Assembly (NCBI GenBank): GCA_954871525.1
Contig: OX940865.1
Location: forward strand, 13,902,606-13,966,605
DNA: 64,000 nt
DNA from: Parietaria judaica
Taxonomy: Eukaryota > Streptophyta > Magnoliopsida > Rosales > Urticaceae
Direction of reading: 5' to 3'
Below are positions 1 through 64,000 of this stretch, one piece after another. A program made the translations under genes and the position numbers. Within the stretch, counting starts at the first letter, position 1. Each line of letters opens with the position of its first letter. A model generated the notes under the pieces. The model was not told the DNA's origin. It worked only from the letters and a program-made list of their open reading frames with translations, and searched no databases.

Positions 1-190
1 GATTTTTCTGGTTTCCAATTTCCAGTTTCCCTTGTCAAAAGCAGTTTCCGGGTATTAAACTTTCACATGCTATTTGAGCGTCTATATCGGAACCCTTTTA
101 GATGAAAATACAGAAGAAAAAATGACTTCCCGAAAATGAAACACTCTTATGAAGCTTTGGAAAGAAAGGAAAAAAAATAGTAAAGCTCAC

Positions 191-1050
191 ACTGTGGCAT
201 CTCCTCCAAACATGCTGCCAAAGATTCTTGAGCTCATTCTTGCGTATCGGCTTCACCAAAAAGTCAACGGCACCCTTTGACAAACACTTAAAGACTAGAA
301 CCATAGAGTCATGGGATGACATCACTGTAGAGATTCTCACCACAAAGTACAGTTAAGAGTATCAAGGTTGTAAAATGATATAACATTTAAGTTAATAATT
401 TGCAGAAGTGTTGAATGGATAGATATGGCAAAGAACTCACTAATCACCGGAACATTTTTCCGTGTCTTATGGTTCATGATCTTGCTTAAAAGACCAATGC
501 CTGATAAGCAAGGCACGACTACCTCGGTTAATACGAGATCGATATGATTTGTCAAGTTCTCAAGTATTTTCCATGCTTGTAATCCATCCGCGGCTTCAAT
601 TACTGAAATTCAGAAACATTACAATCTTAGATATTAAATTCACTTACACAAATCAAAGGGATCAAATATTACATTGATACATGGTTATACAAGAATATTT
701 CAAAAATTAGCAACAGAATGCTACAACTAAAACCACGGCATTAACTTACCTTCATAACTGCAATTCCGAAGAAGCGCAGTGAGAACATGTCGAGTCGAAT
801 CGTCGTTCTCCACAAGCAAAACCTTCAGGGATCTAAGATGAAGGAATCTCTCCCAAGACACCATAGACCCTTTCAGCTGCTGCTGAGGTGAAGTGCCATC
901 GGTCAAATCTTTCGTACCGATTCTCCGTTCATCTTCCTCGATCGGCCTCTGTTCCCGAAGCACAATGTCACCCTTCACCCCCTTCCTCGCACCTCTCTGA
1001 TCGCAATTTAGTTCTCGAAGCCACTTTGAGCCGTTATCATCGAAGCTCAT
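191..1050 (-). CDS. PRR7-like: PRR7-type pseudo-response regulator, N-terminal part (5' three coding exons)
   Basis: Clock-associated transcriptional repressor of the PRR family; PRR3/PRR7/PRR37 are the closest relatives I recognise. Exons read 1050-750, 602-441 and 324-191, all GT-AG, giving 199 residues before the gene leaves the window. The receiver domain starts near residue 70: the acidic pocket ENDD is at 81-84, the phosphate-accepting Asp is replaced by Glu127 (LVLTEVVVP), as in true pseudo-receivers, and the conserved Lys is K179 in VKPIRKNEL. The C-terminal CCT domain is outside the window. The start at 1050 gives an MSFDDNG N-terminus; an upstream in-frame ATG at 1167 probably lies in the 5' UTR or an intron. 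A GTAAGC donor near 1591 and an acceptor near 1062 suggest a 5'-UTR intron. Family assignment is firm; PRR7 versus PRR3 is less so. Confidence 0.93.
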
Positions 1051-1683
1051 CGGGAATTTTACTGTCAATCCAATATACACGAATCCAGTTTCATTACCCC
1101 GAACAAAAATCAACCAAAAGTACGCTTTCAATAACCTAACCTCGGATTCGACGAGCTTGTAAATCAATCTAGTAACACGGCCGAATCATGACAATGCTAG
1201 CTCCACGGGAAATCGAAAGGATAAATGAGCAAATTTTGTCCATGATGAAGCATTCTTTGCATCTCTTAAATCAGTAAATTTTTTCTGGAATCCATCAAAG
1301 TGATAATCCCTGTGACCAGAAACAAGACCATCGCAATCAGAAAAGGCTCAATACTCCATTAACTATATCAAGACTAATCCTTTTACACATGGAGAAAATC
1401 AAACAAAAGAACTAAATCCTCTAACAAAGCACGTACGAAATTCGAGCTTCGTATTCGCCATTACAGAGTTCGATCCAGCACGAAATGAGATGATCAAAAT
1501 TCAAAGCAAAGAATGACATTATAGCAAATCCTCAAAGTAGAAGCCATTAACGAGACCGAGAATCAGCAGAGAAGATTCACAGAAGAGCTTACTGGTCAGA
1601 ACTGAGAGAGCAGGATTGAAATCGCCATGATTTTTTTCTTGTTCAGGGAAGAGAGAGAATGAGAGATGCGACAATGGCGAAGA

Positions 1684-1691
1684 AGATATTT
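1684..1691 (-). promoter_or_regulatory. Evening-element-like motif upstream of the PRR gene
   Basis: The minus strand reads AAATATCT, eight bases of the nine-base evening element AAAATATCT bound by CCA1/LHY/RVE MYB factors. It lies at or just upstream of the putative 5' UTR. One octamer can arise by chance in AT-rich DNA, so function is inferred. Confidence 0.45.
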
Positions 1692-1885
1692 GTTAGGAGA
1701 GCTGAAACCTGAGAGGAGCCTACGTGGACAAACTGGTGGTGTGGAGTGTCCCCTGGTACACGTGGAGACGTGTGGTGCGAGTACGCCTAGGGTGTGGGCT
1801 CCACTTCTGTTGCTGAGGTGGACTGTATCTTCTTAAGCTCTTGGCTTGACGGCGTTCCACGAGATCTCTTCGGCACACGTGGCGC
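1692..1885 (-). promoter_or_regulatory. Probable PRR promoter with clustered ACGT motifs
   Basis: This stretch is less AT-rich than its surroundings and carries several ACGT cores: CTACGTGG near 1719, ACACGTGG near 1759, GACGTGTG near 1768 and ACACGTGGCG near 1875. ACGTG motifs are typical bZIP/bHLH (G-box-like) sites of light- and clock-regulated promoters. No clear TATA box is seen. Confidence 0.45.
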
Positions 1886-2343
1886 TTATTCGCGGTTTCT
1901 AACGGCGTTTGCTTTTATTTGACGGATGCTTTGACTGATTCGGGTTAATTTGTTCAACTTCAACTCGGCTGCCAAGTAAAATGAGTTAGTGACTATCTTC
2001 GGTAAAGTTTTAAGAAACTTATTTTCTCGTTTTCTTCTCGAACGGTAAAAAAAATATAATTAAAATTGAAGTGGATTTAATTAAACTTGTTAAATCATAA
2101 TTCTAATCGTAATCGTGATAAAATATAATCGTAATCGTAGTTGAACTTCTATTCTGAAAAGAGAAATTCTCACTATATTTTTTTAAATATGATCAATTAA
2201 GGTTTACTAAAATACTATTTTAACTCTTTTTTCTTTTAAATTTAAATCAATGATTTTTAATATTAATGTAGTCATATATATTAAAACATGTGAATATGAT
2301 ATAAAAAAGTTATGTCGATATACATGGATTGTATGGGTTGAAT

Positions 2344-2611
2344 CAGTGGCGGAACCAGGATTCTGAGACAGGGGGGGTTCAAATTTTTTTGATTAAATTT
2401 ACGTGATAAATACAACGTCAAAATACAACATTAAATATTTCTAAAATGAACATGATTCAAGTTATATTGTTAATTTGGAGAAAATTAGACTAGAGTTTTA
2501 TTTTGGGGGGGGTTTATGTACATAAATTTAAAATATTTTAGTACTATTAGTGCAATTTTTAAAATGTTGGGGGTGGTTTCAACCACCCCACCTCATCACA
2601 TGGATCCGCCC
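2344..2611. mobile_element. 268-bp TIR element (MITE) with 11-bp target duplication
   Basis: The left end reads CAGTGGCGGAACCAGG and the reverse complement of the right end reads GGGCGGATCCATG, so the ends are imperfect inverted repeats around GGCGGAnCCA. The flanks are the identical 11-mer ATGGGTTGAAT at 2333-2343 and 2612-2622. There is no coding capacity. A 9-11 bp duplication suggests a Mutator-like origin, but the TIR is short. A relic with a similar end (TGGCGGATTCAGG) sits near 45379 in the RPL4 intron. Confidence 0.75.
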
Positions 2612-2622
2612 ATGGGTTGAAT

Positions 2623-4519
2623 GTTATAGAAATTAAACTATGATATTACTGTGATTACAAAACAAATAATAATGTTATAATTATAGTATCATGCAGTATA
2701 GTAATAGTAACAGTCGTGCATTACAGCTTGAGCGGATTAATGAATAGTGCAATTATATATTGACCTGGTTACATTGCGTGAATAGTGGAAGAAAGATTGG
2801 TGGCAAGTAATCAGAGAGAGTAATTAAGAAAAAAAATATTAAGGGAAGAGAATTGTAATCAAGATTACAACGTTAGATTTCGTGAAGATCATTTCTTCGG
2901 AACTACATTTTTATTACATTGTAAAGTCATTACAAGCGGTTTCGATAATATATTTAAGTGTACACCGTAATAAAATAATTTATTTATTAAGATGGCAACC
3001 TATTAGAGTTAGATTACACCTATATATTTGTGCAAGATAACTATTTATTTGGTGTTAAAAACGATTTTGTCTTTTTAGTGTAAAAGTGAGGTACATTTAA
3101 TTATTTTATAAAAAATTGTTTTTCTATTCTCAAAAGTGGGTTTATCTCTCTACATACATATTTCTCCGTCTTCATCAATTCTTCAAATCTTGATTCATCG
3201 ATGATGCTTGTACACTTCTGTATGTTTTTTTGACGATTTGTTCTTCCATATATATTGGTTTTATCTGCTTGCCGTCAATCTTCATCTACCTCATCAACCC
3301 AACTCTTTATTAACTCACTTGAAGTTGCCCTCCATCAACCTGAGCAGCCAGAAAGTCGAAGTCGAACTCTAGATCCATTGATGAAATCAAACTCGAAGTC
3401 GAACTCTATAATTGGTATTATAACTGCATCTAGAACTATTGAGTTTGAAATGCTCTATTTCTTAGTTTGTTATGCGGTTGGTTGGTTGTTCTCATGATCG
3501 GAATATAAGTGAGATTCTGTTAATGATTTGAAAAAAAATCATTATCTATGTACCATGAGTTTAGTTTGAGGACTTTGGAACCTACTATTTACCATCTTGT
3601 TATTGTTTAAGATACAGAAACATTTTTCATAGATATATAGAATCAGATATAGTAGAGGAAGATGCTGTAAATTGGTCTCGTGCGGTAGATATATTTTAAC
3701 ACTTGTAACTTTATTACTTGTGTCTTTAAATTTTTTCTACTATAATCAAATGAAGTTATGAAGTTGTCAGTGTTTTCTAACATTAAACTCTAATTGTACC
3801 CCATTGTTGCGCGTGGAAAAAGTCTCATAATCGAGAGGATCCGGAAGACATGCTAAATGGGTGGATTAATTAAAGAAAAATCGCCGATAACTTGGAGTTA
3901 CTGAATCGAATTATAACTACGGGCATTACACTAGGAAATTTAGCACATTCCGCTTTCATTACTAGACAACCATGCATAACATCTGCTTTAAAAGTCACGA
4001 CTATGTAATTGAACAACTAACAGCCCCCCGCACAGGCTCTTCGACACGTGCATAATGCATCTGCCCCGGATCTTGTTATAGTGGAAAAGGTTCGGGGATC
4101 ACTTTCAAAAGGACACTTATCACCCGAAAACACACGATCTATATATATAAAATGATATTTTTTTATATATTATAAATTATGGACCATGAAAAGGTCGTAC
4201 ACCCGTCACCCTCAACTAATGAATTAATTGGATGTGTTATTTTAAACTCTTCACTCTTCAACAAATAACAGAAAGTTTTATGTCGTTTTCCGTTTTGGTG
4301 TCGTTTTCTGAATTTCAGAATCTTTTTTCACTGCGACGCAAGCAAAAAGAATATCCCTCGAATAAAAAAGAGTACCAATTCGAATAAATATCTATCTAAA
4401 ACCAAACGACACACGTTTGTTACTTTCCATTTTCAGTATAAAACTCATCAATCCATCCCACTTCGACTTTCTCTCTCTTCTGAGCTTCCAAAGCTTCAGA
4501 TCTCTCTCTCCTCTCTCCA
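2623..4519. other. AT-rich intergenic DNA; upstream region of the adenylate kinase gene
   Basis: No gene is supported. The 80-codon open frame at 3255 has no recognisable domain. The last 100 bases before 4520 are rich in CT runs, typical of a plant 5' UTR, and a TATA-like AGTATAAAA lies near 4435. Confidence 0.6.
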
Positions 4520-6716
4520 ATGGCGGCTCTATCCCGCCTCCCCAAACCCTCCCTCTCCGCCTCCCTGGCTCGCGCCTTCTCCTCCGTCGAGGCCGCGCCG
4601 GAGCTGAATCTGTTCGGCTCTGCTTCAGGCCTGAACCCCAGCCTCGCGCGCAGAGACCCCAAGGAGAGAAACGTCCAGTGGGTGTTCCTCGGCGTCCCCG
4701 GCGTCGGAAAAGGCACGTACGCGAGCCGCCTCTGCAACCTTCTCGGCGTCCCTCACATCGCCACCGGCGATCTCGTCCGCGAAGAGCTCGCCTCCTCTGG
4801 TCCTCTTTCTCGCCAGGTTTTCGCCTTCTCCGTTTCTGGAATTTGCTCGAGTTCGATCCTCTTCAGATCTAGGTTTAATCACATCAATTTGAACTGCGAT
4901 TGGTTGTTCATTATGGATCAAGTCTAGATACTCTGAAGATGATTTTTTTATCCCTCGTTGGGGACTGTTATGGAAGATTACGTAATCTTAGTATGAGAAA
5001 GTTTGATTCTTTATAACTTGTTACTTAAATTTTTGGTTAGATATGTTTGCAAAACAATTACACAGTGCTTTGGAGATGCTTAAATTTTCTATAGAAATGG
5101 CGGGTTTATCCTCTTTTTTAGGAGGATGAAGCTTGAAAATTTCAATATACCCGCTTACATATCGCCGGAGGTTGCTTGCGTCGTTTGAAATACGTCCGTT
5201 TATGTTGTTTTAGTTGATTATGTCATTGGGGGCTTTTAGGTCAATTTATTCACTAGGGTTGGCGTCGCGTAGCTGTCGATGTATTTATTCTTTGTTTGGA
5301 TTTTTTCTCCATTTTCATCACGGAGAGCTTCTCGACCGTGCTCCTGAAGGAAGGTCGACTGTTATTCTCTTCTGATCATCTCATTCTAGTGAAAGGGGAA
5401 TTTATATTTACGGTGAATTCTGGTTGGCCGATTTCTGGTGTTCGAAATAGTTCTTGGAACCTATCACATTTCGATTGAACTTCAAAGCGAGTGGGAAATT
5501 TCTTTTCTGTATTGTAGCGAATTCGATGTGCTTTTGTTATGTGTGACCCTTTTTTTCTCATCATCATTGGTGTTCTTTGTTCTTGGCAGCTTTCGGAGAT
5601 TGTGAACCAAGGAAAGTTGGTTTCAGATGATATAATTATAAACTTGCTGTCGAAGAGGCTCGAAGCTGGGGAAGCTAAGGGTGAATCCGGGTTTATTCTT
5701 GACGGTTTCCCTCGTACAGTAAATCAAGCGGTAAGACCTCACTGCGTTATATTCACAATTTCCTAATTATTAGACTAGTTAAGGGGGATTTCAAATTGAT
5801 GGATCTTTTTGTTAACTCCGAAACTTGGTCAACCCGATGGAGTTTGATCTTCTGTGAAGGCTCCTCAAGTATTGGCAAAATCTAGACTCTGTTTATACTA
5901 TCGGAACAAGTAATAGACTGCTTTGATTATCGGTTTCTGCTAAACATGTTTTTAGTTACTGACTACGTCTGAGGAGAATAATGTTGCGAGACACTGATTG
6001 CGGCTTTGTATTTCCTACTCATGTTTGAAGCTTTTTTTGCTCCATTTAAGTAGATAATTACAGGAGCCTTATAATAAAATGGCAATCATATTCCCATAAG
6101 TTCTCATTTGTTCCCGTTTGCTTTATCCTTCAGGAAATACTGGAAAACGTTATCGACATCGATTTGGTCGTAAACCTGAAACTCCGAGAAGATGTACTGC
6201 TTGAGAAATGCCTCGGCCGGAGACTTTGCAGTGAGTGTGGGAAAAACTTCAATGTGGCGTCCATTAACGCGAAGGCCGAGAACGGTCACCCCGCCATGAG
6301 TATGGCTCCGCTCCTTCCGCCTCCGTCTTGCATGTCAAAGCTCGTCACTCGGGCTGATGACGTGGAATCCGTCGTAAAAGAGCGTCTCAAGATTTATTAC
6401 GACAAGGTTTGTCCAGTTATCGACGCGCAAGCCTTTGATACTATGTGATTCAGTTATTTCAGTCAAATACATAGCTGAGTTGTAATTTGTAGTTTTTTTA
6501 CTCATAGGTATAGTTTCCGATTTTTCGTAATCGACACATACAAATTATGCATTTTTGCTTTTGTTTTTTCAGAGTCAGCCCGTTGAGGTTTTCTACCGCA
6601 GTAGAGCGAAGCTCATGGAGTTCAATCTGCCCGGAGGAATTCCCGAGTCTTGGCCGAAGCTTCTCGAGGCCCTCAATATCGATGATTACGAGGAGAAGCA
6701 GTGCCTTGCGGCTTAA
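4520..6716 (+). CDS. ADK1-like: Adenylate kinase, organellar (ADK1/AK6 type)
   Basis: Catalyses ATP + AMP = 2 ADP. Four exons, 4520-4816, 5590-5730, 6134-6406 and 6573-6716, all GT-AG, encode 284 residues. The P-loop GVPGVGKGT is at residues 58-66, the AMP-binding segment TGDLVREE begins near 82, and the DGFPRT motif is at about 137-142. The LID segment is the long type, with CSEC and a later Cys but no obvious complete four-Cys zinc site. The end, EEKQCLAA, resembles the chloroplast/mitochondrial plant subfamily (At2g37250 from memory). The first roughly 45 residues are Ser/Ala/Arg-rich and poor in acids, consistent with an organelle transit peptide; mitochondrion versus plastid cannot be decided by eye. 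Confidence 0.95.
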
Positions 6717-7134
6717 GTTATTGCCTAAAATTTTGGATATCAATTTATTTTTTGCACGAAAAAAATCGTGCCCTAAACTTTATAGAGTATCCTCTTTTAC
6801 CCTTGAGTAATAAAGTTTGCCGGAAATCTCCGGCGCAAATTTCATGGCTAACGGCGGATATGCCTAGCTGACACTGGCTTTTGAGTTTATTTTTCTACAT
6901 TCTTTCCCTTGACAAGAGGATTTGTTACTGTGTTATTGTAACAATATACAGTTAGAGCATATATATATATATAATTATATATCATTGTTGTCATTTTATA
7001 CCGCAGATGATTTAAGTTATATTAGCGGCATAAATAGCAAAAGTGTTTGAAGAAAACTAATAATAAATACTCATTTTTTGTTTTAATTAGATTAAATAGT
7101 ACTTTTTTTTTCACAGTATAGACAAGTACCGGAT
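6717..7134. other. 3' flank of adenylate kinase with TA microsatellite
   Basis: Contains AATAAA-like signals (for example near 6809) and a short (TA)n tract at 6958-6972. I see no gene. Confidence 0.6.
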
Positions 7135-8203
7135 TAGAGGTGTCAAGTGGGCTGGCCCGGCACACAACCCGTTAAGCCCACATGTTAAACGGGGCGGGCT
7201 TGACCCGCCCCGTTCAATGTGGACTGGGCGAGGCGGGTTTTGGAAAAGCTATCAAGGCCCACCCCGGCCCATGAACCCGAACCCACAATGTCACGGGGCG
7301 AGGCGGGGCGGGCTTTTTACAAGTCGAATTTAGTGAGCTTTTACGAGTCGTATTTAGTGGCCTTTTACGGGTCGAATTTAGTGGGCTTTTACGAGTCAAA
7401 TAATGAAATTGATTAGTAAGTTATGATATAGATTAGCGAATTATAACTTGAAAGTTTAAAATTAATGAACGTTGAATTGATTCGTGAATTTCAAGATGTA
7501 GAGGTTAAATAGTGAATATTATAGTGATAATTGAATAATAAAATGATAATAAGTGATTTTGAAATTAATTATTGAATATAAAATTAGAATAGTGGTTTAT
7601 GAACGTGGTCAGTAATCATAAATTGTAAAGTTGATACCAATGAATTAAGAATATGCTTTATACATGAAATTAATCAATGTTGTACTTGATTAATTCATTC
7701 TCAAACTAAATTTAAAATCAAATAATGCAAATCGATTAGCTAAATTTTTGATTAGTTAAAATTTAATTAAAAAATTTAAGAGCTACATTACGTAGAATAT
7801 ATATACAAAATAAATTAAGCATGTAATATAAAGATATTTTTTAATTTCTATAACAATTAAATATTTAGAGTAATTTTTTATAATATTTTTATTAGTATAA
7901 GTATTACAACTTAATAGTTTTTTAATTTAAAAATATGGTTTATGTGGGCTTTTAAACGGGACGGGGCGAGTTGTCCACGGGGCGGGTTTGTGGGCTTCGG
8001 GGCGGGGCGAGGCGGGCTTTTGAACGGGGCGGGGTGGGGTGGGCTTTTTGGGTGGGCCGGGGCGGGCCTAAGAAAGCATAACCCAGTCTGACCCTTTTGA
8101 TAGGGGCGGGCCTAGCCCGGCCCACAAAAACCGGGGCGGGGCGAACTTGCTTTTTTTACGAGTCGGGCGGGCCTGGGCCGGCCCGGCCTACTTGACACCT
8201 CTA
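7135..8203. mobile_element. hAT-type non-autonomous element (1,069 bp)
   Basis: The left TIR starts TAGAGGTGTCAAGTGGGC and the right end is its inverted counterpart ending ACTTGACACCTCTA. The flanks are TACCGGAT (7127-7134) and TAATGGAT (8204-8211), an 8-bp target duplication with two mismatches. Sub-terminal regions are packed with GGGCGGG/GGCCCG motifs while the middle is AT-rich. No transposase is present. The TAGnGGTGTCAA end is a common plant hAT terminus. Confidence 0.85.
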
Positions 8204-8628
8204 TAATGGATGACCTAAAAAAATGTAGTTGTCTATGATGTGATAGCTGATAGTACTTTTGCCATTGTCGTTGATGTATTATTGTCGCTCTTTAATTATG
8301 TCATTTTTAATCATCGTCAATTCGGTCCAATTGTATCCCCGTTCCATATCTTTCCGTTATGTTTACCATAGATCCTCCTTTATTTATAACGCGATCGGTA
8401 ATTATTCCGACTGTCCCCACTCTATTCATTTCTCGTTCGGATTTGCAGTCATTGATTTATGTATTGTCGTATGGATGAAACATGTCGTTTTTTTGTCATC
8501 GTATTTATATTATCTCGTGTCGTATACATTTCCACTGCCGTTTTCTTGATCTGTTAGGGTTTAAAGCAACAGAGAGTCGAGAGTCGAATCTCAGCTTTCT
8601 CTCTCGCAGAGCTCAGATCTCTCCTCCA
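8204..8628. other. Upstream region of the uL16 gene
   Basis: No separate gene is supported. The open frame that begins upstream at 8482 merely runs into the uL16 start. A CT-rich leader precedes the ATG at 8629. Confidence 0.55.
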
Positions 8629-9738
8629 ATGGCGGCCCTGACTCGCCTCTCGAAATCCAAATTCTCCAACCTCTTCAACTCCATGGAGCACTGCCTCGCA
8701 GCTCGCTCCTTCGCCTCCTCAAACCGCCCGATCCGACTCCGCAAGGACCACAAGGGGCGGATGAAGGGAATCGCGTGCCGAGGCGACCACATCTCCTTCG
8801 GGAGCTTCGCGCTGCAAGCCCAGGACTCCTCGTGGATCACGGCCAGGCAGATCGAGGCCGGTCGGCGCGCGATGCAGCGCAGCGCCGGCAAAACGGCCAA
8901 GATCTGGGTCCGCCTCATCGCCGACAAGTCGGTCACCGGGAAACCCATCGGAACGCGTATGGGATCGGGAAAGGGAGCGCCGCAGTACACCGTGGCCGTC
9001 GTGAAGCCGGGGAGAGTGCTCTACGAGGTCGGAGGCGTGCCGGAGAATGTCGCCAAGAAGGCTATTGCGCTCGCGGCGGCGAAGATGCCAATCAAGACGG
9101 TTTTTCGCACCCGCAGCTTCTGTACAGGCGCGACAGAGGGTTCTGAAGAACTCGGATCGTATCAGCAGGTATATTATAGATAGTTAGATACACATATGTA
9201 TGTGCAGATATGTATATGAAATGAGTGTATGTATTGTTGCCGTATCAAGCTTTGGATTCAGGTTAAAGTTTATGGTTATTTTGATTTTATATATATATAT
9301 ATATATTAGTATATGCCTATACTTATATGTATAGATATGTTTATATGTATATGTATGCATAGATGTAGGCTAAAGCTTTTGGCTTTCTTAGGGAAATGGA
9401 TAGAATATGATATATGAGGAAAGTTGTGTTCCGTTGTCGGATATGCTGGATATTATGCCGATTTATATCGGGTGTAACATATGCACCGGGGTTATGAGCG
9501 ATTCTTCATTACGATCCTGTAAACTATAATGCAAAGTCAAACGGTGTTCAACACCGGGCATAGTTCTGTTTGGATGTCTTCTCGTAGTTTTTGACATCTC
9601 GCTTTCCTGCTCTTCTTCCAGATTGAGGCCGTAGAGAAATCCGACAACTGTCAACGTGAACTATCGGAGCCGGATTCGCCTGAAAGATCTCTTCTATCTT
9701 TACCTAACTTGCTCGGGACTCTCGAACTCGGTGATTAG
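8629..9738 (+). CDS. Organellar ribosomal protein uL16 (bacterial L16 type), nuclear-encoded
   Basis: Large-subunit ribosomal protein that contacts tRNA near the peptidyl-transferase centre. The core at residues about 38-165 has clear bacterial/organellar L16 signatures: [35 protein letters not shown] and [12 protein letters not shown]. The first roughly 33 residues (Met-Ala-Ala start, Arg/Ser-rich, ending near RSFASS) look like a mitochondrial presequence, so a mitochondrial ribosome is likely. The start at 8629 was chosen because the upstream extension lies in the 5' leader. Exon 1 probably ends at the CAG|GTATAT donor at 9168. A good acceptor before 9622 opens a same-phase exon ending at TAG 9738, giving 218 residues. 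If the intron is not spliced, translation stops at 9183 after 184 residues. The core is certain; the C-terminus is not. Confidence 0.85.
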
Positions 9739-10423
9739 GACGAGCAGTGCGCTTTGTCACGTGTCTAGCTTGCCATTCTTTGCATTTCAGGTCCGAACGG
9801 CTCTCCAAATTCTGCAGCAAAATATTGCATTTCCCCCGAAAATAAGTGATTGAATATCTTGCTAGTTTGTGGCCTCAAGTATTATTGTTCAGAGTTGGGA
9901 ATTTATCCAAGAAAATAGTTGGGATATTAATATTTTGTAGGCAGATTTTGTGTATATAAAGGAATATAAAATCAAAGTTTTGTCGTTAATTAATTACCGA
10001 TTAGCGTATTGGCGATTAGTTAGCAGCTGGCCGAGCTGACTGGCTAAAGTAATGCCAAGACAGTAAGTATTTTCAGCTGCGACATTGAATTGCAAATGCA
10101 CAAACAACCAGCTCTTGACTTCCATAGTTTCAGTTGTTCAAGATAGATTTGTGCTCTACATTTTCATTTATTAATATTATCATCACATTCAAGGATTATA
10201 GTAATAGAGTATTTGACCTACTTTCTAGGATACTATACAGTAATAGCCAAACTTAAATTTGTCTTTAGCAAAATAGTCATCTTTTAGTTAATATTGAGAA
10301 ATAGCCAATTAACCATTTAAACCAATATACAATTACTATGATACCCTTCATTTTAAATAATATAAATTAAAAAATACTTTGCAGTCAATGAAAGTAATCT
10401 CGCTCAAATCGGATTTTTTATTA
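9739..10423. other. Intergenic AT-rich DNA
   Basis: The 3' flank of the uL16 gene. Around 10200-10330 lie phrases similar to the ends of the adjacent foldback element (for example AAATAGCC), probably decayed relics. No gene seen. Confidence 0.5.
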
Positions 10424-11133
10424 GAGAAATTGTTCCTAATAGCTAAATAGAAACGCTTGATTAGTAAAATAGCCAACATTTCTTTATCTTTGTGAAATAG
10501 CCTATTGGATGAGGTGACTTTTTAATATCATATTTTATTCTTATTATACCTTTTTAATTAACCTATTTTATGATTAAATAATCAAATATTTGATAATAAT
10601 TCTAGCTATATTATTTTGAACGTGTTAATGGGACACGTTCAATATCAACACGATGATATGATGACGGTAGTCGAGCGCTCTGACTTCTGAGCAACGTTCA
10701 ATATCAAAATGTATCATTCAAAAATCCCATGAACATGTTCAAAATAATATAGCTGGAATTATTATCAAATATTTTATTATTTAATTATAAAATACTATCC
10801 ATATTAATAGCAAAAGTAGTTACCATTCATACGATTTAAGCTGACCAAATAAAATTCACATTAATAGCTAATTAGTTATAATCTTGATGACGTGATTAGC
10901 TAAGATATTTTATTATTTCCATTTTTTAAAATCGTGATAGGTCGTACTCCCCACTTATATTAATTTCCTTTTTAATTGATAATACAAATTAGGTAAATTA
11001 AAAGTGTATTACGGGAATAAAATATGATATTAAAAAGCAACCTCATCTAATTTGAATATTTTATAAAAGATAAAAGAAAGTTGATTATTTTGCTAATCAA
11101 ATGATTCTGTTTGGCAATAACGAGCAATTTCTC
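10424..11133. mobile_element. Foldback element with long inverted arms (Mutator-like MITE)
   Basis: The outer ends GAGAAATTG and CAATTTCTC begin arms that match imperfectly for well over 100 bp; both carry AATATCATATTTTATTC. A second, nested inverted pair (around ATAATTCTAGCTATATTATT near 10596 and its complement near 10740) makes almost the whole element a hairpin. The flanks TTTTTATTA (10415-10423) and TTCATATTA (11134-11142) agree at 7 of 9 positions, suggesting a 9-bp duplication as for Mutator-like elements. No ORF. Confidence 0.7.
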
Positions 11134-11955
11134 TTCATATTAATACGCGAAAATTTGTTTAGTCCATTATGTTATATTACTTATAACGAAAACTAGATAA
11201 CTTTATGATTAAGAGTTCTAGATAACTTTTGGAAAGTTTTTACAATACTGTTTAATCCGCAAACTATAATAATTTGCTAAATGATATTGAAAGGATTAAG
11301 TGTGGTCGGTGATCAGCCGTGACAGTGAGTTTGTTCCCGGACCTTGTTAGACTTAGAACACACCGCGCAATCTAGATGTGGCAATACGGGGATGGACACG
11401 AGATATGTTACGATAGCGTGTAAATGTATTTGGATCAGTTTTAATTGAATTTAGGTCTTACTCCATCAAATATGATTAAATTACAAGCGACACGTATTCA
11501 ATTGGACCTAATTAATGAACAATTTTGTAATTTTTTGAAAGGTAAAAGTATATTGAAAAAAAAATACATATTATTATTGCATTTAAAGTATTAACTCTTT
11601 TTAGTTGGTAAAAGTACTAACTTTTTAATGTGGATGAAAGAAAAGTGAATGTAAAAAATTGGTACTTTCATCATAATTACTGTTAATTAGAAACAATAAA
11701 GGCACAACAAATTAAGATTTTTATTTTATTTATTGAATACTTACATTATTTAAAGTATTATTTATTTTTTATATTAATATTGATATTTAACTAGTATGAT
11801 TTATGTCTATTTTAGTATTTTTCTTATATAAATTAGAAGCTAATTAAGTAAATTGCTTACCAAACACTAAATTAAAATTAAAAAAATATATATTAATTAT
11901 TTATTTTGACTAACCAAACGGTGCATTACTTTTTCTAACAATAATTTTTAAAAGT
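11134..11955. other. AT-rich intergenic DNA
   Basis: I see no gene or repeat that I can name here. Confidence 0.5.
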
Positions 11956-12325
11956 TGTTATGGGTATTTTTCCGAGCCAAGAAAAATTAAGGCCCAGCCC
12001 AAAAAAATGCAGCTGAGAAGCCAAAAAGCCAGCAAAAATTACCCGGGCCCGCCACAAAAAAGTCACCAGGACTTGGCTCAAGAAGTCAACCAGACTCAGC
12101 CGGAAAAAAAAGTTGGTAGAAAATCTGGTACTTTTACCGCTAACGCGCCAAACAATATTCAAATTGTTCAAGGGCCCGAGAAAGTTATTAATAATTTCCC
12201 GTAGACCCCTGGACCTTCCTATAAATATGAACTTCATTTCAATCAAACAGGAACTCACAACAACTTTGGGTAACTCAGATCAACTCACAAGAACACTTCT
12301 CTATCTACAGTAGAACATCTATCTA

Positions 12326-12482
12326 CAGTAGAACGTCTATAAATTAATACTCGATTAATTAATAATTTTCTTCGGTCCCGACTATACTAACGTAGTTCAA
12401 TTTTTACCTCGATAAATTATTAACTCGATAATATAATAATTTTTTTTAGTCCCAACCTTATTAATTTATAGAGGTTCAACTG
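12326..12482. mobile_element. Emigrant/pogo-like MITE nested in the solo LTR
   Basis: The left end CAGTAGAACGTCTATAAATT and right end AATTTATAGAGGTTCAACTG are inverted repeats of the Emigrant (pogo/Tc1-mariner) type, flanked by TA on both sides. A partial duplicate of the left end (CAGTAGAACATCTATC) precedes it at 12308. Confidence 0.75.
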
Positions 12483-12544
12483 TATATAACTTTGTTTTCT
12501 CTCTTATATATATCCGGTTTAAATACCCGATTAACGTCGGAGCG

Positions 12545-12771
12545 GATGAGCTACCTAGAGAGAAGGCGCCTTCTCGCCAGGATAATCCCCGACTCCCCGG
12601 AGATAGAGCCGGAGAAGCTACCTCAAGAGAAATCGCCGGAGGAATTCCCAACTCCAGAGATAGAAGCGGAGAAGCTACCTCGATAGAAGGCGCCAGAGGA
12701 ATTCCCGACTCCAGAAATAGAGGCGGAGAATCTAGCAAAAGAGAAGACACCGAAGAGATCCCCGACTCTCC
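12545..12771 (+). repeat. 57-bp tandem repeat, about 4 units
   Basis: Units start at 12601, 12658 and 12715 with a degenerate earlier copy from 12545. Each contains GGAGAA(G/T)CTA and TTCCC(A/G)ACTCC-like blocks. A 57-bp period is 19 codons, so long open frames appear on both strands without implying a gene. Confidence 0.8.
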
Positions 12772-13264
12772 AATGATAGGAAGATCGAGGTCCGAGAATC
12801 GACCGACCCTTGTCTCCACTGTCAGCTCCTGGCTTGTCAATGCAAGCCCATGAACGTATCTCCCAACACCCACTTTGAACTACGTGATGATCTGATCCCG
12901 GTAAACTGGGTACGTAGGCAGCCTCGCTATAAGCGACGAGGTACGGTATCATATATCATCATCTCCCCGACTCCTTTAGAAAAGTCAACAAACGGCGATG
13001 GACCCAACCCATTATAGAGACATATGCCGCTATAGTGTTTGATCCATTTTTCAGGATCAACAAAAGCAATTATGAAAATAGCACAACATTACCGAACTGA
13101 ACTAATCGAGGAAATAGACAGGGCGGGTCGAAGTGGAGATTAAATATATATAAAATGAATGAAACACAGATTAAAAACAACAGAAACATAACAATACACA
13201 CTATTTGCCATCTTTAGGTGTCACACTGCAGAAGCTAACTATGCCCGAAGTTACTTATTATTAC

Positions 13265-14056
13265 TAGGGGTGAAAATTTTGTCACCGTTTATCGGTATCG
13301 TCTCGGTATCGGTATCGATCTCGGATCGGTTTAAAAAAAAAACCGATAAATTTAGTTTAAAACCGAGAACCGATACTTATCGGTATCGGAAACCGATACC
13401 GATACCGAGAAACGATACTGATACCAAATTTCTCGAATATCGGTATCGGTTTCGGTTTTGAACTACATGTCGTGTTTTATTATACTACATGTCGTTTTTT
13501 TTATAATATAACAGATTTTATATTACAATGCAAATAGGTTTGTAACATTGAATATAATATATATGTAATAATTATGCTTTTATATTTGTTAAATGAAAGT
13601 TTCTTTTAATTGTTTATTGTAGAAGAAAACTTTGAAGTTCCCGTTTCAACTTCCGTCCCCTCCGCTCTTACCGGTGGTATTAGTAACATGGCCAAGAAAA
13701 AAAACGAGGCGAAATCAAAGAAAAAAGAGAAGGCGAAACCAAAATCAAAGAAAAATAAATGACATGTTTTAATTATGTTTGATGTTTTTATGTATTAGAC
13801 ATGTATTTTTATATTTCGGACATGGTATTTTGTATTATTTTTGGATTTTTCCCCGGGTTATTCTCGGTTTATGTCTCGGTTTATTTATCGGTTTTCGTTT
13901 ATTTTTTCTCGGTCTCGGTCTCGGTATCGGTTTGATAAAAAACCAATAAATTTTAGAACCGATACCAATACCAATACCAAAAAAAAAATCTCGATTATTC
14001 AATACCAATACCAAAAAATACTAATTTACCGATTATCGGTACCGGTTTCACCCCTA
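13265..14056. mobile_element. hAT-type element with perfect 8-bp target duplication
   Basis: The TIRs are TAGGGGTGAAAAT and its inverted partner ending TTTCACCCCTA. The identical flanks ATTATTAC lie at 13257-13264 and 14057-14064. Both sub-terminal regions are dense arrays of CGGTATCGGT-like words, the usual place for transposase-binding repeats. The central part holds a lysine-rich open segment (see 13625-13759). Confidence 0.92.
13625..13759 (+). other. Lys-rich open reading segment inside the hAT element
   Basis: One frame stays open from about 13625 to the TGA at 13757-13759. It reads a Val/Pro/Ser-rich stretch and then, after MAKKKNEAKS, a run of Lys/Glu/Ala/Pro. The base composition is richer and more codon-like than the rest of the element. 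It may be the 3' end of a captured host exon or a transposase remnant; I do not recognise the protein. Confidence 0.35.
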
Positions 14057-14334
14057 ATTATTACCATAACATCAAGATGCAAAAAGAAGCGGGCCATGTC
14101 ATGGCGGATGCAAGGTTGCGTTGCGGGGTGGGGTTTAATCGATTTATTTTTTATTAAAATTTAAATATAAATCTCCAAATCTAATGCACTTGATTATAGA
14201 ATTATGACGACAATAATAGTGTAAATTACATTTTCAAGCTCAGCTGCTGCCACGTGTCGCTTCCTTCTCCCACCAATAACAGCTTTTAACTAACAAAACG
14301 ACACATTTCAAAAGCGAAGCTCCTCCGAGCAGCC

Positions 14335-16797
14335 ATGGCAGCCACTCTCCTCTCCAACGCTCTCGCTCCTCCACCCTCCCCCAATCGCTGCTCGCCACGT
14401 GTCCTCTCCGCCCCACCGTCTCGCCTCCGCCCAAGCCCGAGCTTGACCTCTCCGATCGCTCACACCCTCGCCCTCTCTCGCCGGCGAAACGACGCCGTTG
14501 CTTCTGCGATCTCAGGCGAGTTTCTTCAACTCCCATTTTGTCCTATTATATCTGTGAATTAATGGAATCATGTGATGCACTGAACAGGAAATGAATCTTC
14601 GGTCATCGATGAAGGTTCGAAGAATCTGTTGGACACAGCGCAAGTGTTTGGTTTGGACGGAATCGGAGTTCCCATCTCCGATCTCTGGAAAGACCGGAAG
14701 GCAGTCGTCGCGTTCGCTCGCCATTTCGGGTATTTTTTGAGTTCGAGTTCTTTCCCATTTTGAGTTTTTCGCGCTTTTTTTATTCGAAAGTAATATTTCC
14801 GTTTCTGTATAGGTGTGTCTTCTGCCGCAAACGGGCCGATTATCTCGCATCGAAGAAGGTGCTTATTAGTTATATAATCATGAATTATTCGCGTCGTTAT
14901 GAATCAAACGAAAAGTAGAGGACGGAAGAACTAAAGGGAAAACCGACTAGGAGTTTTACTTGAAAACCCAACTACGGGTTTAGCGTTTAGGAGAAGAAAT
15001 TCACTACGAGCGAGTGATTGCGAAATGAATGACGGGTTAGGAGTTCCATTAACCCTAGAGGCTAGAGCCCCCCGATCAATCTGTTTTCACACCCAAAATA
15101 ACCGATGAATATGCCGCACCTAGAAAAACGGATTCAGATCACAAACTTTAACACGGTTCGGATTATTTCGTTACAGGATGTATTCGATGATTTTGGAGTG
15201 GCTCTTGTTTTGATTGGGCCTGGTAGTGTTGATCAGGTGATAAGCTTACACTAATTAGTAAAGATTTATATAATGCCTTACTCTTTTTTTGAAATCTACT
15301 TAACTATGTGTTATTTTATATGATCTGCTAATTGCATTTTCAAATGATATTATGATTATTATGGAATGGTGTTTTGATATATAGGGTTGAATTGAGCAGC
15401 AACTTACATATTTGATTGCGTTGGTTTTGAATTATATTGATTTTGGCTATCATTTAGGGGTATTTGCGGCAAAAATACGCAAATCTTGGTCATTTTGTTA
15501 CACTTTAACATCAATGTTCAAAATTTGGTGACAACAACCCTTATCTTTTTCTGTCTATGGCTTGAAATTCATGACCATGTATCTCTTTTAGCTAGGCAAG
15601 AGCATTCTCCGAGCAAACAAAATTCAGAGGAGGTAAGTCCCGAAACTCGACATAAAAAAACTGAATACGAAGGACTATTGCGATTTCGACAGTCATACAT
15701 TGACAAATCTGTATCTCTTTCAGAAGTATATGCTGATCCTAATCACTCGTCGTACGAGGCGTTCAAATTCGTCTCCGGAGTCACGACAACATTTACTCCC
15801 AAAGTATGTACACTATTTTTCTTATATTTTAAATTGCTTGTGAAGTTCTTTGATACAACCCGAGATCGTGCTCTCGGGACGGGAGCTGTATGAATGCCAA
15901 TATCTCCTATTAGTGAGAAGTGACCCGTGTAGGCCGGACTTTTCTTAACGGGCTTTCCTAATTGCAACACTTCAACTTAAATAACTGAATAATAAACTCC
16001 TGGGATAAGTAAATGACTCGGAAAGTAAATCCGAACGCATAAAATTAAACGCGCACGCCCGAGGGCCCCGCCCGCAAGTTGTTCGGCCCGATTGTACATT
16101 TTTCGCCTTTTGATGTGTCTTCTCAAAGTACATAAACGTATCATTCTTTTTTATGACATTATGATCTTATCATCTTTTACATTATTATAGGCAGGTCTTA
16201 AGATAATAGAACTGTACATGGAAGGGTATAGGCAAGACTGGCAGCTTTCGTTTCAAAAGGACACCGTTAGTCGAGGTGGCTGGTAAGCGCAAACGTACTC
16301 CAATCTCGCCGGCTTTCACTCTTTGATTTCCGTCAAACATGAAACTGTGATTAGTTAGTTTAAGTCTCAGTCAATCTTTCCAAGTAAATCATAAACCAAT
16401 TTAGTAGAATCTTATTTTACCATGCACTAAAATCTTCTAATCCCCCGGGTTTAATTTAAATAATTCTGGATTCTTCGACAGACTATAATGTAGTTCTGAA
16501 TTTTTTATTTTCAACGTCTCTGAATGTCTGAAAATACTCGGTTTCAGGCAACAAGGCGGGATAATAGTTGCCGGCCCGGGAAAATCCAACTTCTCGTACA
16601 TTCACAAGGTTTATTCTCTTTTTTCGACCTAATTGCTAGAATGTAGATGGACAGGTCAAAGAAAGATATGTAATTATAAAATTAGGAAATGAAGATACAT
16701 CTAGCTTCTGACATGAATATTCCGTCGATTCGAGCAGGACAAAGAAGCAGGAGACGATCCCGATATTGACGAGATTCTGAAAGCTTGTTGCTCATGA
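14335..16797 (+). CDS. AAED1/PRXL2C-type thioredoxin-like protein, plastid-targeted
   Basis: Peroxiredoxin-like-2 (AhpC/TSA-type) thioredoxin-fold protein, presumably redox-active. Nine exons: 14335-14515, 14588-14729, 14813-14858, 15177-15236, 15596-15632, 15724-15803, 16191-16282, 16548-16608 and 16738-16797, giving 252 residues. The first roughly 60 residues are Ser/Pro/Arg-rich and acid-poor, a typical chloroplast transit peptide. The CxxC active-site motif CVFC is at 109-112, followed by RKRADYL. The conserved C-terminal block GGWQQGGIIVAGPG and a Cys-Cys-Ser end match the plant family (At2g37240 from memory). Intron 1 must use a GC donor (CAG|GCGAGT) to keep the frame. The gene is complete. 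Confidence 0.93.
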
Positions 16798-17523
16798 AGA
16801 AAAAGGGGAGAGAAAATTAAAAATATTCAGCTATTTGATAGTTCAGTTCAGTTGTGAAATTATATATAACCTGTATTATGTATCACTGTTTTGTGTTCTC
16901 TTCTTGTTATAGTACTGTAAATCTCTGACAGTTATGATACAAACTTTATGCACATTCATCAATTTTGTTACATACATGCAGTTAGTGTATTTTTATAATC
17001 AATACTGTTTTGCAAACCTATTAGTAATTTTTTAATTGAATCAATAGTATGATTCCGCTGTTTTTAATTTCTAGAGATTAATGATTATCTCATTTTCAAC
17101 AAGCATCCTGTTATAAACTACTGGTGTCTACGTGGGCCGTCCCACATTTGGGCGCCCGCGGGCAGCCCGTGACGCTTCCTGCTTTCCTACTGAGCGGACA
17201 AATTACGCCCTCCGAGCTTCGGGGTTATCTATCCCCATTTTGTTTATTCATCTGATATTTTAAAGCAAACAAAAAATAAAGGTTCAAGTATGCATTGGTA
17301 GCCCAACTGGCCATAGGTGCGGGCACGGGCCGCCCACTGCCCGCATTGGGGTCGCGGGCGCGGGCAACCTGAGAGTGATCTGCTAATACTTACTTACCCT
17401 CATCTTCATGTTTGGAGAGTGATCTGCTGCTTTTAAAAGAACACAGGCATTACTGTTACAAATTAAATTTTTGGGTTAAAAATGTACAATCGACAAAGTT
17501 CAGGGACCATTTCCGCCCCTTGC
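16798..17523. other. Intergenic; GC-rich fragments of hAT-like elements
   Basis: Two GC-rich patches, 17130-17175 and 17300-17365, are full of GGGC/GCCC words in a TA-rich background. They resemble decayed ends of GGGCnGCCC-type plant MITEs, but I cannot pair TIRs or find a target duplication. Confidence 0.4.
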
Positions 17524-17531
17524 TATAAATA
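17524..17531 (+). promoter_or_regulatory. TATA box of the topoisomerase VI A gene
   Basis: TATAAATA lies 77 bp before the start codon, leaving room for a short CT-rich leader (TTTCTCTCTCCAACTC). Confidence 0.75.
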
Positions 17532-17607
17532 GGCCCACCTCTTTCAGTCTTCTTTCTCCTTCCCGCCATTACTTTCTCTCTCATCAGTTTCTCTCTCCAA
17601 CTCTTCC

Positions 17608-19775
17608 ATGGCGGACAAGAAGAAGAAGCGCCGTCGCGACGCCGACAGCGACGAGGAGGAGTCCATCATCCCCTTCAAGAACCGCCTCAAGCCGGACTCC
17701 GCCATCCTCCAGATCCTCAAAGCCCTAGCCGCCGAGGCCGCCTCTTCCTCCGCCTCCTCCTCCAAAGCCCTAACCCTCGCCGACCTTGCCCTCGCCGATT
17801 CCTGCCGCGAGGTCTCGGAGCTCTCGCTCTCCTCCGTGCAGGCCACCATCGAGAGCCTCGTCCTCCGCCTCGCGCACTCCATCCTCGCAGGCAACGGCTT
17901 CGCCTTCGACGTGCCGTCCCGCTCCGCCGCCAACCAGCTCTACGTCACCGAGCTAGATCGCATCGTGCTCAAGGATAAGTCCTCGCTCCGCCCGTTCGCC
18001 TCCGTCTCCACCGTCCGGAAAACCACGGTGACGACCAGGATTCTGCAGCTGATCCACCAGCTCTCCCTCAAGAACATCCATGTCACCAAGCGAGACCTCT
18101 TCTACACTGACGTCAAGCTCTTCCAGGTACTATGGATGTTGAAATTTGATAGTTTTGCCGCTCATATGGTAAATAGCATTTCTGATTGGTTCTATAAGAT
18201 TGTGTAGATTTGTGATAATCCTTTTGCTAGTCCTGTACCTGAAAATTCGTAATGCTTGTCGCAATTCGAAGATTTCATTAGTATTACTTGGTCAAAACTT
18301 GAAGATCATTCCGAGCGGTTCCGAAATTCTTCGAAATAGTATCATTGCTCGTCAAAATTTTAAGATATTTGTTCTTCCGGAACTTACAGAATGGCATTGT
18401 TTGTCGAAATTTGAGGATCGTCGTTGTTCCGAAACTTACACACTGGAATTGTTTGACGAAACTCGAAGACCGTTGTTGTTACAGAACTCTTACAATAGTA
18501 TTATTTGTCAGAACCCGAAGATCATTGTTGCTTTGAAACTCATCGAATAGCATTGCTCACCGTCGTTCCCGACGTATTATATGTAGAATATCGCTTTCTA
18601 TTTGCACCGTTTTTCAATTTTTTAGATCATTGATGGTCTGAAACAATTCAATATATTGCTTGCCAAAATCTAAAACATCTTCATTGTTGCAAATCTCCTG
18701 CAGGACCAAACCCAGTCGGACTCGGTACTCGACGATGTCTCGTGCATGTTAGGCTGCACGAGATCGAGCCTGAACGTTATTGCCGCCGAGAAGGGCGTTG
18801 TGGTGGGTCGCCTGATATTCAGCGACAACGGCGACATGATCGACTGCACCAAGATGGGCATGGGCGGCAAGGCCATCCCGCCCAATATCGATCGCGTCGG
18901 CGATATGACCAGTGACGCCCTCTTCATACTCCTAGTGGAGAAAGATGCCGCTTACATCAGGCTTGCTGAGGACCGGTTCTATAATCGCTTCCCTTGCATC
19001 ATTGTCACGGCGAAGGGTCAACCAGATGTCGCGACGAGGCTGTTCTTGAGGAAGATGAAGATGGAGCTGAAGCTTCCGGTGCTGGCGCTGGTGGATAGTG
19101 ATCCTTACGGGTTGAAGATTCTGTCGGTGTACGGGTGTGGGTCGAAGAACATGTCGTACGATAGCGGGAATCTGACAACACCTGATATCAAGTGGCTTGG
19201 AATTCGGCCGAGCGATTTGGATAAGTACAAGATTCCCGAGCAGTGCAGGTACAGGTTTTAAAAGGGGTGGCTAAACCGGCCCTCAATATTTAAGTCTACA
19301 TTCCACAATAGTTATGAATGTGTTTTTGGCAGTACCAGCCTCCTTTAACAGTTAATAAATAAAAACAAATTGTCATAATTTTAGAAACAAAATTGAAACT
19401 AACATGAAAACTCTCAAAATTCGTTAAAACCCAACTTAACGGTTGGACCCGGGGGCATCGATTGGTTTTGTGCGGCCCTGGCCAGCCCACTAACATGTCA
19501 CAATCCACAAGTATCATATGTACAGGTCCATTCTGGTGCGGGCCTACTGACACGGCTGATTTTGCAGGCTACCGATGACCGAGCAGGATATAAAGACAGG
19601 GAAGGATCTTTTGGAGGAGGATTTCGTGAAGAAGAATCCAGGATGGGTCGAAGAGCTTAATCTGATGGTGAAGACGAAGCAGAAGGCCGAGATTCAGGCG
19701 CTCAGCACGTTCGGCTTTCAGTACTTGTCCGAGGTTTATCTGCCTCTCAAACTGCAACAGCAAGACTGGCTTTAA
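17608..19775 (+). CDS. TOP6A: DNA topoisomerase VI subunit A (SPO11-3/RHL2/BIN5 type)
   Basis: Catalytic subunit of the plant topoisomerase VI complex, required for endoreduplication; it cleaves DNA through a tyrosine. Three exons, 17608-18126, 18704-19248 and 19568-19775, encode 423 residues, close to the roughly 427 of Arabidopsis SPO11-3. A basic N-terminus ([10 protein letters not shown]) suggests nuclear import. The winged-helix catalytic motif RDLFY ends at Y166, the expected nucleophile. The Toprim domain shows LVEKD (E252) and DSDPYG (D304, D306). The C-terminal helix block [15 protein letters not shown] is typical. It is TOP6A rather than meiotic SPO11-1/2, judged by the basic tail and overall match. 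Intron 1 contains a minisatellite. Confidence 0.96.
18240..18690 (+). repeat. Degenerate minisatellite in TOP6A intron 1
   Basis: About six to seven diverged units of roughly 60 bp follow one another, each with words such as TTGTCGAAATTTGAGGATC, TTCCGAAACTTACA and AATAGTATTATT. They fill most of the 577-bp intron. Unit boundaries are blurred by divergence. Confidence 0.6.
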
Positions 19776-20247
19776 ATTTTATGACGCATTTCTGCGCCTC
19801 TTAAAATAATCTTCTTGTATTGTTGATGTATTTTTTCAGTTAAAGGGTACTATAGGAATATCACAGGCTATTGCTTTGCTGATCAAAAGCTCTGGAATCT
19901 TGTTTTATTGTTGTATCTTTAGCTTTGTTGATTAAAAGCTTTTTAGTTAATTCATTTCAATTAGTGTCACGTTGTTATGGCCAGAGTAGTTCACAATGAG
20001 ATTGCCGGGAAATTCACGGAGATGGTTCCGCCGAGAGAACCCTTCATTCGTTTGTGCTCCCGAAAAGGGAATAAAAAATACAACCCTCGGGGCAGAACAG
20101 TAAAAGCCTAATAAAATGACATAAATTATCAGCGAATCAGAGACATGCCTTTTTATTTCCCCCTTGTTAAATTATTACATTTGCATAATGATCTATACAT
20201 CGTTAAAGAGGAAAATACAGGCATTTAAAGTATATATATACTTTTTT
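19776..20247. other. Convergent 3' region between TOP6A and the PPR gene
   Basis: Only the 3' flanks of two convergent genes. No gene or named repeat seen. Confidence 0.6.
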
Positions 20248-21824
20248 CTAATTACCTTTTAAGGGACCTTTTCTGTTGAGCCATTGCTGCAACGACTCCC
20301 TTGTCACCTTCAGCCTCTGCATAACTACCATAGGCCTTCTAGTTGGATATTTCGTTTTCTGAAACGGTTCGTTGATTCTCAAGTTTTCTAATCCGAATTG
20401 GTCTCTGCTAGGTGCGATTTTGAGTCCTCTTTGTTGAACTTCGAGGCCCAATTCGTTTTGCAGAAGCTTCGTGATTGCTTCTTTAACGAGTAATTCCGGT
20501 TCCGATGGAGCGGATTCATTGGCAGCTCCCAAGATGATGAGCATGTCGTCGTTCACTGATCGCCCTGTAATGAATCGAGAAGATTATTATATAATAGATA
20601 GTATGGGTAAAACTGATATTTCGGTTTTAGTTTTTTGCTGATTCTAGAACCGAACTGGATTATTTACAGAGAAGATCGGTATATTTGGAAAATGGTTTTG
20701 AACCAGTGTGTCGGTTTACAGCTATCAGTTCTAAGATCTAATGATAAAAAAAAATGTTCAAACAATTGGCTTTGGTGAAGAAAAGTTTGTATCTAATTAA
20801 CAAGTCTTTAAGTAAAAGGAAACTTAAAAAATCTAAATGTACTGTATTTGGAAACGGTTTTCAGTGTGGACTGAAAATCGAAGCGCGAACTTACCCATAT
20901 GATAATTTTCTTTGATCATTCGAAGAACCGCAAGAACAAGAATCCGAGCTTCAACCTGAAAACTAAATTCTGTCAGAATCTTTAGCACCATTGAAAAGCT
21001 ACAATACGCATGTTAACAAGCGTAAATGAATCTCACAGGTAAAATTATTTACAATATATACAACTTTAGACTAGGGAAGAATAAATTAAACAAATTATGG
21101 GATATAGGTTACTTATCGCGATAACGGGCCGTATCTAATTCATATATTTATATAATTACAGAATATAAATCAAATTAATCCCTCTTAAGTAGGGAAAAAG
21201 AGGTAAACTGTACTAATATATTACTTATTACATATGCTGCACTGACATTAATTATACTAATTTACACCTGACATCATATATTTTTTGTAAAAATGTTTCT
21301 TGTTTTTAATGAAATTAGGCATACCTTTGTAAGTCCTTGAAGGTCGATTGCCAAGCGCTCGGCAGTGTGCTTTTCTTCCAAATGTTCGGCGACCTTTTCG
21401 AGTAGAAAACTTTGAGGCCTATCTGATTCTGTTGTATCATACAAATTGGGTTCTTCTTTCTGATTGTTTCCTTGTATGACTCCTTCACACCATTCTTCAA
21501 TCAGTTGCTTCAGATAGAAGTCATTCGCGTTATACCTGCGATAATGTTCGAGCAAAATAAGAAACTAATTTACAAAACAATATTTAGTTTACTTGAAACT
21601 ATAGTTCGTGGGGATAAAATGATTCATTCATTGAAAGTCTATTTATAGATTTTAAAGTATAAGCATAAATTCCTGAAATTATATGATATACCCGGCTCTT
21701 CTCATGTCTTGATATACTGCGAGGCACTGCTTTACTTCCTGTAACGAGCCGTATCTGCTCCGCGCCCTTAGAAGCGTGTTATACGTCACCTAAAAGATAG
21801 AGATAAAGAGAGAGTTCAGAGTTT

Positions 21825-21877
<53 letters not shown>

Positions 21878-24800
21878 ATATTATTAAAGTATTTACCAGA
21901 TTTGGCTGTATTTGATATGTTCTCATTTGAGCAAATAAGTCGAACGCTAGCTTCAATTCCTTATTCTCCACGCAAACCTGTTAACCAATAGCCATGGTAT
22001 TTCAATTTCTATAAGAGATTTATTTTGAGATATTACAACATCATATATAGGCACCGTAAATAAATGTACACCTTTATCGCATTCGTATATGCGACCACAT
22101 CGGGTTCAATCCCATTTGCACGCATTGTTTTCAAAATCTGCATCAAGAATAGATAATGTTGTTAAAAACACTGATAGAGGATTAGTTATTTCCTTATTTT
22201 AGTGGGTTTACAAATTTTGAAAAATCCGAAAAACAACAGATTTAGAATCACAGTACCTGTAAAACCCCTTCTACATTACGCGAGCTTCCACATATATCGA
22301 TCAAAATAGACCAAGTTATTTGATTCGGGGAAAGCCCTTCTGATTTCATCTCCTCCATTAAACCTTTTGCGTGGCAGTAATTGGAACCACATGCCTTCAT
22401 CAAAATATTGTACGTCGTTGCTGTGGGAATAAACCGAATGTCTTTGGCAAACTCCAAACCGTACAAGTTAGGTGACTGAGATAGGCTAGTTTCTCTTTCA
22501 TCTCCATTTCCGTATTGGTTTTCTCCATCGCCTTTTCCAGACGCCTCTTGGAGTCTTTTCCTCTTCCACAAATCAAAAAGGCGAAAAGCTCGGTCGTACT
22601 GGCAAGCCTCAACGCAAGCATGTAGAAGAATGTTGCAACACTGAGAATTCGGTTCACAACCGGCTAAGAGCATTTCTTCGAACAACTGGAGCGCCTTCTC
22701 CACCATACCGGCGTTTGCACAGGCACTAATCAAAGACGACCATGTGACTGTGTTTGGAGTTACACCCGATGAAACCATGTCCTTTTTGACTTTTAGGGCC
22801 ATTTGCCAAAGTTTTGCGTCCGCAAGAACCTATGGTACACGAATGAATCTTACTTGATGAAAGTATATATAATACTGTAATTATCCGCTATGACTCCTAA
22901 ACTTTTTATGAGTAACACGGTTTCCTTTTTAAACTGTTAGTAGCGATTTCCTTCATGATCATAATTCGACAGTTTCCATTGAATTTTAAGCCATGTGCTA
23001 GTACTTTATGATTATTTTATCCCCAAAACTTTGTGACGAACTGTCGATTTTTAATGATCGGGGAAAAGTTTCTATAATATACAAGCTTAGAAAAGAAAAG
23101 GCTACACATAAATCAGGTAGAAAACTGCGACGATACAAGTTTAAAGGGCGTATCTGTAAATAACTCTATAAGCAGATAATGTTTGCACATACCTTTACAA
23201 TTGTGCTGTATGTGAAAACATCCAACTTCAAAACTCCTTCCGATTCCAAATTCCGCACTTCCTTGTAGATGTCTTGAGCTACATCCACTCTTCCAGCGAG
23301 ACAGCATGATTTCAGAAGAACATTATAAGATGCCATATCTGGTTGGACCCCGAGGTTCTGAATTTGTACAAGATTTGACCCATTAATTATCGGATGTATA
23401 GTGCTTAAAAGTAAACATTCTCAAAATATTGTAGAAAGAGCCACAAAGTCGTCTAGACGAGAATATTAGAGGGAAGATTTCTATATTTTCACCAATGGTT
23501 CTCACGATGATAATAAAAGACATGGATATAGGCACGAGTTACAGAAATCGGGTCAGACAGTGAAGCAAATTATAATCATGGACTCGGTTAAACAATACTT
23601 ACTACGGAAACTTACTTCCATATCCCTGTGCACATTTAATGTGTAGTTCAAATCGCTGGCGTTCACATTCATTAGGCTGTTGAATACATACACATTGGGG
23701 GTAATTTTATCAGTCAGCAGATCCTGTATTAAAGAAAATTCGAAGATTCCATTAGTGTAATGCAACCTATGCAAACATCAGTATCACATATATTGTTGCA
23801 TTGTAATTCACAAAAATAACGAATTAATGAAGAAGTCTTATGATATATGACAAGGTATAGTTAAAAAAAAATTGAGAATGTTTGAGAACTTTTATCTATT
23901 TGAGGAAAAATATGGAGAAACAAAAAGTTGAGAAAAGATTAAATCAAAAATACTTTAGTTGGTCTATTTGAAAACTAAATAGTTTTTTTGAAGTTCTTTT
24001 CTATATTCATTGAGCGCCTCTTTAAGCTTCTACATGGATTCAATGCAGCATCACTAAGAATGCCTATTTTTCTTGAATTAGTAAAAAATATTGTTTAAAG
24101 GAAAATATATTCCTTTATATTTTGTTAGAAAATAAGATCTTCAAATTTTGTCCCTTTTTTCTTTTCTTTCTTATCTGGAAGTTCCAAAAACAAATATAGG
24201 GGTTTTCCTAAGTGAGACAAGCAAGTGAAAATGGTAGATACCTCGTATACATATCTAGATTTCAGGTAGTTATGACACCGACCGCAAACATCAATCATTG
24301 TGCGGTAAAGGTACATGTTAGTACGGCTTGAGTTCTTCTTCGATGCTTCATATGCTGTCAAAGCAGACATCAAGTCGCCTTTCTTTCCGAAGTCGTTGAT
24401 TATGTCACAAAAAACCATATGTGAATTTGGTAGAGTACATGCATACCTATAATGCATAACAAAGGAAACTTCAAATTAGATCTAGGTGCAAACAAAAATG
24501 TTCTAATTATTGACACAAAATTTGAGAATCAATATACCTTACAGCCAGTTTTGGCTTCTTACTATTAACGCAAACCCGGATAACATCATAAGGCTTCGCT
24601 AATTCCTTGACTGGAAAGCCATAACCTGAACCAAGTAACCGCGCGTAATGTGAGTATACTAAGAGTGAAAATGATTCAGTCACGCAATGCTCAAACCTGT
24701 TAGATTTCTTTTACTACTATGACATGTCAAGCAACTAAAAGCTAAGCTTCCCATCAAAAGAGCTTCAAGCTCCTCTTACTGGAAATTTAACAAAGTTATA

Positions 24801-26005
24801 AATCATCGATAACATCTTGCACCTTAATTCACACTCGAGGTTTAAAATCCTCACACAGTCCATTATTGACAGAAGTTTCTAATTCAAAGTCAGATACACG
24901 ACCGTCAAGAGTTTGTGACCTGAATCCGTTTTTCTTCTCTCGTCCGCTTCTAACGGTGCGGTGTCTCGTATTCTTCCAATGGATATTTGGGGGACCTTTC
25001 GGATAACGGATTTTTTTAATGGACATATTTTCCCATACGCATTTTTCCGACCATAGTGAATCTCTTCCCTTCCTCCACGTAAAATTCATGAGTAGACTTA
25101 TCTTTATGTTCGTTGCTATTATGCGTGATTTTTAGTAACGACTTTCCAAGTCTACTAACAGCTCCAGTTCGCATTCAGACGACGATCAATTCAATCACAT
25201 TCAACGAAAGTTAACAATGTATCATCTACAGTGTTCTTACACCTATATTCACACACCAAGTCTAAAATCATTACACAAGTCCTATAAACAACTTTTCTTT
25301 GTAACGAATCAAGAGTTCTAAAAGCTAGAGAACAATGCAGATAATACAGATAAACGAAATGTCAATGCACAACAACCTCACTGCTCAATTTGGAGTAATC
25401 TGCAGAAGATGCAGCTTCTTACCTGAAAGAGCTTCAACGAGCTCGAAGAACTCCTCGACCTGCTCGCATTTCAAAACCCGGCGACACTCTCGCTTCAGCG
25501 CCTCCAAAGCCGCGCCGTCGAACACCTCCACCGGCGAAAACCCGAACTCGTCGAGCTTCCTCAGCATGGAGACGACCGCCCGGACCCTTCCGCCACCTAA
25601 GAGGCCGCTAATCCCCTTCTCGGCGAACTCCGAGCCCAGCGCGGCGGCGAACCGCGACGCGTCGACGCCGGAGGCCGCGAGGCTGTCGACGATCATCGCG
25701 AAGTCGTCGAGCTTCCCCGCGCGCGCGAGCTTGGCGGCGAAATCGGCGAAGTAGCGGAGCTGCGAGGACGTGGAGCGGCCGGAATCGAGGCGGACCACGG
25801 GAGAGAGCGGTTTGGAATTGACGGCGGCGGCGGCGGAGGAGGAGGACCAGGGCGGAGGGAGCGGGAGCTTGGCGGAGTTGGAGGATCGGAAATGGCGGTT
25901 GTGAGAGGAGGAGCTAGGGTTTGGGGGAGTGGAAATGGAGGAAGAAGACGAAGAGGAGCACGAAGTAGTGGAGCATGAGGAGACCAGAACGATGAGGTCT
26001 CTCAT
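20248..26005 (-). CDS. Pentatricopeptide repeat protein (At5g02830 type)
   Basis: P-class PPR/TPR-like protein, presumably an organellar RNA-binding factor. Twelve exons on the minus strand: 26005-25423, 24625-24538, 24446-24242, 23723-23616, 23357-23193, 22829-22257, 22137-22072, 21977-21897, 21789-21692, 21535-21325, 20955-20895 and 20564-20248. All junctions are GT-AG in phase and give 851 residues, matching the roughly 852 I recall for Arabidopsis. The N-terminus is extremely Ser-rich, as in a transit peptide. PPR motifs are evident in exons 5-9, for example PNTVTWSSLISACANAGMVE and ATTYNILMKACG. A non-PPR C-terminal domain follows, with the basic end KVTRESLQQWLNRKG. Having many introns is atypical of PPR genes but normal for this subfamily. 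Confidence 0.94.
21829..21875. repeat. (AT)n microsatellite in a PPR-gene intron
   Basis: About 23 uninterrupted AT dinucleotides within the intron between exons 8 and 9. Confidence 0.95.
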
Positions 26006-27357
26006 TCTCCCTCTCTCCTCTCTCTGGTTCGGTTTGATCCGTTAATCTGTTTTGGCGCTGAGAGGGGAGAGACAAACGACGTGTCGTTTTGGGTTGTATG
26101 GACTGCGTTTTGTGTTATCTAGATTGGGGGAGAGAGAGAGAGAGAGAAAATATCTTCGGGTTTTGTACGGACTATTTTGTTGTCGTTTCAGCAATGATAT
26201 AAGTTTGGAAAATTCGCGGCGGAAGTAAGTATGTTTTACCATTTCAGTAAGTTTAGTGTTTATTTTATTTTGTTGACGGCGTAAGTACATATGTTGTCAT
26301 TCTTTTTGCAATGGCAACTTGTGTATTGTCTTTCTTGTGTAATGTAAGCACTTTTAGAGTAAAAAAATTAGCATTAACGACACATTCTTACCTTTGCCTA
26401 TGTTTGCAGTTTACACAAGGAAAAAATTGTACTAAATGATAAAATGTGTACTTTTGCAATCGAATATCGACGTACAAGGAAAAAGATGCGCTGCATAATT
26501 ATTAGAGATCGATTTAATGTGACTCTCATATGATCGGGGCAAGGCTTCTAAAGGGCCACACTTAAGAGCAAGCCATCAAATTAAGTGACAGAAGCCTTGG
26601 CCCGATCCCTTTTCAAGATTACATTCTTATTTCTTAATGCGACTTATTTGGTTCTTTTTACTTGTTATGTCGTACCTCGTCACGAGATCCACTTGAAGGT
26701 ACGTTGTTGGTGCTCTTTGCTTCTTGAACGGATCAGTTTAGGAGATGTAATGGGTTTTTGTTAATCATAAAAGGAAATTTGTACTTGTGAAAATGATCTC
26801 TGAAAATAATAAATTACCGACGAGACTATGAACGGGTATCTTCAACCGCAATTTTCTTGTTTCATTTTAGATTTCGTAGAATTATGTTTCTTTCGGTTTG
26901 AATATGTTCTTAATTTTTGCATGCTTTAAATCAATGTTTGTACTTCTCTGCAAGGTGAAATTGAGACCATTCGGAGTTTTTTTTTTTTTTTTTTTTTCTT
27001 TCGGAGTTTTCACTAAAGAAGAAATCGGTCTGAATCTGTATATAATTTTTTATACATGTATTTTTTAAATCTGCCACACGTGGAAATCAAAGAAAAAGTC
27101 AAAAGGACCCGACAAAACGACATCAGTTTTTCTAGTGTCTGTTAATTTGTAGTTAAATAAATACTAATTGACAAATAAAATGAATAGTTGAATAAATGGT
27201 TGATTTATTATTGATAATGATATAATACTCTATAGTCTATAGTCTATAACTCTATGCCTTGTACTCTAGGAGAAGCATATTTTTATTTTAAACATTTTAA
27301 GAAAATGACTTTGTAATTATTTTAAGAGAATATTAGCGCAAAAGTCATGAGCATAAT
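26006..27357. other. Upstream region of the PPR gene; intergenic
   Basis: A GA-rich tract (26129-26145) lies in the putative PPR promoter and a 23-T run near 26977. No gene is supported up to the LTR element. Confidence 0.6.
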
Positions 27358-28117
27358 TGTTATGGGTATTTTTCGAAGCCTAGAAAAATTAAGGCCCAGC
27401 CCAAAAAACCTTCCCAAAAGGCTTAAAAGACTAATAAAAGTCTACATAGACGACCTGGGCCCACCGCAAAAAAGTCAGCGGGACTCGCCGCAAAAAGTCA
27501 AAGGGACTCGACTCAAAAAGTCAACCCAAAAAGTCAACGGGACTCGGCCCGAATAAAGACAGTAAAAGTTTTGTTACTTTTACCACAAAAGGGCTTTAAA
27601 TTAATTAAAAGCACCGCGCACCGCGCACCGCGCACCGAGCACCGCGCACCGCGCACCGAGCACCGCGCACTGCGCACCGCGCAAGCAATATCATAATTGC
27701 TCAGGGGCCCATCAAAGTAATTATTAATTACTAAGAGGTCCCTGCATCCTTCTATAAATAGAAGCTCATTTCAATCAAAACGGTAACTTCAACAACTCAG
27801 ATCAACCCACAAAAAACGCTGTAAAGCGATAAAACCTCCGTTTTCCATTCTCTTAAATATCCCGACTTAAATACCCGACTAATGTTGAGCGTCGGAGGTG
27901 GATACGGAGGCACCCCCTCCGTACCCCCTTAAAGTTCACGTTTATTTCATTATTTCAGCAAGATATACGGAGACGGAGTTCTGGAAGATATTTCCGGCTT
28001 ATCAAGAAATACCAATCAAGCTTCAAGACCCCCTTTGACTGTCAAGAGGTCATTGGGCCCGGCCCAAAATCAAGACTTGGGCCGCTTTAAGTGTTGATCC
28101 ATTTTTCGGCATTAACA
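27358..28117 (+). repeat. 5' LTR
   Basis: TG...CA ends. It contains TATAAATAG near 27755, a likely TATA box for the element's transcript, and an array of a CACCGCG-type heptamer at about 27611-27684. Confidence 0.92.
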
Positions 28118-29069
28118 TTTTGGCGCTAGAAGGAGGGGGCTCGTCAAAATTCAAGCCTCGAGTCCCTACCAGCACATTCAACAGTCTCATACTCAAACTC
28201 AATCGGCTCTCGGACATGATCCGTCTGTAGTAACGCCGCCCATAGTCGGATACCTGCAAATCCATCACTCATCCAAGAGGACCCGCAAACGTCTAGCACG
28301 GGCTACATCAAAAGTTAAATCCTCACCGGAGCATCGTCCCGATCTTCATCGCCGCTGCCCAACGCTCCAAGACTCGAGTCTGCTGCCTTACAGCCTCGAC
28401 GTGCCCCCACAACCAGCGACGATATCTTTGGTCCACCGTAATCGCTGTCAAAAATCGTCCGCGCCGCCACCGAAGCCCGCAGACCACTGTCGGAGCTAGG
28501 CCTGCGGTAGAGCAAACCCTCCGCCGACAATCCTATCCGCACCTCCACCAGCGACACTGAAGCCTGAGATCTCTCGTCCGACCCACATCGCGCCTCGCCG
28601 TGGCCGGAGCGGCCTCCACTGAGCATCACAGATCGCGAAATCGCAGATCCAGACCCGAGCACGATCCATCTCGCGAGGTCCCTCTTCACGCTTCCACGCT
28701 CACCGTCGCCCCCGATCTCCGCCGGAAAGCTCTACGCACGCGTCTCCCCGTTGCCGTCCAGATCCGCGCACAACGCCACCGCACGCGACATGGCGTCCGC
28801 TGTAGGCGCGCTTGGTGAGAGGTGGAAAGATCCAACGAAGAAGAAGGATAAAAGCCTCTGCTCAAAAAAAAAAAAAAAAGAAAAAGAAGAAGAGAACTTC
28901 CTGATCGTCAAGGAAGAAAAAAGAAAGAAAAAAAAAAGAGAAAAAAGGAAAATAAAATAAAAGAAAATAACATATAAACATATTATATTATACTATACGC
29001 AAGTTTCAAAAAAGGACATATAATATTTGTGAATATATATATTCACAAAGGGCCCACCTTGTAGAAACG

Positions 29070-29640
29070 GTTAATGGTCAAAGTCTAAAACCCGAAGACG
29101 ACGCTAAAGGCTCATCAGGGAAAGACAGGTGAAGTCCGAAGCCCGAAGACAACGTCAAAGGCTCATCAGGGAAAGACGAAGTCTGAAGCCCGAAGACGAT
29201 GCCAAAGGTTCAACAGAATGAAACGACGAGTGAAGTCGAAAACCTGGGTACGACTCAAAAGGCTCACCAGGAAAATCAACAGACAAAGTATAAAATATGA
29301 CAATGGCGCCGAAGGCTCATCAAGACAAGACAACGACCAAAGTTGGAAGCTCGAAAATGACGCCGAAGGCCTGATCCGTTTATCACGACGATCAAAGCTC
29401 AACAACCTTGAAATTCTCACCGGTCGCACTAGCGACGTCCAAATTTGCATTGATCGTCTTAATGATCTCAAGCTTTGCATTTGTCGTCTCAACAACCTAA
29501 AGCTTCGCATGGGCCGTCTCAACGACCTCAAGATTCATATCAGCCATCTCAACGATCTTAAGCTTTACGTCAGCCATCTGTAAAACCTCAAGATTCGCCT
29601 TGATCACTTCAAAGACCTCGAGTTTCATCTCAGTTGCATG
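29070..29640 (+). repeat. Short tandem repeats in the retrotransposon interior
   Basis: About three units near 29090-29250 repeat CCGAAGAC...GCTCATCAGGG(A)AAAGAC. At 29440-29580 a roughly 30-bp unit (CGTCTCAACGACCTCAAG) repeats about five times; in one frame it encodes a decapeptide repeat of the RLNDLKL type. Confidence 0.7.
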
Positions 29641-29824
29641 GTCAAAATTAGAACCGCGAAGACGAAGCAAACAAGTGAAAATGAAATCAAAATCTGAACT
29701 GAATGAAGACTTTCCAGATACAAAGCCGTGAAAGGTCGAATCTCAATCCCGCCAACTCAGGCAGCAAAGCCGAGAATGGCCGGATCTAAATCCCACCTAC
29801 TCAGGAAACAAAAACAAACCGAGA

Positions 29825-30790
29825 AATAAGACGCTAAGGCGCAAAACTCGGTAAGACGCTACGTCGCGAAGGACCAGGAAATAAGAAGCTAAGGCGCAAA
29901 ACCTGGCAAAATACCGAGAAGCAAGACGCTAAAGCGCGACCGGAAAAATGAGAAAGTAAGACGCTAAGGCGCAAAATCTGGCGAATACAAACCGAAAAAT
30001 AAGACGCTAAGGCGCGAAACTCGGTAAGACGCTACGGCGCGAAGGACCAGGAAATAAGAAGCTAAGGCGCAAAACCTGGCAAAATACCGAGAAGCAAGAC
30101 GCTAAAGCGCGACCGGAAAAATGATAAAGATAAGACGTTACGGCGCGAAGGACCAGGAAGTAAGACGCTAAGGCGCAAAATCTGGCGAATACAAACCAAA
30201 AAATAAGACGCTAAGGCGCGAAACTCGGTAAGACAGTACGGCGCGAAAGACCAGAAGGTAAGACGCTAAGGCGCAAAATCTGGCGAATACAAACCGAGAA
30301 ATAAGACGCTAAGGCGCAAAACTCGGTAAGACGCTACGGCGCGAAGGACCAGAAAATAAGAAGCTAAGGCGCAAAACCTGGCAAAATACCGAGAAGCAAG
30401 ACGCTAAAGCGCGACCGGAAAAATGAGAAAGTAAGACGCTAAGGCGCAAAATCTGGCGAATACAAACCGAAAAATAAGACGCTAAGGCGCGAAACTCGGT
30501 AAAACGATACAGCGCGAAAGACCAGAAGGTAAGACGCTAAGGCGCAAAATCTGGCGAATACAAACCGAGAAATAAGACGCTAAGGCGCAAAACTCGGTAA
30601 GACGCTACGGCGCGAAGGACCAGGAAATAAGAAGCTAAGGCGCAAAACCTGGCAAAATACCGAGAAGCAAGACGCTAAAGCGCGACCGGAAAAATGATAA
30701 AGATAAGACGTTACGGCGCGAAGGACCAGGAAGTAAGACGCTAAAGGCGCGGCCGAAAAAATGATAAAGATAAGACGCAAAGGCGCAAAG
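29825..30790 (+). repeat. Composite tandem array in the retrotransposon interior
   Basis: Modules of about 35 bp built around AAGACGCTAAGGCGC and AAGACGCTACGGCGC are combined into larger units. The word ATAAGACGCTAAGGCGC (or a close variant) recurs at 29825, 29999, 30203, 30301, 30474 and 30572, spaced about 174, 204, 98, 173 and 98 bp. There is no coding potential. Confidence 0.85.
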
Positions 30791-31129
30791 GCCGGGAGGT
30801 TGATACATTTAGTCGCAAACTCCGACAAAAGACCAAAACAACTTGTCTTCAAAAGTTCAAAATCATAAGACGCCCAGGCGCAAACACTGGCAGAAGCTCA
30901 AAACACAAAAGACACCCCAGCATGTCCAAGTTCTAAAAAAAAGCTCTCATGCTCACCCTTTTCCAGAAAAAACTGTAAGGTTATCTCTGGAACGCCCCTA
31001 TCAGCGTACATGGAATGTTGCCCCTTGGGACGCCCCCATATATCTTTAAAAGGGCAGATTGAAAAATCCCGCAACTTAAGGGAAATAGTTTTTCGCAAGG
31101 CGAAGCCATACAAAAAACTGGGGGGTTAA

Positions 31130-31910
31130 TGTTATGGGTATTTTTCGAAGCCTAGAAAAATTAAGGCCCAGCCCAAAAAACCTTCCCAAAAGGCTTAAAA
31201 GACTAATAAAAGTCTACATAGACGACCTGGGCCCACCGCAAAAAAGTCAGCGGGACTCGCCGCAAAAACTCAAAGGGACTCGACTCAAAAAGTCAACCCA
31301 AAAAGTCAACGGGACTCGGCCCGAATAAAGACAGTAAAAGTTTTGTTACTTTTACCACAAAAGGGCTTTAAATTAATTAAAAGCACCGCGCACCGAGCAC
31401 CGCGCACCGCGCACCGAGCACCGCGCACCGCGCACCGCGCACCGCGCACCGAGCACCGCGCACTGCGCACCGCGCAAGCAATATCATAATTGCTCAGGGG
31501 CCCATCAAAGTAATTATTAATTACTAAGAGGTCCCTGCATCCTTCTATAAATAGAAGCTCATTTCAATCAAAACGGTAACTTCAACAACTCAGATCAACC
31601 CACAAAAAACGCTGTAAAGCGATAAAACCTCCGTTTTCCATTCTCTTAAATATCCCGACTTAAATACCCGACTAATGTTGAGCGTCGGAGGTGGATACGG
31701 AGGCACCCCCTCCGTACCCCCTTAAAGTTCACGTTTATTTCATTATTTCAGCAAGATATACGGAGACGGAGTTCTGGAAGATATTTCCGGCTTATCAAGA
31801 AATACCAATCAAGCTTCAAGACCCCCTTTGACTGTCAAGAGGTCATTGGGCCCGGCCCAAAATCAAGACTTGGGCCGCTTTACGTGTTGATCCATTTTTC
31901 GGCATTAACA
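31130..31910 (+). repeat. 3' LTR
   Basis: Nearly identical to the 5' LTR, but its heptamer array (from about 31383) is three units longer. It has the same TATAAATAG near 31546. Confidence 0.92.
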
Positions 31911-31915
31911 ATAAT

Positions 31916-32819
31916 AACAAATTAACCATCAGAGTCGAGAAAGAAGGACCAATTAAGCTAATTATTGGTGTAATAATCATATTGAAACACACGTGTGCCT
32001 ACTTTAATAATCATATTGAATTATTACTTAGTAATTTTTTAGACCATGTACATCGACAAATTTTCCCGACATATACCTTTTCGCATAATGCTAAAATTTA
32101 TTTATAAAAATTGTCTCTTATCAAGGTGACAATTCCTTTTTATTTAATTGCCCATTTGCCCCCAAAAAAAATGGAACGAAAAAAAAATATAGACAAGTTT
32201 TTATGCACTTAATTCCATTTTCCAAATTACAAGCTCATTTTCTTCTTTCTCACACCATAAATCTTTGCTCAATAATCTTTAAAACTACAAGAAATACACT
32301 ATATATATATATATATATATGTATATTATGCACAAATATGAATCATCAGAATGAACCAAAGACTGGTTTGGTTCTTCATATCTAAACTTTGTACAACACG
32401 AAAGAAGATCAAGAACGACGATATCAACATGCGGAAATCATTCGCCGTGAACTGGTCATTCCTTTATTACGAGAACACGAATTTACGTACTTGTATAAAC
32501 TTGCATGAAACCCTAATTACGTACACAGTGACAGTACAATATCCGAAAGGACCAAAACCCGAACGAATAACAATTCTTTGGCTAAGAATCCAATTTCTTC
32601 AACGATCTGCGTTTATTTTCAGAGTGACAGATTCAAGAAGAGTACGAACTTACTAGCTATACAAACTTGCATTGCATGAAACCCTAACGACATTGTTCTG
32701 TCGGAGAAGAAAGAGACTGGCTCTTCGATACAGACACATTCGTCTCCGATATTTGCATGATACCAAGCCCTAACGACGGTGTTTCTGAGCTCTTGCGCTA
32801 GCTGCTGCGGCGGAGGAGA
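31916..32819. other. Intergenic; possible 3' UTR of the small minus-strand gene
   Basis: The minus strand has AATAAA at 32612-32617, about 200 bp past the 56-codon frame. A (TA)n tract is at about 32299-32321. No other gene seen. Confidence 0.5.
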
Positions 32820-32990
32820 TCATCCGGGCTCGTCCCGTGGACTGGGGTTGACTTGTCTGTTGTCCTTGACTGCTTTCTTGAATTGCGAGGCGATTGCGTT
32901 GGCGGTTTTGGTCAGAGCAGACCATATCGCCTTTTTTATTCGGCCTCGCCGTCTGGCTCTGCGACGTGGTGGGGGGTCGGGTTGGTTCAT
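32820..32990 (-). CDS. Possible microprotein, 56 residues, basic
   Basis: One uninterrupted ATG-to-TGA frame. It begins MNQPDPPPRRRARRRGRIKK, continues as a predicted amphipathic helix (AIWSALTKTANAIASQFKKA) and ends in a short polar tail. I do not recognise the family and see no signal peptide. Support comes from context: a TATA box (minus-strand TATTTATAAAG, 33118-33128) lies about 130 bp upstream, the leader between is CT-rich, and a poly(A) signal lies about 200 bp downstream. The region is also clearly more GC-rich than its flanks. An antisense frame of 75 codons at 32779-33006 is the competing reading but lacks promoter signals. Confidence 0.5.
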   Translation of the reverse strand: MNQPDPPPRRRARRRGRIKKAIWSALTKTANAIASQFKKAVKDNRQVNPSPRDEPG

Positions 32991-33117
32991 TGACGTGTGT
33001 GTGTGAGAGAGAGAGAGTTCTTGATGTTCTTGAAGGAGAGAGATCAGAGAGAGACTGGGTTATCGATATTCAGGTGAAGAAGACAGTGATTGTATTTGAT
33101 ATATGATTATATTATTC

Positions 33118-33128
33118 TTTATAAATAG
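33118..33128 (-). promoter_or_regulatory. TATA box for the putative microprotein gene
   Basis: The minus strand reads TATTTATAAAG; a start about 30 bp downstream would leave a leader of roughly 100 bases before the ATG at 32990. Confidence 0.5.
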
Positions 33129-34266
33129 GACGTTTATGCAATTGGCAAATGCTCCATGAATTTCTCTGATTGGTACAATTTGCCCCAGAAATATTATTTT
33201 TGTGCACTTTTTACATGCAGAGTACATGATCTCGTCATAAAACTGATAAAAACCGGTATATATTTTCAAAAGTGTATTTTATATTCTCATTTACGTTAAA
33301 TTTTTATCAGTTATACGATAAAGCTGCTAGAAACAATATAATGATAAATAGAGAAAATGCACCAATGGATATATAGTTGAGGAGACATGTACTATCATAG
33401 TGAATTAGTGATAAGCTCTGTTTTTTTTTTTTTTTTGTATTCATATATATATATATATAGACACACACACACACATGACTAAATTGTTGATTTTGATTAA
33501 TTAGCTTTTAAATACTTAAAAAAGTGTACGGTAAAAGTACTTAACTTACGTTTTTGTTGCTCCGCCTTTTTTTTTTTTTTGCCGTTAAAAGCATACACTA
33601 GCAGTCCAGCCACGTCAGTATAATTGGGTCACATAATTTGCCAGGTCCGAAACATGCTTATGTGGTAATAAATTGACAGATCCAAACAGTGGCTTGAGCT
33701 TAGTTCATAGATGATTAAACTAGATATGTTCACTAATTAATCAAGTAATTATATTATATATTAAAATAATAATAAAAAAATAATTTAATTTGTTCATCAT
33801 CACGATTCTCAATGTTGGTAAATATTAGTGACAAAAACATCACATATGACCCTACTAAGACAGATTAATGTCTCCTCTGAAAATGACTCAAGAACATGAA
33901 ATCAAGACATTATTTTAAGATACATTGTTCCTAATTCCGAAACGGGAACACAAAAAGATGAAAAACTTCTTTAAGTTTTTTGGACACAATCGAATTGTCC
34001 CACGTTTTCTCTAAATTATTTTGTAGGTACAATACTTTCTTTTAATTTTGGAAAGATAATTAGGAGAATAATTAATCAGCTATATCTCCTAAACCGTAAC
34101 GGAGTTTTTGCACTAATTTTTTAATTTCATAAATTGCAACAATTTCTTCACCAATACTTATTAAAAAACGACGGTTTTAATCAAATTTTAAGTCACTTAT
34201 AATGCAGGTATTAGTAAATTTACCATGTGCATTGTAGATAGTACGACTACAATGCATGATGACGAG
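33129..34266. other. AT-rich intergenic DNA with simple repeats
   Basis: T-runs at 33422-33436 and 33568-33581, and a (TA)n(CA)n tract at 33447-33475. No gene seen. Confidence 0.6.
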
Positions 34267-34882
34267 TAGGGGTGAGTACGAGTTGGGTTGGGCCACCCTA
34301 ATATTTTTTATGAACCCGACCCGATCACTTCGGGTTTCAAAAAAACAAAAAACAAAAAACACAAACCGATCCGACCCAAAAAAGTTTTAATGCCCGAACT
34401 AAACCGACCCAATAAAGAATCGGGTTGGGTTGGTTTGGGTCACCATGGCCCGATTAATTAAAATTTAATCTTATATAACAAAAAATAATATGTAAAAAAA
34501 TGCATCAATGTAGCTCAAAATTCAAGTAAAAATACCCTAAACAAATTTAATCAAACAAACATAGACTAAACAATGTAAAACATGAGAATGAGAGATTGAA
34601 CGGTCTTGAAATGTAAGTAAAATTGAGAATGAGAAATTTTAAAAGACTAAAGATTGCACTACTTTAATAAAAATTAATATGAAATGTATATTAATTATAT
34701 TGCCCGGGTTGGAAACCCCGACCCGACCAAAGGTTTTGGACCCAACACCGACTCGAATAATAGTCGGGTCCGGCCCGATCCGACCTAATTTTGAGCGGGT
34801 TAGATTGGGCGCATTAGATTGTAGTCGTGTCTGTAACGGATTTGGTTGGGCCATCGAGTTGGGTCTAAAATGCCCACACCTA
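34267..34882. mobile_element. hAT-type MITE (616 bp)
   Basis: The left end TAGGGGTGAGTACGAGTTGG and the right end ...CCAACTCG-type region ending CCCACACCTA are imperfect inverted repeats rich in GGGTTGGG/CCCGACCC words. The flanks ATGACGAG (34259-34266) and ATGACAGC (34883-34890) share the first five bases, consistent with an eroded 8-bp duplication. Confidence 0.7.
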
Positions 34883-34890
34883 ATGACAGC

Positions 34891-36472
34891 ATGCATTGTA
34901 GTTTGTAATCTTTTGCAGCTTTAATATGGCTGTTTTAAGTTACATACTATCCACGTATCAATGTCTATGTTTTGTCTTGACATTTATAAGTAGCATTGCA
35001 TACATTTCAAAATTTGACAGAAACCATTGTTTTTTTTTTAACGTTTCAATTTAAACAAATCGGAATTTGATGTACATAACTAATCATTATTGCTAATCTA
35101 AAGTAGATATGAAGAAGAAATCATTATTGTTAGTCTAGTGGCAAACAAAAATGAAGTTTCAAACATGCTTTCAAAAAGATTGTTGACCACTAAGCTGACA
35201 TAAGTTCTCGTCTTTGCTTGAATATTTCTTCTTATTTATTATAGATCAAATAGATTCTAATTAAGATGATATGTTTCCGACTTTCAAAGTAAGAGAAATA
35301 CCCATTTCAATACATAAAAAAAATGCTCAAAAAAATTAATACAATTTAAACTACCAATTTAGTAATATGTAGACAAAAATACTCTCATTATTTGATTAAT
35401 TTGATTTCCTCAAAATATTCATAATTTATAATTTTCAGCTAATAAAATTTGACTAATCGTTATTTCTAGGATATACTAATAGAAAATTATACCTAATTAG
35501 TCTCCCTTAAAAATAACCAATTATTGCATCAGAAATCAAATTTAATTGCCTGGAAATTCAAATCAATAACAAAACTGTAATATTCGAAACTGTAATTGTA
35601 ATTGTAAGTATGAAACTGTTATAGCAGTTACGAAACTGTAATTATAAAATTAAAATTGTAAGTGTATAATAGATGTTACAAAATTTTAATTACGAAACTT
35701 TAATTATTATTACGAAACTATAATGATGTAATAAAAGTTACAGAATTGTAACTACGAGGGGATTAGTTAAATAAAGTATTAAAATTAGCTAACATTTTAT
35801 TATATGAAAGTGGTCAACGGATTCAAAATAGGAAAATAGTTAAAATTAAGTTTTAATTATTTAAAATAATAATTGACTATTAAGGTTAGTTTAGGGAAAA
35901 AAAATTAAAAATCGGCAAAAAATAATTTTATGAAACCGGGTATTTTTAAACATGTTTGTAGATACATTAGTATTTCGTATAATTTCCTTTTGTTTTATTA
36001 TATTAATCGTTATATAATCACCACTACAATGGGGAATTTTTCGCTTAAAACCGGTATCGATCCGTTTTAAATTTGTATTTTTACATGTTCTTTTCCCAGT
36101 TACGTACGGTTCTCAAGATAATCAAAACCTTATAAATGTACTGTTCGCGGTCCCGGGAGGAAAAATAATAAAAAACTTAGTTCTCAATTCCGATTTCACT
36201 CCTTGAATCTATGTTACTTATCAAATATAAATGCATAAAAAATAAAAATAAAAAATTCTTAAAAGCCCATATAAATGCAACAATATACTTGGTAATAACT
36301 AATAACCTTCAATATTTATTTTTATTTATATAATGACGTCGTAAATGCTTCCTTTTAAAAGGAAAATCACAGAAATATACATTACAACATTACAATAAAT
36401 GAACAAAAAATATGTTTTGTTTTCCAAAGTTGCATATACAATTCCCTTCAAGTGCGAAGAAAGGTAAGATGG
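34891..36472. other. AT-rich intergenic DNA
   Basis: At 35580-35760 the phrase TTACGAAACTGTAATTA and variants recur about eight times, a decayed short-period repeat. No gene seen. Confidence 0.55.
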
Positions 36473-38163
36473 TCATTTGATCGGTGCGAGAATGGTGTAA
36501 AGCAAAAGAAAAGAGACCAACACGATCGCTCCCGCGAGGGTGAAACCGGGGCTCGTCCAAAACCTAAGATTTGACTGTTCTGCCCTTCGAATCGGATCGA
36601 CTTCCTCAGAAATCGGAAACTCCGAGCGCGTAGGGTTCCAACTCACGTACTTGTTGGGAGAGAATTGCGAGAAGAGCGACTTCTTCTTGCTCCCTCGCTT
36701 CCGGTAGCTTTTCCAGGCCTTGTCCCAGTCCGTTGACTTTTTTTCACCTGTTGATTCACAAAATACTTAAATCAGATAATGGGCCCGTTTGGCACAGCTT
36801 AATTTTTACAAAAATTGTTTTTAGTTTTAGTTTAGAAAATAAACTGTTTTTGAGAAAAACCGTCAGGTGTTTGGTAAATTGTTTATAAAACAGTTGTTGT
36901 TGGTAACAAAAACTGTTTTAGCGTTTGGTAAAAAAATTATTTAGGCTAAAAAGACTAAAATAGACTAAAACCGTATTTTTGTTTTTAGAAAAAACCAAAA
37001 GCTACTAATCCTAGCTTTTACAATTCATGTACAAAAATTCAAAATCAATTTTGTGTTTTTTGGAAAAATAATTTTGCCAAACACCTGAATAGCGGTTAAG
37101 TTTATTTTATAAACAAAAACAAGGCTAAATAAGCTATGCCAAACGCACCCAATATTTTGCTTCAAAACAAAACAAAGAAAATTAAACTAGAGCTTCATTT
37201 CAGATGATCAGAAAGAGTTAAGACTCTTCCCTAAATTTAAACTAATTAAGAATGGGTATATACTTAAGACACGGAATTTTTGCATACAAACTAGAGCTGC
37301 CCAGACGGGTCATGGGCGAAGGACCCGCGCCCTTAACTCATCTAAGAAGTCGTCGTGCGGGTTGTGGGCAGCCCGCGCCCGTAGCCAGTGCGAGTTGGAC
37401 TCCCGTGCCCACTCAAAAGGGTGGGCGGATTTGCTCACCCACCTTTTTCTATTATTATCTAACCCGTGCCCATGGCCCGTCTAAGCAGCCGTGGCTAGCC
37501 GCACCTGCAGCCCATGGAGGTTGGGCTGCGGCGAGTTTGCCGTCCTTATAATCCAGGAGGACGAGATGGACTGTCCGTGCCTGTTTGCGGGCTGCCCGTG
37601 CCCAATTAGAGGGCCGGACGTCCGATCCGACAAGCTCTTAGACACAGATTAAGGACAAATTGAACTTGGAATAGAGAATTGTTAGAGAAACTTGCTAGTT
37701 TGGAGCTTTACCTACAAATACTCTCTGGAATAAGAGAGCAATGAGATACTCAAGGCATGACATTGATCCAAGTTATCAGATATTCCTGTCGTTTCCAACT
37801 ATTATAACACTAAACGACATCCGATACTTGACGAACACCACGACGCTTAAGAACACAGATTACCAGACAAAAATGATAATTTCGATCCACAATACAGCTC
37901 AACGAAGTGATTTCTGTCATAAAAGAGAACATTTTATATGGAAATCGACAAATGCCGTAAATTTAGTCGCAATTATCGTACGATCTTGAGAAATAATTTA
38001 TGTAAAGTTGAAGAAACAGAGGAGACTCACCATCGCTGGGTTGATTTTCCGAGCAGAGAATCTTCGAAGAAGAAGGAGAACTGGGATTTGGGGTTCTTGA
38101 GTTCGCAGAGACGATTCCATGGCCGATTCCGATTCGGATTCCGAGTCGAGCTTGGATATCCAT
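36473..38163 (-). CDS. Small plant membrane protein with C-terminal anchor
   Basis: Two exons, 38163-38031 and 36747-36473, joined by a GT-AG intron in phase, encode 135 residues. The N-terminal third (MDIQARLGIRIGIGHG, then Ser/Pro-rich) is low complexity. The middle is basic (WKSYRKRGSKKKSLF), and the block NKYVSWNPTRSEFPISEEVD followed by RRAEQSNLRFWTSPGFTL looks like a conserved plant-specific motif. One hydrophobic segment at about 110-130 sits almost at the C-terminus, as in a tail-anchored or single-pass protein. I recall similar uncharacterised plant proteins but no assigned function. The 1.3-kb intron is swollen by a MITE and a GC-rich repeat. Confidence 0.75.
36781..37150. mobile_element. 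370-bp TIR MITE in the intron of the membrane-protein gene
   Basis: The left end GGGCCCGTTTGGCACAGCTT and the complement of the right end, GGGTGCGTTTGGCATAGCTT, are long inverted repeats. AAT flanks both sides. The GTTTGG-type end occurs in plant hAT and Harbinger MITEs; the short flank match does not settle which. Confidence 0.75.
37288..37625. repeat. GC-rich repeat, probable decayed hAT-like MITE
   Basis: It begins GCTGCCCAGACGGGTCATGG and ends with CGGGCTGCCCGTGCCC, giving partly inverted GGGCAGCCCG ends. The interior is full of CCCGTGCCC words. The 99-codon frame here is a composition artefact. Confidence 0.45.
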
Positions 38164-38409
38164 TAATTCGATTCCTCTGCTGTTTTATTTTATTCTATTT
38201 AATTATGTATTTGTTTCGTACGGAATATCTGTGTCAGAGAGTCTTATCCATAGAATCAAATGCCAACCTTAGATTCTGCCACGTCAGCTCAAGATTCTGC
38301 CAAATTCATTGTTTTAGCTTCTCAATTATTTGTCAATAACAAAAAATTGTCGGCTATATTCTAATTTTTCTTTTTCGTCGATTGATGAGTTTTAATTATT
38401 GCTTAAGAG

Positions 38410-38894
38410 CAAGGTTCGACTTTTCCACGATTATCTTCGATAATCTTCGATTATCCGTCTTGCCGGTAGTTATCGGTAAGACGGCCATGCCAGTACTTTT
38501 CTATAATTTTTGCCGAAAATCGGCAAACATCTTGAAAAATAACAAAAATATGTATTTTTCAAGAAATTTTGCACTTTTCGATGATTTTATTTACATATGT
38601 GAGAGTAAGATTATATTTTATTTACCTGTGTTTAAGTATGAAAGGATTTTATTTTTGGCATTTTTAATGTTTTATCAACATTATAAACTTAGTAAATATA
38701 TTCCTAAAAATATTTTAGTGATTTTTCATCGATAATCCTCGAAAAGTGTCGATAATCCGTCGATAATCATCGAAAAGATCGATAATCGATAAACTACAGT
38801 ATTATTAGTTTTCCGTCGATAATCCGGTAAGTTGTCGATTAATCCGTCGATAACGGCAAGCGATTTATCGGAAAGTTCGGTAAGTTGAACCTTG
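38410..38894. mobile_element. hAT-type MITE (485 bp) with perfect 8-bp target duplication
   Basis: The TIRs are CAAGGTTCGACTT and its complement AAGTTGAACCTTG. CTTAAGAG flanks both sides (38402-38409 and 38895-38902). The sub-terminal regions repeat TCGATAATC/GATTATCGA many times. Confidence 0.92.
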
Positions 38895-38902
38895 CTTAAG
38901 AG

Positions 38903-39416
38903 TCACTCGTCTTTAGTTTCTGTAAGAGATGTGCATTTGTGGATATATATATATATATATATATATAACTATACACACACTGTATATATAATATATTATT
39001 CGATTGAGGTTAACTTATGATCTTATCCAATATCATGTCATTATTTTTTTGTATTCATACTCTCTCATTACATAGTCCAAAGGAGTATAGTTAAAGAGAT
39101 ATTTATGGCAATATACTATCTAAATAAGATTATAGAGAAATTCCGTTATTGTTAATTGATTTTCAAGTAAAATATCAAATATTTAATGTCATGTATATTA
39201 ATTAAAATTAACGGTAAAAACTTTCACCGTTAAAAAATTATGTACGAGACACTTATTAATTGCCCAATTACAAAAATCTTTATTTATTATAAAAAAAATT
39301 CTTTGAAACTATGAATTATAAATTACAAAATAACTTACGATAAGTTAAATATATCTGTCAGCCCGTTTATATATGGGCCGACCCACGGCCACTTAATGGC
39401 CCAGATCCAACTCATC
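38903..39416. other. Intergenic, AT-rich
   Basis: A (TA)n tract is at about 38943-38967. Otherwise distal upstream sequence of the REVEILLE gene; no gene seen. Confidence 0.6.
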
Positions 39417-39422
39417 CACGTG
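39417..39422 (+). promoter_or_regulatory. G-box (CACGTG) upstream of the REVEILLE gene
   Basis: A perfect palindromic CACGTG in CCACGTGTCG, about 325 bp before the TATA box. G-boxes are enriched at PRR-bound promoters in Arabidopsis; regulation here is inferred. GGCCCA-type site-II words lie just upstream at about 39397. Confidence 0.5.
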
Positions 39423-39741
39423 TCGCAGTCTTATTGGTTCTAATGGGAGCTAGGAGAGTTACACCAGTGTGGGGCAACTAGGCCTATTCACAACCACCGA
39501 TGACCCACCCACGAGTACGACCCGAGTCGATCTCCGCCGTCCGATGCCCACCCGCGAATACGACCGGCATCGATCTCAGCCGTCCGATGAGACGAACCGA
39601 GGCCAAGCAAATCATGTGCTGGATTCGATCAAGCCAGAGAGAACTGGTGGACAGGTTGCTCTTGCGGTGGGACCCACCGTCCACTTCCCGATTAAGCGGC
39701 CAATCCCTATTCCTCGCCACCCAGACCAATTAATCGGCAAA

Positions 39742-39748
39742 GTATAAA
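39742..39748 (+). promoter_or_regulatory. TATA box of the REVEILLE gene
   Basis: TATAAAT lies 75 bp before the start codon and is followed by a CT-rich leader. Confidence 0.75.
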
Positions 39749-39816
39749 TCCAACGAGAGGCCTCAATTCTCCCTCTCCATCTCTCTCTCTCATCGCTAAG
39801 CTTTGTCTGGAAATCT

Positions 39817-42073
39817 ATGGTGGTTTCGCTTCAGATGAACTCCAACGCTCCGACCAACTCTCCGTCGACGGCGACGGCGACGGCCTCGTCCGAAGGCGGA
39901 GGCTCGTCGGCGAAGAAGGTGAGGAAGCCGTACACCATCACCAAGTCCAGAGAGAGCTGGACCGAGGAAGAGCACGACAAGTTTCTCGAAGCTCTCCAAT
40001 TGTCTGTTCTCACTACTCTCTTTCTCTCTCTATATATATATATGTATGAAGTTGCTGAATTTTGATGGGATGTTGTTTAGGTTTGATCGAGACTGGAAGA
40101 AGATCGAGGACTTCGTCGGTTCGAAGACTGTGATTCAGGTATTGATGCGACTGACTTCTTGAGAAGCTTGAGTGAAATTCGGCTATGGAAGTTTTGGACT
40201 GAAAATGTGATTTTGTTGAGGCAGATTCGAAGTCACGCGCAGAAGTACTTTCAGAAAGTGCAGAAGAATGGGACTTTAGCTCATGTTCCACCTCCACGCC
40301 CAAAGCGCAAAGCCGCTCATCCTTATCCTCAAAAAGCATCCAAAAATGGTATGCTATAGTGACGCCATTGTCGTCTCTCTAAAGCTCCAAACAGTTGATA
40401 TATGTTAAGGTGGAACGTAACTAGGAATACTCCATACCCCATGAACTCGTATGATTTGCTAAACATTAGTTTGGATTTGCAGTTTTGGTTCCACTTCAAG
40501 CATCCGTTGCCTATCCTTCGTCGGTGAACACGATCATGCCGCCTGGCTATTCCCAGTGGGACGACGCATCTGTGTTGTTAAGCCCGTCGTCCAGTAAAAA
40601 TGCAACATCCCAAGAAGAATTCGCTAATATACAGGGGACAGAAGGCATGCTTTGTTCTCATATCTCTTTCTGTCATTTCGGCATTGTTTTTCTTCTTCTT
40701 GGATTTATGAAAAGGGATTTTCCGGTGCTTATTATTGCATTCCTATTTTTCTGATTCCGCTGTTATTGCATCAGATGTGCTTGCGAGGAATAGTAATAGC
40801 TGTCTCAGCGGCTTTGGAGGCTCAGAGATTCCAAAGCATGGGAAACAAGCTTCTGGTCATGGTAGCCATTTGAATTTTTTTTTATATGATTTTATTTGTT
40901 TGTAGGATCACCTCAAAATGACCGGACTTTAATTTTGATTCTCTGTCTTCCATTGCGATTTTCTCAGGTATTCCTGATTTCTCTGAAGTCTATAGCTTTA
41001 TTGGGAGCGTTTTTGATCCAGACACACAAGGTCATGTGGAGAAACTAAAGGAGATGGATCCCATTAACTTCGAAACCGTAAGTTTTTCCTCCAGATAGAA
41101 CTCATCTGAGTTTACATTTTGAAAGAAAATTATTTGAGTTTATGAGTCTCATTGATTGCTTTATACTATATGTTGTGTATTGTAGTCTCTGAATCTTCTA
41201 TCACATAGGATAGGGTAGAACAACTCTCTTGGAGAAAGGAATACGTTCGCTCTATCCAGCCTCGAGTTGAAAATTATTTGCTCCATTATAATTTTTCATG
41301 GCTCTTATAGCTTAATTGAAGGTGTAAATGTATATTATTATCCGAAGCTCTTCCATGGTGTTCTTCTTGACTGTCTCAGCATAATTTTTAACCAATGGAT
41401 TTACAATTTTGTGTGTGTGTGTGTGTGTAAATTCAGTTAAAAATGCGTGAATGTCTGAGATAGAATTTGAAGTTCTTCTGGAATGATGTGTCTTTTTTTT
41501 CTGTTGATGTATGCAGGTTTTGTTGTTAATGAGAAACCTCACAATCAACTTGTGTAATCCCGACTTTGAGTCTATTGTAAGTACAGCATACACTGTTCAT
41601 GTTATATCTCTTTTGGCTCACGTTCCTTTTCTTTAGATTCACGTATAATCTAAATTTTCCCACCAATATATATTTATGAGAACCGGGCTTTTCAATTTGT
41701 TTAAAAGCAAACATTATGCTATATTTATTCGTTTCCCTCATACAAAAATGGACTTTGGCTCACTATGCTAGTCTCAAATTGTAAATATCCTATTTTATTA
41801 TCGGCGGATAATATATGCAGAAAATCCCAAGTCATGTATATATTATATATAAAAGTCGGAACTCTACAATTCGATTGTTGTTTTTATCCAAGTCTTGAGC
41901 TGTGTTATTCCCTAATTGCCTTCATATTCTGCAAATGAATGATTCTCTCTCTAATATCGGCTATCGCTGATGGGGTTAATTGGTTTCAGCGAAGCAATTT
42001 GTCTTCTTATGAGATAAATGCAAAGACGACGGAAAATGTCGGCAATCGGCAGATCGATGATCTTCCAGTTTGA
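39817..42073 (+). CDS. RVE8-like: REVEILLE MYB-like clock transcription factor (RVE4/RVE8/LCL clade)
   Basis: Single-MYB (SHAQKYF-type) activator of evening-phased clock genes. Eight exons: 39817-40001, 40081-40138, 40225-40348, 40483-40644, 40775-40861, 40968-41077, 41517-41576 and 41990-42073, giving 289 residues. The MYB domain spans about 42-92, with [30 protein letters not shown] and SHAQKYF at 84-90, followed by the proline-rich [14 protein letters not shown]. The C-terminal LCL domain ([17 protein letters not shown] and [17 protein letters not shown], from about 206) identifies the RVE4/6/8 clade and is the LNK-binding region in Arabidopsis. Intron 4 appears to use a GC donor (GAAG|GCATGC). 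A second ATG at 39835 could also start translation. Confidence 0.94.
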
Positions 42074-42743
42074 AACACTCGTTTCCTCTTTCTCACAAGT
42101 TGCTGACTAGTAAGCGTTCTTCTCGTCTTCATTTTTTCTTTAAATTATTGTTAGGCTATGTTGAGAAATAAATTTTGTATACAAATTTGTGAAAAATGAA
42201 AAGGAACTGAAAAATAGAAAAATATGTTGTTCGTTGTGTTTAATAATTAGATAACACCCGTCTTTTGATACCCTGCTAAAGAAAATTTGAATTAACCGCC
42301 ATTTTTCTTGCCTCTAAATTTACATCAAAATAACTATATGAATAGTCATTTGATGAAAATCATTCAAGTATGCCGATTTGGTTCGAATCAAAATGAAAAA
42401 ACAAAGCCAACTCGCCACGATTGTAAACTAATAAAATACCAAGTGGATAAATGAAAAATGTCAAAAACAACTATATTTATTTATCGTCTGGAAGTTCTAA
42501 ACAGAAAACGAGTTTTTCCTTTGCGATTTTATTATAATCTTCTTTTCCGAAAAGCTCAAACTTTAACTCGGGAAATCGTTTCGGAAAGCAGGTAGATCGT
42601 GGCGGATGAGTGTAAATGGCTTATCATATCATAGGCATGGGTGCAGCGAATCGTCGGGATCGGGCTTCACATGTCCGGCGGGGCCCTCGGTGTCATTGAG
42701 CGTTCGATCGGGCGAGGATGAATATATATGTAATTGTCCGGTA

Positions 42744-42781
<38 letters not shown>

Positions 42782-43953
42782 GTCTTGTTAAAGAAAATTC
42801 CTTATTGTTTTTCTCTTTCTGAGAGGAAGATAAATTTTTGCAGGGAATTATGGAACCCCAAAAGCCATGTATATGTAACTTCAACACATTGGATAATGAG
42901 ACTCCTTTGTATCTTCTTTCAGGTTCTATAACAATTCAACTTTATGTATACATAAATAAGGAAAATGACGGCATAAGTACCTTAAGTCTTTGAAAAAGTT
43001 GACATTAAGTTCCCTTTCCTTATCTCTGTGTGTACACTTTATATTGGAGTGACCAAAACAATTCCCTTCTCCGATTTGAATTTATACGTTTATCCGTCGG
43101 TTTTCGTTTCTTGTTGCGATCACTCTGGCAAAATAAGAAAATAGAATCGAAAGACAGCCGTACTGGGATGAAGTAAACGGCAATTAAACCCGTTCAAGGG
43201 CACAGCAAATTTGTGCAGCAGCGAACATCAACGGCGGCATTCGACCTGTAAATGAACTAATACAAAATGAAAACACTCACATGCTGCGGTTGCCATTGCC
43301 TCATGGTAACGGCACCACCAACGATGTTGTCTGTAGTCTTCATCCGGCCGTTGGATACGTGTATCTAATATTGTTACCGTCTTTTATGTTTTATCGATAC
43401 AAGTGAGGTAAATAGAAAGAATTCAATCACAAGATTAATAGCTCGAACAACAAATGAATACATTTTCTCTCGGTCGCTTCTCTTAGCGTCGAGATCGCTA
43501 ATTTTTTTACATGATTATCGGAGTACTCTATACAAAATCGCTACAGAGTTGTGAACTTCATCCTCTTTGGCGAGCTTCTCGGAGATCATTGGAAATTCGG
43601 GTCTAATTTTCGTACATGATTATCGAATTACTGCATACGATAACTAACAAAATGTGAGAACTAAAAAAACTATAAGCACAAATTATACAGATTCATATAA
43701 CATTCGAATATTATGTAATCCGAAAAAAACATTAATCGGATTATGATAAAAAATAATACAAAAAGGGTCTCATATAGGCAAAGTATAAAGTCAGGAGTGA
43801 AATAAAGACAAAATGTACAAAGCTAGATGCTTAAGAGGGTTAAAATACAAATTCAGGGTTAAATAAGAAGAAAATACAAAATAAAAGGACTAAACTGATT
43901 AAATTAAATTACTAAATAAAAATTAAATTTTAATTAAAAGGAAAATCAAGACC
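42074..43953. other. Intergenic between the REVEILLE gene and RPL4
   Basis: An (AT)n microsatellite lies at about 42746-42779 in the REVEILLE 3' flank. The rest is AT-rich with no gene or clear repeat. Confidence 0.65.
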
Positions 43954-44041
43954 TATATAAACTTGGCGAAATGGAAACCCTAGCTGTCGAAGCATCTTCT
44001 TCACAGCCCAAACCCACACCGAGCTTCTCCTCAAAACCCTA
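43954..44041 (+). promoter_or_regulatory. RPL4 core promoter: TATA box and two telo-boxes
   Basis: TATATAAA at 43954-43961, then AAACCCTA at 43975-43982 and again at 44034-44041. Telo-boxes near the start site are characteristic of plant ribosomal-protein genes and support growth-linked co-regulation. Confidence 0.8.
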
Positions 44042-44051
44042 GCCTCCTCCA

Positions 44052-45672
44052 ATGGCTTCCGCCGCCGCGCGCCCCCTCGTCTCCGTCCAGGCCCTCGACG
44101 GCGACATGGCCACCGACTCCGCCAGCTCCGTCGCCCTCCCCGACGTCATGAAGGCCGCGATCCGCCCCGATCTCGTCAACTTCGTCCACACCAACATCTC
44201 GAAGAACAGCCGTCAGCCCTACGCCGTCAGCAAGGAGGCCGGCCACCAGACCTCGGCCGAGTCGTGGGGAACCGGACGCGCCGTGTCGCGAATTCCTCGC
44301 GTTCCCGGCGGCGGAACGCACCGCGCTGGGCAGGGAGCCTTCGGCAACATGTGTCGCGGCGGTCGGATGTTCGCGCCGACGAAGATCTGGCGGCGATGGC
44401 ACCGGAAGATCAATGTGAACCAGAAGCGCCACGCCATTGTGTCGGCGATCGCCGCCTCCGCCGTGCCTTCGCTCGTCGCCGCGCGCGGTCACCGCATTGA
44501 GAACGTCCCCGAGCTTCCTTTGGTGATCTCTGACTCCGCGGAGTCTGTGGAGAAGACCTCTGCGGCGATCAAGGTGTTGAAGCAGATTGGGGCTTTTGCT
44601 GATGCCGAGAAGGCGAAGGACAGCCACGCGATCCGCGCCGGGAAGGGGAAAATGAGGAACAGGAGGTACATTAACCGGAAGGGGCCGCTCATCGTGTACG
44701 GAACTGAAGGCGCGAAGCTCGTGAAGGCGTTCCGAAACATCCCGGGTGTTGACATCCTCAATGTCGAGAGGCTTTCTCTGCTGAAGCTCGCTCCCGGAGG
44801 CCACCTTGGTCGGTTCGTCGTGTGGACGAAATCTGCCTTCGAGAAGCTGGATTCTATCTACGGAACCTTCGAAAAGGTTTCCGAGAAGAAGAGGGGCTAC
44901 GTTTTGCCGAGGCCGAAGATGCAGAACGCCGATTTGGCGAGGATTATCAACTCCGACGAGGTTCAGTCGGTTGTGAGGCCGATTAAGAAGGACGTGAAGC
45001 GCGCCCCGATGAAGAAGAACCCGCTGAAGAACCTGAACTCAATGTTGAAGCTCAACCCATACGCGAAGACTGCCCGGAGAATGTCGCTTCTGGCAGAGGC
45101 GCAGCGCATCAAGTCCAAGAAGGAGAAGCTCGACCAGAAGAGGAAGGTCGTCGTCTCCAAGGTAAAATCGGTTTACCCATTTGATATTCTTGACTAATGA
45201 TTACAAAGTACCAATCTTTGGCATTTTATGCTTAGGAATCCAGTGTTTAGTCCTCCAAGAATATGAACTTGCAATTTTGTATAGGTTGATAATTATAACA
45301 TAGTAATGTAGTTCCTTTCATTAGGGGTTTGATTTGATATTGGAAATTGATGTTTTTTTTAGAAACATCTAAGTCATTGGCGGATTCAGGATCTAATTAA
45401 GGGTAAAAAAAATAGATTGAAAAATTAAAATGGGTAGATATTAAACTTACGGATATATTTTAATCATTTTTCTAAAGTTTGGTATTGAATCAGTAGATTA
45501 GGAAGCATGTTGATAATGATTAGAATCATAATTTGTTTACTCTTTTTGCCTTAATCAGGAGGAGGCTACTGCAATCCGGGCCGCGGGCAAGTCGTGGTTC
45601 AAGACTATGATCTCCGACAGCGATTACACCGAGTTCGACAACTTCGGAAAGTGGTTGGGTGTCGCCCAGTAG
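44052..45672 (+). CDS. RPL4: Cytosolic 60S ribosomal protein L4 (uL4)
   Basis: Large-subunit protein whose long loop lines the exit tunnel. Exons 44052-45161 and 45559-45672, GT-AG and in phase, encode 407 residues, the usual plant length. Diagnostic stretches include [39 protein letters not shown] and [20 protein letters not shown]. The eukaryote-specific C-terminal extension is Lys-rich, ends in WLGVAQ and is partly on exon 2. The coding sequence is GC-rich, as expected of a highly expressed gene. Long antisense frames over it are shadows. The intron has a short MITE relic near 45379. Confidence 0.98.
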
Positions 45673-46539
45673 TTTGGTACTTGTGTTTTTTTAATTGGAT
45701 AATGAGACTATTGTTTTAGTTTAAATACTTGTTGAGTTCATTTTTGATAATTATTGGTGTTTCTGTTCTTTAGTTGAGATGAAAATGAGTGTAATAGAAA
45801 GAATTTTGACTCATCGTCTCTGAGAATCGGCTTCGAGTATTTAGACCGTTGATAGTTTTAGCTTGTTATCTGCGTTTCTCATACTTGGATTCGGTTTTGC
45901 AATGTTAAAGCTGTGTGGTTGCCTGGCACAATGTTAATTCTTTTATGCGAATCCGGGAGCTCCCGACATAGTGATTTTGGTGTTCACGGCGGCCTTGTCA
46001 GCAAACTCTTATGCTGCTGAATGGCAGCGACATTGAGCCGTGAGGGTTTTTATGCCAACCGTAACGCGCGGTAATCTTTCAATTTAAAATTTTACTCATT
46101 ATGGAAGAAATAAAAATGAATCTCAAGTTGGATTGGGAAGTTAACAAAATTCTTCAATCAAACGATCGTATTGTATGAAGTACTGATCTGATATTTTAGT
46201 TGCATGGAGTACCAACGGGTAAATTATTGGTATTTTAGTCGCTATTTTTTATTTAGGAATTCAATCCGAAAAGGTTGTTTGAAATGTGTACAGACTGAAT
46301 CGTGGAAGATAAACACTAAAAGGATAAAATGATAATTTACAAATTAAGGGGTAATTCGAAAATAATTACTAGTACATGAACATATAACCCAACCCAAATT
46401 TACATGCTTAGAGAAGTTAATTTTTCTGAATGAATCTAGGATTCAAGAGAGCTTATCATACAAATCAACTGATTTCTTCGAGAAGTGTAAGCAATTCGCA
46501 ATAATTGATAAATTTGTTTTCATGAATAATATTTATTAT
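45673..46539. other. 3' flank of RPL4 and intergenic DNA
   Basis: No gene or named repeat seen. Confidence 0.6.
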
Positions 46540-47382
46540 CAATGTTGTGAATAACGTATTTAAACCTCGAGGCGTTTTCTCGCCGTGCCTCAAGACGTAT
46601 AGCCTTGAGGCGTAAGCCTTAATAATATATAATATAATTACTTTCAAATAATATAAAAATAAGATGGTTATAATAAATTCTAAAATGTAATATTAATTCT
46701 CAAATTTAATGAGTCATCTAAAACTTAAAACACTCAAAACTTAAAAACATAAGTAAAGAACATAAGATAGCTCGGCTTTTCTCTCGGCTCCGCTATCTTC
46801 CACCCAACTCCTCCTCAACTAGAACTGTTCATTACTATATGATTATTTCTTAGTAATAACAACGGTCGATGAATGTTTTCTTGATAGAATCAGTGATTTA
46901 TATTAAAAAAAATCATTAACTTGTAACTATCATTATTCATTAATATTAAAATAGAAAGAAGAACTGAAAAAGAAAAAGAAAGAAGAACTGGAAGTTTTAA
47001 CTTTTAATTGCATTCACTAAAATATAGTAATTATCACGTCAATTAGAAAAAAGCAAACTGACAACTTCCCTGATTGAGGAGCAGAGGATGCAGGAGGAGG
47101 GGAAGGAATGACTTGGTAATTGGTATGATACGTGTTGAAGTACAAGAAATAAATTAAGATATTATAATTTATATTCGTAGGGCCCACTAATTAATTAAAA
47201 GAAGAAATAAACAGTGTAAAACAAAAAGTCACCGCCCTGACTTGCATCAAAGGTGCAAGAATTAAAGTTTGAGGCGTATGTCAGGGCGTACGCCTTGATT
47301 ACCCTCTGCGAGGCGTAGCCTCATAGCGATTTTGGTCCTCGCCTCACTGAGGCGCGCCTCTATATCGTTTTTCAAAACAATG
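46540..47382. mobile_element. hAT-type element with 8-bp target duplication (843 bp)
   Basis: The TIRs CAATGTTGTGAATAACG and the complement of the right end, CATTGTTTTGAAAAACG, are clear. TTTATTAT flanks both sides (46532-46539 and 47383-47390). Both ends carry clusters of GAGGCG/CGCCTC words in inverted orientation. The interior is AT-rich with no transposase. Confidence 0.9.
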
Positions 47383-47390
47383 TTTATTAT

Positions 47391-48265
47391 GATCAAGACT
47401 TATACAATATAGATAAATTCAATCATCTCTACTATACATAAACAAGCTTATAAGACTATAATTAAAATAATATTGATATTATCTATGAAATGATTTAATT
47501 ATTTATATTGACTTGAAAAAGAATTGTTCTAATCTTCTGAAATAAAATATGAGTATTAAATGTTTAATTCAATATATTTGAATTCTATAAAAATGTCAAA
47601 GTAAATAAATTGTAATTCGTAAGTTAAGGCTTAAAGATTAAGTAGTCATATTAATCTAGATATTAGATTAAATGCGTGCGTGCCGCGGCGTAGCATAGAA
47701 AGGACGTTGGAGCTCCGTCGTTTCATGTTCGATATTAACTGGACGTCCTTTGAACACTTCATTTTGTGGAGTTTGTGAAGAATGCCGCGGCGTTCTTCAC
47801 AAACGATGGTTGGAAGGGTGTCGTGGTAAACATTTACACCGCGGCAAATAATAAATATGCCACGGCGTATCTGGTAGTTTATCGTATGAATTGTAATATT
47901 CAAATGACGGTGAAAAGGGTGTCGTGTGGAACGGCTATGTCACGGCGCAATGGATGTAAAGGTGCCGCCGTTTGCGGGCGGTTTAAACGGCAGTATGCCT
48001 AATACGTCATTAATTTTTTAGACTTTTTACTTGAAATGACGGTCTGACATTACCCGTTGTTTAGACTTTAGACATGCTTTAACCTACTTTTTTTTTTTTT
48101 TCTGTAATCCATAATTTGTAGCATTAACATGTAAATTCAATTTAATAACACATAAGCGGAGTTAATAAAGATATAATTTACACCGTAACACAATGACATC
48201 TTGAAATAATTCAAACAACGTAACGTGAAACTAAGAAGATTTAAAGTTCTTTTTATTTTAATCTA
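47391..48265. other. Intergenic; contains a CCGCGG-rich segment
   Basis: Between about 47670 and 48000 the words GCCGCGGCG, CACGGCG and ACCGCGGC recur at roughly 20-100 bp intervals in otherwise AT-rich DNA, with a strong hairpin at 47771-47804. I cannot assign it to a gene or element. Confidence 0.45.
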
Positions 48266-49172
48266 TCACACGATCGTAGCATCTTTATCTTCGTCGGCGA
48301 GTAGGCTGAAGTACACGCCGGAGTTCTTGCTATCGGCTTTCTCAATGGCCTTGCAATCTACGTACAAAATGGCGCCGGTGATCACATTGTAGAGTTGAAC
48401 TACCATTGAAGAAAGCTTAGTAAGCAAGAATTGCAGTGTCAGAGAAGAAACGGCGCCACTCGGCTGCGACGGAGGGACGACTCACACCGCCTAAACCGGT
48501 TTCGTGCTCGGTTAGGTAGTGGTTGTTCCAGTAGAACACCGGATAGATAAGCCCCAAGATCAAGCCCAGGCACAGACCGAGCCCTCGTTTTCCCTTCATC
48601 AGCGCCGTGCTCCGTTTCAATGCCGTGAAACCCGTGCTGGACTCTGCGACCACGATTAGTTCACCTGGAGATACAGCATAACAGAGACAAGAATGGCCAT
48701 TGCGAGCCCTATCAGATAAGGCGTAGCGGCTAACCCTGGTGAGCCCGCGATGATCAGACACACGGTCATGAAGAGAACGAAGCCGAAAACGACCAGGAGG
48801 ATGATGAGCTGGAAGACGAGGGTGGTGGCAAGGAGAGGGAAGTAGGAGGCGGCGATGGACTTGACGGCCTCTTTGAGCTTGACCGGCTCACTGTTGAAGC
48901 CATGGAGGACAATGCAGGTGATCGAGCCAATGGCGAAGGGAGATAAGCCGAGAGCGAAGAGGTCATAAGCCACGGAGAGGAGGATCTTAACCGGAGTTGC
49001 TCTTTCGAGGGGGCTTTACGGTGAGCGAGTACAGTGCAGCGACAAGAGAGGACGGGAAGAGGAAGAGGAAGGCAAGAGCGAGGAAGGTGCAGCGATGGGA
49101 TTTGACGACTCGGGTTGTTTGGGACAAAACCCGGCATAGGTTTAACGGCTTTTTCTCCGAAGCGCCTTCCAT
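48266..49172 (-). pseudogene. Frameshifted multi-pass membrane protein gene
   Basis: The frame starting at 49172 (MEGASEKKPLNLCRVLSQ) is a hydrophobic plant membrane protein of an uncharacterised intronless family, with five or six hydrophobic segments. Homology-like text continues only by switching frame: near 49006 (a five-C run, apparently one extra C), near 48664 (LYLQV to ELIVVAESS, one base missing) and somewhere in 48440-48490. The final segment (LLTKLSSMVVQLYNVI to a TGA at 48266-48268) again looks genuine. Conserved-looking features include TALKRSTALMKGKRG and the C-terminal VDCKAIEKAD. Three or more indels argue for a pseudogene; assembly error is the alternative, but neighbouring genes are clean. 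Confidence 0.65.
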
Positions 49173-50107
49173 TGCTGATGATTGGAATAAGTAGGAGCAG
49201 GAATTTATAGTCTGTCGCTAATGTTAATCCCGACATGGGTGCTATTAACTTTGTTGTCGGTAATGCAAAAATAATATGACAGGTGACAATTGACATTTGA
49301 CAGGATGAGTCATAATGAAAGTCACTTAAAACTTACAATGACATTAGAAAAATTACTTTTAGTTCTTTTATCAAGATAAAATAAAACTAAGAATAAGCCG
49401 TTGAATTTTGTGTAATTCAAGGCACTTTGTATTTACCCTTATAATAAATCCATCGTTTAGTGTTTTACCATTGGAGAAGAACGGAAGAAGGTTTATAATA
49501 TATGAGTAAATGAACGAAATGTCCATTTTGTGTCAAACATTTCACACAAAAAATGCCGATTGTGTGTGTTTTTTACTCTCACAAATGAGCATTTCTTAAA
49601 AAGTTTGAAACAAAATTGGGCATTTCGTATAAATTCCTTAATATATAATGTATTTTTATGTGTACTTACGTCATTTTTTTTCTTCAAAACAACGACATAT
49701 ATAATTATAAATTACCTATCAAAAAAAGTAACGTTACTTTTTTTTATTACTTTTTTTAATTATTATAAGACGACGTCATTTTGGGAACTTTCATTTTGGA
49801 CAGACCACCTGCAAACAAATCCTTCTATAAACGACAGGTTTCTAATAAACGACATCGTTCAATATAAACGACAGTGTATCAGACCACAGATTTTGAAGCC
49901 CAAATGTTTAAATGGGCTGTTCATTTCTCAAATGTCCTTAATTTGAGATTTAGAGATAGGATTTTTAAATTAACTTAGAGCGAGAATAATTCCAAAGAAC
50001 ACGAGATTGATCATAGAGTTTTATTCTCGTGTCTTGTGGAATTTTATTCTCAATAGAGTTTTACGTTTAAATGGAGGAGAAAAGTTGTATACAACGTAAA
50101 TATATAT
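49173..50107. other. AT-rich intergenic DNA
   Basis: No gene seen; the open frame at 49530-49946 is low-complexity and Phe/Thr-rich. Confidence 0.6.
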
Positions 50108-50678
50108 TAGGGGTGGCAATTCGGGTTGCGTGTCGTTGTCGTGCCGGGTCTTAATCGTTTTTTACTTATTTTATCTAGACCCAGACCCGCCCCATTTATT
50201 AATCGTGTTAGAAGACGAGACCAGACCCGCCCCATTTAAATAACGTGTTTATCGTGTCTACCCGTTTAGCCCAATTAATAGAGACATTTATTTATAAATG
50301 ATAAATTAATTCAATTTATACTCATTTAACTTAATTTATTTAATTATATTGTCGAAGATTTTAAAATTTTACTAGCAAATTTTTATGTTCATCAATTGTA
50401 AGACGGAATTAATTAAATAAAAACATAAATTTCATATATAATAAGTATTAAAACACTTAATAACATATATAAAATGTAGAAAATGTATCTTTTTACTCTT
50501 TAATCGTGTCTAATTGGGTCCCATCGTGTTATCGTGTTCGTGTCGTGTTTACCCGTTATTTAATCGTGTTAATCGTGTTCGACACGGTTGGACCCAGATC
50601 CATTTATGGTAGACCCAGACCCGTTTAAATTGTGTCGTAACCGTTTCGTGTTTCGTGTCCGGCCCTAAATTGCCACCC

Positions 50679-50681
<3 letters not shown>
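50108..50681. mobile_element. hAT-type MITE (574 bp)
   Basis: The left end TAGGGGTGGCAATTCGGGTT and the right end AAATTGCCACCCCTA are inverted repeats, one of the commonest plant hAT termini. ATATATAT flanks both sides, but the right flank is part of a TA microsatellite, so the duplication is not independent proof. The interior repeats TCGTGTT/AACACGA-like words near both ends. Confidence 0.85.
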
Positions 50682-50716
<35 letters not shown>

Positions 50717-51013
50717 CGGTGATATTTTTGGTCAAAATTACATATACCATTATACAAGCTTGATATGTTTCGTAATATAACGTGGGACACTAAAGTACAG
50801 AAATGCCTAAGAAACCGTATTCGGGTCACATAACTCTAAAGAAAAACTAGATCAAATATGAATGAAGTACCTTATTCGGATAATTTGTAATGTATGGAAG
50901 TTTTAAAATTAAAAGCTTATGATGGATCCTTATGTTTGCTTTGTTAAGCTTAGTAGCAATTTTTGTTTGCTATAAAAACTAGTATTAAAATAGGGCATAA
51001 CCAATCTGTACGT

Positions 51014-51065
<52 letters not shown>
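50682..51065. repeat. Two (TA)n microsatellites with AT-rich spacer
   Basis: TA tracts lie at 50682-50712 and about 51018-51062. Nothing else recognisable lies between. Confidence 0.9.
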
Positions 51066-51093
51066 TTAGCATAAACACTTTTTTAATTATAGA

Positions 51094-51467
51094 TTATTGG
51101 TGGTAAAATCCCCTAAGATTATTTAAACTTGCACATACCTCTTAAACTTTGGCGGCGAAACAATTCAACGATACATATTTCTTGCATTGTGATGAGAAGT
51201 GGTGTTAAGTGCCACGTTACGATGTTTGTGGGTCCCATGTTTAAAAATAAAATTAGAGGCGGTTTCACAGCGGTGTTTCACCGCTTATGAAGCGTGGGAT
51301 CCACAAACATCGTGACGTGAGAAAGGCCAACGTGGCACTTAACTTCATTTTTCATTACAATGCAAGAAATTCATAATGCTAGCACAAACATCGTTTCGCC
51401 CCTAAAATTATGATGTTAGGGAGTTTGTGCAGGTTTTAAATAACATTGGAGGGTTTAGCCGCTAAAA
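51094..51467. mobile_element. Palindromic foldback MITE
   Basis: Inverted arms: AACTTGCACATACCTC near 51126 mirrors the complement of the region near 51424 (AACCTGCACAAACTCC), and TTCTTGCATTGTGATGAGAA near 51179 mirrors the ATTACAATGCAAGAA region near 51355. A central pair, ACGATGTTTGTGGGTCCCA and GGGATCCACAAACATCGT, forms the hairpin stem. No convincing target duplication was found; ends are approximate. Confidence 0.65.
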
Positions 51468-54338
51468 TAGCATTTTTTTCACAGCCAAAATTTTAATATT
51501 TGTTATTTTATTTCTTTCAAAAATTTAATATATTTTTTTCAGTCAATTTAGCATAAAAAAAAAAATCAAATAGATAAAATCTTAAAAGGAACTAAAATAA
51601 TCTAATAAAAATTGCATACTTTGAACGTGCAAACAAATATATTCATGTCACTATAAAAATCAAAATATTATGTAAACACGCATTGAACCCTAAAAAAATA
51701 AAACTACTTGAACAAACTAAACTATTTAACAGTTGAGGTCTTTGTATAATTTCAATCTCACGTCCGACTCAAAGTGACAATATATGTATATATATATATA
51801 TTTAATGGATATATATATATATATTTGTATTTGGCATAATCATATGACCCCATAGTCCCATGTCTACGTATGTTTGGTCAAAATGATAACAATACAATAT
51901 ATTGAATATAGTAATATACTACATACTTGGACACTAAGGAATGGGATGAAATATTATTTTAATCCTCTAGAGACTGGAGAGTGCATGAGAGCTTGATCCC
52001 TTTGGATTCCTACTACACACCAAAGTCCAACAAGTAAAGTGCAAAGTGAAGGGCATTATTGTAAAGATCTTGGATAAACCAGCCAAATTTTTCAAAAAGT
52101 TTAAATAAAAGCTCATCTTGCACTTTGAAAAAGGGACTGCCAACTCTTCAAGTGTTGTTGCCAAGTTGGATACTTGAAAGAAAAAAAAAATGGAAATTAG
52201 AGATGAACATGGCAAGAGAATAATTTATAAGGTGAATTTTTTAAGTTATTTTTCCGGTTATCGGTTTGAGTGCGATTTGTTATTCTCGCTACTGGGACCC
52301 GATAATTAGCGGTCCTATTTCATTATCTTAATTTTGAAAATATATATTCATGTTTGAAGTCACTTACGAAATTATATGTATATATATATAATATATATAT
52401 ATAACATACAAGATTGACCTTGATTTTATCTTTTTTAGTCGGAGCCCTAAGCTAAGTAAATTTTATTTAATTTAGTAGAGAATAGTATATCTAATAAAAT
52501 TGGAACCCTTAAAAATTTGAAGCCTGAGGCGCCCTGCCCGCTTATTATCAGGGCCGATCGTATATTAATATTTATTAAAACAGGTAAAAAATCAATATTT
52601 TTTATATCATTTCGTATAATTGTATTCAATACCATCAACCGACTAAAATCACCAAATACCAAGTTTTTATAGTTTTTTTTTTTATACCTATCTCAATGTT
52701 AATTAGCGATCTAAAAAATTACCAAACTGAGACAGTTATTAGAACCGAATTCGAAAATAGACATACGGATTTCAACATTTAAATAATTCTAAAACCCGGT
52801 TTTGAAAGAAAAAAAAAACCCGGTTTTGAGTCTGGTTTGCCAACTAATAATCTAGAGTCCTAAGAAAGAAATATGGGATTTCAGGCCAGTCAAATCTACA
52901 TGAGAATGAAAGATATGATTCCTTTTATTTTTCATATGCATATACACATTTATATATATATATATATAATATTATTAGATTATATGGTGTATATACAGTC
53001 AAAATATGTGAAAGTAGTCTAAGGTTGAAAGACAAAGACAATAATTTAGCGTTTGGAACTTTGGATTATTGTATATGGAGAGTTGTGCTTGAGACAGGAC
53101 CTTTTGACCAACTACTCTCTATTTATTTAATTTAATTTAATTTAATTTAATTTAATTTAAAGGTGATATTCAATGCAGTTTGACAATGGTCGAACTTCCC
53201 TAGCATGTGATTAAAAAAATTCAGAAAATAAAGACTCTGATTGTAACAAGAAATAACAAATATGGTTAATAATAATCACTCACACAGGTCAACGTTGGAA
53301 AGATGAAAACGACACTCTTCCATTCATCTTCATACATCAGCTTGGCGTTGAAAACAAAAGGACTGACTCACTAGTCTAGTCTACTAAGGAAAGAAGAAGA
53401 AGAAGAAAAAAAAAAAAAAACTTTTACCGCGAGAAAATACGGCAAAAGTCTGTCTTTGTCAATTTAATAAAAGTACTCTTAACGATATTTTCTTAAAATG
53501 TTGGTAACGGTATTGTTATTTGTTATATATGTGGATGTGTGGATCCATATTATCTCTCTCTTTAAATATAATATATACGTTGGTTTTGGAAATGAATTTG
53601 TTGGTTTACGATTAAAAATAAAATTGATGGACCAGTTTCTGAAAATAAAACAAAGTTGTAATGTTTGTGACAAGTATATATGATTAATTGATTATGAAAT
53701 GAGGTATTGCGTAATGGGATATTTGACACTTGAATTGAATGTCCAAATTCAAATCATGCAATAAATGTTTTTGAGAGTCCATCGAGATTGACACTCAATT
53801 TAGTTCGGAATGTGTGGATGATGAAAATGTATTTTTGAATTAATTTATTGTTTTTTCTTCGGGGTGACCTTATTCCACGCGTCACAATTTTGTTATATAA
53901 AATATTGAACTTTCTATTTGGTTCTTATACTGTAAATAAATTCAAAATTCTTACTTCCAAATGTGTTATTGTTGCTAACTCTTTGAGTAACGAAAATCAA
54001 GAAGGTTTAAACTCTTTGACTTTTTTTTTTTATACTATTTATTAATTAATCCACATCCAAGTTTAAACTCCAAATTTCGATATTAAATTTGGGTTTTAAC
54101 TCGCATTCGGAATTCTGAGTTTAAAATATTTAAAATATGCGGTGTTTGATTTAGGAAAATTCAGATTTTGGTTTTGGCAAATAATAAAAAAAATAAAAAT
54201 CATGTATGCAACCCACTTGCACCCCTTCTTGTTACGATATTTTTATTTTATTTTAATCATGTAATGCCATCTTTAGAACACATTAGAAAATCCTTGAGTG
54301 AAAGACCTATAACTAACTTAACCTAGTGCCTATGAGAG
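51468..54338. other. Gene-poor AT-rich DNA
   Basis: A (TTTAA)n tract is at 53124-53160, with TA tracts near 51790, 52380 and 52950. No gene supported. Confidence 0.6.
53124..53160. repeat. (TTTAA)n microsatellite
   Basis: Seven or so perfect pentanucleotide units. Confidence 0.95.
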
Positions 54339-54343
54339 CTAAG

Positions 54344-55051
54344 TGCCACATGGTTACAGGGGCCAACCCGCAAAACACATGTGCGACACTCGGTAAGTTT
54401 GTTAATTGAGTTTGTCTTCCACATGTTTTTTGTCATCGCTGGTTTCACCATACCTTGGATTTCATCAGTGAAGTGGCTCCAGCTCCCGACCAGCACTATG
54501 CGCCAAACTGCAAGGTTGGCAAGTCCCCACAGCCTGCCGCCGTAGTCGCCTAGCCCTTCGTTACCGAAGCTCTACCCGACTACCCTACAACTTCAGCATT
54601 TACCCGGAATGACCCAACGATGATTTCCCGACAAGACTTGTCACACCCCAGTCCTACTCTGACTATAAGGTGTGACGAACTCTCCCCCAACAACTTGAGT
54701 CGACGCCCTCTTCGACTTAGAGCTTTAATCATGCTCGCCCTCGAGCACGCCTTTGATAACTCGAAAAGCACATGTGCGCTTGGCAAAACTCGAAAAGCGC
54801 ACATCCTCCCTTCGCCCCTTTTTCGAAGGTCTCCTGCCTACTCCTCCCGAGCGCTTGGCAAAACTACCGAGCATTACTCTTTTTGAGTTTGGGAGATTTT
54901 CTCAGACCACCAAAGGTATCCTCGCGGACAGCACCCCACCTTTCGAAACGAGTAGCGCCAATCTGGCTCTGATACCAATTGTCACAGGGTTAACGGACTT
55001 ACCGAGTGCCGCTCGGGTGTTTTGCGGGTGGGCCCTTTTAACCCTGTGACA
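54344..55051 (-). mobile_element. Short-LTR (TRIM/SMART-like) element with inverted terminal repeats
   Basis: The right terminal repeat, 54980-55051 (72 bp), starts TGTCACAGGG and ends CCCTGTGACA. Adjoining it, the minus strand reads TGGTATCAGAGCC (about 54965-54977), the classic initiator-Met tRNA primer-binding site. The left end, from 54344, shares CCAACCCGCAAAACAC and GACACTCGGTAAGT with the complement of the right repeat, so the two terminal copies are inverted. CTAAG flanks both sides (54339-54343 and 55052-55056), the 5-bp duplication of integrase-mediated insertion. There is no coding capacity. Confidence 0.7.
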
Positions 55052-55056
55052 CTAAG

Positions 55057-56196
55057 ACTATGGTAGGTTAATACTTAATACATAAATACAAGTAATTAAG
55101 AATCTAATGTTTTTATTTCAGTCAAGATATAACTCTAATTATTTTTTTACAGTTAAAATTTCGAATATCAACTTATTTGCTTCTCTTTGAAATTCTAAAC
55201 TTATTATTAAAGTCCCATCAATACAAGTCACTACAAAAAAGAGACATAAAAAGAAAGAAAAAAAAAAACTAACAAATTAAACGGCACATTCAAAATTCAA
55301 TTTACTAGACAAACGAAGTGAACATAATTTTCGATAAAAGTAAACAGCGGTCATTGAAAATTTCGACGATGAAAAATATTATATATTTATACCGTTATTA
55401 TTATATAAATGATTAAATAATAAATAAATAAATGGGTGAAGCCCTGGTCCGATTCCACTGGTGTTTAGAACGTGCAATTGAGTCCTCCAATATTCATTAA
55501 TAATTCCGGAACGTAACTCTATAACAAAAAATAAAAAATAAAAAAATCCGGAACGTAACTTATTATTACTATTTATTATGTGTATTTATTGAAGAATAAC
55601 TATATATGTGGAATGCATATTTTATACCATAGATGGAAGAATATTTATTCATTTATGTATTCTTGGTTAATTTAATTCTCATGCAGATAAGATTTGCATG
55701 TATATCTTACGTGCATGTGACTTTATTACATAATATTTTTCCATTATCAACACATAATCTCTGACCAGATCAATTAAGAATGTCTGTACTCTTAAATAAA
55801 ATATAATAATAATAGTAATAATAATCTTATGTATGTATATTTATATATTGATCTTGCTTACCAAACCAGTAACAATTAATAAATAAAATATGCTTATATG
55901 ATATATCAGAGGACACAAAACATAAACAAATTACTTATTAAACTCCAAGCAAATATTTGCATCAATAATTGATTTGTTAATTACTGGATTATCTTTTGCT
56001 TTGCAATATTTATTGCTTTTGGATACATTATTGGATTATTGTGGATAATACAACGCATTATTACCATATTATTTATGAATATCAGATTTTGGAAATTTAT
56101 TCCTTTGGATATGCATGTAGGATACAAACAAATGAATGGTTGTTCCCATATTTAATAATGTATATTATTTTGTCTAGTGAGCATGCTCTTATATCA
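55057..56196. other. AT-rich intergenic DNA
   Basis: No gene or clear repeat seen. Confidence 0.6.
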
Positions 56197-56205
56197 TAAT
56201 ATAAA

Positions 56206-58044
56206 GGGATAATAGCGGCATAATATAAAGGGATAATAGCGGCAAAAGTGGTCAAAGTTAGGCTAAGTGTGCAAATAAGTGGCCAAACTGATTTAATATC
56301 GGCATAAGTAGCCAAAGTTTACCAAACCGTGGACAGTACAAATTCCATCCATTTCATGTCAACGCCGTTAGCCACGTCATGTCCACAAGTGTTGAGCTTT
56401 GGCCACTTATTTGCACACTCGGCTTAACTTTAGCCACTTTTGCCGCTATTATCCCTTATTTTTTACGTTCCAAAGTATTTTTAGGGTTTATCTAGATATT
56501 TTTTATTATTTTTTTCTTTTTCTTAAGATTTGACTAAAACTTTTTCTAAAAGAACTGATTTCGTTTTTAAAATTTAGAACGCTGAATATCACTCTCAATT
56601 TTGAAAATATTAAAATGTGTTATCGGTTTCACATGTAATTTACGATCATAGGATTTGACATAAAACGTCTATATACTTAATTGTTAGGGACCATTAGATT
56701 TTTTTAAGGAATAAGTACGAAATACCCATTTAGCCACAAGTTTTTTTTAATTACTCATTGTGTGTATTAAAATGAACTAAAATATATATGTTTTAATACG
56801 TTTGTACAAAATAAAATTTTTGTTAATAATGTTGGCCTAACATTGTTAGTTAGAGTCGAGGCTAAAATCGAGACTTTATAATATTATTTTATTGAGATAT
56901 ATTTAATTGTTAGAGACCGAAATTTTGTTTAAGGAAATACCCATTTAGCCACAATATATTTTAATTTTTTTTTACTCATTATGTGTATTAAAATGTACCA
57001 AAATAGGTAGTGTTTTAAAAACTTTGTAAAAAAATGATAATCTCGTTACTAATTTTGGCCTAACATTGTTAGTTAGAGCCGGGACTAAATCGAGACTTAG
57101 TAATATTATTTTATTGAGATTATTAATTTAAATGAAATTTTACTGGACGAAGTAGTCTTTCGGTCTATAATGCCAAGGCTTCGTGGTTAATAGTTTGGCA
57201 CACCAAGATACCATAGTTTTAAAAAAAATAAAAAAATTAACAGTAGCATCAATGATTTGATATGGGTTTTGAGATTAGTGAAAGTGACTAATACATTCTT
57301 GTTCTATTTCTTGTTCCGTAAGATTGTTTTCTTTTTATTTTTTCTATTTCGACCCCTAAATCATGATCAGGTAATTTGTACAGGGCCGAGAACATCAAAA
57401 ATTTGTTAGTACTGTCTATCTCGTACCCTGGTGAACCAAACAGAGCGTAAGTCTTCCAAGCATGGAGAGGCTAAACTAATCACTAGTAACCCCTACATTT
57501 TGCGCAAAGTTAACAAAAATGGTTTTTTTTCCGTAAGTTATGTCTGGTGATTTCAAATGACTAAGTCCATAAAAGCATGGTACAATAAAATTTCATAAAA
57601 TTAATAATATTAATAAAATAAAATAATGGTCCCTAACAATTAAATATATAGAGGTTTTATGTCAAATCCTATGATCGTAAATTACATGTGAAACCGATAA
57701 CACATTTTAATTTTTTCAAAATTGAGAGTGATATTCAGCGTTCTAAATTTAAAAAGAAAAAGAAAAAGAAAAAATATATCTAGATAAACTCTAAAAATAC
57801 TTTGGAACGCAAAAAAAAGGGATAATAGTGGCAAAAGTGGCTAAAGTTAGGCCGAGTGTGCAAATAAATGGCCAAAGCTCAACACTTGTGGAAATGAAGT
57901 GGCTAACAGCGTTGACATGAAATGGATGGAATTTTTACTGTCCACAATTTGATAAACTTTGGCTACTTATGCCGATATTAAATCGGTTTGGCCACTTATT
58001 TGCACACTTGGCCTAACTTTGACCACTTTTACTGCTATAATCCC
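56206..58044. mobile_element. Mutator-like non-autonomous element with long TIRs
   Basis: The arms are about 56230-56700 and 57625-58044 and are inverted copies throughout: ends GGGATAATAGCGGCAAAAGT and complement, then the shared blocks GATCATAGGATTTGACATAA and TTTTAGGGTTTATCTAGATA. The 9-mer TAATATAAA flanks both ends (56197-56205 or 56221-56229; 58045-58053). Each arm is itself partly palindromic. The interior has a roughly 220-bp tandem duplication (about 56680-56900 and 56907-57125) sharing TTGGCCTAACATTGTTAGTT. No transposase is encoded. Confidence 0.85.
56680..57125. repeat. About 220-bp direct duplication inside the long-TIR element
   Basis: Two units share AATACCCATTTAGCCACAA, TTACTCATT(G/A)TGTGTATTAA and GGCCTAACATTGTTAGTTAG, with scattered differences, so the duplication is not recent. 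Confidence 0.75.
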
Positions 58045-58053
58045 TAATATAAA

Positions 58054-59486
58054 AGCATAACGATGTATTAATTAATACAATTCCAGATGTTGTATATCTT
58101 ATTTAAATTAAGAGCAATAATTAAACTTTCATGCTTAACTATGGTTTATGAATCGCGGTTTTCCGTCGTGTACTCGTCGGAAAATTGTTTACTAGAGATG
58201 GTCGGTATATAAATGGACATAATCGTTTTTTGCTACATTTAAGTATTATATAAAAAGGCCTATTAATATTTCTAATCGTTATTTTATTCTTGTCCTTTAT
58301 AATCTCTTTTTAAAAGGCTCTTTTTTCTTAGAACCAATTCGTCATTATTCTTTTGAATTCCATATAGAAAAAAATGATTTTAGAGTATAGTTAGAGAGGT
58401 AGCATATTTTATTTCCAATCTTAAGTTAAAGTAACTTTTAAAAAAATAAAAAAATAAAATAAAAATGGCCAAATTTCCCCCCTAAAAATTAATACAATTT
58501 ATATTTAACTCAATGAAATATAAAAAAAAAAAAGCACAAACAATTAAACCTTTTGAAAAATAAATAAGCTGCGCAGTTGCAAGTATTTTACAAAAAAAAA
58601 AATTTACATGGTCAAGAGTAAGATAATTGATAGTAATATAACTAACAACAGTAACAAATAAATAAACAAAGATTCATAATAGTAATAATCAACAAGTATT
58701 AACTTGATCAAAATGCATGATTAAATATAAATTTAAATTATAAATCTATAAAATTTTATTTATAAATATGTTAAATATGAAATCTAAATCTAACTCATAT
58801 TAGTCAATCATTAAATCAAGTTCTCTTCGAAATCAACTGACAAACGAAAGCATAATTATATATTTATCATATCAGTATTCAATATAATTAACTTCACGTG
58901 GTTAACTTAGTAATTATAGAATTAACTTGATAATTTAAGATGATGAAACATAATGAATAAAATTATATAAATAAATAAAAAAAGAGAGACAATAAAAACC
59001 AAAAAAGGATTTCGGGAGGAGAAAGTGATGAGATTTGACGTCGGTGCACAAGCTAACGGTGGGTCCGCGCAAGACTGTTTCCAAACTCCGACGTGGCGTA
59101 ATATGATTCGTTCACTTCTCCAAGTGGACCCCATAACTCCACTCTGTCTATCTTTCCCAAACTCCACTCTCTCTCTTCAAGGAAAAAATACGCGAGTTTT
59201 CTCGGGAAACAAACACCAAATAGAAAATAGGATATATATATATATATATACATACATGTATGTATATATATATAGAATCTGAGGCACGAGGCGTTGGAGT
59301 TTGGACTCGGCGAAGACTGCAGAGTGAGAGAAGAGAGATTTTCTGCTACGCTTTCTTTCTGGTTTCTTGGTTTTCATGTATTTTTTTTTTATTTTTTTGT
59401 TGATTTGTGTGCGTTAATGGCGTTTCGATGGTCGTGACTCGGTGAAGTAGCTTTCTGTTTGGTTCGCGAGAAAATAGGGAAAGAAA
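58054..59486. other. Intergenic and upstream region of the receptor kinase
   Basis: AT-rich to about 59000. From about 59000 the composition shifts and leads into a probable 5' UTR. A (TA)n tract with ACATACATGTATGT is at about 59232-59275. No separate gene supported. Confidence 0.6.
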
Positions 59487-62400
59487 ATGGGATCCGAGAG
59501 GCTCCTTGTTCGCTTTTCCGTCTTCGCTGTTCTTCTTCTCGTTCTCTTTGTCGATTCCTCGTCTGCGCAGCCAGGTGCTTTACTCTCTCTGCTTCTGTTC
59601 ATGAATATCGATTTTTCTTGAGCTCGTGATTTGAGAGTTTGGCTCGGAAACTGTATGATTTTGCTCTCAGATTAGCCGAGAAATGTTTTTCTGAGTTATC
59701 TTGCTTAAGCTTCAGAAATTCGCATTTTTAGGAACTCAAAATCTCTGAAAAAATAAAAAAAATATTGACTTTGATTCAGTATATTCGATGTGCAATTCAA
59801 GCTTTGTTCCGATGTTTGATGTGAATTGCGACGTGAATCCTTAATCGTAGGTTTTGTAAGCTTGGATTGTGGAGGGAGAGACTCATACACAGATGAAATC
59901 GGGCTTGTCTGGAGCCCCGACCAGCTCGCTTATGGCGAGGCATCGGAAATCTCGGTCGCGAACGAGACAAGAGCGCAGTACCAAACTCTGAGACACTTCC
60001 CAGCAGATTTGAAGAAGTATTGTTACACTCTCAATGTCTCGAGTAGAACCAGGTACCTCGTGAGAGCAACGTTCTTGTACGGTAACTTTGACAACAACAA
60101 CGTCTATCCCAAGTTCGACATTTCGCTCGGGGCCACGCATTGGTCGACGATTGTGATCTCCGACGCGAGTACGATTGAGGTGAGGGAGCTCATATTCCTG
60201 GCTTCGAGTCCCACGGTGAGTGTGTGCTTGTCGAATGCCACGACCGGGCAGCCATTTATATCGACGCTTGAGCTTCGCCAGTTCAACGGCTCGGTTTACT
60301 ATACCGACTTTGAAGAGGAGTATTACCTCCGTGTCTCTGCGAGGATTAATTTTGGAGCTGATAGTGAAGCGCCTGTTAGGTATTTTAGTGAAGATCTGTC
60401 GGTTCACACTGGAATTGAAAAGTTCCTAATATGTTCTCATATTATTGAAGGAGTTGCCCGTTTTGGATTTCTTTCAGGTATCCGGATGATGTTTTTGATA
60501 GACTGTGGGAATCAGATTCTCTGAAGAAAGCCAATTACCTCGTCGATGTCGCAGCTGGAACGGAGAAGATTTCTACCGACATGCCGATTGAAGCCGGAAG
60601 AGATGAGCTACCGCCGCAAAAAGTTATGCAAACGGCTGTGGTCGGGACAAATGGATCGTTGACTTACCGGATGAACCTGGAAGGTTTTCCCGGAAACGGA
60701 TGGGCTGTCACTTACTTCGCAGAGATCGAAGATCTCGCTGCGGACGAATCCAGAAAGTTCCGGCTCGTTCTCCCGGGAAATCCGGACATCAGCAAAGCCA
60801 TTGTCAACATTGAAGAGAACGCCCAAGGAAAGTACCGTCTCTACGAACCGGGATTCACCAATCTCTCTCTTCCCTTCGTTCTTTCATTCCGGTTTGGGAA
60901 AACGGCCGATTCCTCGAGAGGACCGCTTCTCAATGCTTTCGAGATCAACAACTATCTGAAGAAGAGCGAAGGCTCTATTGATGGTGAGCGTTTAAATGAA
61001 AAATCAATTAGCTCCGAAGATTTTAGCATTGCTTATTAGATTTTGTACTATTTTCAGGTCCGATTATTGCTAATGTTGTTTCGCAATATTCATCTGACTG
61101 GGCACAAGAAGGTGGTGATCCTTGCTTGCCCGTTCCGTGGTCGTGGATTCGATGCAGCAATGATCCTCAACCAAGGATAACTTTGATGTAATGGTTATAA
61201 TTGTTGAAATATAGCTTTAACTTCTTGATTTTATCAGTGTATTGTTTCCAAACAATTACTGTTATCTTCTAGTACAATGGCTCCGAATCCGATCTAATTA
61301 CAGTCTGTGCCTTTTCGATTTCAGTAAGTTGTCTAATAGGAATTTAACCGGTGACATTCCTGACTTTTCGAAATTGGCTGGTTTGACCGAGTTGTAAGTA
61401 TTCATCCCGGCTCCGATTATTCCACTTGCTTTTTTGAACTTAACGTCCATTATTTCTTAACTTCAATACGATTATTTTTTAGAATCTTACCTTGTTTTTA
61501 TTTGCAGATGGCTTAATGGGAATTCTCTAACCGGTCAGATACCCGATTTAACTGGTTGCGAAAACCTAAGAATAATGTAATTTCCCACTTAGTTGTTCTC
61601 TCAGTCTTATATAAAGAAACTAGTAAGATATGCATATATTACCGGTTTATTCAAACTTCTAAAGCTAACATATATGTATTTGCTTGTGCAGTCACCTTGA
61701 AAACAATCAATTGACTGGGGATTTGCCGTCCTCTTTGACCAACTTACCCAATTTGAAGGAGCTGTAAGTTTTGCAATTTTTTTTATATATTTTCTTTTCT
61801 AATCTGCTCCACACGTGACTTGCACGTCAAGGTAGCCATTAATTCTTGGCACATTCGTCGATTATAGGTATGTGCAAAATAACATGCTATCCGGAACTGT
61901 GCCAAGTGGCCTTCTAAGTAAAGATTTGGCATTAGAGTGAGTATATCCTTTTATACCAGTCATTGCTTAAATTTGATACTTATTTTATCATATTATCACA
62001 TACTGTCACATTGTTAGCTATTCTGGGAATGTAAATCTTCGCAAAGGGAGCTCGGGTGGAAGCCATACGGGCATTATCATCGGTGTGACAGTCGCAGTTG
62101 GCGTGCTTCTTATACTTGCCATTATTTTGTGCCTATTTTGGCGCCGAAGGGTGAAGAAAGATCAGAAGAGAGGTACTGTTTTTTTACATACGTGACGATC
62201 ACTTATGCTGAATCTTTCTAAAACCAAAAGGTTATGATGTGATTACATGACTTGTTTGTGGCGCTAAAACAGACAAAAACGACGTTCCTCTTCCGGATCA
62301 GAAGCTCACGAATTCCAGAAACGAGCATCCCACGGAAGCTGCGTATTGCTTTTCTCCCAACGAGATCGAAGAAGCTACGAAGCATTTCGAGAAGAAGATA

Positions 62401-63985
62401 GGCTCTGGAGGTTTCGGAGTTGTGTATTATGGGAAAACGAGAGACGATAAAGAAATTGCAGTCAAGGTTTTGACCAGTAATTCATACCAGGGAAAGAGAG
62501 AGTTCTCGAACGAGGTAAGATTTTTCTCGTGTTGAACTTAAACTCTTCTCAGCCAAAAGCTATCTCCGAGGTGTGATTTAAGTGTCCTTCGAACTCAGGT
62601 TACTCTTCTTTCGAGGATTCATCACAGAAATCTGGTTCAGTTTCTTGGATATTGTCAAGAAGAAACGAGAAGTATGCTCGTTTACGAGTTCATGCATAAT
62701 GGAACTCTCAAGGAGCATCTCTATGGTATGATATTGGCGCACAATATGAATCATAGAGCGAAACGTAGTATATTATATATATACACTTCAATACACTTTT
62801 AGATGTTCATTTAACTATTTATTTATTTCTCTTTATTATTTTTCACTCATCACTTCACTCATTATGTAATTTCATGCAAATATTTATAATGAATTTTAAA
62901 ACGTCGATTATTTATTCACTGTTTATAGGTCCATTGACCCGAGGACGAAGTATCAACTGGATAAAGCGTCTCGAGATTGCTGAAGACTCAGCAAAAGGTA
63001 CATTTTCCCACTTTTTTTCATTTTTTTTTTCATAATCAATGTGTATAACTCTATATAAGGCTCTCTCTCTCTCGCTCATACATTTTTTTTTGGTGATCGT
63101 TCAGGGATTGAATACCTTCACACGGGCTGTACACCGGCCATTATACATCGGGATGTGAAGAGTAGTAACATTCTTCTTGATAAACACATGAGAGCCAAAG
63201 TTGCGGATTTTGGTTTGTCCAAACTTGCGGTGGATGGGGTGTCGCACGTGTCAAGTATAGTTCGTGGTACCGTTGGGTATCTTGATCCCGAGTAAGTCGA
63301 TCACAATCGCCTTTTGTTAACAATAGAGTCTACTTATTTTCGGTTCTTGCAAATATAAATAACTCTGATTTGGGATCTTTTTCCCCTTTTTTGACAATCC
63401 CAGAAACTAGTTCTTTTAATTGCTTACAATTGTCGTCTCATATCAGAAGCCGTTATGTTCTTGAACAAGCCTAATCTCTTCTCTACAGAGAGATTAAGCT
63501 AATTAGGGTTAAAAAGTTATTCAAAATATGCAATTATAGTATGCCAAACTGAAATCCCTAATGAAAAAATTACCCCTGAAAAAGCAATACGACCTTCCAG
63601 CTCTAAGGCCCTTATGCACGGCTCCTCTGAGCCCTCACTCTGCCGACCCGTGGCAGTTCGTCGCGGGCGTACGAGCTCAGGTCCTTATGGCAGTCTGTGT
63701 TACGGATCTGCGTATGGTACTTCTTACTATAGAACCAATCCGTAACAGACGAATAGAATCATAGTTGTACGTAGGAGAAAGTCTTTTCGAACTCACCGAG
63801 AACACAAATTTACGTTCTTTTGCTAAATCTCTCTCCCCTTGATGCACAGGTATTACATCTCGCAACAACTAACAGATAAAAGCGACGTCTATAGCTTCGG
63901 CGTGATTCTTCTTGAGCTGATTTCCGGTCAAGAAGCGATATCCAACGAGAACTTCGGCTTAAATTGCCGCAACATTGTCCAGTGG
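59487..63985 (+). CDS. Malectin-like LRR receptor kinase (At1g67720/At2g37050 type), 3' end missing
   Basis: Plasma-membrane receptor kinase. Fourteen exons in phase: 59487-59574, 59851-60379, 60478-60983, 61058-61187, 61325-61393, 61508-61576, 61692-61763, 61868-61936, 62018-62172, 62273-62514, 62599-62725, 62929-62997, 63105-63291 and 63850-63985, giving 816 codons before the edge. Signal peptide 1-28; malectin-like region about 30-370 starting FVSLDCGG; then the WxxGDPC-like hinge [15 protein letters not shown] and LRRs, several on 69-72-bp exons (the usual one-repeat-per-exon pattern). TM segment about 529-553. Kinase: glycine loop GSGGFGVV from 605, K627, HRD with D725 (RD kinase), DFG with D743. 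All catalytic residues seen are intact. The last exons lie beyond the window. Confidence 0.95.
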
Positions 63986-64000
63986 GTAAGATTTACCCAC

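What the first reader, a model, noticed from the sequence alone, without database searches (positions are those of the whole stretch)
54344..55051. Short-LTR element whose two terminal repeats are inverted, yet with a 5-bp target duplication
LTR elements carry direct terminal repeats. Here the 72-bp right repeat, next to a canonical TGGTATCAGAGC primer site, matches the left end only in inverted orientation, while CTAAG flanks both ends exactly as after one integrase-type insertion. This suggests either an aberrant reverse-transcription product (an inverted-repeat TRIM) or an uncommon element class mixing TIR and LTR traits. The LTR is itself nearly palindromic at its tips, which could favour such a product.
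Basis: seen in the sequence. Interest (0 to 1): 0.75.

Follow-up and report, generated by a model that had tools for sequence, protein, structure and literature searches.

The report
Plant TRIM with inverted ends
A short plant retrotransposon copy whose two ends are mirror images, best read as a faulty DNA copy (two joined pieces, or one folded back) that the element's integrase still inserted, and not the only one of its kind in its family.

Summary
In detail: 54344-54405 matches 55051-54990 only in inverted orientation (51/62), and CTAAG flanks 54344-55051. But the 72-bp "LTR" is not the LTR. Relatives in the same genome show a TRIM family (small non-coding LTR retrotransposon) with 332-bp direct LTRs, PBS, PPT and 5-bp TSDs. 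Here the left LTR is whole (54344-54677); the right one is cut to 14 bp and joined, over a 6-bp overlap (GGTTAA), to 64 bp of an LTR in reverse. Both outer tips are the U5 tip, which explains the "palindromic" 72 bp.

Of 40 loci scored in one search, 22 are direct-LTR insertions with perfect TSDs, one is a solo LTR, 4 (this one included) have two inverted U5 tips with perfect TSDs, and 13 were not resolved at both ends. One junction reads AACT|AGTT, as if two unprocessed U3 cDNA ends had been ligated. Most likely a cDNA unfinished on its U3 side was joined to another cDNA (or folded back) and integrase inserted the product by two U5 ends. An inverted TRIM pair with a TSD is already in print for maize: a new variant of a known kind.

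The parts
54339..54343 (.). left target-site duplication CTAAG
54344..54677 (-). complete (element-sense 3') LTR, 78.5% identical to the 332-bp LTR of relative L023; outer tip = U5 end
54678..54979 (-). internal region; no Pfam match in the 5 frame pieces given
54680..54694 (-). polypurine tract GTTGTTGGGGGAGAG next to the LTR
   Evidence: sequence; CTCTCCCCCAAC shared by the 8 units aligned
54966..54977 (-). primer binding site TGGTATCAGAGC (match to initiator tRNA-Met is recalled), 2 nt from the LTR tip
   Evidence: sequence; shared by the 8 units aligned
54980..54993 (-). remnant of the element-sense 5' LTR: only its last 14 bp (U5 tip)
54988..55051 (+). inverted copy of the U5 end of an LTR (LTR positions 64-1), overlapping the remnant by GGTTAA; outer tip again U5
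   Evidence: 58 of 64 identical to the LTR start of L023, opposite orientation; 78-92% with other LTR starts
55052..55056 (.). right target-site duplication CTAAG

Best explanation
A single integrase-mediated insertion of an aberrant linear cDNA of a TRIM family, with U5 LTR tips at both ends. The first cDNA was complete from its U5 end through the 3' LTR, PPT, internal region and PBS, but stopped 14 nt into the second LTR (the side that is made last and would end in U3). Its unfinished end was joined, over GGTTAA, to the first 64 nt of an LTR in inverted orientation, which supplied a second U5 tip. Integrase used the two U5 tips as it normally uses U3 plus U5, leaving a 5-bp duplication. Shown: anatomy, TSD, junction, the normal structure of relatives, and three other U5-U5 loci with TSDs. 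Inferred: that the join came before integration, and its route. I favour joining of two cDNAs (about 60:40) over a strand switch of the growing minus strand onto a U5 copy.
For: Relatives: 22 direct-LTR copies with perfect 5-bp TSDs. Four loci with two inverted U5 tips and perfect TSDs: this one (CTAAG); C7:39399962-39401819 (GTATG), two TRIMs in inverted orientation, its three full LTRs alike at 331 or 332 of 332, so recent; C1:1553202-1558029 (GTACC), a TRIM/F-family composite; C3:22338899-22340959 (ACTAC), a TRIM array joined to an inverted LTR of a related family. In some searches no locus with two recognised outer tips lacked a TSD. Junctions: C1 reads GTGTGACA-AACT|AGTT-TGTCACAC, i.e. 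two U3 ends each with 4 nt of PPT-side sequence; it is the only exact match in the genome to GGGTGTGACA N0-10 TGTCACACCC. C7 reads LTR 1-332, AACT, then inverted LTR 266-1. In all four the outer tips are U5 and the join lies on the side that should have ended in U3; none of the resolved loci has two U3 tips. M (the right U5 stretch) and the left LTR share 4 sites against relatives (12, 19, 31, 34), so they come from one lineage.
Against: No other row spans this junction, so it is not repeated among the scored matches; the exact pattern search for it did not complete. Since the LTRs end TGTCACA...TGTGACA, a later replication slip could return to the right LTR tip and keep the TSD. Against relatives the left U5 stretch has 9 private changes and the right one 1 (binomial p 0.02), more unequal than expected if both were inserted at the same moment from the same sequence. 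This copy is only 78.0-78.7% like the 8 units aligned, so mutations blur the join. A fifth locus with an inverted LTR join (C10:35793021) ends without a tip or TSD.
Confidence: 0.82

Rival explanations
1. Sub-route within the U5-U5 reading (not exclusive of it): one molecule only. The 3' end of the growing minus strand, 14 nt into U5, folded back, paired GGTTAA with TTAACC at LTR positions 59-64 of its own 5' end (or of a strong-stop strand) and copied to the end.
For: TTAACC stands at LTR positions 59-64 in the relatives, and the copy would end at the minus-strand 5' end, giving a U5 tip. One step suffices.
Against: Does not explain the AACT|AGTT blunt junction, nor the joins between different families.
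Confidence: 0.3
2. A normal direct-LTR copy was inserted; later a replication template switch replaced most of the right LTR by an inverted piece and returned at TGTGACA.
For: Overlaps exist for both switches (GGTTAA 6 bp, TGTGACA 7 bp); short local inversions of this type are known (recalled). The unequal change counts would be allowed if the right piece were younger.
Against: Needs two switches, the second exactly at the LTR tip; does not account for the composites at C7, C1 and C3, each with U5 tips and a TSD.
Confidence: 0.1
3. A DNA transposon (TIR element) with 5-bp TSD carrying LTR-like traits.
For: Inverted ends and a 5-bp TSD.
Against: 22 relatives have direct LTRs, and the aligned ones share PBS and PPT; the inverted arms differ from locus to locus.
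Confidence: 0.02
4. Two independent overlapping insertions whose flanks match by chance.
For: Nested and mixed copies occur in the family.
Against: Chance of a 5-bp match is about 1 in 1000; of the five inverted-join loci whose second end I could read (this one, C7, C1, C3, C10), four have tip and TSD and one has neither.
Confidence: 0.02

Closest known systems
TRIM with two inverted units, Zma-SMART, maize AC220956:117725-118283, TSD CTTCA (PMC4717578, Fig. 2 legend; section 8 and passages read)
   Same: Inverted TRIM composite with a TSD, in a family that also forms tandem arrays; the paper reports PCR and sequencing of TA-TRIMs of this subfamily (Fig. 2).
   Different: In the parts I read no end type (U3 or U5), junction or mechanism is given; there two TRIMs are inverted, here a 64-bp U5 piece, and two of the three other U5-U5 loci here include joins to other LTR families.
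SMART, small LTR retrotransposon of grasses (PMC3281118; outline and passages)
   Same: Very small LTR retrotransposon with PBS and PPT.
   Different: In the parts I read described with LTRs of the ordinary kind; its sequence was not aligned with this family here.
DIRS-type retrotransposons (recalled)
   Same: Inverted termini in a retroelement.
   Different: DIRS elements use a tyrosine recombinase and leave no TSD (recalled); here there is a 5-bp TSD and the family has direct LTRs.
Ty3/gypsy chromovirus-like partner (F element, L054/L055)
   Same: Its internal region sits beside the TRIM LTR in composites, and its LTR shares the tips TGTCACAGGG / GTGTGACA.
   Different: 926-bp LTR and a gag/chromodomain ORF; the TRIM has none.

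Membership tests
TRIM (as a family) | direct terminal repeats | tested here: met
   22 of 40 loci with direct LTRs and TSDs; 13 of 40 unresolved
TRIM (this copy) | direct terminal repeats | tested here: not met
   only the 14-bp U5 tip is direct; the outer right end is inverted
TRIM | PBS and PPT inside the LTRs | tested here: met
   54966-54977 and 54680-54694, minus strand; aligned with 8 units of relatives
TRIM | no coding capacity, mostly under 1 kb | tested here: met
   708 bp; 0 Pfam families for 5 frame pieces at E<=1
TRIM / LTR retrotransposon | 5-bp TSD and TG...CA tips | tested here: met
   CTAAG; outer tips TG and CA
MITE / TIR DNA transposon | copies share terminal inverted repeats | tested here: not met
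   22 of 26 two-ended insertions have direct repeats
DIRS | no target-site duplication (recalled) | tested here: not met
   CTAAG duplicated
Ty3/gypsy chromovirus lineage | related gag/pol in the mobilising element | tested here: inconclusive
   TRIM LTR adjoins an F internal region with Retrotrans_gag, Ty3_capsid, Tf2 SH3 and a Chromo hit below its cut-off; seen in mixed copies only, no test of mobilisation

The most novel reading that the evidence does not exclude
Joining of reverse transcripts at their unfinished U3 sides, followed by integration through two U5 ends, is a standing side route in this family: it rescues incomplete cDNAs, mixes families, and leaves inverted LTR pairs that could be transcribed into hairpin RNA and start silencing.
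Probability: 0.35. Interest if true: 0.7.

Novelty: new variant of a known kind. Interest (0 to 1): 0.5.

Why it matters
It suggests, from genomic copies, that a plant retrotransposon integrase can pair two U5 ends, and that cDNAs of different families can be joined before integration. Inverted LTR pairs are one suspected first trigger of transposon silencing: a 2024 Arabidopsis study of the EVD element looked for LTR hairpins by read pairs, found none in that configuration (and says the method is limited by insert size), and reports an antisense nested insertion (PMC11624286, passages). The loci described here are natural inverted LTR pairs on which the idea can be tested.

Tried and rejected
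TIR-transposon and two-insertion readings: set aside because of the relatives. A viral-contig scan for U5 tip plus PBS found nothing. Sampling of contig C1 by place (21 stretches, 210 kb with 5 kb of N) found no copy. A protein search with a 110-aa frame of the element found nothing at E<=1. Literature: nine searches; in the titles and abstract starts listed I saw no paper on U5-U5 LTR insertions. I opened four papers in part only and not the three that hold the phrases; most subscription journals are not held, so this is no proof of absence. PMC4079214 (Cassandra in pear) is not held. An attempt to find the far end of the C1:53744891 composite failed: L074 shows no LTR match, and the stretch between it and L035 was not seen. 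No age was computed for this copy because of the unequal changes. The U5-U5 share (4 of 26 two-ended insertions) is not an unbiased rate: this copy was the query (3 of 25 without it), 13 of 40 loci are unresolved, and I fetched longer stretches for only some of them. The search for U5 tips joined tip to tip did not complete.

Full report
What was checked. The region 54344-55051 has arms that match only when inverted: 51 of 62 positions without gaps, score 69, against at most 25 in 2000 single-letter shuffles and 16 for the best direct match. CTAAG flanks it on both sides. The element is GC-rich (0.52) between AT-rich flanks (0.28 and 0.26). The window looks like a plant's by its genes (my reading of the frames, not tested); it lies at C7:13902606-13966605 of a 538.7-Mb assembly.

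The real LTR. A search of the own genome with the 708 bp gave 149 matches; 91 candidates were seen and 40 scored, and by hand I grouped the rows into 40 loci. A second search with a relative gave 47 matches and, by my comparison, two further loci (C10:36493386, C5:31778258). Both searches give lower bounds. The 8 units of relatives aligned are 96.1-99.8% alike; this copy is 78.0-78.7% like each. The unit of relative L023 is LTR 332 bp plus internal 296 bp. Written on the window's plus strand, which is the element's minus strand, the LTR starts TGTCACAGGG (U5 tip) and ends GGGGTGTGACA (U3 tip); the internal region starts at the PPT and ends at the PBS. So the left LTR here is 54344-54677, and the right end holds LTR 1-14 (54980-54993) followed by inverted LTR 64-1 (54988-55051), overlapping in GGTTAA. 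The 14-bp perfect palindrome of the 72 bp is the U5 tip present at both ends of this piece.

Census of the 40 loci. Direct-LTR insertions with perfect 5-bp TSDs: 17 loci (L023, L024, L027, L037-L050; L027, L041 and L045 are three-LTR arrays) and 5 more read at their ends (C7:15042120, C20:12186926, C1:27314180, C7:19983264, C5:25642246), 22 of 40. One solo LTR with TSD CATAG (C20:30721421), 1 of 40. Two U5 tips with a TSD, 4 of 40: this one; C7:39399962-39401819 (GTATG); C1:1553202-1558029 (GTACC); C3:22338899-22340959 (ACTAC). Not resolved at both ends, 13 of 40: C4:42300850, C7:36800626, C10:35793021, C4:41882224, C21:27771421, C1:53744308, C20:19676252, C21:6862424, C1:58662440, C8:27052776, C7:33044910, C10:18461141, C4:32459567; four of these (C21:6862424, C8:27052776, C7:33044910, C4:32459567) were not fetched. 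None of the 26 two-ended insertions has two U3 tips.

The other three inverted loci. C7: LTR-INT-LTR, then AACT, then inverted LTR 266-1, INT, LTR; its three full LTRs agree at 331 or 332 of 332, so it is young. C1: TRIM LTR and internal region, then a 926-bp LTR of another family (F), F internal region, a TRIM LTR, AACTAGTT, and an inverted F LTR ending in the U5 tip and GTACC; the two F LTRs agree at 396 of 396 in one compared piece and 626 of 630 in the other (the pieces overlap). AACT is the start of the internal region in both families, so AACT|AGTT looks like two U3 cDNA ends, each still with 4 nt outside the LTR, joined blunt (inference). A genome scan for GGGTGTGACA N0-10 TGTCACACCC found this place alone, with 0 in the reversed-pattern control. 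C3: a TRIM array ending 84 nt into an internal region, joined to an inverted LTR that resembles the one next to L025 (90% over its first 84 columns, 71-73% in two later stretches), ending ...TTAACCCTGTGACA|ACTAC. A fifth locus, C10:35793021, joins F LTR 1-363 to inverted F LTR 920-109 and then runs into other DNA, with no tip and no TSD found.

Mechanism. In reverse transcription (established knowledge) the U5 end of the minus strand is made first and the U3 end last, so an incomplete cDNA has a good U5 end and a bad U3 side. Joining two such molecules by their bad sides gives a molecule with two U5 tips, which integrase can insert with a normal 5-bp duplication. This fits the four loci, including the joins between families. 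A fold-back of a single minus strand fits this copy as well and is not excluded. That retroviral integrases act on U3 and U5 tips and make 4-6 bp duplications is stated in PMC11054761 (passages); that two U5 tips can be used in a plant is inference from the loci.

Results that do not fit well. Against relatives, the left U5 stretch has 9 private changes, the right one 1, with 4 shared and 1 site different in all three (p 0.02). Two stretches inserted together should change alike. The 14-bp remnant of the first cDNA's own right LTR agrees with the right stretch, and the left one differs from it at 3 of 14, so a second source molecule does not by itself explain it; chance, unequal mutation or a younger right end may. 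The test was chosen after seeing the alignment.

Relation to known things. TRIMs with direct repeats and TSD are known, and arrays and one inverted pair with TSD are shown for maize (PMC4717578, section 8 and passages). What I did not find there, in the parts read, is the end type, the junctions, or joins to other families. The partner F carries gag, Ty3 capsid, Tf2-type SH3 and a weak chromodomain match, which points to Ty3/gypsy chromoviruses.

Verdict. The strange structure is real, is one of at least four in its family, and is best explained as a U5-U5 cDNA composite inserted by integrase; it is not a new element class.

Noticed in passing
window 56228-58048: A 1.8-kb element with long inverted arms (235 nt, 93%) starting AAGGGATAATAGCGGCAAAAGTGG, beside the TRIM; its ends were printed but not classified.
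   Followed up: partly
window 27339-27910 and 31111-31703: Two stretches of about 570-590 bp, 96-99% alike in the parts compared, 3.8 kb apart, with repeats spaced mostly 75 or 98 bp between them at 29680-30794.
   Followed up: no
G000:C1:53744891 downwards (L035): TRIM LTR and 279 nt of internal region joined head-on to a gypsy protease frame in opposite sense; a further candidate U5-U5 composite whose far end was not found.
   Followed up: partly
L025/L055, L026/L054, L033/L052, L036/L053, C5:31778258 (L075): Mixed elements that combine the TRIM LTR with LTRs or internal regions of related longer families; exchange between families seems frequent here.
   Followed up: partly
window 54344-54405 against 54990-55051: The left U5 stretch has 9 private changes and the right one 1 against relatives, unexplained.
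   Followed up: partly
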